This document shows positions 1-64,000 of a stretch of 64,000 nt of DNA, in pieces. Source of the DNA: Bacilli bacterium (lineage in GTDB: Bacteria; Bacillota_I; Bacilli_A; RF39; UBA660); contig JAFXXB010000012.1 of NCBI GenBank assembly GCA_017542465.1, positions 1 to 64,000 of the forward strand. The letters are read 5' to 3'. The translations under genes were made by a program, and so were the position numbers. The number at the start of each line of letters is the position of its first letter. The stretch's first letter is position 1. The notes beneath the pieces are model-generated. The model searched no databases. It saw only the letters and a list, made by a program, of their open reading frames with translations, and was not told where the DNA came from.

Positions 1-2
1 AG

Positions 3-323
3 AAAACTGAATTAATAGTTTCTGGGTGTTCATTAGTATTCCAAGGTTCAGTTAAAGGAGTAGGAATTGATGCTGCTTATAATAATTTGATGGATCTTCT
101 TCATGATCAAGCTTATGCTGTAGTTAAAGACATTAATAAAGAATTAGATGTAGTATTAACTGAGGCTATAAATAACAAGAATACCGCTGAAAGCTCAGCA
201 GATACATTTGGAGCTGGTCCAGGACCTGCATATTCTCCAGCACCTCAATATACACCAACAGCACCTGCTGCTCCAGCACCAAGACCACAATATAGTGGAT
301 ATAGTTCAAATTCCAGTAGATAG
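3..323 (+). CDS. C-terminal part of an unknown protein with a Pro/Ala-rich tail (5' end outside window)
   Basis: The frame is open from the first bases of the window, so the gene starts upstream and only about 106 residues are visible. The first 60 visible residues look like a compact helical region containing KTELIVSGCSLVFQGSVKG and a helical stretch ending near NNKNTAES. After that comes a low-complexity tail rich in Pro, Ala, Tyr and Ser that ends at TAG. Such a tail suggests a flexible linker or a cytosolic tail. I do not recognise the family from the visible part. An intrinsic terminator follows directly. Confidence 0.75.
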   Translation, partial: KTELIVSGCSLVFQGSVKGVGIDAAYNNLMDLLHDQAYAVVKDINKELDVVLTEAINNKNTAESSADTFGAGPGPAYSPAPQYTPTAPAAPAPRPQYSGYSSNSSR

Positions 324-340
324 TTATTGGTTGAATATAT

Positions 341-378
341 AAAGGTAAGATAATATTATTTATCTTATCTTTTTATTT
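341..378 (+). terminator. intrinsic terminator
   Basis: The arms TAAGATAA (346-353) and TTATCTTA (360-367) form a perfect hairpin. It can be extended outward with one G.T pair and is followed by a T-rich run. It ends the unknown gene that stops at 323. Confidence 0.7.
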
Positions 379-681
379 GGTTATTTTTACAAATATAAAA
401 AAGGAAATGATATACCTGAACCAAAAGGACAAATAACTCCTGTAGTTGATAATGATTCTAAGTATGGAATTATTGAAGATACTGGTGAACAATATGGCCC
501 AGTAATGCCTGAACATATTGAACCAATAGGTGAACCATCAAGTCCTGAAGAACAAGTTTTATATACATCAGATCCACAATACTTTACTAAAGAACCAATT
601 TCTGATGTTGATTTAAATAAATAAACAATTGAAGGTAAAACAGAACCTACATATAAGGAGCAAAAACCTTTTAGTGAATAA
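355..681 (+). pseudogene. decayed small membrane-protein gene
   Basis: The plus-strand frame is open from 349. It reads as a hydrophobic stretch (YLIFLFGYFYKYKK), then an acidic, proline-rich tail, and stops with TAA at 622-624. The same frame then continues for 18 more sensible residues (TIEGKTEPTYKEQKPFSE) to a double TAA at 679-684. There is no ATG, GTG or TTG in frame before the hydrophobic part, and the first codons overlap the upstream terminator. A lost start plus one in-frame stop point to a degraded gene. The minus-strand open frame over the same bases is its shadow. A start at ATT cannot be excluded, so decay is an inference. Confidence 0.45.
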
Positions 682-684
682 TAA

Positions 685-720
685 ATAAAGATATACATAA
701 TGTATATCTTTATTATTTTT
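685..720. terminator. bidirectional intrinsic terminator
   Basis: A 13-bp perfect stem, 685-697 with 701-713 and a 3-nt loop, lies between the decayed gene (plus) and the methyltransferase gene (minus). It has T-rich tails on both strands. The methyltransferase stop codon overlaps the stem edge. Confidence 0.75.
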
Positions 721-1465
721 CTAATATATCTAATATATGTCTTCCTGCACCTAATAGTTCTTCTCTTTCACATGTTGATAGGTGATAGTTAATTAAATGT
801 TGATAAGTATCATCATCCATTTTATTTACTCTATCCTTTATATATTCTACAGGACCATCTTGATTAACTATTTTAACTCTATTTAAATTACATATATCTT
901 TTAAATAATTAATATCTTCTATTCTTACATATGAGTATAGATTATCATTATCTTTTATTATCTTATAATTATCATCTATATTATTAATATCATCATTTAT
1001 ATATCCTTCTATAAAACCATGATAAATAATTGCAAATTCATTCATACAATAAGATATAAATATATATTTCTTTGATACTCTTTTAGCTTCATTTAAAGCT
1101 TTTATTTTATCATCCATAGATAATAAATGATACATAGGACCAAATAATAAAACTATATCAAATGAATTATCATCAAACCTAGATAAATCTATAGCATTAC
1201 CTTGATAACACTTAATACCTAGTTCTTCTATATATTTAAGATTATGTTTAACTAATTCTATAGCAGTTACATCATAACCTTCGTCACTTAAGATTTTTGA
1301 GTATGCACCAGTTCCTGCTCCTACATCTAATACTTTATCTCCATCTTTAATATAATCATGTATATATTTCATTGCTGTTATGAATTCAATATTAGCATGT
1401 TTAGTTTTTAATCTTTTATCTTCATTATGTTTATTATAATATTCTATTAGTTCTTTTTCATTCAT
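713..1465 (-). CDS. class I SAM-dependent methyltransferase
   Basis: About 250 residues with a Rossmann methyltransferase core. Motif I is VLDVGAGTGAYS (about residues 45-56), an acidic strand-2 end follows (VTAIEL), then GNAIDL, then FDIVLLFGPMYHLL with motif IV. The fold is established for methyl transfer from SAM. The acceptor cannot be told from sequence; the FGPMYHLL loop is typical of small-molecule or ubiE-like methylases. The start chosen is the ATG at 1465. An in-frame GTG nine bases upstream lies in the GTGAT Shine-Dalgarno and is unlikely to be the start. The gene stands alone and converges on the terminator at 685-720. Confidence 0.8.
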   Translation of the reverse strand: MNEKELIEYYNKHNEDKRLKTKHANIEFITAMKYIHDYIKDGDKVLDVGAGTGAYSKILSDEGYDVTAIELVKHNLKYIEELGIKCYQGNAIDLSRFDDNSFDIVLLFGPMYHLLSMDDKIKALNEAKRVSKKYIFISYCMNEFAIIYHGFIEGYINDDINNIDDNYKIIKDNDNLYSYVRIEDINYLKDICNLNRVKIVNQDGPVEYIKDRVNKMDDDTYQHLINYHLSTCEREELLGAGRHILDILEK

Positions 1466-1543
1466 ATTAATCACACATATATAATAATAAAAAATATAGA
1501 TATAATCAATTAATTATAGTAAAATTATTATGTAGGTGATAAT

Positions 1544-2344
1544 ATGACAATTGCAATACCATTATTGATATTTTTAGCAGTATTCTTTGGTGTAATAGTT
1601 GGAGTAGTATTGCTATTTGTTATTATATTCTTTAGTTTAAAGAAAAAACTAAATGATACTATAGGTACATCTAATATGGCACTTATAAAAGATAGAATAT
1701 CTGAAGGTGTAAGAAAAGGTGAAATATTTGATGGTGATTTTGAAGCAGATCAAAAGAGTATTTCAGGCATGACAGAGTTACTTGAACCTAAGATTAGAAA
1801 TGACTTTGATGATTTTCAAGCATCTGAATTATTTAATTTAAATAATAAAAACTTAAAAGCTATATTTAATGCTTTAGAAGAAAGAACTATAGAACATATT
1901 GATCATGATAAATCATTTGATTTAATTAAAGCTAATATATATGAACAAATACAAGATATGATAGGTAATGATATAGAAGAAACTTATGATAATGTAAGAA
2001 TAAATAAGAACTCTATTAAATCTTATGAGAATAAAGATGGATCTGCATATATAGAAGTTAATACATCTTTATCATATTTCTATACAACTACAAATAAAAA
2101 GAAAAGAAACTATGATAAGTTTAGAAAAGAAACAAGATATACTACAAGATATATACTTGTATATGATGAAGAAAGATTTGATACAAATAAAGTATCATAT
2201 GCTGTTAATTGTCCTAACTGTGGTGCACCAGTACCAACAAAAGGTGATACAACATGTAAATTCTGTGGATCACATGTTGAGGGTGTGGATTTTAAAACTA
2301 TTAATCTTAAAGGATGGAAATTAATTAGTTATAAAGAATATTAA
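1544..2344 (+). CDS. membrane-anchored Tim44-like protein with C-terminal zinc ribbon
   Basis: 266 residues. One N-terminal membrane span (about residues 4-31) is followed by a cytoplasmic helical region and then an alpha/beta domain (about 75-215) whose pattern resembles the Tim44-like fold. A CPNCGAPVP...CKFCG zinc ribbon with four Cys lies near residues 223-245. The Tim44-like and zinc-ribbon combination is known in Firmicutes membrane proteins of unknown function. Start ATG is preceded by TAGGTGAT. The ABC exporter gene begins 21 bases downstream with no terminator between, so the two are probably co-transcribed. The role is unknown. Confidence 0.7.
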   Translation: MTIAIPLLIFLAVFFGVIVGVVLLFVIIFFSLKKKLNDTIGTSNMALIKDRISEGVRKGEIFDGDFEADQKSISGMTELLEPKIRNDFDDFQASELFNLNNKNLKAIFNALEERTIEHIDHDKSFDLIKANIYEQIQDMIGNDIEETYDNVRINKNSIKSYENKDGSAYIEVNTSLSYFYTTTNKKKRNYDKFRKETRYTTRYILVYDEERFDTNKVSYAVNCPNCGAPVPTKGDTTCKFCGSHVEGVDFKTINLKGWKLISYKEY

Positions 2345-2365
2345 TAATTATAAGGGGTTGATATA

Positions 2366-4093
2366 ATGAAGGAATTTAGGAATAATATATCAAAATCATT
2401 TAAATATTTTAAAGGCCATATATTTGGAGTATTCTTAATGGCTTTATTATTAGGATTATTGTTTGTATCTAATGTAATAATGCCTGTAGTATCTGCTAAG
2501 ATGATTGTTAACTTAACTAATGGAATGTTAACACAAGTAATTATATTAGCTATAGTATTATTTGGTATTAATCAAGTTGGTAATTTCTTTTGGTATTTAC
2601 AAACTAGAATTAGTTTTAAGATATATAGAGATGTAGTATCTAAAATGCAAAATGAATTAGGCGCTGCTATATTAGCTTTAAAGAATGTCACATTAGATAA
2701 GAATTCAACGGGAACATTTATTGAAAGATTAAATAGTGATACAGATTATATTGCATCTTCTGTAGATATGTTCTTAAATCAAGTAACTGATATCTTAATA
2801 TCTGTTGGTACTTTATTTGCAGTATATGTAGTTAACTGGAAAGCAGGGTTATTTGTAACATTATCTGCTATAACTCATATAATAATAACATATATAAGAG
2901 TAAAAATATTTAATGAAAAAGATAAAGCATTTAGAAAAGTTAAAGAGAAAACAGTTGGTTTTGTTGGAGAGTTAGTAAGAGGTACTAGAGATATAAAAAT
3001 GCTTAACTCAGAACATTCATTCTTAAGTACTCTTAAAACTAAAGTGGATTATACAAATGATGAAAGATTTAAACTTAAAGATTTTAATAGAATAATGAGA
3101 ACATTTGCATGGTTTATAAGAGATTTATTAGAAACAGGTTTAATAGTATTTATTATATGGTTAATCACTAAAGATGAATTAACTGTTACAAGTGCATTAA
3201 TAATATATAATTATCAATCTAGGGCTACTGGATTCTCAGATGCAATAGGATATTTATTAGATACTTATAAAAGCTTTAATTTATCATGTAATAGAATATT
3301 TGATATCATGGGTTCCAAAGAATTTGAGAAAGAAGAATTTGGTAATAAACATTTAGATAAAGTAGAAGGAAACTTTGAATTTAAACATGTTACATTTGGA
3401 TATAATAAAAATCAAAATGTCCTTAATGATTTATCATTTAAAGTTGATGCAAATACTACAGTCGGTTTTGTAGGTAAATCAGGTGAAGGTAAATCAACAA
3501 TATTCTCTTTATTATGTAAGATGTATGATGTTAATAAAGGAGAAATATTAATAGATGGTATTAATATAAATGAATTAGATAAAGATTCTATAAGAGGTAA
3601 TATTACAATTATTTCACAAGATCCATATATATTTAATCTTTCAATAAAAGATAATCTAAAACTAGTTAAAGAAAATTTAACAAATAAGGAAATGAGAGAA
3701 GCTTGTAAGATGGCTTGCTTAGATGATTTTATTGAATCATTACCAGATAAATATAATACTATTATAGGTGAAGGTGGAGTTAACTTATCAGGTGGACAAA
3801 GACAAAGACTTGCAATAGCAAGAGCATTTGTTCAAAAGACTGAAATAATATTATTTGATGAAGCAACATCAGCCCTTGATAATGAGACTCAAAAAGGTAT
3901 TCAACAAGCTATCAGAAACTTAAAGAAAGATTATACTATCATGATAATAGCGCATAGATTATCTACAATCAAAGACTGTGATAAAATCTTCTTTATAGCT
4001 GATGGAAAAGTTAAAGCATCAGGCACTCATGAAGAACTATTAAAGAAGTCTAAAGATTATAGAGAATTATATGAAAGTGAAATAGAAAAGTAA
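2366..4093 (+). CDS. ABC exporter, fused permease and ATPase
   Basis: 575 residues, a typical half-transporter length. A six-helix type-1 exporter membrane domain (about 15-320) precedes a complete nucleotide-binding domain. The NBD has Walker A GKSGEGKS, signature LSGGQRQR, Walker B ILFDEATSALD and the switch His in IAHRLSTI. All catalytic residues are present, so it can act as a homodimer. The substrate is not predictable (lipid, peptide or drug). It lies just behind the Tim44-like gene and ends in a bidirectional terminator that overlaps its stop codon. Confidence 0.88.
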   Translation: MKEFRNNISKSFKYFKGHIFGVFLMALLLGLLFVSNVIMPVVSAKMIVNLTNGMLTQVIILAIVLFGINQVGNFFWYLQTRISFKIYRDVVSKMQNELGAAILALKNVTLDKNSTGTFIERLNSDTDYIASSVDMFLNQVTDILISVGTLFAVYVVNWKAGLFVTLSAITHIIITYIRVKIFNEKDKAFRKVKEKTVGFVGELVRGTRDIKMLNSEHSFLSTLKTKVDYTNDERFKLKDFNRIMRTFAWFIRDLLETGLIVFIIWLITKDELTVTSALIIYNYQSRATGFSDAIGYLLDTYKSFNLSCNRIFDIMGSKEFEKEEFGNKHLDKVEGNFEFKHVTFGYNKNQNVLNDLSFKVDANTTVGFVGKSGEGKSTIFSLLCKMYDVNKGEILIDGININELDKDSIRGNITIISQDPYIFNLSIKDNLKLVKENLTNKEMREACKMACLDDFIESLPDKYNTIIGEGGVNLSGGQRQRLAIARAFVQKTEIILFDEATSALDNETQKGIQQAIRNLKKDYTIMIIAHRLSTIKDCDKIFFIADGKVKASGTHEELLKKSKDYRELYESEIEK

Positions 4094-4118
4094 GGTTATT
4101 TAACCTTACTTTTATTAT
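4087..4118. terminator. bidirectional intrinsic terminator
   Basis: A 12-bp perfect stem (4087-4098 with 4101-4112, 2-nt loop) contains the stop codons of both convergent genes and has T-rich flanks on both strands. Confidence 0.8.
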
Positions 4119-4980
4119 TAACTTTATTTAATAGTTTATTATAGAATATACTAAGTTTTCTTGATTTAATTACTTTAAAATATTCTAAAGGTGTATTCAT
4201 TATATGTTTAACAAATAATAAACACTTATTATATTCATCTTTAGTTAATTCTTTATTATTATATATTTGTCTAAACTTAGTCATGAAACATTCAGATAAG
4301 AATAATATAATATCATCATATTCATTTATTACTTTAATCATATTAGGTATTTCTTTAGTGTCTGATTCCATAAAATAGTTATCAAAGTTCATAAGGAATT
4401 TATATGCTTTATTATAACTAGAATATGATGCTAGTTCTTTATATAAAGATAATAGATCAGCATTAAAGTAGTATTCTTCCATTTTGTCTTTACCAATTAG
4501 ATAATCTAATATATTACATATATATTTAGAGCAAGGATATATTTGATTAACTTGTTCCTTTTTATGTTCTGAATAATCTAGAAAATATCTATCATCTAAT
4601 AAAGCTGTATAGCCTTCATTTAATCCAACACCTATGCAATATTCATTAGGTAATGTTTGCATGAAACCTACAAAACATCTATCTTCTGTTTTAATTCTTG
4701 ATGCACTGTGAAGTAATTCATGCATTATTGATTCTTTTAATTTTAGTTTATTGTATTTTATTTTATTTAACCAAGGGTTATATTCTCCTGATGCATATGG
4801 TAAATTCATTTCGTCTTGATATACACCTTCAACTCTAAGTGACGGAAGATTATTAAAGAATATATTTAAATTCTTATCATTTAATGTATTAACAAAATCA
4901 ATAGTATAGTTATGATATAAACTAACATCAAATCTTTTATCTTCTACTTTAGGTGCTTTCTTTATTTTAATAATATCCAT
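4096..4980 (-). CDS. putative zinc metalloprotease-like protein (HELLH motif)
   Basis: 294 residues, no signal peptide or membrane span. A HELLH motif (KESIMHELLHSASR, about residues 84-97) is followed some 30 residues later by GLNEGYTALL. That Glu sits where a third zinc ligand lies in gluzincin-type enzymes. The C-terminal half is helical and rich in Tyr, Asn and Lys. I do not recognise a named family; zinc binding and proteolysis are inferences from the motif. The gene is single, with the ATG at 4980 behind a GAAGGAATAA ribosome-binding site. Confidence 0.65.
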   Translation of the reverse strand: MDIIKIKKAPKVEDKRFDVSLYHNYTIDFVNTLNDKNLNIFFNNLPSLRVEGVYQDEMNLPYASGEYNPWLNKIKYNKLKLKESIMHELLHSASRIKTEDRCFVGFMQTLPNEYCIGVGLNEGYTALLDDRYFLDYSEHKKEQVNQIYPCSKYICNILDYLIGKDKMEEYYFNADLLSLYKELASYSSYNKAYKFLMNFDNYFMESDTKEIPNMIKVINEYDDIILFLSECFMTKFRQIYNNKELTKDEYNKCLLFVKHIMNTPLEYFKVIKSRKLSIFYNKLLNKVNNKSKVK

Positions 4981-5012
4981 ATTTATTCCTTCTTTAATTG
5001 GATATTATAACA

Positions 5013-5041
5013 CATAATAAAAACAGGTATCAAACCTGTTA
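5013..5041 (-). terminator. intrinsic terminator of the toxin-antitoxin operon
   Basis: AACAGGT (5022-5028) pairs with ACCTGTT (5034-5040). On the minus strand it is followed by a T-rich run. The stem abuts the stop codon of the toxin gene. Confidence 0.65.
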
Positions 5042-5341
5042 TTCAAATAAGTCAGAATGAGAACCTGTATCATATAATAATAGTATTAATGTATCTTTAT
5101 TAATTTTATATACTAATAACCAATTTGGCTCTATATGACATTCCCTACAATCTTTATATCTTTTATTTCTGAATAGAACATGATCACTATAACATTCATC
5201 AAGTTGATTACCACTTGCAAGGATATTAATTACATTCATTAGCTTAGATATATCCAAACCACGCTTAATAGCTTTTTTTAATCCTTTTTTGAAATCTGTT
5301 GTTGTTTCAATTTTATATTTGGTTTTAATATTAAAATCCAT
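5039..5341 (-). CDS. YafQ-type RelE-superfamily mRNA endoribonuclease toxin
   Basis: 100 residues, the usual YafQ length. The C-terminal pattern matches YafQ closely: YSDH (H54), RECHIEPNWLLVYK (H69) and TGSHSDLF (H95, F99). YafQ toxins cleave mRNA on the ribosome. The three His and the terminal Phe of the known active site are present, but the usual Asp of the EPDW motif is Asn here (N73). That may weaken or alter catalysis. The gene starts 5 bases after the antitoxin gene, whose stop precedes it, so translation is probably coupled. The family assignment is firm; activity is uncertain. Confidence 0.85.
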   Translation of the reverse strand: MDFNIKTKYKIETTTDFKKGLKKAIKRGLDISKLMNVINILASGNQLDECYSDHVLFRNKRYKDCRECHIEPNWLLVYKINKDTLILLLYDTGSHSDLFE

Positions 5342-5346
5342 ATTTA

Positions 5347-5628
5347 CTATTCCTTTGTTATGTCATCAAATAAATCTTGAACATTATCATATGATTTAGT
5401 TTTAATTTCACCAGATAATATTTTTTCACCTTCATCTAAAGCATGTTGTAATTCTTTAGATGGATTAGGTGCTTTAACTTCAAAAGGAAGTCCTCCCATT
5501 AGAACAGACATCTTTAAAAATACTGTAATAGCTGTTGTCATGTTTAAACCTAATACATCAAATAAATATGTAGCTTCTTCTTTTAGATCTTTATCAATAT
5601 TAATATTTATATTAGCTGTTTTAGCCAT
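5347..5628 (-). CDS. DinJ/RelB-type antitoxin
   Basis: 93 residues. The N-terminal MAKTANININIDKDLKEEA is a ribbon-helix-helix DNA-binding element. It is followed by the DinJ-like helix LFDVLGLNMTTAITVFLKMSV and an acidic C-terminal arm that should wrap around the toxin. Such antitoxins neutralise the toxin by binding it and repress their own operon. The gene is first in the operon and has a strong AAGGAG site. Upstream lie a consensus-like promoter and two direct repeats that are good candidates for its operator. Confidence 0.87.
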   Translation of the reverse strand: MAKTANININIDKDLKEEATYLFDVLGLNMTTAITVFLKMSVLMGGLPFEVKAPNPSKELQHALDEGEKILSGEIKTKSYDNVQDLFDDITKE

Positions 5629-5650
5629 ATATAATCATCTCCTTGATACA

Positions 5651-5692
5651 ATATTAACATAACATATATAGACTGTCAACATAACATATATA
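5651..5692 (-). promoter_or_regulatory. toxin-antitoxin promoter with two 15-bp direct repeats (putative operator)
   Basis: On the minus strand there is a perfect -35 TTGACA (plus coordinates 5674-5679), a 17-bp spacer and a -10 TAATAT (5651-5656). The 15-bp sequence AACATAACATATATA occurs twice (5656-5670 and 5678-5692), 22 bp apart, on the same DNA face. The copies overlap the spacer/-10 and the -35. This arrangement fits autorepression by the DinJ-like protein; binding is inferred. Confidence 0.7.
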
Positions 5693-5702
5693 TAATATAA
5701 AC

Positions 5703-5726
5703 AAAAAAACAAGCTTATGCTTGTTT
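5703..5726 (-). terminator. intrinsic terminator
   Basis: AAACAAGC (5707-5714) pairs with GCTTGTTT (5719-5726). On the minus strand it is followed by a run of T, and it overlaps the stop codon of the membrane-protein gene. Confidence 0.75.
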
Positions 5727-6173
5727 CTTAGTCTTTTTATTTAATAATTGTAGTTTATCATATTCTTTTTTATAACATATTATATTAATTATTATTATAG
5801 GAATAAATAATGCACATGTTGATAATATTTCTCCAATAGGCTTAGTAAAGTTTAATGATAGTATAAATAATTCTATCCATCCAAGTAAACTTATAAATTG
5901 ATATTCTATTTTTCTAAATACTAAACATGTAATTGAAAACATAACTATGATTGCAAGAAGTACAAGTATTAATGCCCAGAAAGTAGAAGAGTATATAGAT
6001 TGTAATAATGTTTCTACTCCTAATGATTGATATATTATTGATTCAGAATATGTAAGTGAATCAGAATATACAAATGATATAGTACATACTGTACTTAATA
6101 TAAACTCAGCTAATGTTAATATAATTAAATATAAACTATTCTCTTTAAAGAATCTCTTAATACTATTTCTCAT
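5715..6173 (-). CDS. small integral membrane protein, unknown
   Basis: 152 residues with four predicted membrane spans (about 13-35, 63-87, 92-112, 117-134) and a basic C-terminus ending NKKTKKQA. No catalytic motif or family is recognised. It has its own terminator and is divergent from the ADP-ribosylglycohydrolase gene. It sits next to the toxin-antitoxin pair but has separate signals, so no link is implied. Confidence 0.65.
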   Translation of the reverse strand: MRNSIKRFFKENSLYLIILTLAEFILSTVCTISFVYSDSLTYSESIIYQSLGVETLLQSIYSSTFWALILVLLAIIVMFSITCLVFRKIEYQFISLLGWIELFILSLNFTKPIGEILSTCALFIPIIIINIICYKKEYDKLQLLNKKTKKQA

Positions 6174-6204
6174 ATAATCACCATATCAATTATATCATAT
6201 TTTG

Positions 6205-6213
6205 TGTTATTAT
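6205..6213 (+). promoter_or_regulatory. extended -10 promoter element
   Basis: TGTTATTAT lies 17 nt before the ATG at 6231. It leaves a predicted leader of about 10 nt that contains AGGTGAT. Confidence 0.5.
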
Positions 6214-6230
6214 AGATATAGGTGATTAAT

Positions 6231-7007
6231 ATGTGGGGAGCAATAATTGGTGACATATCAGGATCAACTTATGAATATGAACAATTTGGTAAGGTTCATA
6301 AAGTAAAAGATCCTATTATATTAGGTAAGGATTCATTCTATACAGATGATACTATATTAACTATGGCTTTGCTTGATGCATATCTTCATAAAAAGAATTA
6401 TGAAGAAAAGTTAAAAGAGTATGCATTTAAATATGAAAAACAAAAGAATAAAGGTTTTGATACAGTATTCTCTAAAGGATATATGAGATGGTGTAGAAAC
6501 TTAAGAGATAATAAATCTACAGGTAATGGTGCAATGATGAGAATATCATCAATACCTTTTTTATCTCAAAGTAGAGAAGAGATGGAAGAAGAGGTAGTTA
6601 AAGCTACAGTTCCATCACATAATACAGAAGAAGCTGTTGAAAGTGCATTAATAATATCTGATATTATTTATTCATTAAAGAATGGTGTACCTAAAGAAGA
6701 ATTGATAGCTAAGTATAATGATTATATTAACTATCATGATTTTACATCATTCAATGCTACATGTTATAAGACATTAAATAATTGTTTATATGCATTATTT
6801 AATTCAACTGATTATGAAGATGCAATTAAAACAGTTATATCATATGGAGGAGATACAGATACAAATGCATGTATAGTTGGATCTATGGCTGAAGTATTAC
6901 ATGGTGTACCTGAACACTTAGTGGTTAAAGCAAGAAAAAAATTACCTGATTGTTTTAACATATTGTTGGATGAAGCTTATGAAAGAGATAATAAAAGAAT
7001 TAAATAA
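6231..7007 (+). CDS. ADP-ribosylglycohydrolase family protein
   Basis: 258 residues, typical length for the DraG/ADP-ribosylhydrolase family. It begins MWGAIIGDISGS. The two metal sites are clear: YTDDT (residues 37-41) and GGDTDTNA (206-213), which hold the Asp ligands of the dinuclear Mg centre. Enzymes of this family remove ADP-ribose from Arg or other groups on proteins, or act on free ADP-ribose derivatives; the substrate here is unknown. The ATG at 6231 follows AGGTGAT, and the in-frame GTG inside that motif was rejected. It overlaps the following YjbR-like gene, so the two are translationally coupled. Confidence 0.88.
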   Translation: MWGAIIGDISGSTYEYEQFGKVHKVKDPIILGKDSFYTDDTILTMALLDAYLHKKNYEEKLKEYAFKYEKQKNKGFDTVFSKGYMRWCRNLRDNKSTGNGAMMRISSIPFLSQSREEMEEEVVKATVPSHNTEEAVESALIISDIIYSLKNGVPKEELIAKYNDYINYHDFTSFNATCYKTLNNCLYALFNSTDYEDAIKTVISYGGDTDTNACIVGSMAEVLHGVPEHLVVKARKKLPDCFNILLDEAYERDNKRIK

Positions 7008-7620
7008 AAGAAGAATAATAACTGATAAGTTATTAACATATGGTTTTATTAAAGATAGTAATAAATATACATATGAACAATTAATAGATGATTTTAAACT
7101 TATAGTTGAATATGATCATACATTAAGAAGAAAACTAATAGATGTTAATACAGGTGATGAATACATCTTAATAGATACTAATAATACATTAGGCAGATAT
7201 GCATCATCTATTAAAGATAATGTTGATAATATAATAGAAGATATTATTAATAAATGCAGCGAAAAAGAATTATTTATATTTGAACAAACTAAAGATCTTA
7301 TTAATTATATTAAAAAGACCTATAAAGATATACCTGATAATCCATGGGAAGATGAAAATATGGTTATAAGACATTCAAATAATAAGAAATGGTATGGACT
7401 TATAATGACTATAGATAAATCCAAGGTAACTGATGGAACAGGTCTAATTGAAGTCTTAAATGTTAAAATAAATAATCCTGAAAGTATTATAGATAATAAA
7501 AGAATTTTTCCTGCATATCATATGACAAAGAAGAGTTGGATAACTATTATATTAGATGGTAGATTATCTAATGAAGAAGTATTCAGTCTAATAGATATTA
7601 GTTATGATTTAACAAAATAA
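6979..7620 (+). CDS. YjbR/MmcQ-family protein (CyaY-like fold) with N-terminal extension
   Basis: 213 residues. The C-terminal 110 residues carry the YjbR/MmcQ pattern: NPWEDENMVIRHSNNKKWYG, LNVKINNPESI, PAYHMTKKSWITIILDG and an ending SLIDISYDL. Proteins of this family have a double-wing, CyaY-like fold and are often called MmcQ-like DNA-binding proteins; their function is unsettled. About 100 residues of N-terminal extension are not recognised. The gene overlaps the ADP-ribosylglycohydrolase gene by 29 bases. An ATG at 6970 is also in frame, but GGATG sits better before 6979. Confidence 0.75.
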   Translation: MKEIIKELNKRRIITDKLLTYGFIKDSNKYTYEQLIDDFKLIVEYDHTLRRKLIDVNTGDEYILIDTNNTLGRYASSIKDNVDNIIEDIINKCSEKELFIFEQTKDLINYIKKTYKDIPDNPWEDENMVIRHSNNKKWYGLIMTIDKSKVTDGTGLIEVLNVKINNPESIIDNKRIFPAYHMTKKSWITIILDGRLSNEEVFSLIDISYDLTK

Positions 7621-7622
7621 AA

Positions 7623-7650
7623 ACACTACCTATTCAGTAGTGTCTTTTTT
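7623..7650. terminator. bidirectional intrinsic terminator
   Basis: ACACTAC (7623-7629) pairs with GTAGTGT (7637-7643) and is followed by C and six T on plus, with AT-rich TTTTATTTTG on minus. It lies between the convergent YjbR-like and HerA-like genes. Confidence 0.75.
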
Positions 7651-9516
7651 ATCTTCTTTAGTTTCTTCTTTCTTTTCTTCTTCCTCTTCATTATCTATTG
7701 TTGAAACAAAGTTATTACCTGTTACTCTTGTAATCTCTTGTTCACCGTCTTCTTCAACATTAACTGGTTCATCATACCATGATGATTCAATCTTAATACT
7801 AGTAGTTGAAGGAAGTGGATTTGGTAATGGGAAGTCAACTAGAACTGGTATTTGGAATGCTTTACCAAATACTAAAGCCATACCTGGTCTTAAAGTAGTT
7901 ATCTTAGCTATATCATCATTATTAACATTTAATGATATATCTTTAATTGTTCTTAAATCTTCTGCAAAGAATAATTTAAATACAATAAAGTTTGAACATA
8001 ACATTAATGTAGATTTAGATATCTCATTAGGTCTTTGAGATATAAGTCCTAAGAATGTACCATATTTAGTTCCTTCTTTAATAATTCTTTCAAATATATT
8101 GTATCCTAATAATTTAGCATCATTATCATGATTAACATATCTATGAGCTTCCTCTAATATAATATGAATTGGATATGATCCTTTCTTTTCTAGAGTAGTA
8201 GTATATTTAAAGAATAACTTAGATAATATCTTAATAATACTCTTAGCAAATTCATCATCTAAATAAGATATATTAACATCAACTAATTGAGCATTATTAA
8301 ATCCATCAGATGTTTTAAAGAACTCATCTATAAAATCTTTTTTACTTATGTAATTATTAACTTCAAAGAACTTAGCATTATCAGAATTAATAATATTCTT
8401 TAATCTAGATTTTAATACATTATCATCATTATCTTGACTACCATATTTAATAGTAGCAAATTCTAATGCATTATATATATCATTTAATCCATATACTATT
8501 TCGCTTTCACTTGATATTTCTACCATATCTGATTTTAATTTAGATTGGAAGAATTGAACTAATAGATTAATTGAATTAACTTTATTTTCTTCATCAACTT
8601 CTAAACATTGTTTAATAGTTCTATCATAACCTTGTTCATGTATCATAGTATCTATATTAATAGATGCTGTATTGAATGCATTAAGTATGGATAATACTTG
8701 ATCCTTCATTTGTCCTAAAGGTTTATTAGAGGTTAATATATCTATTAATGTTCTTGCTAATATATTTTCTTGATATATTTGAATATTAGAATCTTGTGCT
8801 TTAAAGATTCTAACTAACTTAATTGTATTCTTTAATATATTCATTTGACTTGGTGTTTCAGCATCCAATAATACGGCTAAATCACATGCATCTAAATAAT
8901 ATGCAGGTACTTGTATTAAATCTGAATTACCAAATACTTGTTGAGTTGTTAACTTCTTAAAGTTTAATCCATTTATTTTATTCATATCATTAAATGTATC
9001 ATAGTATTCACCATATACATCAAATAATACTATTCTTGCATTCTTAGGTACATCTTTAGTGTTTGCATAAAATAAGTTTTGTAATAATCTAGCAACACCA
9101 CATGATTTACCTGATCCAGTATTACCTATTATTGCAAAGTGATTAGAGAAGAAACTATTTAATGATGTAGTTACTAAATAATCTGTATAGACAGGTGAAG
9201 TACCTAACAATAGTGTTCCTTTTTGTTGATAGTTTTGTTCACCTAATAATAACTCTAATTCTGATTTAAATATTAATCTAGGTTTAGTTTTCATTGATGG
9301 TTTCTTTAAAACACCATTATTGAATCTATTATTAACTATATCTCCTATAAGTTTAATAACTATTTGATCCTTATCTATACCAATAATTTCACCAATAGTC
9401 TTATGTTCTTCTTCAGGGAAAACAACATGATAACCTATATAATTAGTGTCTGCAACACCTTCAGTATTGGTAATATATAGTTTATCTTCTTCATATTTTA
9501 TTATTGTACCAAACAT
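7630..9516 (-). CDS. HerA-like ATPase (DUF87 superfamily)
   Basis: 628 residues from the ATG at 9516; the GTG nine bases upstream lies in GGGTGAT. A small N-terminal beta-barrel (HAS-barrel-like, about 1-90) precedes a RecA-type motor. Walker A is GNTGSGKS (131-138), Walker B is IHIILEEAHR, and ISQRPNEIS forms the sensor region. The last 40 residues are Glu/Lys-rich. HerA hexamers translocate DNA, classically with the NurA nuclease in archaea, and in bacteria also with Sir2 or other nuclease partners in defence systems. No NurA, Sir2 or DUF4297-like partner lies next to it, so its job is open. It is monocistronic. Confidence 0.82.
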   Translation of the reverse strand: MFGTIIKYEEDKLYITNTEGVADTNYIGYHVVFPEEEHKTIGEIIGIDKDQIVIKLIGDIVNNRFNNGVLKKPSMKTKPRLIFKSELELLLGEQNYQQKGTLLLGTSPVYTDYLVTTSLNSFFSNHFAIIGNTGSGKSCGVARLLQNLFYANTKDVPKNARIVLFDVYGEYYDTFNDMNKINGLNFKKLTTQQVFGNSDLIQVPAYYLDACDLAVLLDAETPSQMNILKNTIKLVRIFKAQDSNIQIYQENILARTLIDILTSNKPLGQMKDQVLSILNAFNTASINIDTMIHEQGYDRTIKQCLEVDEENKVNSINLLVQFFQSKLKSDMVEISSESEIVYGLNDIYNALEFATIKYGSQDNDDNVLKSRLKNIINSDNAKFFEVNNYISKKDFIDEFFKTSDGFNNAQLVDVNISYLDDEFAKSIIKILSKLFFKYTTTLEKKGSYPIHIILEEAHRYVNHDNDAKLLGYNIFERIIKEGTKYGTFLGLISQRPNEISKSTLMLCSNFIVFKLFFAEDLRTIKDISLNVNNDDIAKITTLRPGMALVFGKAFQIPVLVDFPLPNPLPSTTSIKIESSWYDEPVNVEEDGEQEITRVTGNNFVSTIDNEEEEEKKEETKEDKKDTTE

Positions 9517-9583
9517 TCCAATCACCCTTATTCTAAATAATATTTTATCATTTATTTTATGTATTTACTAGTACATTTTTTTA

Positions 9584-9592
9584 TGATAAAAT
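9584..9592 (+). promoter_or_regulatory. extended -10 promoter element of the LtaS-like gene
   Basis: TGATAAAAT lies 25 nt before the ATG at 9618. No strong -35 is seen. Confidence 0.45.
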
Positions 9593-9617
9593 TACAAAGT
9601 AGTAAAGAAGTGATAAG

Positions 9618-11753
9618 ATGAAAAACAGATTTACAATTAACTTAATATCAATTACATTAATGATGTTTATATCAGAGATGATATTTAGAATTATATCTGA
9701 TTTAGAGATATTTGATTTAAATGTAATAAGAATATTCTTTGGATGTTTAATTATAGCTTCAATTATTTCTTTCTTACTTTCATTTATGAAATATAAAATT
9801 AGTAAATATATTACTTTAGTGTTTGGAATAATTACTGCTGCATATTCATGGGCTCAATTAGGTTTTATGAATTTCCTAGGTGTATATATATCTTTAGGTA
9901 ATGCCAGTCAAGGTGGAGCTGTTATAGATTACATGGGTGATTTCTTTGCAAGTTTTAAACCAGAATATTATATAGTATATATTACTTGTATTTTATATAT
10001 TGCATATTTAATATTCTTCTCAAAGAGATTTAATGAAGTTAAAAGATATAACTTAAGAGATACATTCTTAATTCCTTCATTAGTAATTTTATTATCATGT
10101 AATGTATATTATATTTCATTAACAAGTAAGATGTTTGAACCTAAGTTTGCAACTACTACAAATATTGATCAATTTATTAATTGTTCAAATCAATCTCAAG
10201 CAATTAATTCATTTGGTACATCAGCATACTTTGTTCTTGATTTTAGAGCAGCTAACTTTGGTAAGGTAGTAGAAGCTGAAGAAGATTTTGAATATACTAA
10301 TGATAAAAAAGAAGATAGAGTAATAGATGAAAATTCAAGAGTTATTAATGATACTGCATGGAAAGAATTAATAGCTAACACTAAGAATGAAAAATATAAT
10401 AAATTAAATAATTATTTTATTAATCAACCAATTACAGATAAGAATGAATATACTGATATGTTTAAAGGTAAGAACGTAATATTTATTCTTATGGAATCAA
10501 CAAATGATATTATACTTGAATATCCTGAGTTATATCCTAATATGGCTAAGATGGCTAATGAAGGATGGAACTTTACAAATAACTATTCACCAAGAAATGG
10601 ATGTGCAACATTAAATAATGAGTTCTCAGGAATGACTTCATTATATTCAATACATTCATTATGTACAGCTAAGAAATATCGTAATAACGAATATTTTGAA
10701 GGTGTATTTGGCGCATATAATTCAGCTGGATATGTAACATTCTCAGCTCATGACTACACAGAAGCTTATTATCCACGTAAAACTATTCATACATCAATGG
10801 GTTCAGGTGAATACTATGGTGTAGGTAAACTTGGTATATCTTATTCTAATGAATATGTTAACTGGGCTAATGATGATGATTTCATGAAAGCTATGTTAAA
10901 GATTATAGATAAGAAAAGAGAAGATAATGATAATAAACCATTCATGACATGGTTAACTACTGTATCTGGCCATCAACCATATTCAGTTAATTCAATTCAA
11001 GGTGATAGATACTTCAATCAAACTCCAAAGAACTTACCATATGATGTAAGAAGATTTATGAGTAAGTTAAAAATCATGGATGATGGATTTGGTATATTAT
11101 TACAAGGACTTGAAGAAAGAGGATTACTTGAAGATACTGTTATAGTTATGTATGGTGATCATTATCCATATGGTATTTCAAGAGATAGATTAAATAAAGC
11201 ATTATCATATAAAGCTACAGAAGATATGAATGCAGAACAAGTTCCATTAGTTATGTATAATCCTAAGATGGAACCAAGAGTAATTGAATCATATACAGAT
11301 TATACTAATATACTTCCAACAGTATTAAATATGACAGGAATCAATTATGATCCTAGATTATATATGGGTACTGATATGAACTCACCTCAATTTGAATCAC
11401 GTGTAGTATTCTCAGATGGTTCATGGAAGAATGAGTATGTATACTTCAATGCTTCTAATGGTAGAGTTAAAACATATAAAGAAGGTTATACTGAACAAGA
11501 TATAGCTAGAATTAATAATGTAATTGCTACAAAGAATAAGATATCTGAACTTGCTATTTCAACTAACTACTTTGGATATCTAGGTAAAAACTTAACAAAG
11601 ATAAAAGACCAATTACAAGCTCAAATAATGTGTTTAGATGAAGATAAAGAATCTTACATGAATGGAACACATGAAGGAAGTAAGATTGATGTTGAAGATG
11701 TTAATGTTGATGTCTTTGATGGAAGTAATACAGATCAAGGTGGAGAAGAATAA
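9618..11753 (+). CDS. LtaS-type phosphoglycerol transferase (alkaline-phosphatase superfamily sulfatase)
   Basis: 711 residues. Five N-terminal membrane spans (about 8-30, 36-56, 62-82, 115-135, 148-168) are followed by a large extracellular sulfatase-fold domain. Landmarks are FILMEST with E293 as metal ligand, GCATLNNEF with T331 at the nucleophile position, and MYGDHYPYG with D514-H515. This matches enzymes that transfer glycerol phosphate from phosphatidylglycerol to glycolipid or polyglycerol phosphate in lipoteichoic acid synthesis. A related wall-modifying specificity is possible. An acidic 30-residue tail ends the protein. gtrA-like follows after a terminator; the pairing suits cell-envelope glycolipid work. 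Confidence 0.83.
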   Translation: MKNRFTINLISITLMMFISEMIFRIISDLEIFDLNVIRIFFGCLIIASIISFLLSFMKYKISKYITLVFGIITAAYSWAQLGFMNFLGVYISLGNASQGGAVIDYMGDFFASFKPEYYIVYITCILYIAYLIFFSKRFNEVKRYNLRDTFLIPSLVILLSCNVYYISLTSKMFEPKFATTTNIDQFINCSNQSQAINSFGTSAYFVLDFRAANFGKVVEAEEDFEYTNDKKEDRVIDENSRVINDTAWKELIANTKNEKYNKLNNYFINQPITDKNEYTDMFKGKNVIFILMESTNDIILEYPELYPNMAKMANEGWNFTNNYSPRNGCATLNNEFSGMTSLYSIHSLCTAKKYRNNEYFEGVFGAYNSAGYVTFSAHDYTEAYYPRKTIHTSMGSGEYYGVGKLGISYSNEYVNWANDDDFMKAMLKIIDKKREDNDNKPFMTWLTTVSGHQPYSVNSIQGDRYFNQTPKNLPYDVRRFMSKLKIMDDGFGILLQGLEERGLLEDTVIVMYGDHYPYGISRDRLNKALSYKATEDMNAEQVPLVMYNPKMEPRVIESYTDYTNILPTVLNMTGINYDPRLYMGTDMNSPQFESRVVFSDGSWKNEYVYFNASNGRVKTYKEGYTEQDIARINNVIATKNKISELAISTNYFGYLGKNLTKIKDQLQAQIMCLDEDKESYMNGTHEGSKIDVEDVNVDVFDGSNTDQGGEE

Positions 11754-11767
11754 TCCACCTTTTTTTA
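11737..11767 (+). terminator. intrinsic terminator
   Basis: AAGGTGGA (11737-11744) pairs with TCCACCTT (11754-11761) and is followed by T. The left arm lies inside the final codons of the LtaS-like gene. Confidence 0.8.
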
Positions 11768-11804
11768 TTTGTTAAAATATTATATAATTAATTTGGTGAT
11801 AATA

Positions 11805-12233
11805 ATGAAAGATAAGATTATAAAGTTTATTAAAGATCCAGAGATATGGGCTTATCTAATTGTAGGTGTATTAACAACTATAGTATCAATGATAGTCAAA
11901 TTGGGCTTATTATATACAATATTAAGTTCTGAAAATGCCTTACATGTTCAATTGGCTGAAATTATATCATGGATTGTAGCAGTTGCTTTTGCATATATAA
12001 CAAATAGAATATTTGTATTTAAATCTAAATCTAAAAAATACTTTCAAGAGATTGTTAGTTTTGTAGGTGGAAGAATATTTACATTACTTGTAGGTATGTT
12101 TATTATGTGGTTTATATGTACTTTATTAGGATTAAATGATAAAACATGGGTACTTATAGCAACATTAATAGATCAAGTAGCAGTAACAATACTTAACTAT
12201 GTGGTATCTAAAATATTTGTATTCAAAAAGTAG
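11805..12233 (+). CDS. GtrA-family membrane protein
   Basis: 142 residues with four membrane spans, the usual GtrA layout. The N-terminal YLIVGVLTTIVSM, the central AYITNRIFVFKSKSK and the C-terminal NYVVSKIFVFKK are family hallmarks. GtrA proteins are thought to help move polyprenyl-linked or lipid-linked sugars across the membrane in wall polysaccharide or teichoic-acid glycosylation. Start ATG at 11805 follows TTTGGTGAT; an upstream in-frame TTG has no ribosome site. It sits behind the LtaS-like gene, which supports a role in decorating wall or lipoteichoic polymers (inference). Confidence 0.85.
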   Translation: MKDKIIKFIKDPEIWAYLIVGVLTTIVSMIVKLGLLYTILSSENALHVQLAEIISWIVAVAFAYITNRIFVFKSKSKKYFQEIVSFVGGRIFTLLVGMFIMWFICTLLGLNDKTWVLIATLIDQVAVTILNYVVSKIFVFKK

Positions 12234-12250
12234 AGTATAGACTCTACTTT
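12227..12250. terminator. bidirectional intrinsic terminator
   Basis: AAAGTAGAGT (12227-12236) pairs with ACTCTACTTT (12241-12250), loop 4 nt. It contains the stop codon of the gtrA-like gene and also faces the convergent gene at 12253. Confidence 0.8.
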
Positions 12251-12252
12251 TA

Positions 12253-12600
12253 TTATTCATTCATATTATTTAAGAATTCATTGACAGTTGTATCATCAAT
12301 CTTGAATGTATCATCAGGATTAACTACTTCTTTAGTTTCATTAGTTGGAACTAGAGTAGCATTGAAGTTTTCATTAAACTCAATTATTTCATCAATAATC
12401 TTTGTTAACTCAGCTTGAATCTTATCATATTCTTCTTGGCTAGTAGCTTTATTTAATAAATATTCATTAGCTTCTATCTTATCTCTGAAGTTTTCAACAA
12501 CTGCTTTAGCATTGATGTATTCTTCTTTATGATTTTCCCAAGCATTTTGTTCTAAATTGTTTAAAGCGTTCTTTGCTTCGTCTAATACATTATATTCCAT
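12253..12600 (-). CDS. small coiled-coil protein, unknown
   Basis: 115 residues, no membrane span or signal. The first 80 residues are strongly helical with heptad-like Leu/Ile/Ala spacing (EAKNALNNLEQNAWE and onward), suggesting a coiled-coil hairpin. The tail is acidic and disordered. The ATG at 12600 follows GGGTGTGTGA; an in-frame GTG six bases upstream lies in that site. I do not recognise a family. Confidence 0.6.
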   Translation of the reverse strand: MEYNVLDEAKNALNNLEQNAWENHKEEYINAKAVVENFRDKIEANEYLLNKATSQEEYDKIQAELTKIIDEIIEFNENFNATLVPTNETKEVVNPDDTFKIDDTTVNEFLNNMNE

Positions 12601-12673
12601 ATTCACACACCCTTTATTATATTAATTATATCACAGTTAACTATATAGTAAATATACACATAATGTTTTTTTC

Positions 12674-12703
12674 TTAACTTATAAATAAAAATTATGTTAT
12701 AAT
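12674..12703 (+). promoter_or_regulatory. promoter of the alpha-CTD-like gene
   Basis: Extended -10 TGTTATAAT (12695-12703) with a possible -35 TTAACT (12674-12679), 18-bp spacing. Confidence 0.55.
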
Positions 12704-12745
12704 ATAATTAGTTAAAGATATTTATATTGGAAAGAGGTTATATGT

Positions 12746-12973
12746 ATGGCTAAAAGAAAAAACGAATATGTAGAATCAGATATAGATATACTAGAATTAG
12801 ATAGTGATATAAACAATATACTTAGAGATAATAACTTAAGTACTGTTGGATTAGTGTGGACTCAAACAAGAAAGTCACTTAAGACAATTGGACTTAAAGA
12901 TTCAGATATAAAACAAATAATAATTAAATTACAATTATTAGGATTAGATTTAAATAAGAAAATATATAGTTAA
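12746..12973 (+). CDS. stand-alone RNA polymerase alpha-CTD-like mini-protein
   Basis: 75 residues. Residues 23-72 (from DINNILRDNNLSTVGLVWTQ through LQLLGLDLNKK) follow the pattern of the RNA polymerase alpha C-terminal domain: a first helix, NLSTVGLV as the 'T-V-G-L' turn, a helix-hairpin-helix, and a terminal LGL. That fold binds AT-rich UP-element DNA and activators. Whether this mini-protein touches polymerase or DNA is inference. The N-terminus is charged (MAKRKNEYVESDID). The gene is monocistronic between two promoters. Similar stand-alone alpha-CTD-like proteins exist in Firmicutes without known function. Confidence 0.55.
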   Translation: MAKRKNEYVESDIDILELDSDINNILRDNNLSTVGLVWTQTRKSLKTIGLKDSDIKQIIIKLQLLGLDLNKKIYS

Positions 12974-12997
12974 TATATATTTTTTTTTTTATTTCTT

Positions 12998-13006
12998 TGA
13001 TATAAT
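12998..13006 (+). promoter_or_regulatory. extended -10 promoter element
   Basis: TGATATAAT, 30 nt before the ATG at 13037. It follows a run of T after the alpha-CTD-like gene. Confidence 0.5.
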
Positions 13007-13036
13007 TTATTATGTATAAGAATAGGGATGATATAT

Positions 13037-14701
13037 ATGGGATTTCAAGAAGTTGTATCAAAAGCTGAATATCCATTAGATGTAGATTTTGTTAAAAGAA
13101 TAATAAAAGCTATTATGGATTCTAATGAAGCAGATAACTCAAGCTTATCAGCTGTAATATCTAATCATAGAAATAATAAGAGAGCATCTAAAGAAGATAT
13201 TGATAATTTTAGATATGCTATAGAAAGTATAGTAAGTATGGCTATTCTTAAAAATGATAAAGAAAAAGCTATAGAATTATCTGGAGCTAATGATGATGTA
13301 TTAATTAATGTAGTATCAGGAATGATTAAAAAGAATAGCCCTGAATATACGGCTTTAGTTAATTTAAAGAGTAAAGCTTATGCTTTAGTTGGCTATAAGA
13401 AAGATGATAAGAGAAAATATATAACTTTAAACTCATCAGTGTTATTCCCAAATAATGCAAACTTAAATGATAATGATCCTTTAGAACATTTATTTGTTGT
13501 TAATGCTCCTCAAGATAAATATGTTTCTATTCTTAAAGAATTATTTAATGAATTTATTAAAAATAATATACCTGTAAACTTTAGTGTTAGAGATATAACA
13601 GACATGGTATATGGATTTGCTGATCCAATTAAAATATATGTATCTACTAAATATATAGAACAAGCAGCAAATATCATTTATAATGTTATGAAAGATAAAA
13701 AACTACCTAAAGATTATCAACCTAATGATTTATTATATTTAAATATGAATGGATTATTTGGATATACAACTGTTGATAAAGCTGGTAGAACACCTATGGA
13801 TGTTATCTTAAATAAGATGGAAAGATCTATTAATACTAAAATACTTGCAAGTACATCTGATTGGACAGTTAGACAAAGAGTTATTAAAGATTATTATAAT
13901 AATAGAAATAGATCGAATAGATATACAGATTTAATTAATACTATAGTAAATGGAATAGATTTTGTTCCTTTATATTCTGATTCATCTAATTTTGATGAAG
14001 ACGAAATAAGTAAAGAGAATAGATATATTTTCCCTGGTATATTCCCTAGAGAAGAGGAAGTACAAGAAGAAGTAGATTTACCTGAAATGCATTTAGGTTA
14101 TTCAAAATCAAAAGAAGATACTATTGATCCTGAATTAATAGATGAACCTATTAATGATGTCAGTTATATAGGTGATGAACCCCAAGAAGAAATAAAGGAA
14201 GAGCCTAAACAAGAGGAAGAAGAACCTACTTTAGATAACACTGGAGTATACACTGAAGATAATATTAAGGTAGATAAATTATCTGATGAAGAAGCTTATT
14301 CAATTGTGTTTAATGAACCAACTAAAATGGTCCCTTTATATGCTGAAGAATATAAAGATATATCATTAGATTTAGGTGAATACAAATCTGTAATTGAAAG
14401 AGGTATTCAAGATATTTGTCCAGTTACTGTTGATTCAGATGGTAGATATACAGAACTTATTAAATATTTAAAAGCTCAAAAAGTATCTGAATTATTTGAT
14501 AAAGATATTATTCTTAAAGATGGTAAGAGAATATCAGGAAGAGAATATGCAAAAAGTATTGTAATTCCTCAATTCTTATCAAATACAGTAAATGAGATTC
14601 ATACACTTGAAGAACTTAATAAGACATATGTAGATGAGATAGTTGAAAAAGAAAATACAAATGGTAATTTCTTATCTAAAATATTTAAAAAAAGTAAGTA
14701 A
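13037..14701 (+). CDS. large unknown cytosolic protein with acidic middle segment
   Basis: 554 residues. Three parts are visible: an N-terminal alpha/beta region of about 310 residues (with KRKYITLNSSVLFP and LFVVNAPQDKYVSILKELFN), an acidic Glu/Asp/Pro-rich linker (about 330-410), and a C-terminal domain of about 130 residues. It ends in a basic tail, FLSKIFKKSK. There is no signal peptide or membrane span. I do not recognise a family. The chosen ATG follows GGGATGAT; the ATG inside that motif was rejected. Its terminator encodes the last residues. Confidence 0.7.
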   Translation: MGFQEVVSKAEYPLDVDFVKRIIKAIMDSNEADNSSLSAVISNHRNNKRASKEDIDNFRYAIESIVSMAILKNDKEKAIELSGANDDVLINVVSGMIKKNSPEYTALVNLKSKAYALVGYKKDDKRKYITLNSSVLFPNNANLNDNDPLEHLFVVNAPQDKYVSILKELFNEFIKNNIPVNFSVRDITDMVYGFADPIKIYVSTKYIEQAANIIYNVMKDKKLPKDYQPNDLLYLNMNGLFGYTTVDKAGRTPMDVILNKMERSINTKILASTSDWTVRQRVIKDYYNNRNRSNRYTDLINTIVNGIDFVPLYSDSSNFDEDEISKENRYIFPGIFPREEEVQEEVDLPEMHLGYSKSKEDTIDPELIDEPINDVSYIGDEPQEEIKEEPKQEEEEPTLDNTGVYTEDNIKVDKLSDEEAYSIVFNEPTKMVPLYAEEYKDISLDLGEYKSVIERGIQDICPVTVDSDGRYTELIKYLKAQKVSELFDKDIILKDGKRISGREYAKSIVIPQFLSNTVNEIHTLEELNKTYVDEIVEKENTNGNFLSKIFKKSK

Positions 14702-14722
14702 TAAAAATACTTACTTTTTTAT
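14691..14722 (+). terminator. intrinsic terminator
   Basis: AAAGTAAGTA (14691-14700) pairs with TACTTACTTT (14708-14717), followed by T. The left arm is the final coding sequence of the preceding gene. Confidence 0.8.
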
Positions 14723-14750
14723 TTATTTTATAGTTATTTTTTCTTTACTA

Positions 14751-14759
14751 TGTTATAAT
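14751..14759 (+). promoter_or_regulatory. extended -10 promoter element
   Basis: TGTTATAAT, 37 nt before the ATG at 14797. It probably drives the two-gene surface-protein operon. Confidence 0.5.
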
Positions 14760-14796
14760 TATTCTATATAAGGTAGAAAAGATAGGGAGGATGCAT

Positions 14797-15669
14797 ATGG
14801 CTAAAAAAGTAGGAAAAATAGCAAAGGAAAAAAAGCCTTTTGATAAGACATATATTCCTTTAACATTTGCATTTATTATTCTTGCATTATTGGTTGGAGC
14901 TTTAGTATATACTATTATTCAAAAACCTAAAGATAAACCAGCAATGAACGAAACTAATACATTACAAATAGAAGAAGTAGTTGTAGATAATAAGAATTCA
15001 ACTATTTGTACTAACGACGAAATAAAGAGATTGACTGAAGAAGCAAAAAAGATTACAGCCAAATATGAAGAAATAGATGATTTTTATTATGGTGAAGGTG
15101 TAGATTTAAATTCTGAAGATGGTCATGCAGTTCCTATCTATGGATATGCTTTACGAATGACTCTCGAAAATATATCAGATGATTTTTCTGTTATTATAAA
15201 TAACTCAGTTGATGATAAACAAATGGTTTATACATCATTTGAAAATGGTTATATCCAATGGGATGAAGGAGATACTTTCTTCATTAGAACATATTTCGTT
15301 GATATATATTCTAATACAGACTCATGCAATGGAGTTAAAATCAGATCATTTGATTTTGCGGTTCCAAAATGGAATGAAATATCTAAGTTTGATATATGTC
15401 GTTTAGATAACTGGAAAGACAAAGAAATATGTAAACATTTCACATACGATGAAAGAAGTCTTGCTGAAAAGCAATCTGATACTCATGATGAAGCGATAAA
15501 AGAAGGTAAAAAACTTTATAAGGAAAAAGAACAAGAGAATGAAAATGTTATTATTAAAACATTAAAGAATAGAACGTTTATAATTATAGCAATTATTGTT
15601 GGAATAATAGTGGTTGGAGTAATAATAGTATTACTAGTAATGAAGGGAAGAAAAAATAATGAAAAATAG
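14797..15669 (+). CDS. bitopic membrane protein with extracellular Cys-containing domain; partner of the giant secreted protein
   Basis: 290 residues. A basic cytosolic N-terminus (MAKKVGKIAKEKKPF) leads into a first membrane span (about 22-44). Then comes an extracellular domain of about 200 residues with five Cys and a beta-rich core (GYALRMTLENISDDFSVIIN), a charged helix, a second span (about 259-283) and a short basic tail. The topology places both ends inside and the domain outside. The family is unknown. SD GGGAGG precedes the ATG at 14797; an ATG six bases upstream overlaps the site. Its 3' end overlaps the next gene by 11 bases, which implies coupled synthesis and probably a shared function at the cell surface. 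Confidence 0.7.
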   Translation: MAKKVGKIAKEKKPFDKTYIPLTFAFIILALLVGALVYTIIQKPKDKPAMNETNTLQIEEVVVDNKNSTICTNDEIKRLTEEAKKITAKYEEIDDFYYGEGVDLNSEDGHAVPIYGYALRMTLENISDDFSVIINNSVDDKQMVYTSFENGYIQWDEGDTFFIRTYFVDIYSNTDSCNGVKIRSFDFAVPKWNEISKFDICRLDNWKDKEICKHFTYDERSLAEKQSDTHDEAIKEGKKLYKEKEQENENVIIKTLKNRTFIIIAIIVGIIVVGVIIVLLVMKGRKNNEK

Positions 15670-18600
15670 ATTATATATTCTAATTATTATTTTGCTATTA
15701 ACTCCTATTGTTACTTTTGCAAGAAGTGCGTCAAATATTACTTTGGGTGATTCATTTAAAGGTAGTATTAGTGTAGGAAGTGGTTATTCTCCTAATTATT
15801 CACCTTTAACATTTACATATGTAACACATCAAATGTCATTTGAAAGTGAAGATAAATCAAAGGCAGGACAAGCTTTCTGCGTATATCCTGGTTTATCGGC
15901 TCAAAATGTTAATGAAGTTTATTGTAGCCCAATAATTCCTAGAGAATGGCCTCAAGTATATTATGTTACTTATAATTATTGGGATACATTAAAAAATGAT
16001 AGGGATTTAGCTGACTTTGTAATGAGAACAGCTGGTGTTTTTGATAGAGCACATATGAGAAATGTTCAAAATTGGTATTTTTGTAATGGAGACGATGGCT
16101 GTATTAAGGAGTTGCAAAAACAACAAGAAGCAGATAAACAAAGTAGTACTGCAAATCTAGAAAATAATATTGTTGAAGGTGCTTTTATTGCTTCGCATCA
16201 AGTATTGGTTCAAGGGCCACCTTATACAATGAATGATGGTATATTTAGGGATAAAAATGGTGGAAGTACCGTTCAACGTGGTGTTCCTATATTAAAAGAA
16301 GCTTGGGATGCAAGAAGTCAGACTGAAAACTGGTCTATTCCAGATTATGTAACGTCAACTGCTCAAGGAGATATGGGGAGTGCAATTAAAGGTGCTAATT
16401 TTACTTTATCTCCTTCAGCAGTTCAATCTAATACTCCTAAAGTAGCTTATTATGATATTACATCAAATGACGGACTTAATGTTGGTGACATTTGTGTAAA
16501 AGCTATAAATGGTAATGCTAGTGTAGATTATTGGGATGGAGTCAATGGTCGAATTATGGTAACCGCTGATGCTAATTGTAAATCTAAAGTAAGAATTACA
16601 AGAGGGACTTGTTCTTCAGGAAGTGGTGGAACTCCAGTTACTCCTAGACCATATACTTGCCCAAATAATACAAAGAAATGTAAGAAAACTGTTCCAACAT
16701 ATAAGACTGTACAAGAATGTAATGGGACTTGGAGAAAGTATAATTCTAGCTGTCAATCATCAAAGGATTCATATTGCCCAACATATTGTGATGGTGAATT
16801 AGTTAATAATCAAGTCGAAAGTGGTTCAAAGACAATTTATAACTGTATTGGACAAAATATGTCTTGTAGTGTAGGTGGAACTGGATGGACAGAGGCCGCC
16901 TCAAATGAAGATAAAGAATTCGACCTATCTAGTAATTATGCAACAGAACCAAATGAATTAAACTTTGAAGGTTATAAAGGCGAATATAACGATGATATCG
17001 AAAATGGAATTGTTAAAACAGTTCAAACAACTGACACAAGAAATGATTTACAATTATATTGGTGTGAGATTGGTGGTCAAAATGCACAAAGTTATATTGT
17101 TGTAGTTGATGGCGGCTCAAGAGATGACGATTTTGTATTAAAAGTTAATTGTGATAATTGTTGTGATACTGTTGAACACTCTAGTGTTGTTGATGTATCA
17201 AATATTCATAATTGTTGTGAAGATGGTGTTGAATCATTTGCTAAACAAGCAGCCTTAGATGAATTATTCTGTACAGATCCTACTTTAAAGGTTGATGGAT
17301 TTAAAGCAAAGTGTAATACAGATGATTATAGAGATGGTGCAGATATTAATACATATTGTAAACAATATTGTAGTGAAACAATAGTATATAAGATACCTCC
17401 TCCAACAAGAGCAAAGGCTGATGCTTATTTCTGGTTTGCAAAAAATAATATTAATGTAGATACAAATGAACCTACTTTGAGTGATTCATTTACAGGTCCT
17501 ATATTCCAAAAATATAAGAGATGTAGAACTTTGATATCTTATGATAAATTTAATTCTGATTATAAAACAATAGCTACAGGTATAAATAATGCATATACTA
17601 ACTATCAAGAGAAAATGGCATATGTTAAATTATGGGAAAAATTAAGAGATAAGGCAACTGATAGCGCCGCTACGGCTTCGTCTGATGCAAAAACAACATT
17701 GAGTGATGTTGGTATTTCATGTTCTTATACCATTGAAACTTCTTATAGAACATGGCATTCTAAATGGGAGGGAACTTATTCCTGTCCAACTGCAACAAAT
17801 CCTCGTAAAACATGTGATTGTAGTTTAACTACGAATCCAGGAGCACATGCTGGATGTAGCGATAATGGTGAATGGAAAAGAGACGGAAATGGTTCAAAAT
17901 CATTCTCTAAAGAATCTACTGTAAGTGGAGATACGGTTAGAGTTTATAATGAATCAACCGAGGTAAATAATTATAAATTTAAATCTTATGGAACTAATGA
18001 AGGTGATTGGTCACCTAAGCTTATTAATAAGGATAATAAACTAAATGTAAGTAGATATGCATACAATTCTTCGGATATTGATAATTTCAAGAAGAAAGTT
18101 GATAATGCAAAAAGTGATTTGGCAACAGAAACCAAAAATGCAATGAATGATGAAACTTGGTGTGAAGGTGATTCATGTATAATTAAAAAAAGAATATTTA
18201 ATGATGAATGTTCTGGTTCTGTTCCTGCATATGATACTGAAGATCCTAGTAATAGAATATCTAGACTATATGGTGAAGCTGATAATGCAAAAGCATTGTA
18301 TAGTTCGTATGTTAATCAATTGAAAGATATTCAAATTAAACATGATGATTGTGGTGGAGCATTTAGTAATGGAACAGTTAATACTGAAACAATAAGAAAT
18401 AGAATATCATTTAATCAAGAACCTGATATGACATTCCATTATTATCAAGAATATATGGATGATGAAACTAAACAAATTAATGGACAATTAATTGAGGTAC
18501 CATTCTATCCTTCTGATATAAATGGTAATAAATATACTGGTGCTGATAATAAACATTGTATTTATGAAACTAAAACAGGTGCTTCATTCGACGATCCTGA

Positions 18601-19759
18601 TTGGTCTAGATGGGATGTTACAGGTTACCAAGATAATCATTATTCAAAAGCTGATTGGGACCCAAATGATCCAAGGAAAAATAATATAAATCTTAAATTT
18701 ATTGATATGTATAATTACAGTACAGATCAATTGACATATGAAACATTAAACGCATCATTTACTGGTAGTGCTCCTAGATACAGAGCTGATAAGAAATACA
18801 CTACGGATGCTGTAAAACGAATGACATGTAGATGGTCGGACGACAAGACAACAAAAACTTATAATTTGATTCCAAATGGTTTGGTTGTTAAGGATTATTC
18901 CATTACTACGGATGATATAAAGAATCTTGGAAGAAGTTATATTGGTCGTACGGGAACATATACAGCTATGAAGACAGTGCGTGTAGGTAGAATGGAAGTA
19001 TACTATACATTGAAAAATATAGGTGATCCATTTGAAGATTTAATTCAACAAGCTGCTCCTTCGTGTTCTGATAGATATGATTTAGCTATTGATGGGGAAC
19101 CTACTAATCTAACTTGTTATATTGAAGTAGAAGATAATGGCTGGACTATTTATGATTGTCCACCAGGATGTCCATCAGAATGTTGCAATACTGGAACTAA
19201 GACATGTGGCGTTGGTGGTAATTGTACTGATGAGTGTTCTTGTGTGGTTCAAAAACAATTATTGGAATATAAGGAAGTTGATGCAGCAAATTTATTCCCA
19301 AATAAAGAATCTGAACAATACAAAGATAACGATGGATATGCATGGAACTGGTATAAAGGACCTAATGGTCAAGAAGTTATGAAGAGAATAACTGATGATG
19401 CCAAAACAGATAAAACATATTCTAAAAACAATATTACATATTCGTTTACATTAAAACCATCTGATATTAGAGCAATTAGAGCATACAACAAAGCAATGAT
19501 TAAGGCTGGTGGATATGGAAGCTTCGATATGGATTGTGGATCTGAAGCTAATAAGGAATATGCTTATGGTGAGACTGTTAAACCGGTTTCAAAATGTAAA
19601 TCTAAGTTTATAACTGCTATATCTGGTGGTGACGAATTAAATTATGGAACAGGAAGACTTAAACTAAATACAAATAATATGGATTTACTAGAAGTCAGAA
19701 GAAAATGGAAAGTATATGAATATGACGATAATGGAAAATTAAAGAACAGTGGTGCATAA
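15659..19759 (+). CDS. giant Cys-rich secreted protein, possible thioester-domain adhesin
   Basis: 1366 residues. A signal peptide (about 1-22, with a hydrophobic LYILIIILLLTPIVTFA core) is followed by an extracellular protein with about 49 Cys, many in short CxC or CC clusters (for example residues near 1155-1195). The N-terminal domain has AFCVYPGL (C74) and GAFIASHQVLVQ (Q181). These are spaced like the Cys and Gln that form the internal thioester of Gram-positive thioester-domain adhesins; the thioester is an inference. No LPxTG motif, sortase tail or C-terminal membrane span is present, so it is either released or held by a partner. Codons such as TCG, ACG, GCG and CGT are more frequent than in neighbouring genes. 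The start overlaps the partner gene. Confidence 0.72.
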   Translation: MKNRLYILIIILLLTPIVTFARSASNITLGDSFKGSISVGSGYSPNYSPLTFTYVTHQMSFESEDKSKAGQAFCVYPGLSAQNVNEVYCSPIIPREWPQVYYVTYNYWDTLKNDRDLADFVMRTAGVFDRAHMRNVQNWYFCNGDDGCIKELQKQQEADKQSSTANLENNIVEGAFIASHQVLVQGPPYTMNDGIFRDKNGGSTVQRGVPILKEAWDARSQTENWSIPDYVTSTAQGDMGSAIKGANFTLSPSAVQSNTPKVAYYDITSNDGLNVGDICVKAINGNASVDYWDGVNGRIMVTADANCKSKVRITRGTCSSGSGGTPVTPRPYTCPNNTKKCKKTVPTYKTVQECNGTWRKYNSSCQSSKDSYCPTYCDGELVNNQVESGSKTIYNCIGQNMSCSVGGTGWTEAASNEDKEFDLSSNYATEPNELNFEGYKGEYNDDIENGIVKTVQTTDTRNDLQLYWCEIGGQNAQSYIVVVDGGSRDDDFVLKVNCDNCCDTVEHSSVVDVSNIHNCCEDGVESFAKQAALDELFCTDPTLKVDGFKAKCNTDDYRDGADINTYCKQYCSETIVYKIPPPTRAKADAYFWFAKNNINVDTNEPTLSDSFTGPIFQKYKRCRTLISYDKFNSDYKTIATGINNAYTNYQEKMAYVKLWEKLRDKATDSAATASSDAKTTLSDVGISCSYTIETSYRTWHSKWEGTYSCPTATNPRKTCDCSLTTNPGAHAGCSDNGEWKRDGNGSKSFSKESTVSGDTVRVYNESTEVNNYKFKSYGTNEGDWSPKLINKDNKLNVSRYAYNSSDIDNFKKKVDNAKSDLATETKNAMNDETWCEGDSCIIKKRIFNDECSGSVPAYDTEDPSNRISRLYGEADNAKALYSSYVNQLKDIQIKHDDCGGAFSNGTVNTETIRNRISFNQEPDMTFHYYQEYMDDETKQINGQLIEVPFYPSDINGNKYTGADNKHCIYETKTGASFDDPDWSRWDVTGYQDNHYSKADWDPNDPRKNNINLKFIDMYNYSTDQLTYETLNASFTGSAPRYRADKKYTTDAVKRMTCRWSDDKTTKTYNLIPNGLVVKDYSITTDDIKNLGRSYIGRTGTYTAMKTVRVGRMEVYYTLKNIGDPFEDLIQQAAPSCSDRYDLAIDGEPTNLTCYIEVEDNGWTIYDCPPGCPSECCNTGTKTCGVGGNCTDECSCVVQKQLLEYKEVDAANLFPNKESEQYKDNDGYAWNWYKGPNGQEVMKRITDDAKTDKTYSKNNITYSFTLKPSDIRAIRAYNKAMIKAGGYGSFDMDCGSEANKEYAYGETVKPVSKCKSKFITAISGGDELNYGTGRLKLNTNNMDLLEVRRKWKVYEYDDNGKLKNSGA

Positions 19760-19775
19760 CCACTTTTCTTTTTTT
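19748..19775 (+). terminator. intrinsic terminator
   Basis: AGTGGT (19748-19753) pairs with ACCACT (19759-19764), followed by a T-rich run. The stop codon of the giant gene lies in the loop and right arm. Confidence 0.7.
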
Positions 19776-19776
19776 A

Positions 19777-19785
19777 TGATATAAT
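19777..19785 (+). promoter_or_regulatory. extended -10 promoter element of the plsC pair
   Basis: TGATATAAT lies 17 nt before the ATG at 19803, immediately after the terminator tail. Confidence 0.55.
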
Positions 19786-19802
19786 AATGATAGGTGTTTA
19801 AT

Positions 19803-20369
19803 ATGAAGAATAAGATTAAAGAACCTATATTTTATAAGATAATAAGACCATTAGTTAAGATATATACTAATACTTTTATTAGACCTAAATATAAAGGATT
19901 AAATAATATACCTTTAAAGGGTAAAATTATACTTGCTGGTACTCATACAAGTAAGTTAGATCCTTTATTAATAATTAGTTCAACTAAAAGAGTGGTGCAT
20001 TTCTTTGCTAAGAAAGAACTATGGGAATTTCCTAAAAGTATTATATTTAATCATTTAGGATTAATTAAAGTTGATAGACAAAATCATACAACTGATCCTT
20101 TAGGTGAAGGAAAGAAGTATTTAGATGATAATAAAGTAGTATTAATCTTTCCTGAGGGAACTATAGAAAAGGAAAAAGGTAAATCATTACCATATAAAGT
20201 GGGTGCTGTTAAACTAGCATATGAAACAAATACTGAAATAGTTCCTTTTGCTATAAGAAATAATAATAAGGAAATAATATATGGTAAACCATATAAAGTT
20301 ATAACTGATGATTATGATAAAGAATTAGAAATATTAAAACAACATGTGGAGGAATTACGAAATGAATAA
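19803..20369 (+). CDS. 1-acyl-glycerol-3-phosphate acyltransferase-like (PlsC family)
   Basis: 188 residues, a short PlsC-type enzyme. The HX4D catalytic motif is HTSKLDP (about residues 47-53) and the phosphate-binding FPEGT follows near residue 116. PlsC enzymes put the second acyl chain on lysophosphatidic acid at the membrane. Hydrophobicity is modest, as in other soluble-looking members. ATG at 19803 follows TAGGTGTTTAAT; the GTG within it was rejected. The stop overlaps the start of a second PlsC-like gene by 8 bases, so the two are coupled. Confidence 0.85.
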   Translation: MKNKIKEPIFYKIIRPLVKIYTNTFIRPKYKGLNNIPLKGKIILAGTHTSKLDPLLIISSTKRVVHFFAKKELWEFPKSIIFNHLGLIKVDRQNHTTDPLGEGKKYLDDNKVVLIFPEGTIEKEKGKSLPYKVGAVKLAYETNTEIVPFAIRNNNKEIIYGKPYKVITDDYDKELEILKQHVEELRNE

Positions 20370-20973
20370 GATATATAAAATGCCATGGTTATATAGAATA
20401 GGAAGATTTATTCTTGGTCCTATATTTATGTGGTACTATAATCCTAAAGTAATAAACAAAGAAGTGTTAGATACAATTGATGGACCAACTTTAATTGCCG
20501 GTAATCATAAACATTTATATGATCAATGCATGACTATAGTATTAAGTAAGAAGTTTGTTAAGTATATGGCTAAGAAAGAATACTTTGATGATTGGAAAAC
20601 AAGATGGTTCTTTAAAGGTGTAGGCTGTATATCAGTTAATAGACAAGTAAAAGATTCAGGATCAAAAGAAGAAGCTATAGAACATTTAAATAAAGGTGGA
20701 ATAATTGGATTATTTCCTGAAGGAACAAGAAATAAAACAGATAAGTTCTTACTTGATTTTAAATTTGGAACAGTAAGTATGGCACAAAAGACTGATGCAA
20801 CTATTATTCCATTTGGTATAACTGGTGATTATAAGTTTAGATCTAAGAATTTAACTATTAGATATGGTAAACCATTTAAAGTTAATGATATGTCATTAGA
20901 AGATGCTAATGAAAAACTATATAATGCTGTTAAGAAATTAATGGAAGAGAATATAAAAGAAGAGAATAAGTAA
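20362..20973 (+). CDS. second PlsC-family acyltransferase
   Basis: 203 residues. HKHLYDQ (HX4D, about residues 50-56) and LFPEGTRN (about 115-122) show an intact glycerolipid acyltransferase core; YMAKKEYFDDW and GCISVNR are typical family features. With the upstream paralogue it may use different acyl donors or positions; specificity cannot be read. ATG at 20362 follows GGAGG inside the preceding gene. An upstream in-frame GTG overlaps that site. Confidence 0.85.
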   Translation: MNKIYKMPWLYRIGRFILGPIFMWYYNPKVINKEVLDTIDGPTLIAGNHKHLYDQCMTIVLSKKFVKYMAKKEYFDDWKTRWFFKGVGCISVNRQVKDSGSKEEAIEHLNKGGIIGLFPEGTRNKTDKFLLDFKFGTVSMAQKTDATIIPFGITGDYKFRSKNLTIRYGKPFKVNDMSLEDANEKLYNAVKKLMEENIKEENK

Positions 20974-20976
20974 ATG

Positions 20977-20985
20977 TGATATAAT
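20977..20985 (+). promoter_or_regulatory. extended -10 promoter element
   Basis: TGATATAAT, 23 nt before the ATG at 21009. It allows separate transcription of the AMP-ligase gene. Confidence 0.5.
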
Positions 20986-21008
20986 ATATAATATTGGGAG
21001 GATTAAAT

Positions 21009-22781
21009 ATGGGATTATTTGATTTTAGACTTCTAAGTTTTATTGGTATTAAAATACCTCCTAAAGCTCCTTGGAAGAAATATTATGATAGAAAATATAT
21101 GAAGATTAGATTAAGAGATGAAAATATCTATCAATATATGTTAAGAAAGATAGAAAAGCATGGATATATTGATAATATTGCCATGACTTATTTTGGTACT
21201 CATATAACTTATAGACAATTTATTAAGAAGATAGATAAGACTGCAGATAAGTTCTTAAAACTAGGTGTTAAGAAGTTTGATATTGTAACAATATTATCTG
21301 CTAATACGCCTGAAGCAATTATTGCATTCTATGCATTAAATAAAATAGGTGCTGTAGCTAATATGTTGCATCCTTTATTATCACAAAATGAAATAAAGAA
21401 TGCTCTTAATACATATGAAACTAAGTATTTACTTGCATTAGATATAACATTAAAGAATGTTGATGCAATAATAGAACAAACTAAAGTTGAAAGAGTTATT
21501 ATTATGTCTCCAGCTAATTCTATGAATATATTCATGAAGCTTGGATATTTCTTTAAAACATATAAAACTAGATATAAAGGTAAATTAGATAAATATAAAT
21601 ATATGAAGTGGAAGAAGTTTATGAGACTTCCTAGTGAAGATATCTATTATGATAAGACTCCACTTAAAGATGAACCTGCTTTAATCTTACAATCAGGTGG
21701 ATCTACAGGTACACCTAAGGGTATAGTTTTATCTAATGGTAATATGAATGCATCTACTATAGCAGCATTAAATGCCTATCCTGATTTATGTAAGGATGAT
21801 AGAATATTAGGTATTATGCCAATATTCCATGGATTTGGTTTAGAAGTATCTATAAATGATGCTTTCTGTTGTGGAGCTGAAGTAGTTGTTGTTCCAACAT
21901 TTAAAGCTGAAACATTCCATGAATTATTAATTAAACATAAACCTACAGTTCTTGTTGGTGTTCCAACATTATTTGAAGCATTAACTAAAAATGAACATAT
22001 GGATGGTGTAGATTTATCTAGACTTAAATATGTTATAGGCGGAGGAGATACTCTTAATAAAAAGAGAGTAGAATCAATTAATGAATTCTTACATCAACAT
22101 GGATCTCGTACAAACTTTATTCAAGGATATGGATTAACTGAAGCTGTTGCTGCTGCATGTGTAGACTTAAGGGATTTATCTAGACCTGGTACAATAGGTA
22201 TTCCATGGCCTGGTGTTTATTTAGGTATATTTAAACCTAATACTGATGAACAATTACCATATGATGAAGATGGTGAAATATGTATATGTGGACCTACAGT
22301 TATGTTAGGTTACTATAATAATGAAGCTGAAACTAACTTAGCTTTAAGACATCATAGAGATGGTAATATATGGTTACATACAGGTGATATTGGTTCAATG
22401 GATAAAGATGGATTTGTAACATATAAACAAAGATTAAAAAGAATGATTGTTTCATCAGGTTATAATGTATATCCTTCTCAAATTGAAGAAGTACTTGAAA
22501 AACATGAAGCTATTGAAGCAGCATCTGTAATAGGTATACCACATCCATATAAGATGGAAGTACCTAAAGCATTTATAGTACTTAAAAAAGGATATAAACT
22601 TAATGATGAATTAAAAGATGAATTAATTAAATATTGTAAAAAGAATTTAGCTGTTTATTCAGTTCCTAAAGAATATGAAGCATTAGACAAGTTACCTAAA
22701 ACATTAATTGGTAAAGTTGATTTTAAGAAATTAAAAGAACAAGCAGTTAAAGAAATGAGGGAGAAAAGTGGCAAGAATTAA
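21009..22781 (+). CDS. AMP-forming acyl-CoA/acyl-ligase (ANL superfamily)
   Basis: 590 residues, full length for the family. The phosphate loop is SGGSTGTPKG (about 228-237), the adenine motif is FIQGYGLTEA, and HTGDIGSMDKDGF and RLKRMIVSSGYNVYP mark the hinge. GKVDFKKLK near the C-terminus carries the catalytic Lys. It should activate a carboxylic (probably fatty) acid as acyl-AMP and transfer it to CoA or another carrier. Start ATG at 21009 follows GGGAGG; an upstream in-frame TTG overlaps that site. It lies between two acyltransferases and an E2-like acyltransferase, which suggests lipid or acyl-group remodelling (inference). Confidence 0.88.
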   Translation: MGLFDFRLLSFIGIKIPPKAPWKKYYDRKYMKIRLRDENIYQYMLRKIEKHGYIDNIAMTYFGTHITYRQFIKKIDKTADKFLKLGVKKFDIVTILSANTPEAIIAFYALNKIGAVANMLHPLLSQNEIKNALNTYETKYLLALDITLKNVDAIIEQTKVERVIIMSPANSMNIFMKLGYFFKTYKTRYKGKLDKYKYMKWKKFMRLPSEDIYYDKTPLKDEPALILQSGGSTGTPKGIVLSNGNMNASTIAALNAYPDLCKDDRILGIMPIFHGFGLEVSINDAFCCGAEVVVVPTFKAETFHELLIKHKPTVLVGVPTLFEALTKNEHMDGVDLSRLKYVIGGGDTLNKKRVESINEFLHQHGSRTNFIQGYGLTEAVAAACVDLRDLSRPGTIGIPWPGVYLGIFKPNTDEQLPYDEDGEICICGPTVMLGYYNNEAETNLALRHHRDGNIWLHTGDIGSMDKDGFVTYKQRLKRMIVSSGYNVYPSQIEEVLEKHEAIEAASVIGIPHPYKMEVPKAFIVLKKGYKLNDELKDELIKYCKKNLAVYSVPKEYEALDKLPKTLIGKVDFKKLKEQAVKEMREKSGKN

Positions 22782-23616
22782 TTCAAAGAGAATTAAAATA
22801 GGTGGGATGACTCAATTATTAATTGATTTAAAACCTAGAAGATGTGATGCAGATGTATTTATTAATACACCAATAGATGTTACTAATCTTTGTAAATATA
22901 TAGATAAGAGAAAGAAAGCAGGAGATAGAATAACATATTTCCATGCATTCTTACTTGCATTAGCTAAGACTATTTATAACAAACCTAAATTAAATAGATA
23001 TGTTAAAAATAGACATATGTATGAACATACTAATGTATCTATTTCATTTGTGGCTAAAGTGGAATTTGAAGATGATTCAGAAGAAGTAATGTTAATAATA
23101 GATGTTGCTCCTGATGATAATATTAATACTATCTCTAAAAAGATAGGTGATAAGGTTAAAGAATTAAGAGAGAAGAAAATGGAACTAAAGGGTGCCAATG
23201 GTGTTCTTGATGTGTTAGGTGCTTTACCAAATATAATAAGAGTTCCTTTAATTAATTTCTTAATGTGGACTGATGAAAAAGGATTATTACCTAAGAGTTT
23301 ACAAGAAGATGATTTATATTTTGCATCTGCTATAGTAACAGACTTAGGTACATTTAAATCAGATAGTATTTATCATAATAATACCAACTTTGGTACAGCT
23401 TCATCTATTACATCTATTGGAGAAGTAAAAGATGAAATAAGAATAGTAAATGGTAAACAAGAAACTTATAAAGCTTGTAAGTTTGGCATTAATTTTGACG
23501 AAAGAATAGCTGATGGATTCTATTTAATTAAATCTTTTAAAATATTAGAATATATTTTAAATAATCCTGAAACTCTAGAAGATAGAGCAGATACTAAATA
23601 TGAATTAGATAAATAA
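22768..23616 (+). CDS. 2-oxoacid dehydrogenase E2-type acyltransferase domain, lipoyl domain absent
   Basis: 282 residues matching only the catalytic (CAT-like) domain of E2 acyltransferases: VFINTPIDVTNLCKYI, ITYFHAFLLALAKTI and LNRYVKNR. The last motif is usually DHRxxDG, but here it is FDERIADGFYLIKS, so the catalytic His position is Glu. There is no lipoyl domain or peripheral-subunit-binding domain and no E1/E3 nearby. This is therefore not a pyruvate dehydrogenase subunit. It starts at GTG 22768 behind GAGGGAG, overlapping the AMP-ligase gene by 14 bases, so the two products likely act together. It may acylate another acceptor or be non-catalytic. Confidence 0.78.
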   Translation: MARINSKRIKIGGMTQLLIDLKPRRCDADVFINTPIDVTNLCKYIDKRKKAGDRITYFHAFLLALAKTIYNKPKLNRYVKNRHMYEHTNVSISFVAKVEFEDDSEEVMLIIDVAPDDNINTISKKIGDKVKELREKKMELKGANGVLDVLGALPNIIRVPLINFLMWTDEKGLLPKSLQEDDLYFASAIVTDLGTFKSDSIYHNNTNFGTASSITSIGEVKDEIRIVNGKQETYKACKFGINFDERIADGFYLIKSFKILEYILNNPETLEDRADTKYELDK

Positions 23617-23639
23617 TTATTGTTAATAATTATAATAAT

Positions 23640-23648
23640 TGATATAAT
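23640..23648 (+). promoter_or_regulatory. extended -10-like element just before a terminator
   Basis: TGATATAAT lies only 14 nt upstream of the hairpin at 23662. Transcripts from it would meet the terminator at once and then read into the gene at 23709. It could be an attenuated leader or chance. Confidence 0.3.
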
Positions 23649-23661
23649 GTTGATAGAGAAT

Positions 23662-23692
23662 AAAGAGGTTAAAGAATAACCTCTTTTTTATT
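23662..23692 (+). terminator. intrinsic terminator
   Basis: AAAGAGGTTA (23662-23671) pairs with TAACCTCTTT (23677-23686), followed by T. It ends the lipid operon. Confidence 0.8.
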
Positions 23693-23708
23693 TAAATGGT
23701 GATGCAAC

Positions 23709-24239
23709 ATGGATGAAAAACAACTGGTGGTAGATTTAGATAAACTATATCTTGGTATTGAAGAATGTGAAATGTATGTTGATGGACAACTGTGCAATGT
23801 TAAGACATTTTCATTATTCTCTTTAATGAGTAAATTTGAATGTAAAAATGTTAAAAGATATGTACTTGTTAATATGGAAACAGCAGATGAAATAATAATA
23901 AATGAAAATGGATTTGCAGTTAAATATTCATCAAAAAATAAGGATATAAAATCAGTTACTGGCTTAAAACATTTTGAAGAAGCAGTAGATGATTTATTGA
24001 GAGATACAGCACACTTTGTTGAACACATGAAAGGTGGAAAGAGTAGTGTTGAATTCTTTAAAAAAGTTCAATCACATATTGATTATTGTCATAAGAAAAA
24101 ACAACCATCATTTGCAAATCTAGATTGTTTTATGGATATTTTAACAGCAGTACCAAATATGTATACTTTATGTTATGGAAATCCATTAACAGGGCAAAGC
24201 CAATTAGAATGTATTAATGAATTTAGGAAGGAAAGATAA
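23709..24239 (+). CDS. unknown protein coupled to thymidylate synthase
   Basis: 176 residues, soluble, no signal or membrane span. The N-terminal half is mixed alpha/beta (VVDLDKLYLGIEECEMYVDG, KRYVLVNMETADEIIIN). The C-terminal half is helical with several Cys and His (HIDYCHKKKQ, NLDCFMDIL, YTLCYG), though not in a clear zinc-motif spacing. I do not recognise a family. Start ATG follows GGTGAT. The stop is two bases before the thyA-like start, so the two are almost certainly co-translated. Confidence 0.65.
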   Translation: MDEKQLVVDLDKLYLGIEECEMYVDGQLCNVKTFSLFSLMSKFECKNVKRYVLVNMETADEIIINENGFAVKYSSKNKDIKSVTGLKHFEEAVDDLLRDTAHFVEHMKGGKSSVEFFKKVQSHIDYCHKKKQPSFANLDCFMDILTAVPNMYTLCYGNPLTGQSQLECINEFRKER

Positions 24240-24241
24240 AT

Positions 24242-25240
24242 ATGGAATTTAATTTAGGAAGATTAAATGAAGCAAAAAGAAAATTAGGAGAAAAAGAATT
24301 AGTATTACCTACAACAGAATATAAAGCACCAATAAATGATGGTGAAACATTATTAGATGATACAGGTAAAAATGTTGGAACTAAAGGTGATATGTATACT
24401 AAGTTAATATTAAATGATATATTACAAAAAGGTACATTAGATCATAATCCAAGACCTCATTATGATGATGGAGAGCCTGCTCATACATTAAGTTTAAATC
24501 ATGGTAGAACAACAACTGGAGTATGTACATATGATATATCAAAAGGAGAATCACCATTCATTACTCTTAGACCAATAGCAGTTAAATCAGCTATAGGTGA
24601 ATTACTATGGATATATAAGGATGCATCTAATAATTTAGATAAATTAGCTGAATATGGAATTACATGGTGGGATGAATGGGATATAGGTAATCGTACTATT
24701 GGTTCTGTATATGGTGAAACAGTAAGAAGATATGAATTAATTAAAAGATTACTAGAAGGAATCAAAAAAGATCCAGATGGTAGAAGACATATAATGAATC
24801 TATGGCAAGAAAAAGAGTTTACTGAAAAACATGGATTAAAACCATGTGCATATCTTACAACATTCAATGTAAGACATGAATGGGATGGTAAAGATTATTT
24901 AGATATGTCACTTAAACAAAGATCATCTGACTTTTGTACTGCAGGATGTATAAATCAAATGCAATACTTAGTGTTACAAACTCTTGTAGCTAGAGAATTA
25001 GGATATGAAGTAGGACAATTCACATGGCAATTTGATAATATCCAAATATATGATAGACATGTAGAACAAGCTATTGAAATGTTAAATAGAGATCCAATTG
25101 ATTGTAATCCTAAGATAGAAGTAAATGAAAACAAAACTAATTTCTATGATATGGAACAAGAAGATATTAAGGTAACAGGAGTTCCAAGAGAATTAATTAA
25201 AACTAAGAATCCACAAATGAAATTTCCAATAGGAATATAA
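24242..25240 (+). CDS. thyA: thymidylate synthase, divergent ThyA type
   Basis: 332 residues, longer than E. coli ThyA (264). The fold signature is clear: PCAYLTTFNVR with catalytic C202, KQRSSDFCTAGCINQMQYLVL with the QRSxD phosphate/dUMP region and the Asn that selects dUMP over dCMP, and IYDRHVEQ near the end. The enzyme makes dTMP from dUMP and methylene-tetrahydrofolate. The residue after the catalytic Cys is Ala rather than the usual His, which points to a separate ThyA clade. The extra length is mainly N-terminal. No folA (DHFR) gene is adjacent. A terminator follows. Confidence 0.87.
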   Translation: MEFNLGRLNEAKRKLGEKELVLPTTEYKAPINDGETLLDDTGKNVGTKGDMYTKLILNDILQKGTLDHNPRPHYDDGEPAHTLSLNHGRTTTGVCTYDISKGESPFITLRPIAVKSAIGELLWIYKDASNNLDKLAEYGITWWDEWDIGNRTIGSVYGETVRRYELIKRLLEGIKKDPDGRRHIMNLWQEKEFTEKHGLKPCAYLTTFNVRHEWDGKDYLDMSLKQRSSDFCTAGCINQMQYLVLQTLVARELGYEVGQFTWQFDNIQIYDRHVEQAIEMLNRDPIDCNPKIEVNENKTNFYDMEQEDIKVTGVPRELIKTKNPQMKFPIGI

Positions 25241-25267
25241 GAATAGTTATTTTGACTATTCTTTTTT
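25239..25267 (+). terminator. intrinsic terminator
   Basis: AAGAATAGT (25239-25247) pairs with ACTATTCTT (25255-25263), followed by T. It starts within the thyA stop codon. Confidence 0.78.
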
Positions 25268-25305
25268 ATTAATATATAATAAATAACTATAAAGAAGGGG
25301 TTTAT

Positions 25306-26916
25306 ATGTCAGGAAAAAAGTATTCCAAAAAAGAAAAAGCAGATTACTATAATTCCGAAAGAATAAATGAAATTATTCGTCAAATATCATTCGGTAACTA
25401 TGAACAATCATATGCCTTGGCACTTAATTATATGGATGATTATCCTGAAGATGCTTTAGGTCCTTTTTACCTTGCAAGATCATTAGCTAGTTTAGGTAGA
25501 TTTGATGAAGCATATGAAACAGCTAAGAATGCTATTGAAACATCTATTTTCCATAATTTACAAGCAGAGTTATCAGCATACCATCATTATTCAACTGTTT
25601 TATCTTTATGTGGAAAAAATGATGAAGCTTTAATGGTGTTAGATCATGCGATGAAAAGAAATACAAGTAGACAATCTGATAAGTATTATTTAAAACTTAA
25701 CTTTGGTCTTATAGATATAATGATGGATATGGGTCAATATGAACAAGCCTTCCAATATTCTTTTAAGTTCTACGATATGTATAAAAATGAGTTATTCTTA
25801 CTTAAAGAAGCAAATGCATTACTTGCATTAAAGAGAAATGTTGAAGCTATTAGAATATTAAAAAGTATAAGATTTGATGCAAAAGGAATGGAACAACAAA
25901 GATTATTAACATTAGGTAATGCATATAATAACATTTATCAAAATGATACAAAAAAACTACATGCATTTGAATCAGCTGAAAAATATTATCATCAATCATT
26001 AATAAAGAAGAATTTTTATTACTATGAAGCTTGTATTAAGCTAGCTCATTTAGAATTAATAAAAGATAATTATGATGAAGCAATTAGATATGCAAATTTA
26101 ATAATAGATAATAAAGAATCTAAATGTGAAGATGAAGAAAAAAATATTAAACTTGTAAATGAAGCATATAGAATATTAGTGTTATCATATTTAGATATGG
26201 GAGAATACAAGAGAAGTGAAGAATACCTTGAAAAAATTCCTGAAGATCAAAAAAGAGGAGTTAAGATATCATTCTTATATTCAACTAAACAATATGCTGA
26301 AACTATTAAATATGCTGATAGTATAATTGATGATATTACTAATGAAGATTTAAGAGTATATGTATTAACATTTAAAATATATGGTTATATTAGATTAAAC
26401 AAATATGAAGAAGCAATAGATTTAATTGAAACACATAAAGATGAATTAGATGAAAGATTTGCTGAAAAGATGATGGCATTTATTAATAGTAAACTTAACT
26501 ATGAACATGGAGAGTATACATGTTATACATCTAATCAAATTAAAAACTATAATGAAGAAGAAACAGTTAAACATATATGTGATAGACATTTAGATTTATA
26601 TAAATCAATGAACTTTAAAGATGAAGAAACAATAAGATCTTTATTAGCTGAAGCTAAAGGTAAATTATCAGATTTAGATTATGTACCTACAGGTGTAACA
26701 AATAAATATATAGTAAGATCTGAGAACATTAAGACTAAAGAAGATACTCCTTGTTATGCGATGGCAGCTATAGTTATTCCTGATACTACAAACATAATTA
26801 CATTATTCCCAATTGTAGCATCTAGAAGTACTTATAAGTCTGAACATAAATCTAAAGAGATAAAAGTAAGATCAGGTTTAGATAGATTTAATGCAAGATA
26901 TGGTGATAATAATTAA
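25306..26916 (+). CDS. TPR-repeat protein
   Basis: 536 residues, all-helical, with repeated 34-residue tetratricopeptide patterns, for example YPEDALGPFYLARSLASLGR, QAFQYSFKFYDMYKNEL, YYEACIKLAHLELIKDNYDE and GEYKRSEEYLEKIPEDQ. TPRs form a protein-binding solenoid. The last 70 residues form a distinct small domain containing CYAMAAIVIPDTTNIITLFPI. No signal peptide. The partner is unknown. GGGG precedes the ATG, and an intrinsic terminator overlaps the 3' end. Confidence 0.75.
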   Translation: MSGKKYSKKEKADYYNSERINEIIRQISFGNYEQSYALALNYMDDYPEDALGPFYLARSLASLGRFDEAYETAKNAIETSIFHNLQAELSAYHHYSTVLSLCGKNDEALMVLDHAMKRNTSRQSDKYYLKLNFGLIDIMMDMGQYEQAFQYSFKFYDMYKNELFLLKEANALLALKRNVEAIRILKSIRFDAKGMEQQRLLTLGNAYNNIYQNDTKKLHAFESAEKYYHQSLIKKNFYYYEACIKLAHLELIKDNYDEAIRYANLIIDNKESKCEDEEKNIKLVNEAYRILVLSYLDMGEYKRSEEYLEKIPEDQKRGVKISFLYSTKQYAETIKYADSIIDDITNEDLRVYVLTFKIYGYIRLNKYEEAIDLIETHKDELDERFAEKMMAFINSKLNYEHGEYTCYTSNQIKNYNEEETVKHICDRHLDLYKSMNFKDEETIRSLLAEAKGKLSDLDYVPTGVTNKYIVRSENIKTKEDTPCYAMAAIVIPDTTNIITLFPIVASRSTYKSEHKSKEIKVRSGLDRFNARYGDNN

Positions 26917-26934
26917 CCATATCTTTTTCTTTTA
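26895..26934 (+). terminator. intrinsic terminator
   Basis: AAGATATGGT (26895-26904) pairs with ACCATATCTT (26916-26925), followed by a T-rich run. The left arm is coding. Confidence 0.78.
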
Positions 26935-26935
26935 T

Positions 26936-26965
26936 TTGCAATTCCTACCAAAAAGGTAGTATTAT
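26936..26965 (+). promoter_or_regulatory. suf operon promoter with Rrf2/IscR-type palindromic operator
   Basis: -35 TTGCAA (26936-26941), 18-bp spacer, -10 TATTAT (26960-26965). Between them lies the palindrome CTACC-AAAAA-GGTAG (26945-26959). The position suits repression by the Rrf2 protein encoded just downstream, as for other IscR-like autoregulators; binding is inferred. Confidence 0.6.
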
Positions 26966-26983
26966 ATAGATGTGGTGATAAAT

Positions 26984-27376
26984 ATGAAGATATCAACAAG
27001 AGGAAGGTATGCTCTTATTATCATGATTAATATAGCATTATCAGAAAGTACTATATCATTAAAAGATATAGCAGATAAAGAAGAATTACCTATTAAATAT
27101 TTAGAGAAGATCATGGCTTTATTAGTTAAAGCTAATCTTGTTAAATCTATAAGAGGTAAACAAGGTGGATATGTACTTGTTAAATCTCCAAGTGAATATT
27201 CAATAGGTGAAATATTAAGAGCATCAGAAGGTAATTTAGAGTCTAGGGCATGTGATACAGATAATTGTAATAAGAAGAGTACTTGTCCTACAGTTAAATT
27301 CTTTGATGGATTATATAAAGAAATAAATGAATATGTAGATAACAAAATGTTATCTGATTTAATTAAGGAGGTATAA
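26984..27376 (+). CDS. iscR: Rrf2-family Fe-S regulator, IscR-like
   Basis: 131 residues with a winged helix (MKISTRGRYALIIMINIAL, ISLKDIADKEELPIKYLEKI). Three Cys (C90, C95, C101) lie in the loop where IscR holds its [2Fe-2S] cluster. It probably represses the suf genes when holding a cluster and releases them when iron-sulfur supply is short, as established for IscR relatives. It is the first gene of the operon, with 2 bases to sufC. ATG at 26984 follows GTGGTGAT. A palindrome inside the promoter is its likely site. Confidence 0.85.
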   Translation: MKISTRGRYALIIMINIALSESTISLKDIADKEELPIKYLEKIMALLVKANLVKSIRGKQGGYVLVKSPSEYSIGEILRASEGNLESRACDTDNCNKKSTCPTVKFFDGLYKEINEYVDNKMLSDLIKEV

Positions 27377-27378
27377 AT

Positions 27379-28122
27379 ATGTTACAAATAAATAATTTAT
27401 ATACAATAGCAGAAGATGATCATAATAAACATATATTAAATGGATTAAACTTAAATATAAATCCTGGTGAAATACATGTTATCATGGGTCCAAATGGATC
27501 AGGTAAATCAACATTAGCTAATACTATATTAAATAATAAAAGATATATTAAAACTGAAGGTAATATTATATTTGATGGAGATGATATTACTAATTTATCA
27601 ACTGATAAAATAGCCAAGAAAGGTATATTCATGTCTTTTCAAACACCTATAGAAATACCTGGTATAACTGTTGCACATTATATGAAGAGTTTAAAAGAAA
27701 GTATGACAGGTGAGAAAGCAAATATCTATAAACTATCTAAAGAAGTAGAAGAAAATATGGCTAAATTAAATATGGATAAGTCTTATAACTCTAGAGAATT
27801 TAATGCAGGTTTCTCTGGTGGTGAAAAGAAGAAGATGGAAATGCTTCAATTATTAATGATTAATCCTAAGTTAGCTATATTAGATGAAACAGATTCTGGT
27901 TTAGATGTTGATGCTATTAAAACAGTTAAAGAAGGTATTAAAGCATATAAAAATGATACTAATGCATTATTGATTATTACTCACTCAATGAAAATACTTG
28001 ATGGATTAGATGTAGATAAAGTACATGTTTTAATTGATGGTAAAATCGTTGATGAAGGTGATATTACTTTAGCTGAAAAAATAGATAAAGAAGGATATAA
28101 GGAATATAATCATGAAGACTAG
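27379..28122 (+). CDS. sufC: Fe-S cluster assembly ATPase SufC
   Basis: 247 residues, standard length. Walker A GPNGSGKS, signature FSGGEKKKMEMLQ and Walker B LAILDETDSGLD are intact. The D-loop form ETDSGLD is characteristic of SufC. SufC is the ATPase of the SufBCD scaffold that assembles Fe-S clusters in the cytosol. SD AAGGAGG precedes the ATG. It overlaps sufB by 11 bases. Confidence 0.93.
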   Translation: MLQINNLYTIAEDDHNKHILNGLNLNINPGEIHVIMGPNGSGKSTLANTILNNKRYIKTEGNIIFDGDDITNLSTDKIAKKGIFMSFQTPIEIPGITVAHYMKSLKESMTGEKANIYKLSKEVEENMAKLNMDKSYNSREFNAGFSGGEKKKMEMLQLLMINPKLAILDETDSGLDVDAIKTVKEGIKAYKNDTNALLIITHSMKILDGLDVDKVHVLIDGKIVDEGDITLAEKIDKEGYKEYNHED

Positions 28123-29506
28123 AGTTGAAGAAATAGACACAAATATCTATGAACTTAAGTCTACTAATACTACATTAAAGAAAAGTATTGGTTTATCTCC
28201 AGATATTATTAAGGAAATATCAAAAGAAAAAGAAGAACCTGAATGGGTATTAGATTTAAGATTAAAAGCTCTAGATTATTTTAATAAGCTAGATAATCCT
28301 AACTGGGGACCTGATTTATCTATGTTAAATATTGATGAAATAGCTACATATGTTAAACCTAAAGTAGATAATAAAAGAACTTGGGAAGAGGTACCTGATG
28401 ATATAAAAAATATATTTGATAAATTAGGTATACCCGAAGATGAAAAGAAAAGTCTTGCAGGTGTAGGTGCTCAATTTGATTCTGAAGTTGTTTATCATAA
28501 TATACAAGATAGTTTAACTAAACAAGGTGTCATATATGTTAATTTTGATGTTGCTATTAAAGAATATCCTGAATTAATTAAAGAATATTTCACTAAAGCT
28601 GTACCAATCATGGATCATAAATATATAGCTCTACATTATGCATTATTTTCAGGTGGTTCATTTGTGTATATACCTAAAGGAGTACATGTTGATTTTCCAT
28701 TACAATCATATTTTAGATTAAATGAAAAAGGTGCAGGTCAATTTGAACATACACTTATCATTGTAGATGAAGGAGCAACTCTAGAGTTTATTGAAGGATG
28801 TTCTGCTCCTGGTTATAATGAATTAAATTTACATGCTGGATGTGTTGAATTATTTGTTAAGAAGAATGCTAAACTAACATTTAATACAATAGAGAATTGG
28901 TCTCGTAATATGTTAAACTTAAACACTAAAAAATGTATAGTAGAAGAAAATGCTTCTATCGATTGGGTCATGGGTTCATTTGGATCTAAGATATCAATGT
29001 TATATCCTATGTCTATTCTTAATGGTGAAAATGCATCATGTTCATATACATTAATATCATTTGCAGGAAATGGACAAAACCTTGATACAGGTTTAAAAGT
29101 AATCCATAATGCACCTAATACTAAAACTATCGTCGATAATAGATCAATATCTAAAGATGGAGGTATATGTACATTTAGATCTAATGTACATATAGGTAAG
29201 AAAGCTGATAACTCTAAGGTAAGTTTATCTTGTTCATCATTAATGCTAGATTCTATATCTAAATCAGATACTATACTTGTTAATACTATTGAAAATGAAA
29301 GTGTTGAATTCTCTCATGAAGCATCAGTTGGTAAGATATCAGATCAAGTTATATTTTATTTGATGTCTAGAGGATATTCAGAAGAAGAAGCTAAAGGTTT
29401 AATAGTCAGAGGATTTGCAGAACCTATAGCTAAGAATTTCCCAGTTGAATATGCTGTTGAAATGAATAGACTTATCAACATGGAACTAGAAGGGACGATA
29501 GGTTAA
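28112..29506 (+). CDS. sufB: Fe-S cluster assembly scaffold SufB
   Basis: 464 residues, full length. Diagnostic segments include HYALFSGGSFVYIPKGVHVD, FIEGCSAPGYNELNLHAGCV and a C-terminal FSHEASVGKISDQVIFYLMS. SufB receives persulfide sulfur and with SufC and SufD builds the cluster. It starts within the sufC 3' end (11-base overlap) and is followed one base later by sufD. Confidence 0.93.
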   Translation: MKTRVEEIDTNIYELKSTNTTLKKSIGLSPDIIKEISKEKEEPEWVLDLRLKALDYFNKLDNPNWGPDLSMLNIDEIATYVKPKVDNKRTWEEVPDDIKNIFDKLGIPEDEKKSLAGVGAQFDSEVVYHNIQDSLTKQGVIYVNFDVAIKEYPELIKEYFTKAVPIMDHKYIALHYALFSGGSFVYIPKGVHVDFPLQSYFRLNEKGAGQFEHTLIIVDEGATLEFIEGCSAPGYNELNLHAGCVELFVKKNAKLTFNTIENWSRNMLNLNTKKCIVEENASIDWVMGSFGSKISMLYPMSILNGENASCSYTLISFAGNGQNLDTGLKVIHNAPNTKTIVDNRSISKDGGICTFRSNVHIGKKADNSKVSLSCSSLMLDSISKSDTILVNTIENESVEFSHEASVGKISDQVIFYLMSRGYSEEEAKGLIVRGFAEPIAKNFPVEYAVEMNRLINMELEGTIG

Positions 29507-29507
29507 T

Positions 29508-30446
29508 ATGGAATATATATTAAATGAAAGTCCTTATAAGACTACAAATGGATTTAAAATAAATAATATTAAACTAGATTTAGATATACCTGAAATAACA
29601 TATTTAAATCCAGTTAATAAAAAGTTTAATAGCAAAATTGGTTTAGAATTTGATAAGTATGATGAATATAATATAACTGATGATTTAACTATAGAGTATT
29701 CAAATAGTATAGGAAGAGTCATAAACATAAATGTAGATGATGAAGGAGAATATGATATCTTATTAAAATCATTAGATGATACTAAGTGTTTTAGTTATAT
29801 AAAGATTAATACAAATATAGATAATAAGAAAATAAAGATTAATGTTATTAATCTATTAAATAACAAAACAGATTCTTTTATAGCTTATGATAATAAAGTT
29901 AATAATAAGGGTGAATTAATAATTAATCATATAGATTTAGGTGGACACTTTAAAGTAAATAATCTATACACGGAGTTATATGATAATTCTATTAATAAAG
30001 TTAATACTATATATATAGGTGATGATAATAAGTTAGATTATAATTATCATATTAAAAATATAGGTGAAAAAACAATTAGCAATATGATTACAGAAGGTAT
30101 ATTAAATAATAATTCTTATAAACAACATAAAGGTATAATAGATTTCATTGAAGGATGTAAAAAGAGTATAGGTGAAGAATTAGAAAACTGTATATTACTA
30201 GATGATAAATCTATATCTAGATCATCACCTTTATTGATGTGTCATGAGGAAGATGTAGAAGGTGCACATGGTGTATCTACAGGTAAGATTGATAAAGATA
30301 AATTGTTTTATTTATTGTCTCGTGGAATAAGTGAAGATGAAGCTAAAAAGATTATAATACTATCTAACTTTAATAAGATAATTGATAATATTAATAATCT
30401 AACTATTAAAGATATGGTAATAGAATATATAAATAATAATATATAA
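29508..30446 (+). CDS. sufD: Fe-S cluster assembly protein SufD, short form
   Basis: 312 residues, clearly shorter than the usual 400-430. The C-terminal core is recognisable: PLLMCHEEDVEGAHGVSTGKID and YLLSRGISEDEAKKI, which mirror the SufB/SufD family end with the conserved His. The N-terminal part is compact and Asn/Lys-rich. SufD partners SufB in the SufBC2D scaffold and is needed for iron entry. Position right after sufB supports the call. No sufS, sufU or sufE follows. Confidence 0.82.
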   Translation: MEYILNESPYKTTNGFKINNIKLDLDIPEITYLNPVNKKFNSKIGLEFDKYDEYNITDDLTIEYSNSIGRVININVDDEGEYDILLKSLDDTKCFSYIKINTNIDNKKIKINVINLLNNKTDSFIAYDNKVNNKGELIINHIDLGGHFKVNNLYTELYDNSINKVNTIYIGDDNKLDYNYHIKNIGEKTISNMITEGILNNNSYKQHKGIIDFIEGCKKSIGEELENCILLDDKSISRSSPLLMCHEEDVEGAHGVSTGKIDKDKLFYLLSRGISEDEAKKIIILSNFNKIIDNINNLTIKDMVIEYINNNI

Positions 30447-30470
30447 AACAAGTAGACATCTACTTGTTTT
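30445..30470 (+). terminator. intrinsic terminator of the suf operon
   Basis: AAAACAAGTAGA (30445-30456) pairs with TCTACTTGTTTT (30459-30470), a 12-bp perfect stem with 2-nt loop. It begins at the sufD stop codon. Confidence 0.82.
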
Positions 30471-30474
30471 ATTG

Positions 30475-30480
30475 TATAAT
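30475..30480 (+). promoter_or_regulatory. -10 element, TATAAT
   Basis: TATAAT lies 16 nt before the ATG at 30497. It also argues against an upstream TTG start at 30464, which would precede the promoter. Confidence 0.5.
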
Positions 30481-30496
30481 ATGTAATGTGATGTAT

Positions 30497-31408
30497 ATGG
30501 AAGCACTAGAAAGTATATCTAAATTTTTTGAATATGATATTAAAATCAAAAAAGATATGATGAAGTTATCTATAGATGAAAAGTATATGAATGATAAAAA
30601 TTATATTGAAGACTTTGTTGATCAAGCATATAAGAATCTATATGATATCATCATTAATTTTGGTAATATCATGGAAGTATTAGAAATAGATAATATTACT
30701 CAAGAGTATATTATTTCTTTTATGAGTGAAGTAACTAATATATTTTATGAATGTGGATATAATCCAATTAAACTACAAACTTTCTATCATGATTATATAT
30801 CAGATATGTCTCCTGACATTATATCTAAGATATCAGCTAACTTAGCTGCTAACTTACCAACAAGAACTTATATATATCCATTAAGAACATCACATACTAT
30901 AAATGAATTATTACATATATTTCATCAGTATGTAGTAAATGATGATATTCTATTCTATATGATACCTAATGTTACATATCCAATTACAGATAATAAAGGT
31001 GTAATTAATTATCGTGGAAAAGAAAGTAATATGGCTAATATAATAGTTAAATCATTAGCACAAAATATAGTTTATTATCCATATTATATGGATTTAATAT
31101 CTATAAATGATAAGAAAGCTATATTATTAGTTAAAGGACTTGCTCATGCTACATCTTTTGAAATAGATAAGACTGAACAAGGTGATATAAGAGTGGAATA
31201 CTTCATACCTAAAATATATGAAGTAAATGCTATTAATAAACTAAATGGAATAGATGAGGTAAGTGAGAATGCATCGGTTATGCGTGGAGCTACTGGTAGA
31301 TTCTATACAACTGAAGATAAAATAGGGTTGGATATATTCCATATAATTAATAATATACCTACTGAAGAAGATTTAATGAAAAGTCCAGATAGACATAAAA
31401 GAATATAA
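30497..31408 (+). CDS. unknown soluble protein
   Basis: 303 residues, no signal peptide or membrane span. The first 130 residues are mainly helical. The middle has SANLAANLPTRTYIYPLRTSHTINELLHIFHQYVV, and the last 130 residues are beta-rich (KAILLVKGLAHATSFEIDK, RVEYFIPKIYEV). I do not recognise a family. It is a single gene with its own promoter and terminator. The NELLH sequence is not HExxH, so there is no reason to call it a protease. Confidence 0.65.
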   Translation: MEALESISKFFEYDIKIKKDMMKLSIDEKYMNDKNYIEDFVDQAYKNLYDIIINFGNIMEVLEIDNITQEYIISFMSEVTNIFYECGYNPIKLQTFYHDYISDMSPDIISKISANLAANLPTRTYIYPLRTSHTINELLHIFHQYVVNDDILFYMIPNVTYPITDNKGVINYRGKESNMANIIVKSLAQNIVYYPYYMDLISINDKKAILLVKGLAHATSFEIDKTEQGDIRVEYFIPKIYEVNAINKLNGIDEVSENASVMRGATGRFYTTEDKIGLDIFHIINNIPTEEDLMKSPDRHKRI

Positions 31409-31413
31409 ATAAT

Positions 31414-31440
31414 AAAACACTAATTATTAGTGTTTTTTAT
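31414..31440 (+). terminator. intrinsic terminator
   Basis: AAAACACTAA (31414-31423) pairs with TTAGTGTTTT (31427-31436), followed by T. Confidence 0.8.
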
Positions 31441-31465
31441 TTTTTATATCATTTTTTCATTATTT

Positions 31466-31474
31466 TGGTATAAT
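31466..31474 (+). promoter_or_regulatory. extended -10 promoter element
   Basis: TGGTATAAT, 25 nt before the ATG at 31500. Confidence 0.55.
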
Positions 31475-31499
31475 ATTAAAGTATAGATGTGAGGGAAAT

Positions 31500-32591
31500 A
31501 TGATAAAAGTAGCATTTATAAGTAATAATTTAATATATGGTGGAATTGAAAGATTCTATATTAATTATTTAAACAACTATGATTTTAAAGATGAATATGA
31601 AATTGATATTATTTATTCAGGCAAATGTGATGAAGAAATATTAAATCAATTTTCTTCATGTGGAGTAAATATTATAAAACTTGAATATGGTATCAATAAT
31701 AAATTCAAATACTTTAAAGAATTAAAAAAGTTATTTAAAGAAAAAAGATATGATGTTATTCATTGTAATCTAATGCAAAATGATTATATTCCTTTATTTG
31801 CAGGATTATTAAGAGGAGTAAAACTAAGAATATCACATGCTCATATGGATATGAGTATGAAATATGATGGTAATAAAAAGAATATATTTAATAGATTAGG
31901 TAAAAGAATAAGAGTAAGACTTTCTAATCTAATAGCTAATAAAAGAATTGCTTGTTCAGAAGAAGCTGGAAAGAAAGCATTTGGAAGAAGATTTACTATT
32001 ATATATGATGCAATAAATATAGATAACTTTAAATATGATGATAAAGTAAGAAAGAGTATTAGAAAATCATTAGGATATAAACCACATGATCATGTGTATG
32101 CTTTTGTTGGTAGATTAAATAACAATAAAAATCCAATGCATGCACTTAAAGTATTTGAAGCAATTAAAAATATTGATAAAAGTGCTAAATTCTTAATTGT
32201 AGGCGATGGAGATTTAAAAGAAGAAATATTATCTATTATTAAGAAAAAGAGTAAGTATAAACAAATAGATCCTGTTGAAAATATAAATGATTATTATTCT
32301 GCTATGGATGTACTTATATATCCATCATTTACTGAGGGATTAGGTATGGTATCAATAGAAGCACAATGTACAGGATTACCTGTAGTTGCATCTGATAATG
32401 TACCTCGTACTACAAAGATAAGTAATTATATTAATTATTTACCTTTAAAGGATGACGTTAATGCTTGGGCTCAAGTATTATTATCATATGTTACATGTAA
32501 TAGAAATGAAATAGTCTATAATAATAACTATTCTAACTATGATATTAAAGATAAAGCTCATGAGTTATTTGATATTTATAAGAAGAAGTAA
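31500..32591 (+). CDS. GT4-type glycosyltransferase (GT-B fold)
   Basis: 363 residues. The N-terminal GGIERFYINYL acceptor-side loop and the C-terminal donor site (YAFVGRLNNNKNP, FLIVGDGDLKEEI, YPSFTEGLGMVSIEAQCTGLPVV) are typical of retaining GT4 enzymes. The EX7E motif begins at FTEGLGMVSIEA. It should transfer a sugar from a nucleotide donor, probably in capsule or wall polysaccharide synthesis; most relatives of the EpsF/CapM type do. It stands alone rather than in a polysaccharide cluster. SD GAGGG precedes the ATG. Confidence 0.86.
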   Translation: MIKVAFISNNLIYGGIERFYINYLNNYDFKDEYEIDIIYSGKCDEEILNQFSSCGVNIIKLEYGINNKFKYFKELKKLFKEKRYDVIHCNLMQNDYIPLFAGLLRGVKLRISHAHMDMSMKYDGNKKNIFNRLGKRIRVRLSNLIANKRIACSEEAGKKAFGRRFTIIYDAINIDNFKYDDKVRKSIRKSLGYKPHDHVYAFVGRLNNNKNPMHALKVFEAIKNIDKSAKFLIVGDGDLKEEILSIIKKKSKYKQIDPVENINDYYSAMDVLIYPSFTEGLGMVSIEAQCTGLPVVASDNVPRTTKISNYINYLPLKDDVNAWAQVLLSYVTCNRNEIVYNNNYSNYDIKDKAHELFDIYKKK

Positions 32592-32627
32592 TATAATATT
32601 TTCCTAACAAAAAGGAGAATGGTTTGT

Positions 32628-33050
32628 ATGAGTGAAGAAGAATTAATTAATTTATATTCAGTTCTAGTTATCAAGTATTTAGAGAGTGAATTCATGAATA
32701 GTAAGTATTATAATGAAAACATAGTTAATAATGCAGAATTCAATGAATATGCCGATTATGTTTTAGAAAGTATAAGTTTTAGAAAATTAAATAAATTATT
32801 TGTAAAATTAGATGAATTATATAAGGATAAACATTTAGATGAAAAGTATTTAATAAATGCTCATAATATGGAAAAATCAAGAAAGTGTTTTTTAGATAAG
32901 TTTCGTATATTAAAAGCAAATAGAGAAACAACATTTTCGATTATTCAATCAATGAGTAGAGTAATTGATACTAGACCAATTGATAGAAGTATTTTTCCAA
33001 ATTTTGTAAGAATAACAATTGGAATACCAGCAAGTACTAAAAGTAGATAA
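32628..33050 (+). CDS. unknown small helical protein
   Basis: 140 residues, charged, mostly helical, no membrane span. The C-terminal 30 residues (SRVIDTRPIDRSIFPNFVRITIGIP) are probably beta. No family is recognised. AAGGAG stands at a good distance for the ATG at 32628; an ATG at 32619 is too close. The last codons form a terminator arm. It follows the glycosyltransferase gene by 36 bases and may be co-transcribed. Confidence 0.6.
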   Translation: MSEEELINLYSVLVIKYLESEFMNSKYYNENIVNNAEFNEYADYVLESISFRKLNKLFVKLDELYKDKHLDEKYLINAHNMEKSRKCFLDKFRILKANRETTFSIIQSMSRVIDTRPIDRSIFPNFVRITIGIPASTKSR

Positions 33051-33068
33051 TATATCTACTTTTTTATT
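33039..33068 (+). terminator. intrinsic terminator
   Basis: AAAAGTAGATA (33039-33049) pairs with TATCTACTTTT (33053-33063), followed by T. Confidence 0.8.
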
Positions 33069-33080
33069 TATGTAAAGTAT

Positions 33081-33120
33081 TTAGATATTAATATATTAAT
33101 CTAATAATATTAGATATAAT
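33081..33120 (+). promoter_or_regulatory. promoter with repeated TTAGAT half-sites (putative operator)
   Basis: A -10 TATAAT (33115-33120) is preceded by a perfect 8-bp palindrome, ATCTAATA-A-TATTAGAT (33099-33115). A further TTAGAT lies at 33081-33086. Three half-sites alternate in orientation and the last overlaps the -10. It looks like an operator for an unknown repressor; AT-richness makes chance possible. Confidence 0.4.
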
Positions 33121-33141
33121 TAAATTAAGGATGGTGTCTAA

Positions 33142-33651
33142 ATGGCTTACGAAAGAAAAGTGCTAAGAATAGCTGCTGAATTTGAAGAAATATGTATTCA
33201 AGAATTTGAATACTTTGGATGGGAGTTAGAATCTTCACAAGATTGTTATGAAGAATATGAACAAGTTGAATATGATATTGCATTTCAACCTTGGTTAGTT
33301 TCATATTCTAATTCATATGTTAAGTTGATACTTAAGAGAAATACAAGTATGAAACATTATGATGAACTAGTAGAACTTGAAAACAAATATTTTGCTGATA
33401 AACAAATGAGTCTGGACTATGATGAAAAAGCTAAATTTGGTGGAGGCTTTATTGCATTAATAGTATTCTCATTCTTATTTGCACTTGTATGTTTAGTTGT
33501 AAATATTATAGGAACAATTATATTTGCTGCAATTGGTATTTTAATAATTGTATTAAGAAAGAAAGCATGTAAGAAGAATCAAGAAATAGCTGATTGGGCT
33601 TTAGATGAAATGGCTCATTGCATAGTTGATGCTGAAGATTTATTAAAGTAA
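33142..33651 (+). CDS. membrane protein with two-helix hairpin, unknown
   Basis: 169 residues. A soluble N-terminal domain of about 95 residues (ending ENKYFADKQMSLDYDEK) precedes a hydrophobic hairpin (about 103-126 and 128-143) and a helical C-terminus. The arrangement puts both soluble parts on the same side of the membrane, probably the cytosol. No family is recognised. A candidate operator overlaps its promoter. Confidence 0.6.
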   Translation: MAYERKVLRIAAEFEEICIQEFEYFGWELESSQDCYEEYEQVEYDIAFQPWLVSYSNSYVKLILKRNTSMKHYDELVELENKYFADKQMSLDYDEKAKFGGGFIALIVFSFLFALVCLVVNIIGTIIFAAIGILIIVLRKKACKKNQEIADWALDEMAHCIVDAEDLLK

Positions 33652-33670
33652 TTAATAATTAGATTTATTG

Positions 33671-33698
33671 AACAAGGATAAAAATCCTTGTTTTTTTA
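33671..33698 (+). terminator. intrinsic terminator
   Basis: AACAAGGAT (33671-33679) pairs with ATCCTTGTT (33684-33692), followed by a run of T. Confidence 0.8.
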
Positions 33699-33784
33699 TT
33701 TTTTTTACTATTTTTTTTCGAGATTTGAGAAGTTTTCGTTAATAAGAATAGTAGAAGGGTAGAAAACACTAAGGAGGTGAGAAT

Positions 33785-34411
33785 GTGAAAATTAACAAGA
33801 GATATTATGTGTATGTTGGTGTAATAGCTATATTAATTGTTGGTATTATATCTATTAATATGTTATCTAATGATAACAATAGTATTAATAGTAATATTGC
33901 TTTATATGATGAAACTATAACTACAAAGGAAGTAGTTAAGGAAGACGGCTTTTATGTAGATATAAAAGGTGCAGTTAAAAAGCCAGGTGTTTATCAAGTT
34001 ACAGCAGATATGATAGTAAATGATCTTATAAAGCTAGCTGGTGGATTAAATAAGAATGCATATACTAAAAATATTAATTTAGCTTCTAAGTTAAAAGAAG
34101 GAATGGTTGTATATATTTATAATAAAAGTGAAATAAATAATACGACAAATAAAATAGTAAATGATATTACTTGTACTACTGAAGTAATAAAATATGATGA
34201 GAAAACAACAACTGAAGCAAGTGGTCTAATAAATATTAATACAGCATCTAAAGATGCACTCATGACTTTAACTGGTATAGGTGAATCAAAAGCTATAGCT
34301 ATTATTGAATATAGAAATAAAACACCATTTAATACTATTGAGGATATTATGAATGTATCAGGAATAGGAGAGTCAGCATTTGCTAAGATTAAAAGCAATA
34401 TTACAGTATAG
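33785..34411 (+). CDS. comEA: competence DNA-binding protein ComEA
   Basis: 208 residues. The N-terminal membrane anchor (about 9-27) leads to an SLBB domain (FYVDIKGAVKKPGVYQV ... KEGMVVYIYN) and a C-terminal double helix-hairpin-helix (INTASKDALMTLTGIGESKA ... IMNVSGIGESAFAKIK). ComEA binds incoming double-stranded DNA outside the membrane during transformation. The start is GTG behind a perfect AAGGAGGTGA. It overlaps comEC by 32 bases. No TATAAT is seen upstream, so a different sigma factor is possible. Confidence 0.92.
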   Translation: MKINKRYYVYVGVIAILIVGIISINMLSNDNNSINSNIALYDETITTKEVVKEDGFYVDIKGAVKKPGVYQVTADMIVNDLIKLAGGLNKNAYTKNINLASKLKEGMVVYIYNKSEINNTTNKIVNDITCTTEVIKYDEKTTTEASGLININTASKDALMTLTGIGESKAIAIIEYRNKTPFNTIEDIMNVSGIGESAFAKIKSNITV

Positions 34412-36389
34412 TAATATATTGTTATACATTTTAATTGTAATAATAGTATTATCATTAATAAGATGTAATATACCTCATACAAGCAAATATGATATAAGTG
34501 ATACTTTAATAGAAGGAATAATAATCGATAAAAAGAAAGATAATGATAAGATATCATTTATTATTAAAGGTAAAGAGAAGATTAAGTGTACATATTATTC
34601 GAATGATATTGATAATTTAGAGTTAGGCATTAAGGTAAGATTAACTGGTACATTAAATGAACCTATGAATAATACAATAGCTAATACATTTAATTATAAA
34701 AAGTATTTATATAATAATCATATTTATTATGTTATGAATGTTGATAATATAGAAGTTATTAATAACAAGTCTAATTTATTATATAGGATTAAAAATATGA
34801 TAATTAATCATATTAATTCATATAAATCTAAAGGTTATATATCAATGTTTATTATTGGTGATAAATCATTACTAGATGATGGAATATATAATCAATATCA
34901 AAGATTAGGTATATCTCATATATTTGCGATATCAGGTATGCATATATCTATATTAAGTATGATATTATTTAAACTGTTATATAAATTAAAAGATAAGTAT
35001 AAATATATAATAGTAATATTATTCTTACTATTCTATATGTTCATAACTAATTATTCACCATCTGTTTTAAGATCATCAGTTATGTTTATTTTGTTATTCA
35101 TTAATAATGAATATGATTATAGTTTAGATACTATAAAAGTATATTATTTATCTATATCAATATTATTATTAATTAATCCTTTTCTTTTATATAATGTTGG
35201 TTTCTTATATTCTAGTATTATTAGTTATACACTTATAAGATATGGATATATCATACATGGTAATAAGTTGATTAGTTTATTAAAGATATCTATTATATCT
35301 ATGTTGGTATCATTACCAATTACTATTAATTCTAATTATGAAATAAATATATTATCACCAATTAATAATCTATTATTTGTTTCTTTAATAAGTACTATTA
35401 TTTATCCATTTAGTTTATTAACATTTTTGATTAAACCATTAGATAATATATTTTATTTATTAATGAAGTTAATAGAAGTGATAGCTAATTATTCTTTAGT
35501 ATTTAATATAATTATTCCTAAGATTAATATTGTATTTATAATTATTTATTATTTAATTCTTTATATATTCTTAAATACTTATAATAAAAAGTATTTAATT
35601 GTATTAATAACATTGTTATTTATAAATAAATATAAATATTATATTGATAGCAGTTATTATGTGACGTATTTTGATGTTGGACAAGGTGATTCGTCAGCTA
35701 TTATATATAAAGATAAAGTAGCCTTAATTGATACTGGAGGTAAAGTAAATAGTAATTATTTATATACAGATAATATTATTAAATATTTAAAATCAATAGG
35801 CCAGGATAATATAGATACTCTTATTCTTACGCATGGTGATTATGACCATATGGGAGAAGCTATTAATCTAGTAAATAATTATAAAGTAGAGAAAGTAATA
35901 TTTAATTGTGGAGCTTATAATGATTTAGAAAAAGAATTAATTAAAGTATTAGATGATAAACATATTAATTATTATTCATGTATTAATAATCTTGATAATA
36001 TGTATTTCTTACAAACTAAAATATATGATAATGAAAATGATAATAGTAATGTAATAATCACAGAACTAAATGGTTATAAATTTATGTTTATGGGAGATGC
36101 GAGTATAACTACAGAAAAAGAAATACTAGATAAATATAACTTATCTGATATAGATGTATTAAAAGTAGGACATCACGGAAGTAAGACAAGTTCAAGTATT
36201 GAATTTATTAATGAGATAAATCCTAAATATTCAATTATTAGTGTTGGCAAAAATAATAGGTATGGTCATCCAAATAAAGAAGTGTTAAATGTATTAGTTA
36301 ATTCTAAAATATATAGAACCGATCAAGATGGAAGTGTTATGTTTGAAATTAAAAGTAATAAATTAAAGATTGAAACATGTAGTCCTTAG
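34380..36389 (+). CDS. comEC: competence DNA channel ComEC
   Basis: 669 residues, complete though somewhat short. An N-terminal OB-like region is followed by the membrane 'Competence' domain with about ten spans, including GISHIFAISGMHISIL, the hallmark of ComEC. The C-terminal metallo-beta-lactamase domain starts at YFDVGQGDSSAI; HGDYDH (485-490) and VGHHGSKTSSS are intact. ComEC passes single-stranded DNA into the cell; the MBL part may degrade the other strand. The start is TTG at 34380 behind AGGAGAG, inside comEA. No in-frame ATG lies nearby. A decayed copy of its 3' end lies at 38000-38193. Confidence 0.92.
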   Translation: MLRLKAILQYSNILLYILIVIIVLSLIRCNIPHTSKYDISDTLIEGIIIDKKKDNDKISFIIKGKEKIKCTYYSNDIDNLELGIKVRLTGTLNEPMNNTIANTFNYKKYLYNNHIYYVMNVDNIEVINNKSNLLYRIKNMIINHINSYKSKGYISMFIIGDKSLLDDGIYNQYQRLGISHIFAISGMHISILSMILFKLLYKLKDKYKYIIVILFLLFYMFITNYSPSVLRSSVMFILLFINNEYDYSLDTIKVYYLSISILLLINPFLLYNVGFLYSSIISYTLIRYGYIIHGNKLISLLKISIISMLVSLPITINSNYEINILSPINNLLFVSLISTIIYPFSLLTFLIKPLDNIFYLLMKLIEVIANYSLVFNIIIPKINIVFIIIYYLILYIFLNTYNKKYLIVLITLLFINKYKYYIDSSYYVTYFDVGQGDSSAIIYKDKVALIDTGGKVNSNYLYTDNIIKYLKSIGQDNIDTLILTHGDYDHMGEAINLVNNYKVEKVIFNCGAYNDLEKELIKVLDDKHINYYSCINNLDNMYFLQTKIYDNENDNSNVIITELNGYKFMFMGDASITTEKEILDKYNLSDIDVLKVGHHGSKTSSSIEFINEINPKYSIISVGKNNRYGHPNKEVLNVLVNSKIYRTDQDGSVMFEIKSNKLKIETCSP

Positions 36390-36401
36390 AAAGGAGTAAA
36401 T

Positions 36402-37292
36402 ATGAATTATTATAATGAGATAAAAAATGAATTAATAAACAATGAAATTAATAGAAAAGTTAAGAATTATTCAATTAACAAAAGTGATTTAAATTCTTAC
36501 TATAATGTTGGAAAAATATTAAATGAAGCTGGTAAGCATTATGGTGAAGGAATAATAAAAGAGTATTCACAAAAATTAAAATATGATTTAAATAAAAATT
36601 ATAGTGTTAGATTATTATATAGGATGTTAAAATACTATAATTTTGTATCAGAAGAAAAAATGCCGACACTGTCGGCAAAATTATCATGGAGTCACTACGA
36701 CGAAATTTTAAGATTTGATGATATAAACAAAATTGCATTTTATATTAAAATTAGTGAGCAGCAAAATCTATCAGTTAGGCAGCTAAGAGAAAGAATAAAG
36801 TCTAATGAATATGAGAGATTGCCAGAATCTACTAAGAATAAATTGATAAAGCAAGATGAATCTAATGTTGTTGACTTTGTAAAAAATCCAATTGTAATTA
36901 GAAATGGTAATAAATATGATATATTTTCAGAAAAGGTATTACAAAAATTAATATTGGAAGATATACCTTATTTTTTAGAAGAACTGGGGGAAGGTTTTAC
37001 TTTTATTAAAAATGAATATAAAATCAAGATTGATGATAGATATAATTATATTGATTTACTTTTGTATAATATTAAATATAGATGTTATGTAGTAATAGAA
37101 CTAAAAGTGACTGAACTAAAGAAAGAACATACTGGTCAAGTAATGACTTATATGAATTATATTGATAAGAATGTTAAGACTGTAGAAGAAAATGATACTG
37201 TTGGAATCATTATTTGTAAACAAGATAATGAATATGTTATAAAATATTGCTCGGATAATAGGATTATTGCTAGAGAATATGAATTAGTATGA
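36402..37292 (+). CDS. YhcG/DUF1016-type PDDEXK nuclease protein
   Basis: 296 residues. The N-terminal helical DUF1016 region contains MPTLSAKLSWSHYDEILR, a family hallmark. The C-terminal half is a PDDEXK nuclease domain with D218 (NYIDLLLYN) and E233-x-K235 (VIELKV), so the active site is intact. YhcG proteins are widespread, often mobile and found near restriction-modification genes; a defence or recombination role is suspected. A perfect 17-bp GC-rich palindrome lies within the LSAKLSWSH-coding part. It follows comEC by 12 bases with its own SD AAAGGAG, and ends in TGA, which is also part of the next promoter. Confidence 0.87.
   Translation: MNYYNEIKNELINNEINRKVKNYSINKSDLNSYYNVGKILNEAGKHYGEGIIKEYSQKLKYDLNKNYSVRLLYRMLKYYNFVSEEKMPTLSAKLSWSHYDEILRFDDINKIAFYIKISEQQNLSVRQLRERIKSNEYERLPESTKNKLIKQDESNVVDFVKNPIVIRNGNKYDIFSEKVLQKLILEDIPYFLEELGEGFTFIKNEYKIKIDDRYNYIDLLLYNIKYRCYVVIELKVTELKKEHTGQVMTYMNYIDKNVKTVEENDTVGIIICKQDNEYVIKYCSDNRIIAREYELV
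36661..36677. repeat. perfect GC-rich palindrome inside the YhcG-type gene
   Basis: TGCCGACA-C-TGTCGGCA: 8-bp arms with a 1-nt centre. It uses codons (CCG, CTG, TCG) that are otherwise nearly absent from the gene, so the DNA sequence itself may be under selection. Confidence 0.6.
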
Positions 37293-37298
37293 TACAAT
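37290..37298 (+). promoter_or_regulatory. extended -10 promoter element overlapping the TGA stop
   Basis: TGATACAAT begins with the stop codon of the YhcG-type gene and lies 19 nt before the ATG at 37318. Confidence 0.5.
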
Positions 37299-37317
37299 AA
37301 TTACAGGATGTGATAAT

Positions 37318-37938
37318 ATGTTTGAACAAGAAATTAATGAATTAGAAAATATGGAATTATCTGAAGATTTTACAATTTTAAATGGAAGTGTTCCAATATT
37401 ATTTTCTGCTCCTCATACCATGGAACAAGTAAGAGAAGATGGAAGTATGAAACCTAGAGAAACATTTACAAAAGCAATTGTAATGTATTTAAATAAATAT
37501 AGTAATATTTATGCAATTGTTAAAAATACTGATACGGGTATTGATTCAAATAGAAACAATTATGATGATTATAATGTAGAAATAAGAAGATTGATAAAAG
37601 ATAAAAATATAAAATTAGTAATTGATTTACATGGCGCATCTAAAGATAGAAATTTTGATGTTGAATTTGGAACATTAAATAATTTATCAGCAGATTATTC
37701 AACAATAAAAGAACTGGAAGAAGCGTTTATCGAAAATGGTATTACTAATATTGATAATAATAATCCATTTAAAGGTGGTGCAATAACACAAGGAATATAC
37801 TCATTAGATGATGTAGATGTTATTCAAATCGAAATCAATAGTAAATATAGAGACTATAACAAACTAATAGAGTTAGAAAAAATTATTCAATCATTACAAA
37901 ATTTTATTAAACAATATAATGATTATATTAATAGATAA
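37318..37938 (+). CDS. N-formylglutamate amidohydrolase-like protein
   Basis: 206 residues, short for the family. VPILFSAPHTMEQVREDG (about residues 25-42), TDTGIDSNRNNYDDYN and VIDLHGAS match the zinc-binding landmarks of N-formylglutamate amidohydrolases. These are related to M14-type carboxypeptidases and cleave an amide bond next to a carboxylate. QIEINSKYRDY near the end supplies the usual Glu. No histidine-degradation genes are nearby, so the real substrate is unclear. It has its own promoter and terminator. Confidence 0.75.
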   Translation: MFEQEINELENMELSEDFTILNGSVPILFSAPHTMEQVREDGSMKPRETFTKAIVMYLNKYSNIYAIVKNTDTGIDSNRNNYDDYNVEIRRLIKDKNIKLVIDLHGASKDRNFDVEFGTLNNLSADYSTIKELEEAFIENGITNIDNNNPFKGGAITQGIYSLDDVDVIQIEINSKYRDYNKLIELEKIIQSLQNFIKQYNDYINR

Positions 37939-37967
37939 GAAGTTGTATATTACAATTTCTTTTTTTG
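37938..37967 (+). terminator. intrinsic terminator
   Basis: AGAAGTTGTA (37938-37947) pairs with TACAATTTCT (37951-37960) with one G.T pair, followed by seven T. Confidence 0.7.
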
Positions 37968-37999
37968 TTTGGATAATTCGACTTACTATTTGAAAATCA

Positions 38000-38193
38000 C
38001 CTCATGGGGATTATGACCATATGATTGACATTGCATATGTACTAAATAATCAATATCTGTTGGAAAGAATAATAAATATGGACATCCAAATAAAGAAGTA
38101 TTAAATAATTTAAGTAAAACAAATATATATAGAACAGATATAGATGGTAGTATTATGATTAAAATTAAGAATAATAAAATATATATGTTATGA
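38000..38193 (+). pseudogene. decayed 3' end of a second comEC-like gene
   Basis: Two fragments in different frames match the comEC C-terminus. The first (38000-38055) encodes PHGDYDHMIDIAYVLNNQ, corresponding to THGDYDHMGEAINLVNN. The second (38053-38193) encodes SVGKNNKYGHPNKEVLNNLS and onward to a TGA stop, matching the last 45 residues of ComEC with several changes. The region between them is deleted and the joint shifts frame; upstream stop codons are present. This is a clear remnant, not a gene. It lies 1.6 kb after intact comEC, on the far side of the nuclease and amidohydrolase genes. Confidence 0.8.
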
Positions 38194-38199
38194 TATAAT
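38191..38199 (+). promoter_or_regulatory. extended -10 promoter element
   Basis: TGATATAAT begins at the old stop codon of the comEC remnant and lies 19 nt before the ATG at 38219. Confidence 0.55.
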
Positions 38200-38218
38200 A
38201 CAAGCAGGAGAGATAGTT

Positions 38219-38623
38219 ATGGTAATTGAAAGAAGAATCAAACTTAAAGATAAACATTATTATTTAGGAATTGAATTAAAATATGATGAGAATAAATTGT
38301 TGAATAAAGTAGATGGTAGTCATTTTGATATGGGTGATTTGAGCATTATGATTGAAACTTTTGAAGAAGAATTAAAAGAATCAGATATAATGTTATATGA
38401 TGATCTAGCTTGGTATATGAATGATATTTTATATTTATATGATAGATTTCCTTTTGTTAGTTATATTAAAGATGTTATATATGGACAAGATGGAAATATA
38501 GCTTGTTATGGTTGTATAAATAAAGATGAAATAGAAGAATACATAAAGGCACATAATATTGAAATGAATAGATGGGATAAAAAGAATTGCACATGTCCTT
38601 TATTATATGAGGAAAATAAATAG
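38219..38623 (+). CDS. unknown small protein
   Basis: 134 residues, no signal or membrane span. The N-terminus is beta-rich (MVIERRIKLKDKHYYLGIELKYD). The middle is acidic and helical, and the C-terminus has four Cys (ACYGCINKDE and NCTCPLL), possibly a metal site. I do not recognise a family. SD GGAGAGA precedes the ATG. The next gene starts 11 bases downstream. Confidence 0.6.
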   Translation: MVIERRIKLKDKHYYLGIELKYDENKLLNKVDGSHFDMGDLSIMIETFEEELKESDIMLYDDLAWYMNDILYLYDRFPFVSYIKDVIYGQDGNIACYGCINKDEIEEYIKAHNIEMNRWDKKNCTCPLLYEENK

Positions 38624-38634
38624 GAGAAATTAAT

Positions 38635-39009
38635 ATGATTTATAGTATAGGAATGTTAGTAAAGCATTTTAAAGGAACTAACCTTTTAGAAAAAAATATT
38701 TATAGAATTGAAGCATTAGGAGTAGATGGTAAAGATATAGATGAATCAGCAATCTCTTACACAGGCGATGGTGAATTATCAACTGCAACTAATCTAGTAG
38801 TATATAGTAATATATTTCAAGAAAATAAAATGTTCTGTAGAGAATATGAAGATATTTCTTCAGAATTATCTGATGAAAAGAAGAATGCTTTTAATCAAAC
38901 TATAAAAGTACAACCTTTAACTGAAGAAGAAATAGAAATAGTTAATAATCCTGAATTTATACAAAGTAAAAGTGAGTTTGTAGCTCAAAAGTTTTCTAAA
39001 AAGATGTAA
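38635..39009 (+). CDS. DUF1653-like protein
   Basis: 124 residues. YSIGMLVKHFKGTNLLEKNIYRIEAL and VVYSNIFQENKMFCREYEDI match the short beta domain called DUF1653 (KGxxY...VVY...E). The function of that family is unknown. The protein has an extra acidic C-terminal helix. It is coupled to the gene before it by an 11-base gap and a GGAG site. Confidence 0.65.
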   Translation: MIYSIGMLVKHFKGTNLLEKNIYRIEALGVDGKDIDESAISYTGDGELSTATNLVVYSNIFQENKMFCREYEDISSELSDEKKNAFNQTIKVQPLTEEEIEIVNNPEFIQSKSEFVAQKFSKKM

Positions 39010-39037
39010 TCATAATATAGATTTAATTAATAATACA

Positions 39038-39139
39038 ATGTCTACGGGTACAATAACAAAATATTTAGATGATGAACATTTTGAAAAAATAAAATCATAT
39101 TACAAAAGTGAGAAGGAAAAAGATGAGATTAATAATTGA
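39038..39139 (+). pseudogene. short gene fragment
   Basis: A 33-codon open frame (MSTGTITKYLDDEHFEKIKS and onward to TGA) without a Shine-Dalgarno. The preceding in-frame codons also read sensibly (HNIDLINNT). It overlaps the start of the next gene. It looks like the tail of a lost gene; the family is not recognised. Chance cannot be excluded. Confidence 0.3.
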
Positions 39140-39557
39140 TGATGTTTTAAATGATGAATTAGTTGAGTATTTATCTAAACAAGATGGAATAGAAAATGTT
39201 AAAAAAGAGAAAGATGGTTATTATACAGTTTTAATTATGGATATAAATGATAAAATATATCCTGAATTAATTTATAAGCATGTGGCATTATTTAATGATT
39301 ATAAATTATCTATGTTAATTGCATTTGATAAAGAAACTGAAGGTAAATATAAAACATTAAACTATAGAGTTGATGATATTTGCTGTGAATATTGTTATAG
39401 AGCTTTTGTTGAAAGTTGCTATAACAATGAACATATCAAATCAGTTAAATCAGATGCTGACTTTTCTAAATCTGTATTTGAAGTAAATTTCATAATAGAA
39501 TATGATGAAGTTTACTGTGAAGATAAATTAATTGATTTTTTAGATAAACATAAATAA
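39123..39557 (+). CDS. unknown protein with C-terminal HMA-like domain
   Basis: 144 residues. The N-terminal half (MRLIIDDVLNDELVEYLSKQ ... PELIYKHVALF) is a small alpha/beta unit. The C-terminal half, from NYRVDDICCEYCYRAFVESC to an ending in FIIEYDE, resembles a heavy-metal-associated fold with CxxC (CEYC). Metal binding is inferred; HMA proteins usually bind Cu, Zn or other soft metals. ATG at 39123 follows GAGAAGGAAA. A terminator follows; no metal transporter is adjacent. Confidence 0.5.
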   Translation: MRLIIDDVLNDELVEYLSKQDGIENVKKEKDGYYTVLIMDINDKIYPELIYKHVALFNDYKLSMLIAFDKETEGKYKTLNYRVDDICCEYCYRAFVESCYNNEHIKSVKSDADFSKSVFEVNFIIEYDEVYCEDKLIDFLDKHK

Positions 39558-39571
39558 TAGTAAATAGAATT

Positions 39572-39600
39572 AAGTTATTGTAAACCAATAACTTTTTTTA
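39572..39600 (+). terminator. intrinsic terminator
   Basis: AAGTTATTG (39572-39580) pairs with CAATAACTT (39586-39594), followed by T. Confidence 0.8.
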
Positions 39601-39642
39601 TTATTTTAATGATATACTTATAATAACGGAAGGATGGTATAT

Positions 39643-39894
39643 ATGGCTTTTGATACACCTAAGAATGGATGGGAAGGTATTAAAAATATAATAGAAGGAG
39701 CATATGAACAAGATGTTGATGTGAATTCTGCTCAAATGACTGAAGAGGCACAAGAAATAAATAATATAGTAAATAGTATGTCAGTGCCAGAAGAACAAGA
39801 AGAACCTAAACAAGTAGTAGATATGAGAAAATGGCGAAATAGTATATTTGCTCAAGATGATGATATAGAAATGCCTAAACCTAAATCATTATAA
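39643..39894 (+). CDS. small acidic unknown protein
   Basis: 83 residues, acidic and largely disordered, with one short helix (GWEGIKNIIEGAYEQ) and a C-terminal MRKWRNSIFAQDDD. There is no membrane span or Cys. The family is unknown. ATG at 39643 follows GGAAGG; an ATG inside that motif was rejected. It has its own TATAAT and terminator, so it is probably a real gene. Confidence 0.55.
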   Translation: MAFDTPKNGWEGIKNIIEGAYEQDVDVNSAQMTEEAQEINNIVNSMSVPEEQEEPKQVVDMRKWRNSIFAQDDDIEMPKPKSL

Positions 39895-39896
39895 TT

Positions 39897-39922
39897 AATA
39901 ACCTCTTATAGGTTATTTTTTT
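39897..39922 (+). terminator. intrinsic terminator
   Basis: AATAACCT (39897-39904) pairs with AGGTTATT (39910-39917), followed by T. Confidence 0.78.
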
Positions 39923-39983
39923 TCAAAATCATTTTAATAGATTAATATATATAGTATAATAATCAGTAGGGTGTGAATACAAC

Positions 39984-41537
39984 ATGAAGGACATTTTAAA
40001 AACGGTAAACAAAAAATCAATTATTCTAAGCACTTTATATAAAAACATAATTAATATATGTTGGTTTTCATTTGGAATAATAATGTTATTATTTTTAAAT
40101 GATGTATTTAATAAAGAGAGATTTGTTATTCTAATATTATCTTTATTTATAATATATGTTATTAAAACTATCTTTGATCATTTTTATAAGAAAGAAGTTG
40201 AGAAGGGATTTTATTCACTTAAACATTCATCTGAAATGTATTATTTCAGAAAGTTAGAAAAACTAGATCCTTCATCTTTAGAACATATTGATAAAGAATA
40301 CTTAGGAAATAAGATATTAGAAATATCTTATAATCTTAATAAGATAGTAAGTGACTTATTTGAATATTGTTTACCATTTGTTATAGGTATGGTTATATAT
40401 ATGGTTGTATTAACTCAAATAAATATATTCTTACCTATAATTACTTTTGTTCTTATTCTTTCTTTATTATTTTATGAATATAAAAAATATGAAGATGAAG
40501 AAGCTACAAACTATAATGATTTACTTAAAGATTTTGTATTTAAATTAACTGATATAAGAATGTTAAATTGTTTTTCTTTCTGTGCAAAGAAATTAGATAA
40601 ATCAGATAATAATATATGTATATTAAGAAATAAGATTAAATATGATTTAGTATATGATATAGCATCTATGATAATATTACTAGTTGCTATTATTCCATCT
40701 ATATTTATTCTTAAAAATGTAGTAGATATATTAGGTGTATTATCATTCTTTACTTTGATGGCTATAGGATTAAAAGACTTAATGTATTCTATTGTACCTA
40801 CAATAAAGAATATTAAGAGATACAAGAGAAATAAGATTATATTAGAAGAATATTTATCTAATACAATTCAAGAAAAACATATAAATGAATGGAAGAAGAT
40901 AAATATAAAGGGTGCAAACTTTATATATGAATCTGGTGTTGAAATAAAGATACCTAACTTTGAATTTAATAAGGGTGAAAATATTTCTATACTAGGTGCT
41001 GCAGGAATGGGTAAATCAACATTACTTCATATACTATCAGGTATGTATAGATTAAATGAAGGATTTACATATGTAAATGATAAACAAACTAATGCATCTA
41101 TAGATTCAATGTATATTACAAGAAGTACTAAAATGTTTAAAATATCATTGAGAGATAATTTGTTATTAGATAATAAGATGAGTGATGAAGATTTATTAAA
41201 ACTATTAAAAGAAATAGATGTTATGGAATGGTATGAAGGTTTAAATGATGGACTAGATACTATTATAGATATCAACTATATTAATTTACCTGATCAAGTA
41301 AGAGAAAAACTAAACATTTTAAGAGGTGTTATATCTGATAAAGAAACATTATTACTTGATGAGCCAACATATGATTTAGATATTGAAAGTGAAAAAATAA
41401 TTGCAAACATGATTAAGAAGTATTGGAAGAAAAAGAGTTATATAATTGTTACTCATAGACCAATATTTACAACTATATGTAAGAAGCATTATTTCATGAA
41501 GAATCATCAACTATTAGAAAGTGAACCATTGTTATAG
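39984..41537 (+). CDS. degenerate ABC-transporter-like protein (fused permease and ATPase)
   Basis: 517 residues. The membrane domain has about five to six spans (first 290 residues). In the ATPase domain Walker A is intact (GAAGMGKS, about 338-345) and Walker B is LLLDEPTYDLD (near 460). The signature is lost: LPDQVREKLNILRG stands where LSGGQxxR is expected. The Q-loop region (YITRSTKMF) lacks Gln, while the switch His in THRP is present. It therefore probably cannot hydrolyse ATP in the normal way and may act with another subunit. A normal heterodimeric exporter follows within 31 bases, which suggests a three-part system (inference). Confidence 0.75.
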   Translation: MKDILKTVNKKSIILSTLYKNIINICWFSFGIIMLLFLNDVFNKERFVILILSLFIIYVIKTIFDHFYKKEVEKGFYSLKHSSEMYYFRKLEKLDPSSLEHIDKEYLGNKILEISYNLNKIVSDLFEYCLPFVIGMVIYMVVLTQINIFLPIITFVLILSLLFYEYKKYEDEEATNYNDLLKDFVFKLTDIRMLNCFSFCAKKLDKSDNNICILRNKIKYDLVYDIASMIILLVAIIPSIFILKNVVDILGVLSFFTLMAIGLKDLMYSIVPTIKNIKRYKRNKIILEEYLSNTIQEKHINEWKKINIKGANFIYESGVEIKIPNFEFNKGENISILGAAGMGKSTLLHILSGMYRLNEGFTYVNDKQTNASIDSMYITRSTKMFKISLRDNLLLDNKMSDEDLLKLLKEIDVMEWYEGLNDGLDTIIDINYINLPDQVREKLNILRGVISDKETLLLDEPTYDLDIESEKIIANMIKKYWKKKSYIIVTHRPIFTTICKKHYFMKNHQLLESEPLL

Positions 41538-41568
41538 ATGGTGCTTTTTCTATTTTTAGGAGGTATAT

Positions 41569-43323
41569 ATGAATATATTTAAATTATTTAAAAACTTAAA
41601 GTTTAAAGATTATATATTATTATTACTAGCTATTATTTTAATAGTTGTTCAAGTATTCTTAGAATTAAAGATGCCTGACTATATGTCTGAGGTTACAAGA
41701 TTAACTCAAACACCTGGAAGTAATATGAATGATATTTTAATTAATGGTGGATATATGTTATTATGTGCATTCTTAACATTAATAACAATGATAATCACTA
41801 GTTATTTTACTGCAAGTGTTGCTGCATCATTTTCAAGAAATACAAGAAAAGCTTTATTTGATAAAGTTGAAAATTTAAGTGTAGCAGAGGTAAAGAAGTT
41901 TAAAGTTTCATCTTTAATAACTAGAACTACAAATGATATTACTCAATTACAAATGTTATTCGCTATGGGTACAATCTTTATTATTAAATCACCTGTAACA
42001 GCTGTCTGGGCTGTATTAAAAATCATGGGTAAATCATCTGAATGGTCTATTGCAACAGGTGTAGGTGTGGTTATTTTATTAATAACTATATTCTTTATAA
42101 CATTAAGAGTATTCCCTAAGTTTAAAGTTATTCAAAAGTTAACAGATAATATAAATGGAATAACTAGGGAGAATATTACAGGTATAAGAGTAGTTAAAGC
42201 ATTCAATGCTGAAAGTTATCAAGAGAAGAAATTTAAAGATGTTAATGATGATTTAACTGATACAAATATAACTATTCAAAAAACATTTGCATTACTTAAT
42301 CCCATGATTAATTTAATCATGCATGGATTAACATTAGCTATTTATATAATAGGTGCAATACTTATAAGTAAAGCTATGTTAACAGATAAGTTAACAATTT
42401 TCTCTAATATGGTAGTGTTTACTTCATATGGTATTCAAGTAATCATGTCTTTCTTATTCTTAGCTATGATGGTTATGTTATTCCCAAGAGCTAATGTATC
42501 AGCAGAAAGAATTAATGAAGTATTAGAAACAGATATAACAGTTAAAGAAGGAACTAAGACAAAAGGTAATGAAGTAGGTACTATTAAATTCAATAATGTA
42601 TCTTTCAAATATCCTGATGGTGAAGAAGATATGTTAACTGATATTTCATTTGAAGTTAAGAAGGGTGAAACTGTTGCCTTCATTGGATCAACTGGATCAG
42701 GTAAAACAACTTTAGTTAATCTTATTCCAAGATTCTATGATGTAACTGAAGGAGAAGTTATAGTTGATGGAGTAAATGTTAAAGAGTATAAAGATGAAGC
42801 ATTACATAATATAATTGGATATGTTCCTCAGAAGGCTGTAATGTTTGCTGATACTATTAACTTTAATGTTGCTTATGGAGAAAATGGTAAAGGTAAAATA
42901 TCTAAAGATAAAATTAAAGAAGCAGTTAAAATAGCTCAAGCTAAAGAGTTTGTTGAAAAGATGGATGGAGATTATAATGCACATATAGCTCAAGGAGGTA
43001 CAAATGTATCTGGAGGACAAAAGCAAAGATTGTCTATTGCAAGAGCTGTAGCAAGAGATCCTGAAATATATATATTTGATGATACATTCTCAGCACTAGA
43101 TTATAAGACTGATTCAACACTTAGAAAAGAATTAAGAAAATATACAAAAGATGCAACTGTATTAATTGTTGCTCAAAGAATTGGTACTATCATGAATGCT
43201 GATAAGATTATAGTTTTAGATGATGGTAAATGTGTAGGAATGGGGACACATAAAGAATTATTAAAGAATTGTGAAGTGTATAAGCAAATAGCCTTATCAC
43301 AATTAAGTGAGGAGGAATTATAA
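41569..43323 (+). CDS. ABC exporter subunit, degenerate catalytic Glu
   Basis: 584 residues. A six-helix type-1 membrane domain is followed by an ATPase domain with Walker A GSTGSGKT, signature VSGGQKQR and Walker B IYIFDDTFSALD. Asp replaces the catalytic Glu and Gln replaces the switch His (VAQRIGTI). This is the usual degenerate half of heterodimeric exporters such as BmrC or TM287. The partner is the next gene, whose start overlaps this stop by one base (TAATG). SD AGGAGG is strong. The cargo is likely drugs or lipids. Confidence 0.88.
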   Translation: MNIFKLFKNLKFKDYILLLLAIILIVVQVFLELKMPDYMSEVTRLTQTPGSNMNDILINGGYMLLCAFLTLITMIITSYFTASVAASFSRNTRKALFDKVENLSVAEVKKFKVSSLITRTTNDITQLQMLFAMGTIFIIKSPVTAVWAVLKIMGKSSEWSIATGVGVVILLITIFFITLRVFPKFKVIQKLTDNINGITRENITGIRVVKAFNAESYQEKKFKDVNDDLTDTNITIQKTFALLNPMINLIMHGLTLAIYIIGAILISKAMLTDKLTIFSNMVVFTSYGIQVIMSFLFLAMMVMLFPRANVSAERINEVLETDITVKEGTKTKGNEVGTIKFNNVSFKYPDGEEDMLTDISFEVKKGETVAFIGSTGSGKTTLVNLIPRFYDVTEGEVIVDGVNVKEYKDEALHNIIGYVPQKAVMFADTINFNVAYGENGKGKISKDKIKEAVKIAQAKEFVEKMDGDYNAHIAQGGTNVSGGQKQRLSIARAVARDPEIYIFDDTFSALDYKTDSTLRKELRKYTKDATVLIVAQRIGTIMNADKIIVLDDGKCVGMGTHKELLKNCEVYKQIALSQLSEEEL

Positions 43324-45428
43324 TGCACGGAAGACCAAGAATAAATGAAAAATCCAAAGACTTCTTTGGATCATTAAAAAGAATATTTAAAGAATTAAAT
43401 AGATATAGTTTATTATTAATCATTTCATTATTGTTTGCAGCATTAGGTTCTATTCTTTCAATAGTAACACCTAATAGATTATCTGTATTAACTGATTCAA
43501 TAACTGAAGGTATAGGAGTTAATCAAGATAACTTAAAGATAATTATAACTAATGAATATAAACCTAAACCAGATGTATTAACAATAATAGAAGATGAGTC
43601 TATTCCATTAGATGATAGAAATGAATATTCATCTATGATGAGTTGGTGTGATTGTGAAAATGATTTGAATAGTATTCCAAAGAGTATTAAAGAAAAATTA
43701 TACCCAGCATATGAAATAGATGGAGTAACAATTACAACTGAAGATCAAATAGAATTACATTATTTAATTAAAGATATAAATCTTGAAGATCAACAAGCAT
43801 ATGTTAAAGCATTAAATAATGCACCTGAGAATATTAAGAAAGTAGTTATTAATAATTTAGATTTTAGTAAAGTGACTAAAGCAGCTATTGTCTTAGGTAT
43901 TATTATGTTATTAAGTGCATTATCATCATATGTTACATCATTAATTACTGCTGTAGTATCTAATAGATCAGCTCAAGATTTAAGAGGTAAAATATCTAAA
44001 AAGATTAATAGATTACCATTAAGATATTTTGATAATAATCAAGTAGGTGATGTATTATCAAGAGTAACAAATGATGTTGATACTGTTGCACAAGGGTTAA
44101 ATAATTCACTTGCTACATTAGTTACATCGATTACCTTATTGTTAGGTTCATTATTTATGATGATAATAACAAATTATATAATGGCATTTGCAGCTGTTAT
44201 ATCAACTGTAATTGGTTTTGTCTTTATGGTACTTATCTTAAGTAAATCTCAAAAGTACTTTAACTTAAGACAAGAAGAATTAGGTAAACTTAATTCACAT
44301 ATTGAAGAAGTTTATTCAGGTATATTAGTTGTTAAAGCTTATAATGGTAAGAAGATATCTGATAAAGAATTTGATAAGTTAAATGAAAGTGTTTATAAAG
44401 CTAATAAGATGTCTCAATTCTTATCAGGAATGATGCATCCTTTAATGGGATTTATAGGTAACCTTGGATATGTAGCTGTTTGTATAGTAGGTGCTTTACT
44501 TGCTTTCAATGGTCATATATCATTTGGTGTAATAGTAGCTTTCATGATCTATGTAAGATTATTTAATAATCCATTAACTCAAATGGCTCAAACATTTACA
44601 GCATTACAATCATCTGCAGCTGCAGGAGAAAGAGTATTTGAATTCTTAGATGAAGAAGAACAAACTGATGAATCAAATATCAAAACTAAGATAAATGATG
44701 TTAAAGGTAACATAGAATTTAAGGATGTTAAGTTCTCTTATAATGAAGATAAAGTAATTATTAAAGACTTTAATGTTAAAGTTAAACATGGACAAAAGAT
44801 AGCTATTGTTGGACCAACTGGTGCTGGTAAAACTACCATGGTTAATCTTTTAATGAAGTTCTATGAAATAAATGATGGAGATATTATTATTGATGGAAAC
44901 TCTATTAAAGATTTAACTAGAGAACAAATACATTCATTATTTACTATGGTATTACAAGATACATGGTTATTTAATGGAACTATAAGAGATAATATTAAAT
45001 TTAATAGAAAGAATGTATCTGATGATAAAATCATGGAAGTATTAAGAATAGTTGGATTAAAACACTTTATTGAAACACTTCCTGATGGATTAGATACAGT
45101 TATAACTGAAAGTGATTCAATCTCAAGTGGACAAAAGCAATTATTAACTATTGCAAGAGGTATGATTGAAGATGCTCCATTCTTAATATTAGATGAAGCA
45201 ACATCAAATGTTGATACAAGAACTGAAGAGTTAGTTCAAAAAGCTATGGATAAATTAACTAAGGGTAGAACATCATTTATCATCGCTCATAGATTATCAA
45301 CAATTAAAAATGCGGATATTATTTTAGTTATGAATGAAGGTAATATAATTGAGCAAGGAACTCATGAAGAATTATTAAAGAAAAAAGGTTTCTATGCAAA
45401 TTTATATAACTCGCAATTTGAATTATAA
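43323..45428 (+). CDS. ABC exporter subunit with large extracytoplasmic insert
   Basis: 701 residues. The first membrane span (about 28-50) is followed by an insert of about 125 residues (to about 178) before span two. The insert is acidic, contains CDCE and a helical segment, and must lie outside the cell. The ATPase domain has Walker A GPTGAGKT, signature ISSGQKQL, Walker B FLILDEATSNVD and IAHRLSTI, so catalysis is intact. It pairs with the degenerate subunit upstream, giving one functional site. Similar inserts occur in exporters of gut Firmicutes; their role is unknown. Confidence 0.87.
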   Translation: MHGRPRINEKSKDFFGSLKRIFKELNRYSLLLIISLLFAALGSILSIVTPNRLSVLTDSITEGIGVNQDNLKIIITNEYKPKPDVLTIIEDESIPLDDRNEYSSMMSWCDCENDLNSIPKSIKEKLYPAYEIDGVTITTEDQIELHYLIKDINLEDQQAYVKALNNAPENIKKVVINNLDFSKVTKAAIVLGIIMLLSALSSYVTSLITAVVSNRSAQDLRGKISKKINRLPLRYFDNNQVGDVLSRVTNDVDTVAQGLNNSLATLVTSITLLLGSLFMMIITNYIMAFAAVISTVIGFVFMVLILSKSQKYFNLRQEELGKLNSHIEEVYSGILVVKAYNGKKISDKEFDKLNESVYKANKMSQFLSGMMHPLMGFIGNLGYVAVCIVGALLAFNGHISFGVIVAFMIYVRLFNNPLTQMAQTFTALQSSAAAGERVFEFLDEEEQTDESNIKTKINDVKGNIEFKDVKFSYNEDKVIIKDFNVKVKHGQKIAIVGPTGAGKTTMVNLLMKFYEINDGDIIIDGNSIKDLTREQIHSLFTMVLQDTWLFNGTIRDNIKFNRKNVSDDKIMEVLRIVGLKHFIETLPDGLDTVITESDSISSGQKQLLTIARGMIEDAPFLILDEATSNVDTRTEELVQKAMDKLTKGRTSFIIAHRLSTIKNADIILVMNEGNIIEQGTHEELLKKKGFYANLYNSQFEL

Positions 45429-45457
45429 AAGAGATTTGTTAATAATCTCTTTTATTA
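45427..45457 (+). terminator. intrinsic terminator
   Basis: AAAAGAGATT (45427-45436) pairs with AATCTCTTTT (45444-45453). It begins at the stop codon of the exporter operon. Confidence 0.78.
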
Positions 45458-45502
45458 TTTAAAAAAATAAAATATAATTAAGATAGAAAGGATAGGGTAT
45501 AT

Positions 45503-46192
45503 ATGAAGAAATATATTGCTGAATTTATTGGTACTTTTACATTAGTTTTCTTTGGTACTGGTATTGCTGTAGTATCTGGTGGTAATTTAGTTGCTACTTC
45601 TTTAGCATTTGGTTTAGCTATAGTTGCTTCTGCATATGTAATTGGAAATATATCTGGTTGCCATGTTAATCCTGCTGTTTCTTTAGCAGTGTTATTAAGT
45701 GGTAAGATGAGTATTAAAGATTTCATTGGATATGAATGTGGACAAGTAGCTGGTGCATTTGCTGGTTCTGGATTATTATATTTCATAATCAAGAATACAG
45801 ATATTACTATGGCATTAGGTACAAATGGATATGGTGAATTATCAGCATCAAATATTACTTTATTAGGTGCATTCATTGTTGAAGTAGTATTAACATTAAT
45901 ATTTGTTTATACTATTTTGGGTGTAACAAGTGATGAATCTAAATCTGGACAAGCTGGATTAGTTATTGGCTTAACTCTAGTATTTGTTCATTTATTAGGT
46001 ATTGGTTTAACTGGTACATCTGTTAACCCAGCAAGAAGTTTAGCTCCTGCTGTTATCATGGGTGGTGTAGCACTTAAACAAGTATGGGTATTCATCGTTG
46101 CTCCTTTTGTAGGATCTGCAATGGCTGCTTTATTATATAAGGTATTAAATAAAGTAGATACTCCTAAGAAAGCTACTAAAAAGAGCAAATAG
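45503..46192 (+). CDS. aquaporin, MIP family (AqpZ-like)
   Basis: 229 residues with six membrane spans and two half-helices. Both pore motifs are present: GCHVNPAVSLA and GTSVNPARSLAPAV. The second motif lacks the Asp that follows NPAR in glycerol facilitators, and the size matches water channels, so AqpZ-like water transport is most likely. A small basic tail (KKATKKSK) is encoded by the terminator arm. Single gene. Confidence 0.9.
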   Translation: MKKYIAEFIGTFTLVFFGTGIAVVSGGNLVATSLAFGLAIVASAYVIGNISGCHVNPAVSLAVLLSGKMSIKDFIGYECGQVAGAFAGSGLLYFIIKNTDITMALGTNGYGELSASNITLLGAFIVEVVLTLIFVYTILGVTSDESKSGQAGLVIGLTLVFVHLLGIGLTGTSVNPARSLAPAVIMGGVALKQVWVFIVAPFVGSAMAALLYKVLNKVDTPKKATKKSK

Positions 46193-46206
46193 TATTGCTC
46201 TTTTTA
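46179..46206 (+). terminator. intrinsic terminator
   Basis: AAAAGAGCAA (46179-46188) pairs with TTGCTCTTTT (46195-46204). The left arm is coding. Confidence 0.8.
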
Positions 46207-46261
46207 TTTGCCTTAATACATGTAATTATTATATAATATTGCTTGTGATTGGGGTTTTATT

Positions 46262-46987
46262 ATGAAAGTGAAAGCAAGCAAAAAGATTAAACCTATTATT
46301 TATTATTTAGCATTGGCATCATTATGCTTGTCTTTATGTGCATGTAATCCAAACTTGTATCCAAAAAATACAGTTAATACTAATTTAATAACTAATAGTA
46401 TAAATATAGATGATTATAGAATTGATTATGATGATATTGAAAGTGATTATATATTATATAAAAATAAAGGTGATAAACCATATGAATATAAACCAAGTTA
46501 TTCTAAATTATATTTAGAGTCTGCTGTATATGTATCTTCTAATCCATCTCAATATGGATATAATCCTATTGATTTAGATGAATTAAATAAATATTCTGTT
46601 TATTATATTAATCCAGAGAACAATTGGATTGAACCTTATTTAAATGATAAAAGATATACTTGTAAAGATATAGCTATCGAACAATATAAAGATGAAGATG
46701 GAGAAGAGTATATTTTATATAAATGTGCTGTATATGTTGTTAACGATTTTGATCAAGGTAAGACTATAGAATTATCAGGTAAGGTTTGGCCAATTCAAGA
46801 AATAGCATATGAGGTACCTGTATCACCTGTTGAATCTTTCTATGTTTATTATACTTCTTTATCTAAATTAGATGAAAAAGGATATGCTCATTTATTAGCA
46901 GATAAAGAAGAAGGATTTGATAGAGTATCTGTAAATGGTAATCTAGATGATATATTACTTCAAAAACAAAATATAAAAATAAAATAA
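46262..46987 (+). CDS. putative lipoprotein, unknown
   Basis: 241 residues. A basic N-terminus, a hydrophobic stretch and LSLCACNPN give a plausible lipobox with Cys near residue 28, so the protein is probably lipid-anchored outside the membrane. The -2 residue is Cys, which is unusual but tolerated. The mature part is Tyr- and Asp-rich, and two short regions (KPSYSKLYLESAVYV and SPVESFYVYYTSLS) look beta. No family is recognised. A bidirectional terminator separates it from RNase J. Confidence 0.65.
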   Translation: MKVKASKKIKPIIYYLALASLCLSLCACNPNLYPKNTVNTNLITNSINIDDYRIDYDDIESDYILYKNKGDKPYEYKPSYSKLYLESAVYVSSNPSQYGYNPIDLDELNKYSVYYINPENNWIEPYLNDKRYTCKDIAIEQYKDEDGEEYILYKCAVYVVNDFDQGKTIELSGKVWPIQEIAYEVPVSPVESFYVYYTSLSKLDEKGYAHLLADKEEGFDRVSVNGNLDDILLQKQNIKIK

Positions 46988-47010
46988 GAGTTTCTCAACT
47001 CTTATTTTTT
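46983..47010. terminator. bidirectional intrinsic terminator
   Basis: AATAAGAGTT (46983-46992) pairs with AACTCTTATT (46997-47006), loop 4 nt. It is shared by the lipoprotein gene and rnj, and overlaps both stop codons. Confidence 0.8.
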
Positions 47011-48666
47011 TACTTCCATGATAACTGGTAAGATAATTGGTCTTCTACCAGTCTTTTGATTTATAAACATATTTAATTCTAATATTATTTGATTCTTAAG
47101 ATCTGTTAAGTTATATCTTTTACTTAATACATTTGTAACTATTTCAGATACTTTATTTTCTATTTCTTTGATTAATTCTTGATTTTCATTTACAAGAATA
47201 AATCCTCTTGTAGTAATATTAGGTTTAATTAATAATTGATGTCTTTTATTATCTATATTTAATATAGTTATTAAAACTCCATCTTTACTCATTAATTGTC
47301 TATCTTTCAATACAACAGATCCAACATCACCAATACGAGAACCATCAACATAGATAGTACCAGCTTGTACTTTACCTTCCATGTGACATCCTTCATCATC
47401 AAGTATTACTTTATCTCCTAAACCACATAGGAATGAATGATCTCTTGGTATTCCACATTGTTCAGCTAAATCTATATGTTCTTTTAACATTCTATATTCA
47501 CCATGGATTGGCATAAAGTATTCTGGATTAATTAATCTTAACATCCATTCAAGTTCAACTTGTTTACCATGTCCAGATGTATGTAATGATTCATTTGTAT
47601 CATTTGTATAAACTTTAACACCTTGTAAGTATAACTTATTAATAACTCTATTAACAGATGATCTATTACCTGGAATAGGGTTAGATGAAAATATGATTAC
47701 ATCATCAGGCATTAATTTAACTTGTTTATGTGTTCCTTCAGCTATTCTTGATAAAGCCGCAAGTGGTTCACCTTGAGAACCTGTACATAAGATACATATT
47801 TCATTCTTTTTATAATCTTTAGCTTTATTAGCATCTATAAATATAGAAGCATCTTTTATTAGTCCATCTTTTAATGCTATATCTTTAGCATTTTCCATTG
47901 ATCTACCAAATGTAATAATCTTTCTATTATTAGCTCTACAAGTTTCAACTATATGTTGAATACGATAAATGTTAGATGCAAATGTTGCAAGAATTATTCT
48001 TGATGTTTGTTCTTTAGCAAACATATCACCTAAAGCTTCATCAACAACTGATTCAGATGATGAGAAACCAGGAGACAACGCATTTGTTGATTCACCAAGC
48101 ATTAACTTAACACCATGTGATCCAAACTTAGCCATCTTATGAATATCTGCCATAGGACCAATTGGAGTCATATCGAATTTGTAGTCACCTGTATGTACTA
48201 TAATACCATTTGGTGTATGTACTACAATTGCAAAAGAATCAGGTATTGAGTGAGTAGTGTTAATAAATTCAATCTTAAAATGTTTAAACTCAAATACTGA
48301 ATCTTTATTATATACTTCAATATTATCATCAGGTATATTCTTTTCAACTAATTTCTTTTTAATTAAATCACTTGCTACAAGTGGAGCATATATCTTAGGT
48401 ATTTTAACAGATTGCTCTAAGAATGTAATACCACCTATATGATCTTCGTGTCCGTGAGTAATAATTAAAGCTTTTATTTTGTTTTCATTTTCTTTTAAAT
48501 ATGTTACATCTTGTATAACATAATCAATTCCTAGTAATTCATCTTCAGGAAACATTACACCAGCATCAATGATAAGTATTTCATCTTCATGTTCAATAAC
48601 ATACATATTCTTACCAATTTCGCCAACGCCACCCAAAGAGAACACAGATGTAGAATTCTTCTTCAT
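47002..48666 (-). CDS. rnj: ribonuclease J
   Basis: 554 residues, standard length. Metallo-beta-lactamase motifs are intact: HGHEDHIGG (H71, H73, D75, H76), HTGDYKFD and HTSGHG. A beta-CASP region follows (ILATFASNIYRIQHIV, LCTGSQGEPLAALSRIA), then the C-terminal domain. RNase J carries out 5'-3' exonucleolytic and endonucleolytic mRNA decay in Gram-positive bacteria. Start ATG lies behind AAGGAGGAATTAAG. The promoter is 55 bases upstream and overlaps the divergent promoter of the next gene. Confidence 0.93.
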   Translation of the reverse strand: MKKNSTSVFSLGGVGEIGKNMYVIEHEDEILIIDAGVMFPEDELLGIDYVIQDVTYLKENENKIKALIITHGHEDHIGGITFLEQSVKIPKIYAPLVASDLIKKKLVEKNIPDDNIEVYNKDSVFEFKHFKIEFINTTHSIPDSFAIVVHTPNGIIVHTGDYKFDMTPIGPMADIHKMAKFGSHGVKLMLGESTNALSPGFSSSESVVDEALGDMFAKEQTSRIILATFASNIYRIQHIVETCRANNRKIITFGRSMENAKDIALKDGLIKDASIFIDANKAKDYKKNEICILCTGSQGEPLAALSRIAEGTHKQVKLMPDDVIIFSSNPIPGNRSSVNRVINKLYLQGVKVYTNDTNESLHTSGHGKQVELEWMLRLINPEYFMPIHGEYRMLKEHIDLAEQCGIPRDHSFLCGLGDKVILDDEGCHMEGKVQAGTIYVDGSRIGDVGSVVLKDRQLMSKDGVLITILNIDNKRHQLLIKPNITTRGFILVNENQELIKEIENKVSEIVTNVLSKRYNLTDLKNQIILELNMFINQKTGRRPIILPVIMEVKK

Positions 48667-48720
48667 CTTAATTCCTCCTTATATTAAATTAATCAGAAAA
48701 GTTTCTTTCCAAGTGATTTA

Positions 48721-48749
48721 ATTATACTATATTTACTACTTTTTGTCTA
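48721..48749 (-). promoter_or_regulatory. rnj promoter
   Basis: On the minus strand: -35 TAGACA (plus 48744-48749), 17-bp spacer, -10 TATAAT (48721-48726). Its leader is about 45-50 nt, much longer than most here. Confidence 0.65.
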
Positions 48750-48751
48750 CT

Positions 48752-48760
48752 TGTTATAAT
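48752..48760 (+). promoter_or_regulatory. extended -10 promoter element
   Basis: TGTTATAAT, 26 nt before the ATG at 48787. It lies immediately beside the rnj -35, so the two promoters face outward and overlap. Confidence 0.55.
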
Positions 48761-48786
48761 TAATATATAGTGAAGATGGTGATAAT

Positions 48787-49983
48787 ATGAACAAAAAATC
48801 TATAACATTATCAGTTATATGTATTCTTATTTTATTTATATTATTTGCATCTTTTAAACTTATTATTGAACCATCAATTGAAAGAAATTATATAGAACCA
48901 GATAAGACCTCTATGGTTAAGATTGATGATAAAGAATTAAAGGTAACATATAAAGAAGGAGATACATTAGATGTATCTTTAACATATGGAAATATATATA
49001 CTAAGATTATTAATATATCAAATGATAATGATCAAGATGTTACATATTCATTAAAATATACAGATTCAAATATATCTAATGATCTAATAACATATGAAGC
49101 ATTTGTATCCTATAATGGAGTAGATTATACAAGTGTACTTAATAATAAAAAGCTAATAGCTAATTCTAGTTTATTACATAATATAGTAATACCTAAAAAA
49201 AGTGATATGAGTATTAAAGTGGTATTTAAATCTAATATGGAAAATACTGAAACTATTATTAAAGGTAAAGTAGTAATAAGTACTAATTTATCAACATTAG
49301 AGTTATATAATACAACTATAAGAAATATAACTGAAGCATTAGATAAAAAAGTAGAAGATTTAAATGGTATATCAGTTAAAGGCTATTATTTATTAAATAT
49401 TAAAGATTTATCATTTAATAATGGAGCTAATGTATCAGGATATATATTAGTTGATTCAACTGATATATCAGATATTAAATACATTTATACTATTTTTAAT
49501 AATAAATATTTAATAAAGAATACTTCTATAAGTGATATGAATATTATTAATGTTGATAATGAATATGTATCATCATTAAATAAAGATGTAATATGTCATC
49601 AATATGATACTAGAATTAAATGTGATAATTTTTCATCTATACCTAAGAATAGTGTGAATAATAAACAAGAGTTTTTTAACAATATAAAAGTAGTAATAGA
49701 TGAGTATAAGAATATGGAAATAAATGATAATAATAACTATATTTATAATATTAATAAAAATAATATAGTTGGTTATATTTTATTGAATAAGAATGATATG
49801 TTTATATATTTAAGAAATGATATGTTTATGGTATCAGGATATAACTATAAAAAACTAGGGGACTTTGATATTAAATCAAAAGCTATAAGAACATACAATG
49901 AATCAGCTTTTAATCTATCTGCAAGTGATTTCAATAAAGTATGTGAGTTTTCTGGATTTAATAATTGTATAGAAGGAAAATAA
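48787..49983 (+). CDS. exported single-span protein, unknown
   Basis: 398 residues. One N-terminal membrane span (about 7-27) anchors an extracellular, beta-rich region with repeated patterns such as VTYKEGDTLDVSLTYGNIY and SGYILVDSTDISDIKYIY. Four Cys lie near the C-terminal end (HQYDTRIKCDN, VCEFSGFNNC). There is no sorting signal. The fold may be Ig-like in the first 150 residues (inference). Family not recognised. It shares a promoter region with rnj. Confidence 0.6.
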   Translation: MNKKSITLSVICILILFILFASFKLIIEPSIERNYIEPDKTSMVKIDDKELKVTYKEGDTLDVSLTYGNIYTKIINISNDNDQDVTYSLKYTDSNISNDLITYEAFVSYNGVDYTSVLNNKKLIANSSLLHNIVIPKKSDMSIKVVFKSNMENTETIIKGKVVISTNLSTLELYNTTIRNITEALDKKVEDLNGISVKGYYLLNIKDLSFNNGANVSGYILVDSTDISDIKYIYTIFNNKYLIKNTSISDMNIINVDNEYVSSLNKDVICHQYDTRIKCDNFSSIPKNSVNNKQEFFNNIKVVIDEYKNMEINDNNNYIYNINKNNIVGYILLNKNDMFIYLRNDMFMVSGYNYKKLGDFDIKSKAIRTYNESAFNLSASDFNKVCEFSGFNNCIEGK

Positions 49984-49985
49984 AA

Positions 49986-50020
49986 AAGACTTAAGTTAAT
50001 CTTAAGTCTTATTTTATATA
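49986..50020. terminator. bidirectional intrinsic terminator
   Basis: AAGACTTAAG (49986-49995) pairs with CTTAAGTCTT (50001-50010), with T-rich flanks on both sides. It lies between the exported-protein gene and rpmB. Confidence 0.8.
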
Positions 50021-50194
50021 TTAAGCTGCTTTATCAGTTTTATTTAAAGTTCTCCATTCACGATTAGTTAATGCAACTTTAGTTCCGTTTACAGTCTTAA
50101 CTTGTAAGTTTAAGTTTTGTCTTCTTTTTGTATGTCTCATTGAGTGAGATACATTATTACCAACTAAAGGTTTTCTAGTAGTTAATTTTGTCAT
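50021..50194 (-). CDS. rpmB: 50S ribosomal protein L28
   Basis: 57 residues, read directly from the minus strand (ATG at 50194, TAA at 50021). RKPLVGNNVSHSMRHTKRR, NLNLQ and a basic core with ALTNREWRTL match L28. The N-terminal Cys pairs seen in zinc-binding L28 proteins are absent, so this is the zinc-free form. L28 sits at the E-site edge of the large subunit. SD is AAGGAGGG, and a near-consensus promoter lies 32 bases upstream. It is easily missed because of its size. Confidence 0.92.
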   Translation of the reverse strand: MTKLTTRKPLVGNNVSHSMRHTKRRQNLNLQVKTVNGTKVALTNREWRTLNKTDKAA

Positions 50195-50225
50195 GAGTTT
50201 TTCCCTCCTTAATTAATCTTTTACG

Positions 50226-50254
50226 ATTATAACAATAATAACCTATAAAGTCAA
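50226..50254 (-). promoter_or_regulatory. rpmB promoter
   Basis: On the minus strand: -35 TTGACT (plus 50249-50254), 17-bp spacer, -10 TATAAT (50226-50231). One of the strongest promoters in the window. Confidence 0.75.
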
Positions 50255-50263
50255 GAAATAATC

Positions 50264-51292
50264 TTATATATAAGGGTTATTTATTGTGTATTGTTTATTT
50301 AATTGAATTGATTTTTTTAATATCTTTTTATCTAAATTAGATTTAGTTAATTCAACAGCAGCTGAATTATCATCAACTAATTCTTCTCTTATATCTTTAT
50401 CAGGTATACATGATAAGTGTGTTTTAATAGTTAATCCTATTAAAATATCAAATACTTTTTCATCTATACTATTATATTTATTCTTATTTCTTCCCATTAA
50501 TCTATCTTGTTCAAATATTATTTGGTTTTTATGTTCATCAATATATTCTGGATAGAATGAATTGTTTCTTTTAAATATAAAATCTAATTTTCTATGATAA
50601 TGAGATATAGAATTATCAAGTGAATGATTAACTAAGAATGAATCTTCTAAACAAGATATAGTAGATAAAATATTATATTTAACATCTATTAATCTATCTT
50701 TTATATCTACATTAGTTTCTTTTTCAATTGCTTCTAATAAATATTTAATGAATATATTTGATTCTAATTGAATAGATGCGATACTATAGTCATCTAAGTT
50801 TTCATCATATTTTGTATTCTCTCTAATTAATTCTTTATAATCTTCTACATCTTCTGAATCGTATTCATCTTCATCTAATTCATAAAGCCCATTATTTAAA
50901 TCATAAGTGACACCATCAATTGTTATTTTACCTTGTAATTCATATTCTTTTGGTTTTGTATGAAATAAATATGATGTTTCTTCTAAGAATTCAAATAATC
51001 TTCTATGTCTAAATTTTTTTAAATATGAATTATAATCATAGAAGAATAGATCTGTATGATCAATAGCTGTTAAAGTATCTTCTAATTTATCCATATAATC
51101 ATCATTGATAGGATATTTAAAAATAAGACTTTTAACTTTTCTTTTTGAATATCTAATTAAATCACATAAATCATTATATTCTTCTGTATTTACTTTATTA
51201 TTTTTTTCTAATTCAGCTAATTTATCATACATACAAAGTACTGCGTCATTGAAATCCATGACTTTTAGCATATCGTTTACTCTATCATCCAT
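50264..51292 (-). CDS. unknown soluble protein
   Basis: 342 residues, strongly helical and acidic, no signal or membrane span. A small beta insertion (GKITIDGVTYDLNNGLYELD) lies near residue 125. Conserved-looking blocks include YDYNSYLKKFRHRRLFEFLEE and HKNQIIFEQDRLMGRNKNKY. No family is recognised. ATG at 51292 follows GAGGGATATTG; a TTG three bases upstream was rejected. It ends near the rpmB promoter and may be read on into rpmB. Confidence 0.6.
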   Translation of the reverse strand: MDDRVNDMLKVMDFNDAVLCMYDKLAELEKNNKVNTEEYNDLCDLIRYSKRKVKSLIFKYPINDDYMDKLEDTLTAIDHTDLFFYDYNSYLKKFRHRRLFEFLEETSYLFHTKPKEYELQGKITIDGVTYDLNNGLYELDEDEYDSEDVEDYKELIRENTKYDENLDDYSIASIQLESNIFIKYLLEAIEKETNVDIKDRLIDVKYNILSTISCLEDSFLVNHSLDNSISHYHRKLDFIFKRNNSFYPEYIDEHKNQIIFEQDRLMGRNKNKYNSIDEKVFDILIGLTIKTHLSCIPDKDIREELVDDNSAAVELTKSNLDKKILKKSIQLNKQYTINNPYI

Positions 51293-51314
51293 CAATATCC
51301 CTCTTTAACTGTTT

Positions 51315-51343
51315 ATAGTAATATTATTATTTATATATGTCAA
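51315..51343 (-). promoter_or_regulatory. promoter of the unknown gene at 50264-51292
   Basis: On the minus strand: -35 TTGACA (plus 51338-51343), 17-bp spacer, -10 TACTAT (51315-51320). Confidence 0.55.
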
Positions 51344-51347
51344 GGTA

Positions 51348-51356
51348 TGATATAAT
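51348..51356 (+). promoter_or_regulatory. extended -10 promoter element of dnaE
   Basis: TGATATAAT lies 17 nt before the ATG at 51374. It is next to the -35 of the divergent gene. Confidence 0.55.
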
Positions 51357-51373
51357 TTAATTAGGTGAATTCT

Positions 51374-54253
51374 ATGTATTATCCAATAAGTATTAAAACT
51401 GATTATTCACTTTATAAATCACTTATTAAAATAAATGATTTAATTTCTTATGCAAAGAAAAATAGTATCAGTACTTTGGGTATATTAGATGATAACTTGA
51501 ATGGATCACATCTTTTTTATAATGGATGTATTAAAAATGATATTAAACCTATTATAGGTGTCGATATAACTTTAAATGATAATCATATTTATTTATATCC
51601 ATCTAACTATGATGCTTTAATAAATTTATTTAAACTAACTAAAGTAATAGATAAAGATATAGATGTATTAAAAAAATATAGTAAAGATGTTATATGTGTA
51701 TTACCTTATGAATATAAAGATTTATATGATGAATTAAAGAATATATATAATACTATTTTAATTGGATATATAAATAATGATGAAAAGAAGAATGCTTTGT
51801 TAATAAGTGATAAAGTAGTGTATATAAATTTAATATTATCTTTAGATAAAGAGAATAGTAAGTATATTAATTATTTAGAGTTTATAGATAAAGGATTAAA
51901 ACTAGGAGAACAAGAATTAAAAGATTATTCTAAAAATGTATTAGATTTATCTATAGATGAAGATACATCTTGTTTAGCTGATTTAATTAATATTGAATAT
52001 CCTAAAGATAAAAGATATATTCCACATTATGATGAAACAATAAAAGATAGTAAAGAATATTTAATTAATTTAGCTAATAAAGGTTTAGCTAAAAGATTAA
52101 ATAATAATATAACTAAAGAATATCAAGATAGATTAGATTATGAATTAAAAGTTATATCTGATATGGGATTTGTAGATTATTTCTTAATAGTATTTGATTA
52201 TGTTAGATATGCTATAAAGAATGATGTATTAGTTGGAGCAGGAAGGGGTTCAGCTGTTGGATCACTTGTAGCTTATTCATTAGGTATTACATCAATTGAT
52301 CCTTTAAAATATAATTTAATATTTGAAAGATTCTTAAATCCAGAGAGAGTAACAATGCCTGATATCGATATTGATTTTGATGCAGAAAAAAGAGATATTG
52401 TTATTGATTATGTAAGAAATAAATATGGTGAAGATAGAGTAGCACATATAATTGCATATGGAACATTCCAAGCAAGAGAAGCTATCAGGGCTGTTGCTAA
52501 AATATATAATATGGATGAAAAGAAGATAAGTGAATTATCTGATTATATTGATAGTAAAAAGAGTTTATCTGAAAATCTTACAAAAGAATTAAAACAATTC
52601 TTATATGATAATGATAGTTTAAATGTAATTTATAATGAAGCATTAAAGATTGAAGGAATTAAAAAACATGTTGGTGTTCATGCAGCAGGTGTTGTTATTT
52701 CATCAGTTAATTTAACAGATGTAATTCCTCTTATCTATAATGGTGATGAATATTTAACTGGATATGATAAAGATGAACTTGAGGAAATGGGATTACTTAA
52801 AATGGACTTCTTATCTATTAAGAATCTAACAATTATATCTAATATATTAAAAGATATAGAAAAAAATACAGGTAAAAAATTAGATATTAATAAAATAGAT
52901 TTAGATGATAAAAAAGTATATGAGTTATTCTCAAGAGGTGATACAGTTGGAGTATTCCAATTTGAATCAGCTGGTATGAAGAACTTCTTAAAAAGATTAA
53001 AACCAAAAGAGTTCAATGATTTAATTATGATTAATGCTATGTATAGACCAGGACCTATGAGTGAGATAGATAATTATGTTAAGAGACATAACGAGAATGT
53101 TAAGATAACATATCCTGATGATAGCTTAAAAGATATATTAGAACCAACATATGGAATAATGATATATCAAGAACAAGTAATGCAAATATTAGTTAAGATG
53201 GGTGGATTCTCATTTGGTGAAGCTGATATTGTAAGAAGAGCAATAAGTAAAAAGAAGTTACAATTAATTGAAGAAGCAAAAGATAAATTTATTAATAATT
53301 CAATTAAGAATGGTTATACTGAACAAAAAGCAAATGAAGTATATGATCTTGTTGTTAAATTTGCTGACTATGGTTTTAATAAATCACATTCGGTTGCATA
53401 TGCCTTCATTGGATATCAAATGGCTTATTTAAAAGTTAATTATCCTGAATACTATTATATTAATATTCTAAATAATAATATAGGTGGAGAAGCTAAAACT
53501 AAAGAGTATATTGATGAAATAAAAAGAGTAGGTATTAATATCTTAAAACCAGATATTAATAAATCTGATAAATTATATGTTAAAGAAAATGATGGTATTA
53601 GACTTCCTTTAAGATGTATTAAAGGTGTTGGTATTGTAGCAGCTGATAATATTATTAAGCTAAGAGGAGATAAACCTTTTAAAGATATATTTGATTTCTT
53701 ATCAAGAATAAATAAAAAAGATGTTAATAAAAAAGTATTAGAAGTATTAATTGATGCTGATGTATTTGCATCATTTGGTTATAATCGTAATACTCTTAAA
53801 TATAATTTAGATACATTGATTAATTATTCTGAATTAATAAGTGATTTAGATGAATCATTAGTGAATAAACCTGAAATCGTAGAAGTGGAAGAAGCACCTA
53901 TTGATGAATTGATGAAGAAAGAAAAAGAGTTATTTGGTTTCTATATTTCTTCACATCCATCTTCTAAATATCCTAATATGTTTAAATTAATAGATATTAG
54001 AGATAGTTTTAACAAAAAGATTAAAGGTGTATATTTAATCGAAAAGATAAATATGATAAAAACTAAAAAAGATGAAGATATGTGTTTCATTACTGCATCT
54101 GATGAAACAGCTACAGGTGACTTTGTAGTGTTCCCTAAAACTGTTAATCAAATAGTAGATATAAATGCTGGAGATGTAGTAGAGGTAGAAGGAATTGTTG
54201 AAAGAAGAGTAGATAAATTCCAAATAGTGGTAAACAGAATAGAAAAGATATAA
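51374..54253 (+). CDS. dnaE: DNA polymerase III alpha subunit, DnaE type
   Basis: 959 residues, shorter than the usual 1050-1160. The polymerase core is intact: GAGRGSAVGSLVAY, PDIDIDFDAEKRDIVIDYV (D330, D332), MYRPGPM and FNKSHSVAYAFIGYQMAYLK. An OB domain ends the protein (DMCFITASDETATGDFVVFP). The N-terminal PHP domain is degenerate: the usual HxHSxYS reads IKTDYS, so metal ligands are missing. DnaE extends RNA primers in low-GC Gram-positives and works beside PolC. ATG at 51374 follows AGGTGA; a GTG in that motif was rejected. Confidence 0.92.
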   Translation: MYYPISIKTDYSLYKSLIKINDLISYAKKNSISTLGILDDNLNGSHLFYNGCIKNDIKPIIGVDITLNDNHIYLYPSNYDALINLFKLTKVIDKDIDVLKKYSKDVICVLPYEYKDLYDELKNIYNTILIGYINNDEKKNALLISDKVVYINLILSLDKENSKYINYLEFIDKGLKLGEQELKDYSKNVLDLSIDEDTSCLADLINIEYPKDKRYIPHYDETIKDSKEYLINLANKGLAKRLNNNITKEYQDRLDYELKVISDMGFVDYFLIVFDYVRYAIKNDVLVGAGRGSAVGSLVAYSLGITSIDPLKYNLIFERFLNPERVTMPDIDIDFDAEKRDIVIDYVRNKYGEDRVAHIIAYGTFQAREAIRAVAKIYNMDEKKISELSDYIDSKKSLSENLTKELKQFLYDNDSLNVIYNEALKIEGIKKHVGVHAAGVVISSVNLTDVIPLIYNGDEYLTGYDKDELEEMGLLKMDFLSIKNLTIISNILKDIEKNTGKKLDINKIDLDDKKVYELFSRGDTVGVFQFESAGMKNFLKRLKPKEFNDLIMINAMYRPGPMSEIDNYVKRHNENVKITYPDDSLKDILEPTYGIMIYQEQVMQILVKMGGFSFGEADIVRRAISKKKLQLIEEAKDKFINNSIKNGYTEQKANEVYDLVVKFADYGFNKSHSVAYAFIGYQMAYLKVNYPEYYYINILNNNIGGEAKTKEYIDEIKRVGINILKPDINKSDKLYVKENDGIRLPLRCIKGVGIVAADNIIKLRGDKPFKDIFDFLSRINKKDVNKKVLEVLIDADVFASFGYNRNTLKYNLDTLINYSELISDLDESLVNKPEIVEVEEAPIDELMKKEKELFGFYISSHPSSKYPNMFKLIDIRDSFNKKIKGVYLIEKINMIKTKKDEDMCFITASDETATGDFVVFPKTVNQIVDINAGDVVEVEGIVERRVDKFQIVVNRIEKI

Positions 54254-54268
54254 CACATATCTTTTTTC
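54243..54268 (+). terminator. intrinsic terminator
   Basis: AAAAGATAT (54243-54251) pairs with ATATCTTTT (54257-54265), followed by T. The left arm is the end of dnaE. Confidence 0.75.
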
Positions 54269-54270
54269 TA

Positions 54271-54279
54271 TGCTATAAT
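54271..54279 (+). promoter_or_regulatory. extended -10 promoter element
   Basis: TGCTATAAT, 18 nt before the ATG at 54298. Confidence 0.55.
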
Positions 54280-54297
54280 AGTTTTTAGGGTGGTAAT

Positions 54298-54906
54298 ATG
54301 GAAGGTAAAATTTATAGAATCGGAAAACCTGGTATTAATCTAGGTAATGAAAGAATGGTAATTGTTGAAGGACCTCAAGGAGCTGGTAAATCAACACTTG
54401 CTAATTATTTAAGAGATAATATTCCTGGCGCAAATCTATATAGATTAAGTGGTCAAAAGGATAAAACATTAACTGGTTTAGAACATAGTAGAAAAATGTA
54501 TGATGCATTATTTGAATATTTAACTAAGATGCAAAGTGTTCCAATGGATATGATTTTTGATAGAACATTTACAACTGAAGAAGTTTATTCAAGATTAGGT
54601 TATAAAGATTATTCATTTACTGAAGACTATGAAGCATATTTAAAGATGTTAGAGAGATTAAATTATGATATTTATTATTTCTCATTATATTTAAGAGATA
54701 TTGAATTATATAAACAAAGATTAGATAGAGGTGGACATCACAACTATCAATCATTCAGTGTTGATAACTCAAGAAATCAACAAGAAACATTCTTAGAGAT
54801 AAGTCATGACTTAAGTGAATTAAAAAATGTTAATGCTATTCAATTACCTATGGATGATTTTGATGAAGCATATGACATAGTAAAAGATACATTAAAAATA
54901 AGATAG
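54298..54906 (+). CDS. P-loop (deoxy)nucleoside/thymidylate-kinase-like protein
   Basis: 202 residues. VIVEGPQGAGKSTLANYL (about 22-39) is a Walker A of the nucleotide-kinase type. MIFDRTFTTEEVYSRLGY holds the DR(S/T) motif of deoxynucleoside and thymidylate kinases. LRDIELYKQRLDRGG resembles the LID region. It probably phosphorylates a nucleoside or nucleotide, but the substrate cannot be told. Single gene with its own promoter and terminator. Confidence 0.72.
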   Translation: MEGKIYRIGKPGINLGNERMVIVEGPQGAGKSTLANYLRDNIPGANLYRLSGQKDKTLTGLEHSRKMYDALFEYLTKMQSVPMDMIFDRTFTTEEVYSRLGYKDYSFTEDYEAYLKMLERLNYDIYYFSLYLRDIELYKQRLDRGGHHNYQSFSVDNSRNQQETFLEISHDLSELKNVNAIQLPMDDFDEAYDIVKDTLKIR

Positions 54907-54930
54907 AATAGTTATTACTATTCTATTTTT
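54903..54930 (+). terminator. intrinsic terminator
   Basis: ATAGAATAG (54903-54911) pairs with CTATTCTAT (54918-54926), followed by T. It overlaps the stop codon. Confidence 0.75.
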
Positions 54931-54933
54931 ATA

Positions 54934-54942
54934 TGTTATAAT
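54934..54942 (+). promoter_or_regulatory. extended -10 promoter element of ffh
   Basis: TGTTATAAT, 18 nt before the ATG at 54961. Predicted leader about 11 nt. Confidence 0.6.
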
Positions 54943-54960
54943 AGGGAATAGGTGATAAAT

Positions 54961-56268
54961 ATGTTTGAATATTTAGGAGATAGATTATCTAGTGCTATAA
55001 AAAATATTAGAGGTATGGGTAGAATAACTGAAGAAAATATTAATGAAGCAGTTAGAGAAATCCGTATGGCATTATTGGAAGCTGACGTTAACTATGAAGT
55101 AGCTAAAGAGTTTACTAAGAATGTTAAAGAAAAAGCATTAGGTATGGATGTAGGCAAAAACTTAAAACCTGATGAAGTATTTATTAAATTAGTTAAAGAT
55201 GAATTAGTAGAATTATTAGGTGGAGATTATGTTGCACTTGAAACTGAAAAGAGCCCAACAATCATTATGATGGTAGGTCTTCAAGGTTCAGGTAAAACTA
55301 CAACAGCTGGTAAGATAGCTAATTTAGTTAGAAAGAAATATAAAAAGAATCCTTTATTAGTTGCATGTGATATCTATAGACCTGCAGCAATAGACCAATT
55401 AAAAGATATAGGTAAACAATTAAATATATCTGTATATGAAGAAGGCAAAAAGGATCCTAATGAAATAGTTAAGAATGCTCTTGTCTATGCAAAAGAAAAT
55501 CATCATAACTATATTATTATAGATACAGCAGGTAGATTACATATTGATGATACTTTAATGGATGAATTAAAGAGTATTCAAGATAACTATAAACCAAATG
55601 AAGTATTACTTGTAATTGATTCCATGATGGGTCAAGATGCTATTAATGTTATAAACGGATTTAATAATAAATTAGATTTAACAGGTGCTATTTTAACTAA
55701 GATGGATGGAGACACTAAAGGTGGTGTTGCATTATCTGTAAGACACTTAACTAATGTACCTATTAAGTTTGTTGGTAACTCAGAAAAACTTGATGGTATA
55801 TCAGAATTCTATCCAGAAAGAATGGCTGAAAGAATCTTAGATATGGGTGATATTCTATCTATAGCAGAAAAAGTTGAAGGAGCAATAGATGAAGAAGAAG
55901 CTAAGAATCTTGAAAAGAAAATGAAATCTGGTAAATATGATTTAGAAGATTTCTTAGTAAGTATGAAACAAATAAAAAATCTTGGACCTTTAGAAAATAT
56001 CTTAAAAATGTTACCAGGTGCAAGAAATATGGGATTAAATAATGTTAATATTGATCCAAAAGATATGGCTCACATTGAAGCTATTGTTTTATCCATGACT
56101 CCATATGAAAGAAGACATCCTGAAGTATTAAAAGCAACAAGAAAACAAAGAATAGCAGCTGGTTCAGGTAGATCTGTAGAAGAAGTAAATAGATTATTAA
56201 AACAATTTGAACAAATGAAGACTATGATGAAGCAATTTTCAAATGGTAATATGAAAATGCCATTTTAA
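54961..56268 (+). CDS. ffh: signal recognition particle protein Ffh
   Basis: 435 residues. The N domain (MFEYLGDRLSSAIKNIRGMG) is followed by the G domain with GLQGSGKTTTAGKIA (about 104-118), DIYRPAAIDQL, DTAGR and TKMDGDTKGG. The Met-rich M domain ends with GSGRSVEEVNRLLKQFEQMKT. Ffh binds signal sequences and SRP RNA and delivers ribosomes to FtsY. No ylxM or ftsY is adjacent, and no SRP RNA gene is visible here. ATG at 54961 follows ATAGGTGAT; the GTG inside was rejected. Confidence 0.95.
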   Translation: MFEYLGDRLSSAIKNIRGMGRITEENINEAVREIRMALLEADVNYEVAKEFTKNVKEKALGMDVGKNLKPDEVFIKLVKDELVELLGGDYVALETEKSPTIIMMVGLQGSGKTTTAGKIANLVRKKYKKNPLLVACDIYRPAAIDQLKDIGKQLNISVYEEGKKDPNEIVKNALVYAKENHHNYIIIDTAGRLHIDDTLMDELKSIQDNYKPNEVLLVIDSMMGQDAINVINGFNNKLDLTGAILTKMDGDTKGGVALSVRHLTNVPIKFVGNSEKLDGISEFYPERMAERILDMGDILSIAEKVEGAIDEEEAKNLEKKMKSGKYDLEDFLVSMKQIKNLGPLENILKMLPGARNMGLNNVNIDPKDMAHIEAIVLSMTPYERRHPEVLKATRKQRIAAGSGRSVEEVNRLLKQFEQMKTMMKQFSNGNMKMPF

Positions 56269-56276
56269 GGTGTAAT

Positions 56277-56795
56277 ATGAAGAATATTAAATATGTAATA
56301 TTAGGTATGTTTATTTTATTTATTATTATATTTTTATCTAGTTTTGTTTTTACTTTTAATAATAGAAATAGAATTATTCATGTTAATAAATATGAAGGAT
56401 ATGATAAAACTAGAGAAGAATTAAGTAAGAAAATAGATAAAGTAAAAAATGTTGATTGTAAGAACTCTTTAAATGATATGTTAGAGAGAATAGATAGTAT
56501 AAATTTTACTACAGATGTTAAGCTAAAAGATTATTATGAAGTTTATCATAAAGATAATAAAACCTTTTTAGATTTTTATACATCTGCAGCTGATGCATGC
56601 AATATCAATAATGAAAAGATATATATTAAAGCATTACAATCCACAACATATCCTATCTTTATTGGTAGTGAATATAATAATGCATATGAACTAAGAATAA
56701 GATATGTATATGATAATAATGATGAGATAGGAACCTATACTACAATTGTAGGTGAATTAGGCGTTTTATCCGATTTACTAGAGGAGTTATCATGA
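56277..56795 (+). CDS. single-span exported protein, unknown
   Basis: 172 residues. One N-terminal membrane span (about 5-28) precedes an extracellular domain with two conserved-looking Cys (NVDCKNSLND and DACNINN). No family is recognised. It begins 8 bases after ffh and is probably read from the same promoter. Its TGA stop overlaps the ATG of the next gene (ATGA), which implies coupling. Confidence 0.6.
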   Translation: MKNIKYVILGMFILFIIIFLSSFVFTFNNRNRIIHVNKYEGYDKTREELSKKIDKVKNVDCKNSLNDMLERIDSINFTTDVKLKDYYEVYHKDNKTFLDFYTSAADACNINNEKIYIKALQSTTYPIFIGSEYNNAYELRIRYVYDNNDEIGTYTTIVGELGVLSDLLEELS

Positions 56796-57133
56796 GACGT
56801 GCTTATAGTTTGGTTTATATAGTTAATATATTATTAGGATTAATATTAGCTTTCTTATTTTTATTTATTATTAATTATAAAATGGTAAGTTATTTTATAT
56901 TTATACCTATATGTATATTTTATATAGTTAGTTCTATTATATTTTTTAATAAGAGAAGAAAGATTGAAAAAGTAGATAAAATAATATTATATTTATATCT
57001 TTTTTTTACTATGTTTATGTTGATAATAAATGTAGTATTACAAAGAGTATTTAATAATGAATCTTTTATATACTATAACTTTTATATATATGTATATCAT
57101 TTATTGTTTATTCTATATAATTATTTTATATAA
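56792..57133 (+). CDS. small membrane protein with four spans, unknown
   Basis: 113 residues, almost entirely hydrophobic, with four predicted spans and a basic cytosolic loop (NKRRKIEKVDK). No motif is recognised. It starts in the ATGA overlap with the preceding gene, so the two may form one membrane complex (inference). Confidence 0.55.
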   Translation: MRRAYSLVYIVNILLGLILAFLFLFIINYKMVSYFIFIPICIFYIVSSIIFFNKRRKIEKVDKIILYLYLFFTMFMLIINVVLQRVFNNESFIYYNFYIYVYHLLFILYNYFI

Positions 57134-57178
57134 TTTACATTTATAAGTTAATAAATTATAATTAAAGTAGGTGATACT

Positions 57179-58384
57179 ATGAAGAAAGTATTTGAAAACA
57201 AATATGCTCAAATAGCATTAGGGGTATGTGCAATTATATTATTTTATTTCTTTATTCTTCATATAGGATTTTTCTATGAAGCATTAAGGGGATTATTAAA
57301 AATATTAAGTCCATTGATAATTGGATGTGTTTTAGCTTATATTATGCATCCTATAGTTAATTTAATAGAAGATAAACTATTAAAAGTAGTAAAGAAAGAA
57401 ACATTCAGAAGAAACTTAGCAATAACTATAGTGATAGTAATTATATTAGGTATTGCAGTTACTTTAACAAGAATAATAATACCTGAATTATTAAATTCAA
57501 TTAAAACTATTATTGTTAATGTTCCATCATATATGTTAACATTAAAATCAATTATTAGAGATTGGATAGCTGATAGTGCTATTGAAGAACAAGTAATGGC
57601 TAACTATGATAATATGTTAACTACTATAAATGATAATTTAAATAATATAGCTTTACCAACAATCAATGCAGCTATAGAGAATTTAGGTGCTGGTTTACTA
57701 TTTGTATTCAAAGGAGTATTTAATTGGTTAATAGGTTTTGTATTTGCTATTTATATTTTAGCTAATACTAAAAACTTTGGTGCTGGTGCAAAGAAAATAC
57801 TATATGCAACATTTGATAATGAAAGAGTAAATGACTTTATTGTAGAGTTAAAACATATAAATAAAGTATTTGTTAATTTTATGATAGGTAAGGTAACAGA
57901 TTCATCAATAATCTTAATTACAACATTTATATTCTTATTTGTATTTAAGTTTCCATATCCATTATTAATTGCTGTAATAATAGGTGTAACTGATCTTATA
58001 CCTTACTTTGGACCTTACATTGGTACTGTTCCATCAACATTATTAATAATGTTAGTTGATCCAGTTAAAGCAATTATATTTGTTATATTTATAATAATAT
58101 TACAACAAGTAGATGCTAACCTTATAACTCCAAGAATTCAAAGTAATGCAACAGGTTTACCTTCATTCTGGGTATTATTTGCGATTACATTATTTGGTGG
58201 TATTTGGGGATTAGTAGGATTATTAGTAGGTGTTCCATTATTTACAATCATCTATGAAATCATTAGAGATATAGTTAATAAAAAGTTAGCTAAAAAGAAT
58301 TTACCTATTGATAAAGAATACTATGAAAAACATGATAGTATCGTGGGAAAAACAATAAAGGCTAAAGTGCCAAAAAAGAATTAA
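57179..58384 (+). CDS. AI-2E (YdiK/PerM) family transporter-like protein
   Basis: 401 residues with about seven to eight membrane spans. Family hallmarks are LSPLIIGCVLAYIMHPIV near the N-terminus, FGPYIGTVPSTLLIML and LITPRIQSNATGLPSFWVL. Members include putative autoinducer-2 exporters and Na+/H+-linked transporters; the real cargo is uncertain. A basic tail ends the protein. Single gene before the rlmN operon; its terminator separates them. Confidence 0.87.
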   Translation: MKKVFENKYAQIALGVCAIILFYFFILHIGFFYEALRGLLKILSPLIIGCVLAYIMHPIVNLIEDKLLKVVKKETFRRNLAITIVIVIILGIAVTLTRIIIPELLNSIKTIIVNVPSYMLTLKSIIRDWIADSAIEEQVMANYDNMLTTINDNLNNIALPTINAAIENLGAGLLFVFKGVFNWLIGFVFAIYILANTKNFGAGAKKILYATFDNERVNDFIVELKHINKVFVNFMIGKVTDSSIILITTFIFLFVFKFPYPLLIAVIIGVTDLIPYFGPYIGTVPSTLLIMLVDPVKAIIFVIFIIILQQVDANLITPRIQSNATGLPSFWVLFAITLFGGIWGLVGLLVGVPLFTIIYEIIRDIVNKKLAKKNLPIDKEYYEKHDSIVGKTIKAKVPKKN

Positions 58385-58412
58385 ACGATTATACAATATA
58401 ATCGTTTTTTTA
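58383..58412 (+). terminator. intrinsic terminator
   Basis: AAACGATTATA (58383-58393) pairs with TATAATCGTTT (58397-58407), followed by T. Confidence 0.82.
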
Positions 58413-58432
58413 TATTCATTTTTCCGAATAAA

Positions 58433-58441
58433 TGGTATAAT
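58433..58441 (+). promoter_or_regulatory. extended -10 promoter of the rlmN-stp-prkC-rsgA-rpe operon
   Basis: TGGTATAAT, 17 nt before the ATG at 58459. No further promoter or terminator is seen until past rpe. Confidence 0.6.
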
Positions 58442-58458
58442 TGTTGTAAGGTGGAAGA

Positions 58459-59484
58459 ATGAGAAGTATATTTGATTATAAACTAGAAGATCTAGAAGAA
58501 TATTTCGAATCAATTGGTGAAAAGAAATTTAAAGCTAGACAAATATTTGAATGGATATATAAGAAACATATATATGATTTTTATGAGATGTCTAATATAT
58601 CTAAAAGTTTATCTGAAAAATTAAATAATGAATTCTCTACCGATTTATTAACAATCAAAACTAAACAAACAAGTAAGTTAACAAATAAGTATTTATTTGA
58701 ACTTGATGATGGTAATTTGATTGAAGCAGTTTTAATGAAACATGACTATGGAATGAGTATATGTGTATCAAGCCAAGTTGGATGTAACATGGGTTGCACA
58801 TTCTGCGAGTCAGGTAGACTTAAAAAGGTAAGAGACCTAACTGCTGGTGATATGGTTAAACAAATAATCATGATACAAGAAGATATTAATGAAAGAATAG
58901 ATTCTGTTGTAGTCATGGGAATTGGAGAACCATTTGATAATTATAAGAATGTAATGGATTTTGTTAGGATAATTAATTCACCATATGGAATAGAAATAGG
59001 TGCAAGACACATAACTATTTCTACATCTGGAATAATTCCAATGATTGAAAAATATGGTGATGAAGACTTACAAACTAACTTAGCTATATCCTTACATGCA
59101 CCTAATAATGAATTAAGAAGTAAGTTGATGGGAGTAAACAGGGCTTATCCTCTTGAAGATTTAATAGATGCTATAAAGAAATATATTGATAAGACTAATA
59201 GAAGAGTAACAATAGAGTATCTTCTATTAAAAGATGTTAATGATGATGAAAAGTGTGCTAATGAGTTAGCTGATTTACTTAAAGGTATGAATGTATATGT
59301 TAATTTAATACCTTATAATGAAACTTCTCATACAGAATATAAAACATCACCTAAAGAACATGTAATGAAGTTTTACGATATATTAAAGAAGAGAAAAATA
59401 AATGTAACAATAAGAAAGAAATTTGGGGATGAAATAGATGCTGCATGTGGACAGCTAAGAGCGAATGAGGTGAATAAGTTATGA
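58459..59484 (+). CDS. rlmN: 23S rRNA (adenine2503-C2)-methyltransferase RlmN
   Basis: 341 residues. The radical-SAM cluster motif is GCNMGCTFCESGR with the CxxxCxxC Cys. VVMGIGEPFDNY and ISTSGIIP are SAM-binding features. The C-terminal DAACGQLR carries the second methyl-shuttle Cys. RlmN methylates A2503 of 23S rRNA and also A37 of some tRNAs. It overlaps stp by four bases (ATGA). It opens a five-gene operon with the same order as in Bacillus. Confidence 0.92.
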   Translation: MRSIFDYKLEDLEEYFESIGEKKFKARQIFEWIYKKHIYDFYEMSNISKSLSEKLNNEFSTDLLTIKTKQTSKLTNKYLFELDDGNLIEAVLMKHDYGMSICVSSQVGCNMGCTFCESGRLKKVRDLTAGDMVKQIIMIQEDINERIDSVVVMGIGEPFDNYKNVMDFVRIINSPYGIEIGARHITISTSGIIPMIEKYGDEDLQTNLAISLHAPNNELRSKLMGVNRAYPLEDLIDAIKKYIDKTNRRVTIEYLLLKDVNDDEKCANELADLLKGMNVYVNLIPYNETSHTEYKTSPKEHVMKFYDILKKRKINVTIRKKFGDEIDAACGQLRANEVNKL

Positions 59485-60230
59485 AATCATTTTATATAAC
59501 TGATGCAGGAAGAGTAAGAAGTCATAATGAAGATTCAGTAACAATAGTAAAAAATCAAGCATCTGAACATTTAATGATTGTAGCAGATGGTATGGGAGGA
59601 CATAGAGCTGGTGAAGTTGCATCAAGCATGGTTGTAACTCAAATAGGATCTCGTTTCCAAAAGTTATCATCTATAGGATCTAAACAAGATGCAGTTAATT
59701 GGTTAAGAGAAAATGTTAGAGAAATTAACTCTGAAATAATTAAATATTCACAAGAAAATCCTGAAGCATCAGGCTTGGGTACTACTTGTGTTATGGCATT
59801 AATGACTAAAGAATTCTTAATGTTTGTTAACATTGGAGATTCATCTGGATTTGTTATCAAGAATGGTAAATTAAAGAAAGTAACTAAAGATCATACATTA
59901 GTTAATTTCTTAGTAGAAACAGGAGATTTATCACCTGAACAAGCTAAAAATCATCCAAAGAAAAATGTACTTATGAGAGCATTAGGTGCATCAGATAAAT
60001 GTGAATTAGATATATTTGATGTTGAAACTGATGTTGACGGAGTACTATTATGTTCTGATGGTTTAACAAATATGTTAACTGTAGAACAAGTTGAAAAAGT
60101 ATTAAATGAAGAAGATATAGAAGTTGATGAAAAACTTATTAAATTAATAAAGAAATGTAATGTAAGAGGTGGATTAGATAATATTTCTATAGCCTTACTT
60201 TTAAAGAATGAAAGAGGGTCTTCTAAATGA
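59481..60230 (+). CDS. stp: PP2C-type Ser/Thr protein phosphatase (PrpC/Stp)
   Basis: 249 residues. PPM metal-site motifs are complete: RSHNEDSV, VADGMGGHRAGE, NIGDSSGFVIKNG, LLCSDGLTNML and GGLDNISI. It removes phosphate from targets of the adjacent PASTA kinase. Start and stop both lie in ATGA overlaps, with rlmN and prkC respectively. Confidence 0.93.
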   Translation: MKSFYITDAGRVRSHNEDSVTIVKNQASEHLMIVADGMGGHRAGEVASSMVVTQIGSRFQKLSSIGSKQDAVNWLRENVREINSEIIKYSQENPEASGLGTTCVMALMTKEFLMFVNIGDSSGFVIKNGKLKKVTKDHTLVNFLVETGDLSPEQAKNHPKKNVLMRALGASDKCELDIFDVETDVDGVLLCSDGLTNMLTVEQVEKVLNEEDIEVDEKLIKLIKKCNVRGGLDNISIALLLKNERGSSK

Positions 60231-62047
60231 TAGTTAAGGGACAAAAGATAAATGACAGATACCAAATCATCAAGACAATTGGTGAAGGTGGTATGGCTAA
60301 TGTTTATCTAGCATATGATACTATACTAGATAGAAATGTAGCAGTTAAAGTATTACGTGGTGATCTTGCAACAGATGAAAAGTTTGTTAGAAGATTCCAA
60401 AGAGAAGCTTTATCAGCATCAAGCCTATCTCATCCAAATATAGTTGAAGTATATGATGTTGGTGAAGATAATGAATCATACTATATAGTAATGGAATATA
60501 TTGAAGGTAAACAATTAAAACAATTGTTGAAAAAACGTGGTAAGTTAACATTAAATGAAGTAGTAGATATAATGCTTCAAGTAACTGATGGTATGTCAGC
60601 TGCCCATGATTCATATATAATCCATAGAGATATTAAACCTCAAAATATAATGATCTTAGAGAATGGTTTAATTAAAATAACAGACTTTGGTATTGCTATG
60701 GCATTAAACTCAACTCAATTAACTCAAACAAATTCAGTTATGGGTTCAGTTCATTATTTACCACCTGAACAAGCAAGTGGTAAGGGTGCTACAATTCAAT
60801 CAGATGTATACTCAATGGGTATCTTAATGTATGAATTATTAACTGGTGAATTACCTTTTAGAGGTGACAATGCAGTTGAAATAGCCTTAAAACAAATTAA
60901 GGAACCAATTCCTTCAGTTAAGGATAAGGTAGATGTTCCTCAATCAATTGAAAATATAATTATTAAAGCAACAGCTAAAAATCCAAAGAATAGATATGCT
61001 GATGCTAGAGAAATGTATGAAGATTTAAGAACAGCATTATCAAAGGAAAGAGAAAATGAACCTAAGTACATGTTAAAATATGCTGAAAATGATAATGAAA
61101 ACATTAAGAAGTCAGAAGTAAGAACAACACCTGTTCCTCCTGATGAAGAAGAAAAGAATAAGAAGAAAGCAAAAGATAAGAATGATGAATTCTTAGATAA
61201 GTTTGCTGAAACAGAAGAAATTAAAGCAACTAAGATTGAAGAAAAGAAGAGCAAATCATCAGATAAAGAAGAAAAGAAAAAGGAAAATAAGTTATTATTA
61301 ATCTTAGCTATTATATTTACTTCATTATTTGTTGTAGTAACAGCAATAGTTGTTATAGTTCCTAAGTTCTTAGATGTTAAGGAAGTAAAAATACCTGATG
61401 TTAAGAATATGAGTGTTGTAGATGCAGAAGCAGCACTTGAAAAATTAGGATTAGATGTTGAAAATGATGTTAAATATGAAGATTCATCTGATGTTGAAGA
61501 AGGTAACGTTACTCGTACTTCTCCTCAAATAGGAAGAACAGTTAAGAAAGGTACTTCAATAACTCTTTATGTTTCATCTGGTGAAGGTGGAGTAGTATTA
61601 GAGGATTATACTGGACAAAACTATAATAAGATTCAAGGTATACTAGAAGAAAAGAATATATTTGTAGTAATTAAGAAGGAAGAACCTGAAGATTATAATA
61701 AAGTAACTGCTGATCAAATCTTAAGACAAGAACCTGAAAAGGGTAAGGTAGTTAAATCAGGAGGAACTGTAACATTATATATTCCTGATATGAATACAAC
61801 ATATCCTGACTTTACAACTGATGAATGGAAATCAATTGAAAAGATTCAAGAATGGTGTGATAAATATTCAGTTAACTTTGCTGAACCTGTATATGATATG
61901 ACTGATGAATATCCAGAAGGAAAGATTTATAAACAAACTCCTTTAGCAGGTACTAGAGTACAAACTGGACAAACATTAAAGATTCATATAGCTGAGTCAC
62001 CTGATGGTGGAGAAGATACAGACGGTACAGGTACAGGAGAAGAATAA
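60227..62047 (+). CDS. prkC: PASTA-domain Ser/Thr protein kinase (PrkC/Stk)
   Basis: 606 residues. The kinase domain (about 11-275) has GEGGMANVY, AVKVL (K41), HRDIKPQN, DFGIA and SVHYLPPEQA. A charged juxtamembrane stretch precedes a single span (about 354-377). Outside are three PASTA repeats, with KIPDVKNMS, VLEDYTGQN and a third starting at TYPDFTTDE, then an acidic Gly/Thr tail. It senses muropeptides or lipid II and controls wall growth and germination in Gram-positives. It is coupled to its phosphatase upstream and rsgA downstream (TAATG). Confidence 0.94.
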   Translation: MIVKGQKINDRYQIIKTIGEGGMANVYLAYDTILDRNVAVKVLRGDLATDEKFVRRFQREALSASSLSHPNIVEVYDVGEDNESYYIVMEYIEGKQLKQLLKKRGKLTLNEVVDIMLQVTDGMSAAHDSYIIHRDIKPQNIMILENGLIKITDFGIAMALNSTQLTQTNSVMGSVHYLPPEQASGKGATIQSDVYSMGILMYELLTGELPFRGDNAVEIALKQIKEPIPSVKDKVDVPQSIENIIIKATAKNPKNRYADAREMYEDLRTALSKERENEPKYMLKYAENDNENIKKSEVRTTPVPPDEEEKNKKKAKDKNDEFLDKFAETEEIKATKIEEKKSKSSDKEEKKKENKLLLILAIIFTSLFVVVTAIVVIVPKFLDVKEVKIPDVKNMSVVDAEAALEKLGLDVENDVKYEDSSDVEEGNVTRTSPQIGRTVKKGTSITLYVSSGEGGVVLEDYTGQNYNKIQGILEEKNIFVVIKKEEPEDYNKVTADQILRQEPEKGKVVKSGGTVTLYIPDMNTTYPDFTTDEWKSIEKIQEWCDKYSVNFAEPVYDMTDEYPEGKIYKQTPLAGTRVQTGQTLKIHIAESPDGGEDTDGTGTGEE

Positions 62048-62898
62048 TGCAAGGTAGAATTACAAGAATTATAAGTAATTTATATACTGTAGATGTTGAT
62101 GGAAAAACATATGATTGCCGTGCAAGGGGTAAGTTTAGAAATGATAAACTTATCCCTTTAGTTGGTGATTATGTAGAAATAAATGATGAAAATTATATAT
62201 TAGATATTAAAGATAGAATAAATTCTTTAAATAGACCTATGGTAGCTAATATTGATGTTGCACTTATAGTAACATCATTAAAAAGACCAGAGTTATCATC
62301 ATACCTATTAGATAAGATGATAGTAAATGTTTCATCAATAAATATTAAACCAGTTTTAGTATTCACTAAATTTGATTTAATACCAGATGAAGAAAAAGAC
62401 TATTATGATTCAATACTTTCGTATTATAAAAGTGTTGGGTATGATTGTTTATTAAATACTGAAATAGATAAGTTAGATGAACTTATTGATGGTAAGGTTG
62501 TAGTATTAACCGGTCAAACAGGTGTAGGTAAATCAACTTTATTAAACAAGTTATTACCTGATGTTAATCAAGAAACTAATGATATATCAGATGCCTTAGG
62601 TAGAGGAAAACATACAACTAGACATGTTGAATTATTTAAATATAAGAATTCATTTATTGTAGATACACCAGGTTTTTCAGCACTAGATATAAATGAAGAA
62701 GATGAAAATAATATTAGATTTTATTTTAAAGAATTTAAGAATGATGAATGTAAATTCAATGATTGTAAACATATAAATGAAATAGGATGTAAGATAAAAG
62801 AAGATGTAGAAAATGGAATCATCTTACAATCTAGATATGATAATTATAAAAGGATGGTGTTGGGAGATGAAAACATCAATATCAATAACAAAGGTTAA
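62047..62898 (+). CDS. rsgA: ribosome-assembly GTPase RsgA
   Basis: 283 residues. An OB domain (MQGRITRIISNLYTVDVDGK) is followed by a circularly permuted GTPase: FTKFDLI (G4) precedes TGQTGVGKSTLLN (G1) and DTPGFSALD (G3). A zinc site (CKFNDCKHINEIGCKI) ends the protein. RsgA checks late 30S assembly. It overlaps prkC by one base and rpe by 32. Confidence 0.93.
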   Translation: MQGRITRIISNLYTVDVDGKTYDCRARGKFRNDKLIPLVGDYVEINDENYILDIKDRINSLNRPMVANIDVALIVTSLKRPELSSYLLDKMIVNVSSINIKPVLVFTKFDLIPDEEKDYYDSILSYYKSVGYDCLLNTEIDKLDELIDGKVVVLTGQTGVGKSTLLNKLLPDVNQETNDISDALGRGKHTTRHVELFKYKNSFIVDTPGFSALDINEEDENNIRFYFKEFKNDECKFNDCKHINEIGCKIKEDVENGIILQSRYDNYKRMVLGDENININNKG

Positions 62899-63496
62899 TA
62901 CTGATAGAAAAGATGCAGTAAACAAATTATTAAATACAGATACTGAATATATCCATATAGATATGATGGATGGTAAGTTTGTTAATAATACTCAATTATT
63001 GCCTAATGAAGTTTTATCTTTAGTTAAGGGTTCAACTACACTATTAGATATTCATATGATGGTAGAAGATCCTATTCCTTATATAAGAGAATTACAAGAA
63101 TTAACAAATATTAATAATATTACAATTCATTATGAAGTAGGTAATACAGATACCTACATTGATTGTATACATGAATTAGGTATTAAGGCAGGGTTAGCTA
63201 TTAATCCTAATACTCCTGTAAATTCAATATTACAATTTTTAGATAATATTGATATAATCTTAATCATGGGTGTTTATCCAGGTGAAGGTGGTCAAGAGTT
63301 AATACCTGAAACAGTTAATAAAATAAATGAATTAATTCAATTAAGAGATAAGTATAACTTATCATTTGAAATTGAATTTGATGGTGGAGTTAATGATAAG
63401 ACAAGACCTTTATTAGATGGGTTAGATATAATAGTATCAGGTTCATATGTATGTGCAACTGATAATTATCAAGAAAGAATTAATACAATAAGATAG
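62867..63496 (+). CDS. rpe: ribulose-phosphate 3-epimerase
   Basis: 209 residues. TIM-barrel landmarks are HIDMMDGKFV, DIHMMVEDP, TIHYEV, GLAINPNTP, IMGVYPGEGGQ, EFDGGVN and VSGSYV. It interconverts ribulose-5-P and xylulose-5-P in the pentose phosphate pathway. The usual N-terminal SILSAD is replaced by SITKVNTD. ATG at 62867 lies inside rsgA; an upstream in-frame ATG at 62813 would add 18 unmatched residues. Confidence 0.9.
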   Translation: MKTSISITKVNTDRKDAVNKLLNTDTEYIHIDMMDGKFVNNTQLLPNEVLSLVKGSTTLLDIHMMVEDPIPYIRELQELTNINNITIHYEVGNTDTYIDCIHELGIKAGLAINPNTPVNSILQFLDNIDIILIMGVYPGEGGQELIPETVNKINELIQLRDKYNLSFEIEFDGGVNDKTRPLLDGLDIIVSGSYVCATDNYQERINTIR

Positions 63497-63507
63497 AAGT
63501 GATTTAA

Positions 63508-64000
63508 ATGAATATAGTAAAATTTATATATGTATTTTTTATAAGTATGGTTCCTGTTATTGAGTTAAGAGGAGCAATACCAATTGGATTATCTCCAATG
63601 TGGGGAGATCCACTTCCTGTAGTACCTTTATACATAGTATGTATTTTAGGTAATATGATACCAATGCCATTTATATATTTATTTGCAAGAAGAATACTTA
63701 TATGGGGTTCTGAAGTTAAATTACCTAAATGGTTAAAATGGATTAATAGTATATTTAAATTTATGTTAAATAAAGGTGAAAAAGCAGGAAGAGATATAAC
63801 AAAGAAGACTGGTAGAAGTGTATTTGTTGCTTTAGCATTATTTGTTGGTATACCTTTACCTGGAACAGGTGGATGGACAGGTGCACTAGCAGCTTCAATA
63901 TTAGGATTAGATTTTAAGAAAAGTATTATATCTATTCTAATAGGTATATTCTTAGCTGGTGTAATCATGGGACTTGTTTCATCAGGAATATTCTCATTTG
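63508..64000 (+). CDS. Sm_multidrug_ex / COG2426-type membrane protein (3' end outside window)
   Basis: 164 residues visible, with no stop before the window ends. Family features are MVPVIELRGAIPIGL, SPMWGDPLPVVPLYIVCILGNMIP and VGIPLPGTGGWTGALAASILGLD. The family is annotated as small multidrug export protein, but its true function is not established. About four membrane spans are visible. It follows rpe by 11 bases with GAAGTGAT as SD, so it probably extends the operon. Confidence 0.85.
   Translation, partial: MNIVKFIYVFFISMVPVIELRGAIPIGLSPMWGDPLPVVPLYIVCILGNMIPMPFIYLFARRILIWGSEVKLPKWLKWINSIFKFMLNKGEKAGRDITKKTGRSVFVALALFVGIPLPGTGGWTGALAASILGLDFKKSIISILIGIFLAGVIMGLVSSGIFSF

Follow-up and report, generated by a model that had tools for sequence, protein, structure and literature searches.

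The two-gene system described here is probably a relocated paralogue of a cassette that normally heads a Tad/Flp pilus operon, with its large secreted product serving as an exchangeable surface component linked to the pilus. The pair lies within the window, i.e. the whole stretch of 64,000 nt that was analysed, and consists of a membrane partner (M) and a Cys-rich giant (G). Searches of Pfam, NCBIfam and PHROGs with M and G gave no convincing match; PHROGs returned no match to the pair, so a phage origin is not indicated. The features of the pair are as follows.

14791..15669, + strand: membrane partner M, 292 aa (ORF, hydropathy, family alignment and HMM)
14839..14928, + strand: first transmembrane span of M, residues 17-46 (hydropathy)
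15547..15657, + strand: C-terminal transmembrane span of M, residues 253-289 (hydropathy)
15643..15650, + strand: AAGGGAAG, probable ribosome-binding site of G, within the final codons of M (sequence)
15659..15669, + strand: overlap of the M stop and G start, 11 nt (ORF coordinates)
15659..19759, + strand: giant G, 1366 aa, Cys-rich and secreted (ORF, hydropathy, homologues)
15659..15724, + strand: Sec signal peptide of G, residues 1 to about 22 (sequence, hydropathy; putative cleavage site)
15725..16678, + strand: variable head of G, about residues 23-340 (alignments, paralogue identities)
17036..19708, + strand: conserved core of G, residues 460-1350 (alignments and profiles of relatives)

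Both ORFs and the 11-base overlap named in the original prediction were confirmed, with the M ORF starting at 14791; the earlier start at 14797 is the second ATG. An 11 nt overlap between M and G recurs in both tandem paralogues of genome G004. The ATG of G is located 10 nt 3′ of the AGGGA in its probable ribosome-binding site, and we infer translational coupling of the two genes. The codons for the basic tail at the C terminus of M (KGRKNNEK, 15640-15669) double as the ribosome-binding site of G, and the recurrent KGR(R)K tails of M proteins may result from tail codons that also form this site.

No DUF5411 or Tad gene adjoins the window pair. Upstream on the same strand (13028-14701) is a 557 aa protein without a Pfam, NCBIfam or PHROGs match, and the gene directly downstream of G resembles a PlsC acyltransferase. 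The pair had been described as unlike its neighbours in codon use; however, its KL divergence of 0.054 per codon falls within the range of the neighbours (0.026-0.138), and its mean codon log-likelihood of -0.773 is low, yet further genes of the window reach similar values (-0.784, -0.765). Total GC alone stands out (32.4 %, the highest among the genes compared), and given that GC3 is normal, amino-acid composition accounts for it. Codon use thus gives no support to a foreign origin.

G contains 49 Cys, matching the earlier estimate, and 22 of them recur in 11 or more of the 13 relatives compared, most of these 22 being in the core. The sole hydrophobic stretch found by hydropathy is the N-terminal signal (residues 1-27), confirming the signal peptide; no C-terminal membrane segment is apparent by the same measure, and no LPxTG-like motif was found in either M or G. 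The claim that G is not anchored by sortase is thus upheld, there being neither a sorting signal nor a C-terminal anchor. The genome of the window has four sortase matches. G also lacks a prepilin leader and an N-terminal pilin helix, having an ordinary Sec signal peptide instead, and judged by its sequence is not itself a pilin.

The head of G is composed of a CxxPG...C motif and an Arg helix, followed by a probable beta-sandwich. Identity between paralogues is 20-30 % in the head and 37-46 % in the core; for paralogues of one genome the figures are 20-27 % (head), 40-46 % (core) and 47-56 % (C terminus). Orthologue pairs share 43-58 % in the head. Head types among the giants include CxxPG, NlpC/P60 (L023_8758, L027) and a third type with GxRxTxVDxNG, the last of these, like the NlpC/P60-like head of L082_4289, being assigned by eye. 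By these comparisons, the core is conserved and the head is exchanged among giants of the family. AlphaFold gave low-confidence models for both the head (pLDDT 44.6) and a 1031 aa stalk (42.5). Foldseek with the low-confidence head model returned mostly Ig-like folds, the best at a weak E of 0.03, and PDB sequence searches with two profiles gave no convincing match.

The window's genome (G000) is a MAG of 1.09 Mb and 87 % completeness, and the genomes compared with it are mostly fragmented MAGs in which apparent losses may be assembly gaps. It contains a second giant, on contig C30, which is 47 % identical to G over the best segment and is followed by DUF5411. Giant homologues were found by single-sequence search in 9 of 60 relative genomes. 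Within the window genus the cassette is ordered as one or more M-like proteins, the giant and DUF5411; it occurs twice in tandem in G004, and two to three giants per genome are present in G006, G009 and G008. In other genera of the family the M-G-DUF5411 order runs on into CpaB-TadA-TadB-TadC-Flp-TadE. A profile of the genus core matches 13 giants of other genera in the local protein set (best 1e-22), mostly over the same core regions and nearly all in Tad operons. The M profile in turn picks up the genes immediately preceding Tad-operon giants, at 1e-9 to 1e-38. These profiles confirm that both G and M are homologous to proteins heading the Tad operons of other genera.

DUF5411 is located directly downstream of 30 of the 38 giants collected; since many loci were fetched via DUF5411, which biases this adjacency, the fairer figure is 9 of 14, from loci fetched via the giant itself. 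In 19 of the 38, a Tad core gene is no more than 2.1 kb away. Of 37 family genomes, 35 have DUF5411, and the remaining two are also without a TadA-class ATPase match; in G028 DUF5411 is present with no TadA-class match among the matches listed, possibly owing to an assembly gap. In the core tree the window giant groups with the C30 giant from the same genome (support 88/86), and the two G004 giants group likewise, so duplication has been repeated within lineages. The window pair is best described as a lineage-specific paralogue of a Tad-linked two-gene cassette, without a DUF5411 neighbour.

M had been predicted to be bitopic. Hydropathy instead gives two hydrophobic spans and hence a double-pass topology with the ectodomain between the spans, so the extracellular Cys-containing domain is retained from that prediction and the single span is not. 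The layout is an N-terminal span, the Cys-containing ectodomain, a C-terminal span and a basic tail. M has two spans in the window genus, whereas M homologues of other genera have a signal peptide and one span. For most giants of the family the gene immediately 5′ is an M homologue; the pair is conserved and dedicated, and an anchor or assembly role for M is the simplest reading. Co-occurrence of the two genes is usual rather than universal: at one locus (L092:10474-11857, G032:C10) an M homologue adjoins DUF5411 with no giant between, the sole clear case seen of a partner without a giant.

The window's own genome encodes a TadA-type ATPase, TadB and TadC platform proteins and two CpaB-like genes on contig C22, of which only one CpaB-like gene is above the Pfam cut-off, and TadB and TadC are assigned by similarity to a reference operon and by position, not by a Pfam or NCBIfam match. 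A Flp major pilin, two TadE-like minor pilins and a prepilin peptidase are also encoded (G000:C22:99357-100690, C2:50906-51250). On these assignments the Tad/Flp (type IVc) pilus gene set is complete in this genome. Directly 3′ of TadC is a gene for a 1916 aa surface protein with Listeria-Bacteroides repeats and DUF6273 (L075:1419-7166, G000:C22).

DUF5411 proteins start with MKESxWG, near the MKEATG of Flp and the MRESIG of TadE, and this resemblance of leaders suggests that DUF5411 is a minor pilin. Several fusions are apparent. DUF5411 is joined to a 44-Cys giant, which differs from G in its domains, in G015 (L065:4295-7813, contig C2), to a D-Ala-D-Ala peptidase (M15) by Pfam match in G022 (L077:7051-8574), and to an M15 domain assigned by eye in G017 (L080:6949-8649). 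That DUF5411 and G act at the same place is hinted at most strongly by these fusions, and those with M15 would attach a peptidoglycan enzyme to what is probably a minor pilin. DUF5411, still of unknown function in Pfam, gains a functional context from the cassettes of this family.

From these sequence relationships we infer a pilus function for the pair, and a mechanism can be proposed. In the family, the M and G cassette usually stands at the head of the Tad/Flp operon, just 5′ of DUF5411, and M and G would be translated in coupled fashion. G would be exported by Sec and its signal peptide removed, after which disulfides would lock it into an extended stalk. The C-terminal core of G may then dock on M and on DUF5411, leaving the variable head displayed on or beside the pilus, where it could bind a target or process it. 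The window copy would contribute a further, alternative head in trans. For uncultured gut Bacilli, the combination of a conserved core and exchangeable heads beside pilus genes gives a testable account of how a monoderm Tad pilus recognizes its targets.

As the window copy is without an adjoining DUF5411 or Tad gene, it could also have left pilus function, with M anchoring G as a stand-alone surface protein. Three other giants (L023_1317, L027, L028) are likewise without an immediately adjacent DUF5411, and the two spans of M in the window genus, compared with a signal peptide and one span elsewhere, would be in keeping with such an anchor. However, the docking core of G has been kept and the genome has all of the Tad set, which would allow action in trans; in addition, several cassettes are located near one DUF5411 cluster in G006 and G004. 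Departure of the duplicated pair from the pilus is thus considered rather unlikely, and display by the pilus is preferred.

A second alternative is that the heads act on peptidoglycan, either remodelling the cell's own wall to let the pilus through or antagonizing neighbours on contact. The NlpC/P60 heads of L023_8758 and L027 and the fusion of DUF5411 to peptidase M15 are consistent with this, and Myxococcus Tad pili with interchangeable tips kill prey (PMC12075869). The window head, however, has no hydrolase signature, which limits such activity to some family members at most and makes this an improbable account of the window pair.

The original prediction gave G a different role, in which an internal thioester between C74 and Q181 would bond to host proteins and M could stand in for sortase as the anchor. 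The residues concerned are the following.

15878..15880, + strand: C74 of the CxxPG motif, in AFCVYPGL (invariant in 12/12 genus heads)
15923..15925, + strand: C89, probable disulfide partner of C74 (invariant in 12/12 genus heads; disulfide expected)
16199..16201, + strand: Q181, in ASHQVL, the proposed thioester Gln (not conserved)

Known thioester domains (TEDs) require a Cys and a Gln, and all those described carry a TQxxPhiW helix; their Cys motif is [YFL]C-hydrophobic-hydrophilic (PMC6194298). FCVY at C74 fits the F-C-V of this motif, with a Tyr that is not clearly hydrophilic at the last position. AFCVYPG does resemble the TED Cys motif; Q181 lacks conservation among relatives. Alignment of 12 genus heads shows C74, P77, C89 and R123 to be invariant and no Gln column above 3/12. 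Because C74 is accompanied by C89 in every head, a disulfide is expected in place of a lone reactive Cys. The TQxxPhiW pattern is absent from G. PF08341, which had been suggested for a search of the N-domain, gave no match to G at E<=1, although the model finds two TED proteins above cut-off in the same genome; it works here, and still misses G. These two proteins (L106:2220-3659, G000 C28; L107:1910-4160, C36) have VPNTN/VPSTG-type sorting signals and each has an adjoining sortase.

Some heads are nearer to TEDs than those of the window genus. The heads of G011 (L078) and G020 (L093) carry AQxxPhiW, and those of L078 and L087 are without a second Cys shortly after the motif Cys. In profile comparisons the genus heads match those of other genera at 78 % probability and the latter match genuine TEDs at 50 %, with controls below 1 %; compared directly with TEDs, the genus heads reach 2.9 %. 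Through these weak links a TED ancestry of the G head is conceivable, and the N-domain may have descended from a TED-like domain. Conservation, the PF08341 search and the motif search argue against an active thioester in G, and the covalent adhesin reading, now highly improbable, was discarded. A CxxPG motif alone is insufficient to call a thioester adhesin.

With the thioester set aside, pilus display of G can be compared with known systems. The nearest precedent, by analogy, would be the Tips of the Myxococcus xanthus Kil Tad pilus, which are KilL/KilM/KilN minor-pilin complexes (PMC12075869). Like the G cassettes, these are interchangeable, disulfide-rich and Tad-linked complexes of which a genome has several, some encoded apart from the pilus genes, and their distal domains are variable. 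KilN is a pilin, however, whereas G has a Sec signal peptide, no prepilin leader and a transmembrane protein as its partner; the hosts of G are monoderm gut Bacilli, unlike the Kil host, and a tip location for G is hypothetical.

DUF5411 has already been predicted beside Tad-type genes in Clostridia, in a DUF5411/CpaF/GspF operon of Roseburia, Ruminococcus and Eubacterium (Miller et al. 2022, PMC9523054). This operon is like the G loci in that DUF5411 adjoins a Tad-type ATPase and platform protein together with a further surface protein. The surface protein there, however, is internalin B-like, and the hosts belong to another class; neither a Cys-rich giant with exchangeable heads nor M is described in the part of that report available. 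Class I/II TIE adhesins (PF08341; PMC6194298, PMC4450167) and G both have, close to the N terminus, a Cys in a [YFL]C-hydrophobic motif. In contrast to them, G is not matched by PF08341, lacks TQxxPhiW, a conserved Gln and a sortase signal, shows no detected isopeptide-domain stalk, and has its Cys in a conserved pair. Large adhesive modules on a Gram-positive type IV pilus, as proposed for G, are also known from PilB/PilC of Streptococcus sanguinis (PMC6916266); their module is fused to a pilin, whereas G is a separate secreted protein.

In its most far-reaching form, the model would have the tip or collar of a monoderm Tad pilus formed by a separate giant, Sec-secreted and welded by disulfides, in place of a modular pilin. 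Its heads would be swappable, and multiple relocated cassettes would let one machine carry different ones. The heads, presented by M, would comprise a TED-derived binding head whose thioester was lost, NlpC/P60 hydrolases and others. This version is tentative and, as a whole, on the doubtful side. Small membrane proteins (TM138 genes; L024:2389-2802 and relatives) are also found at the ends of Tad operons, and resemble type IV secretion pilins (PF18895, below cut-off).
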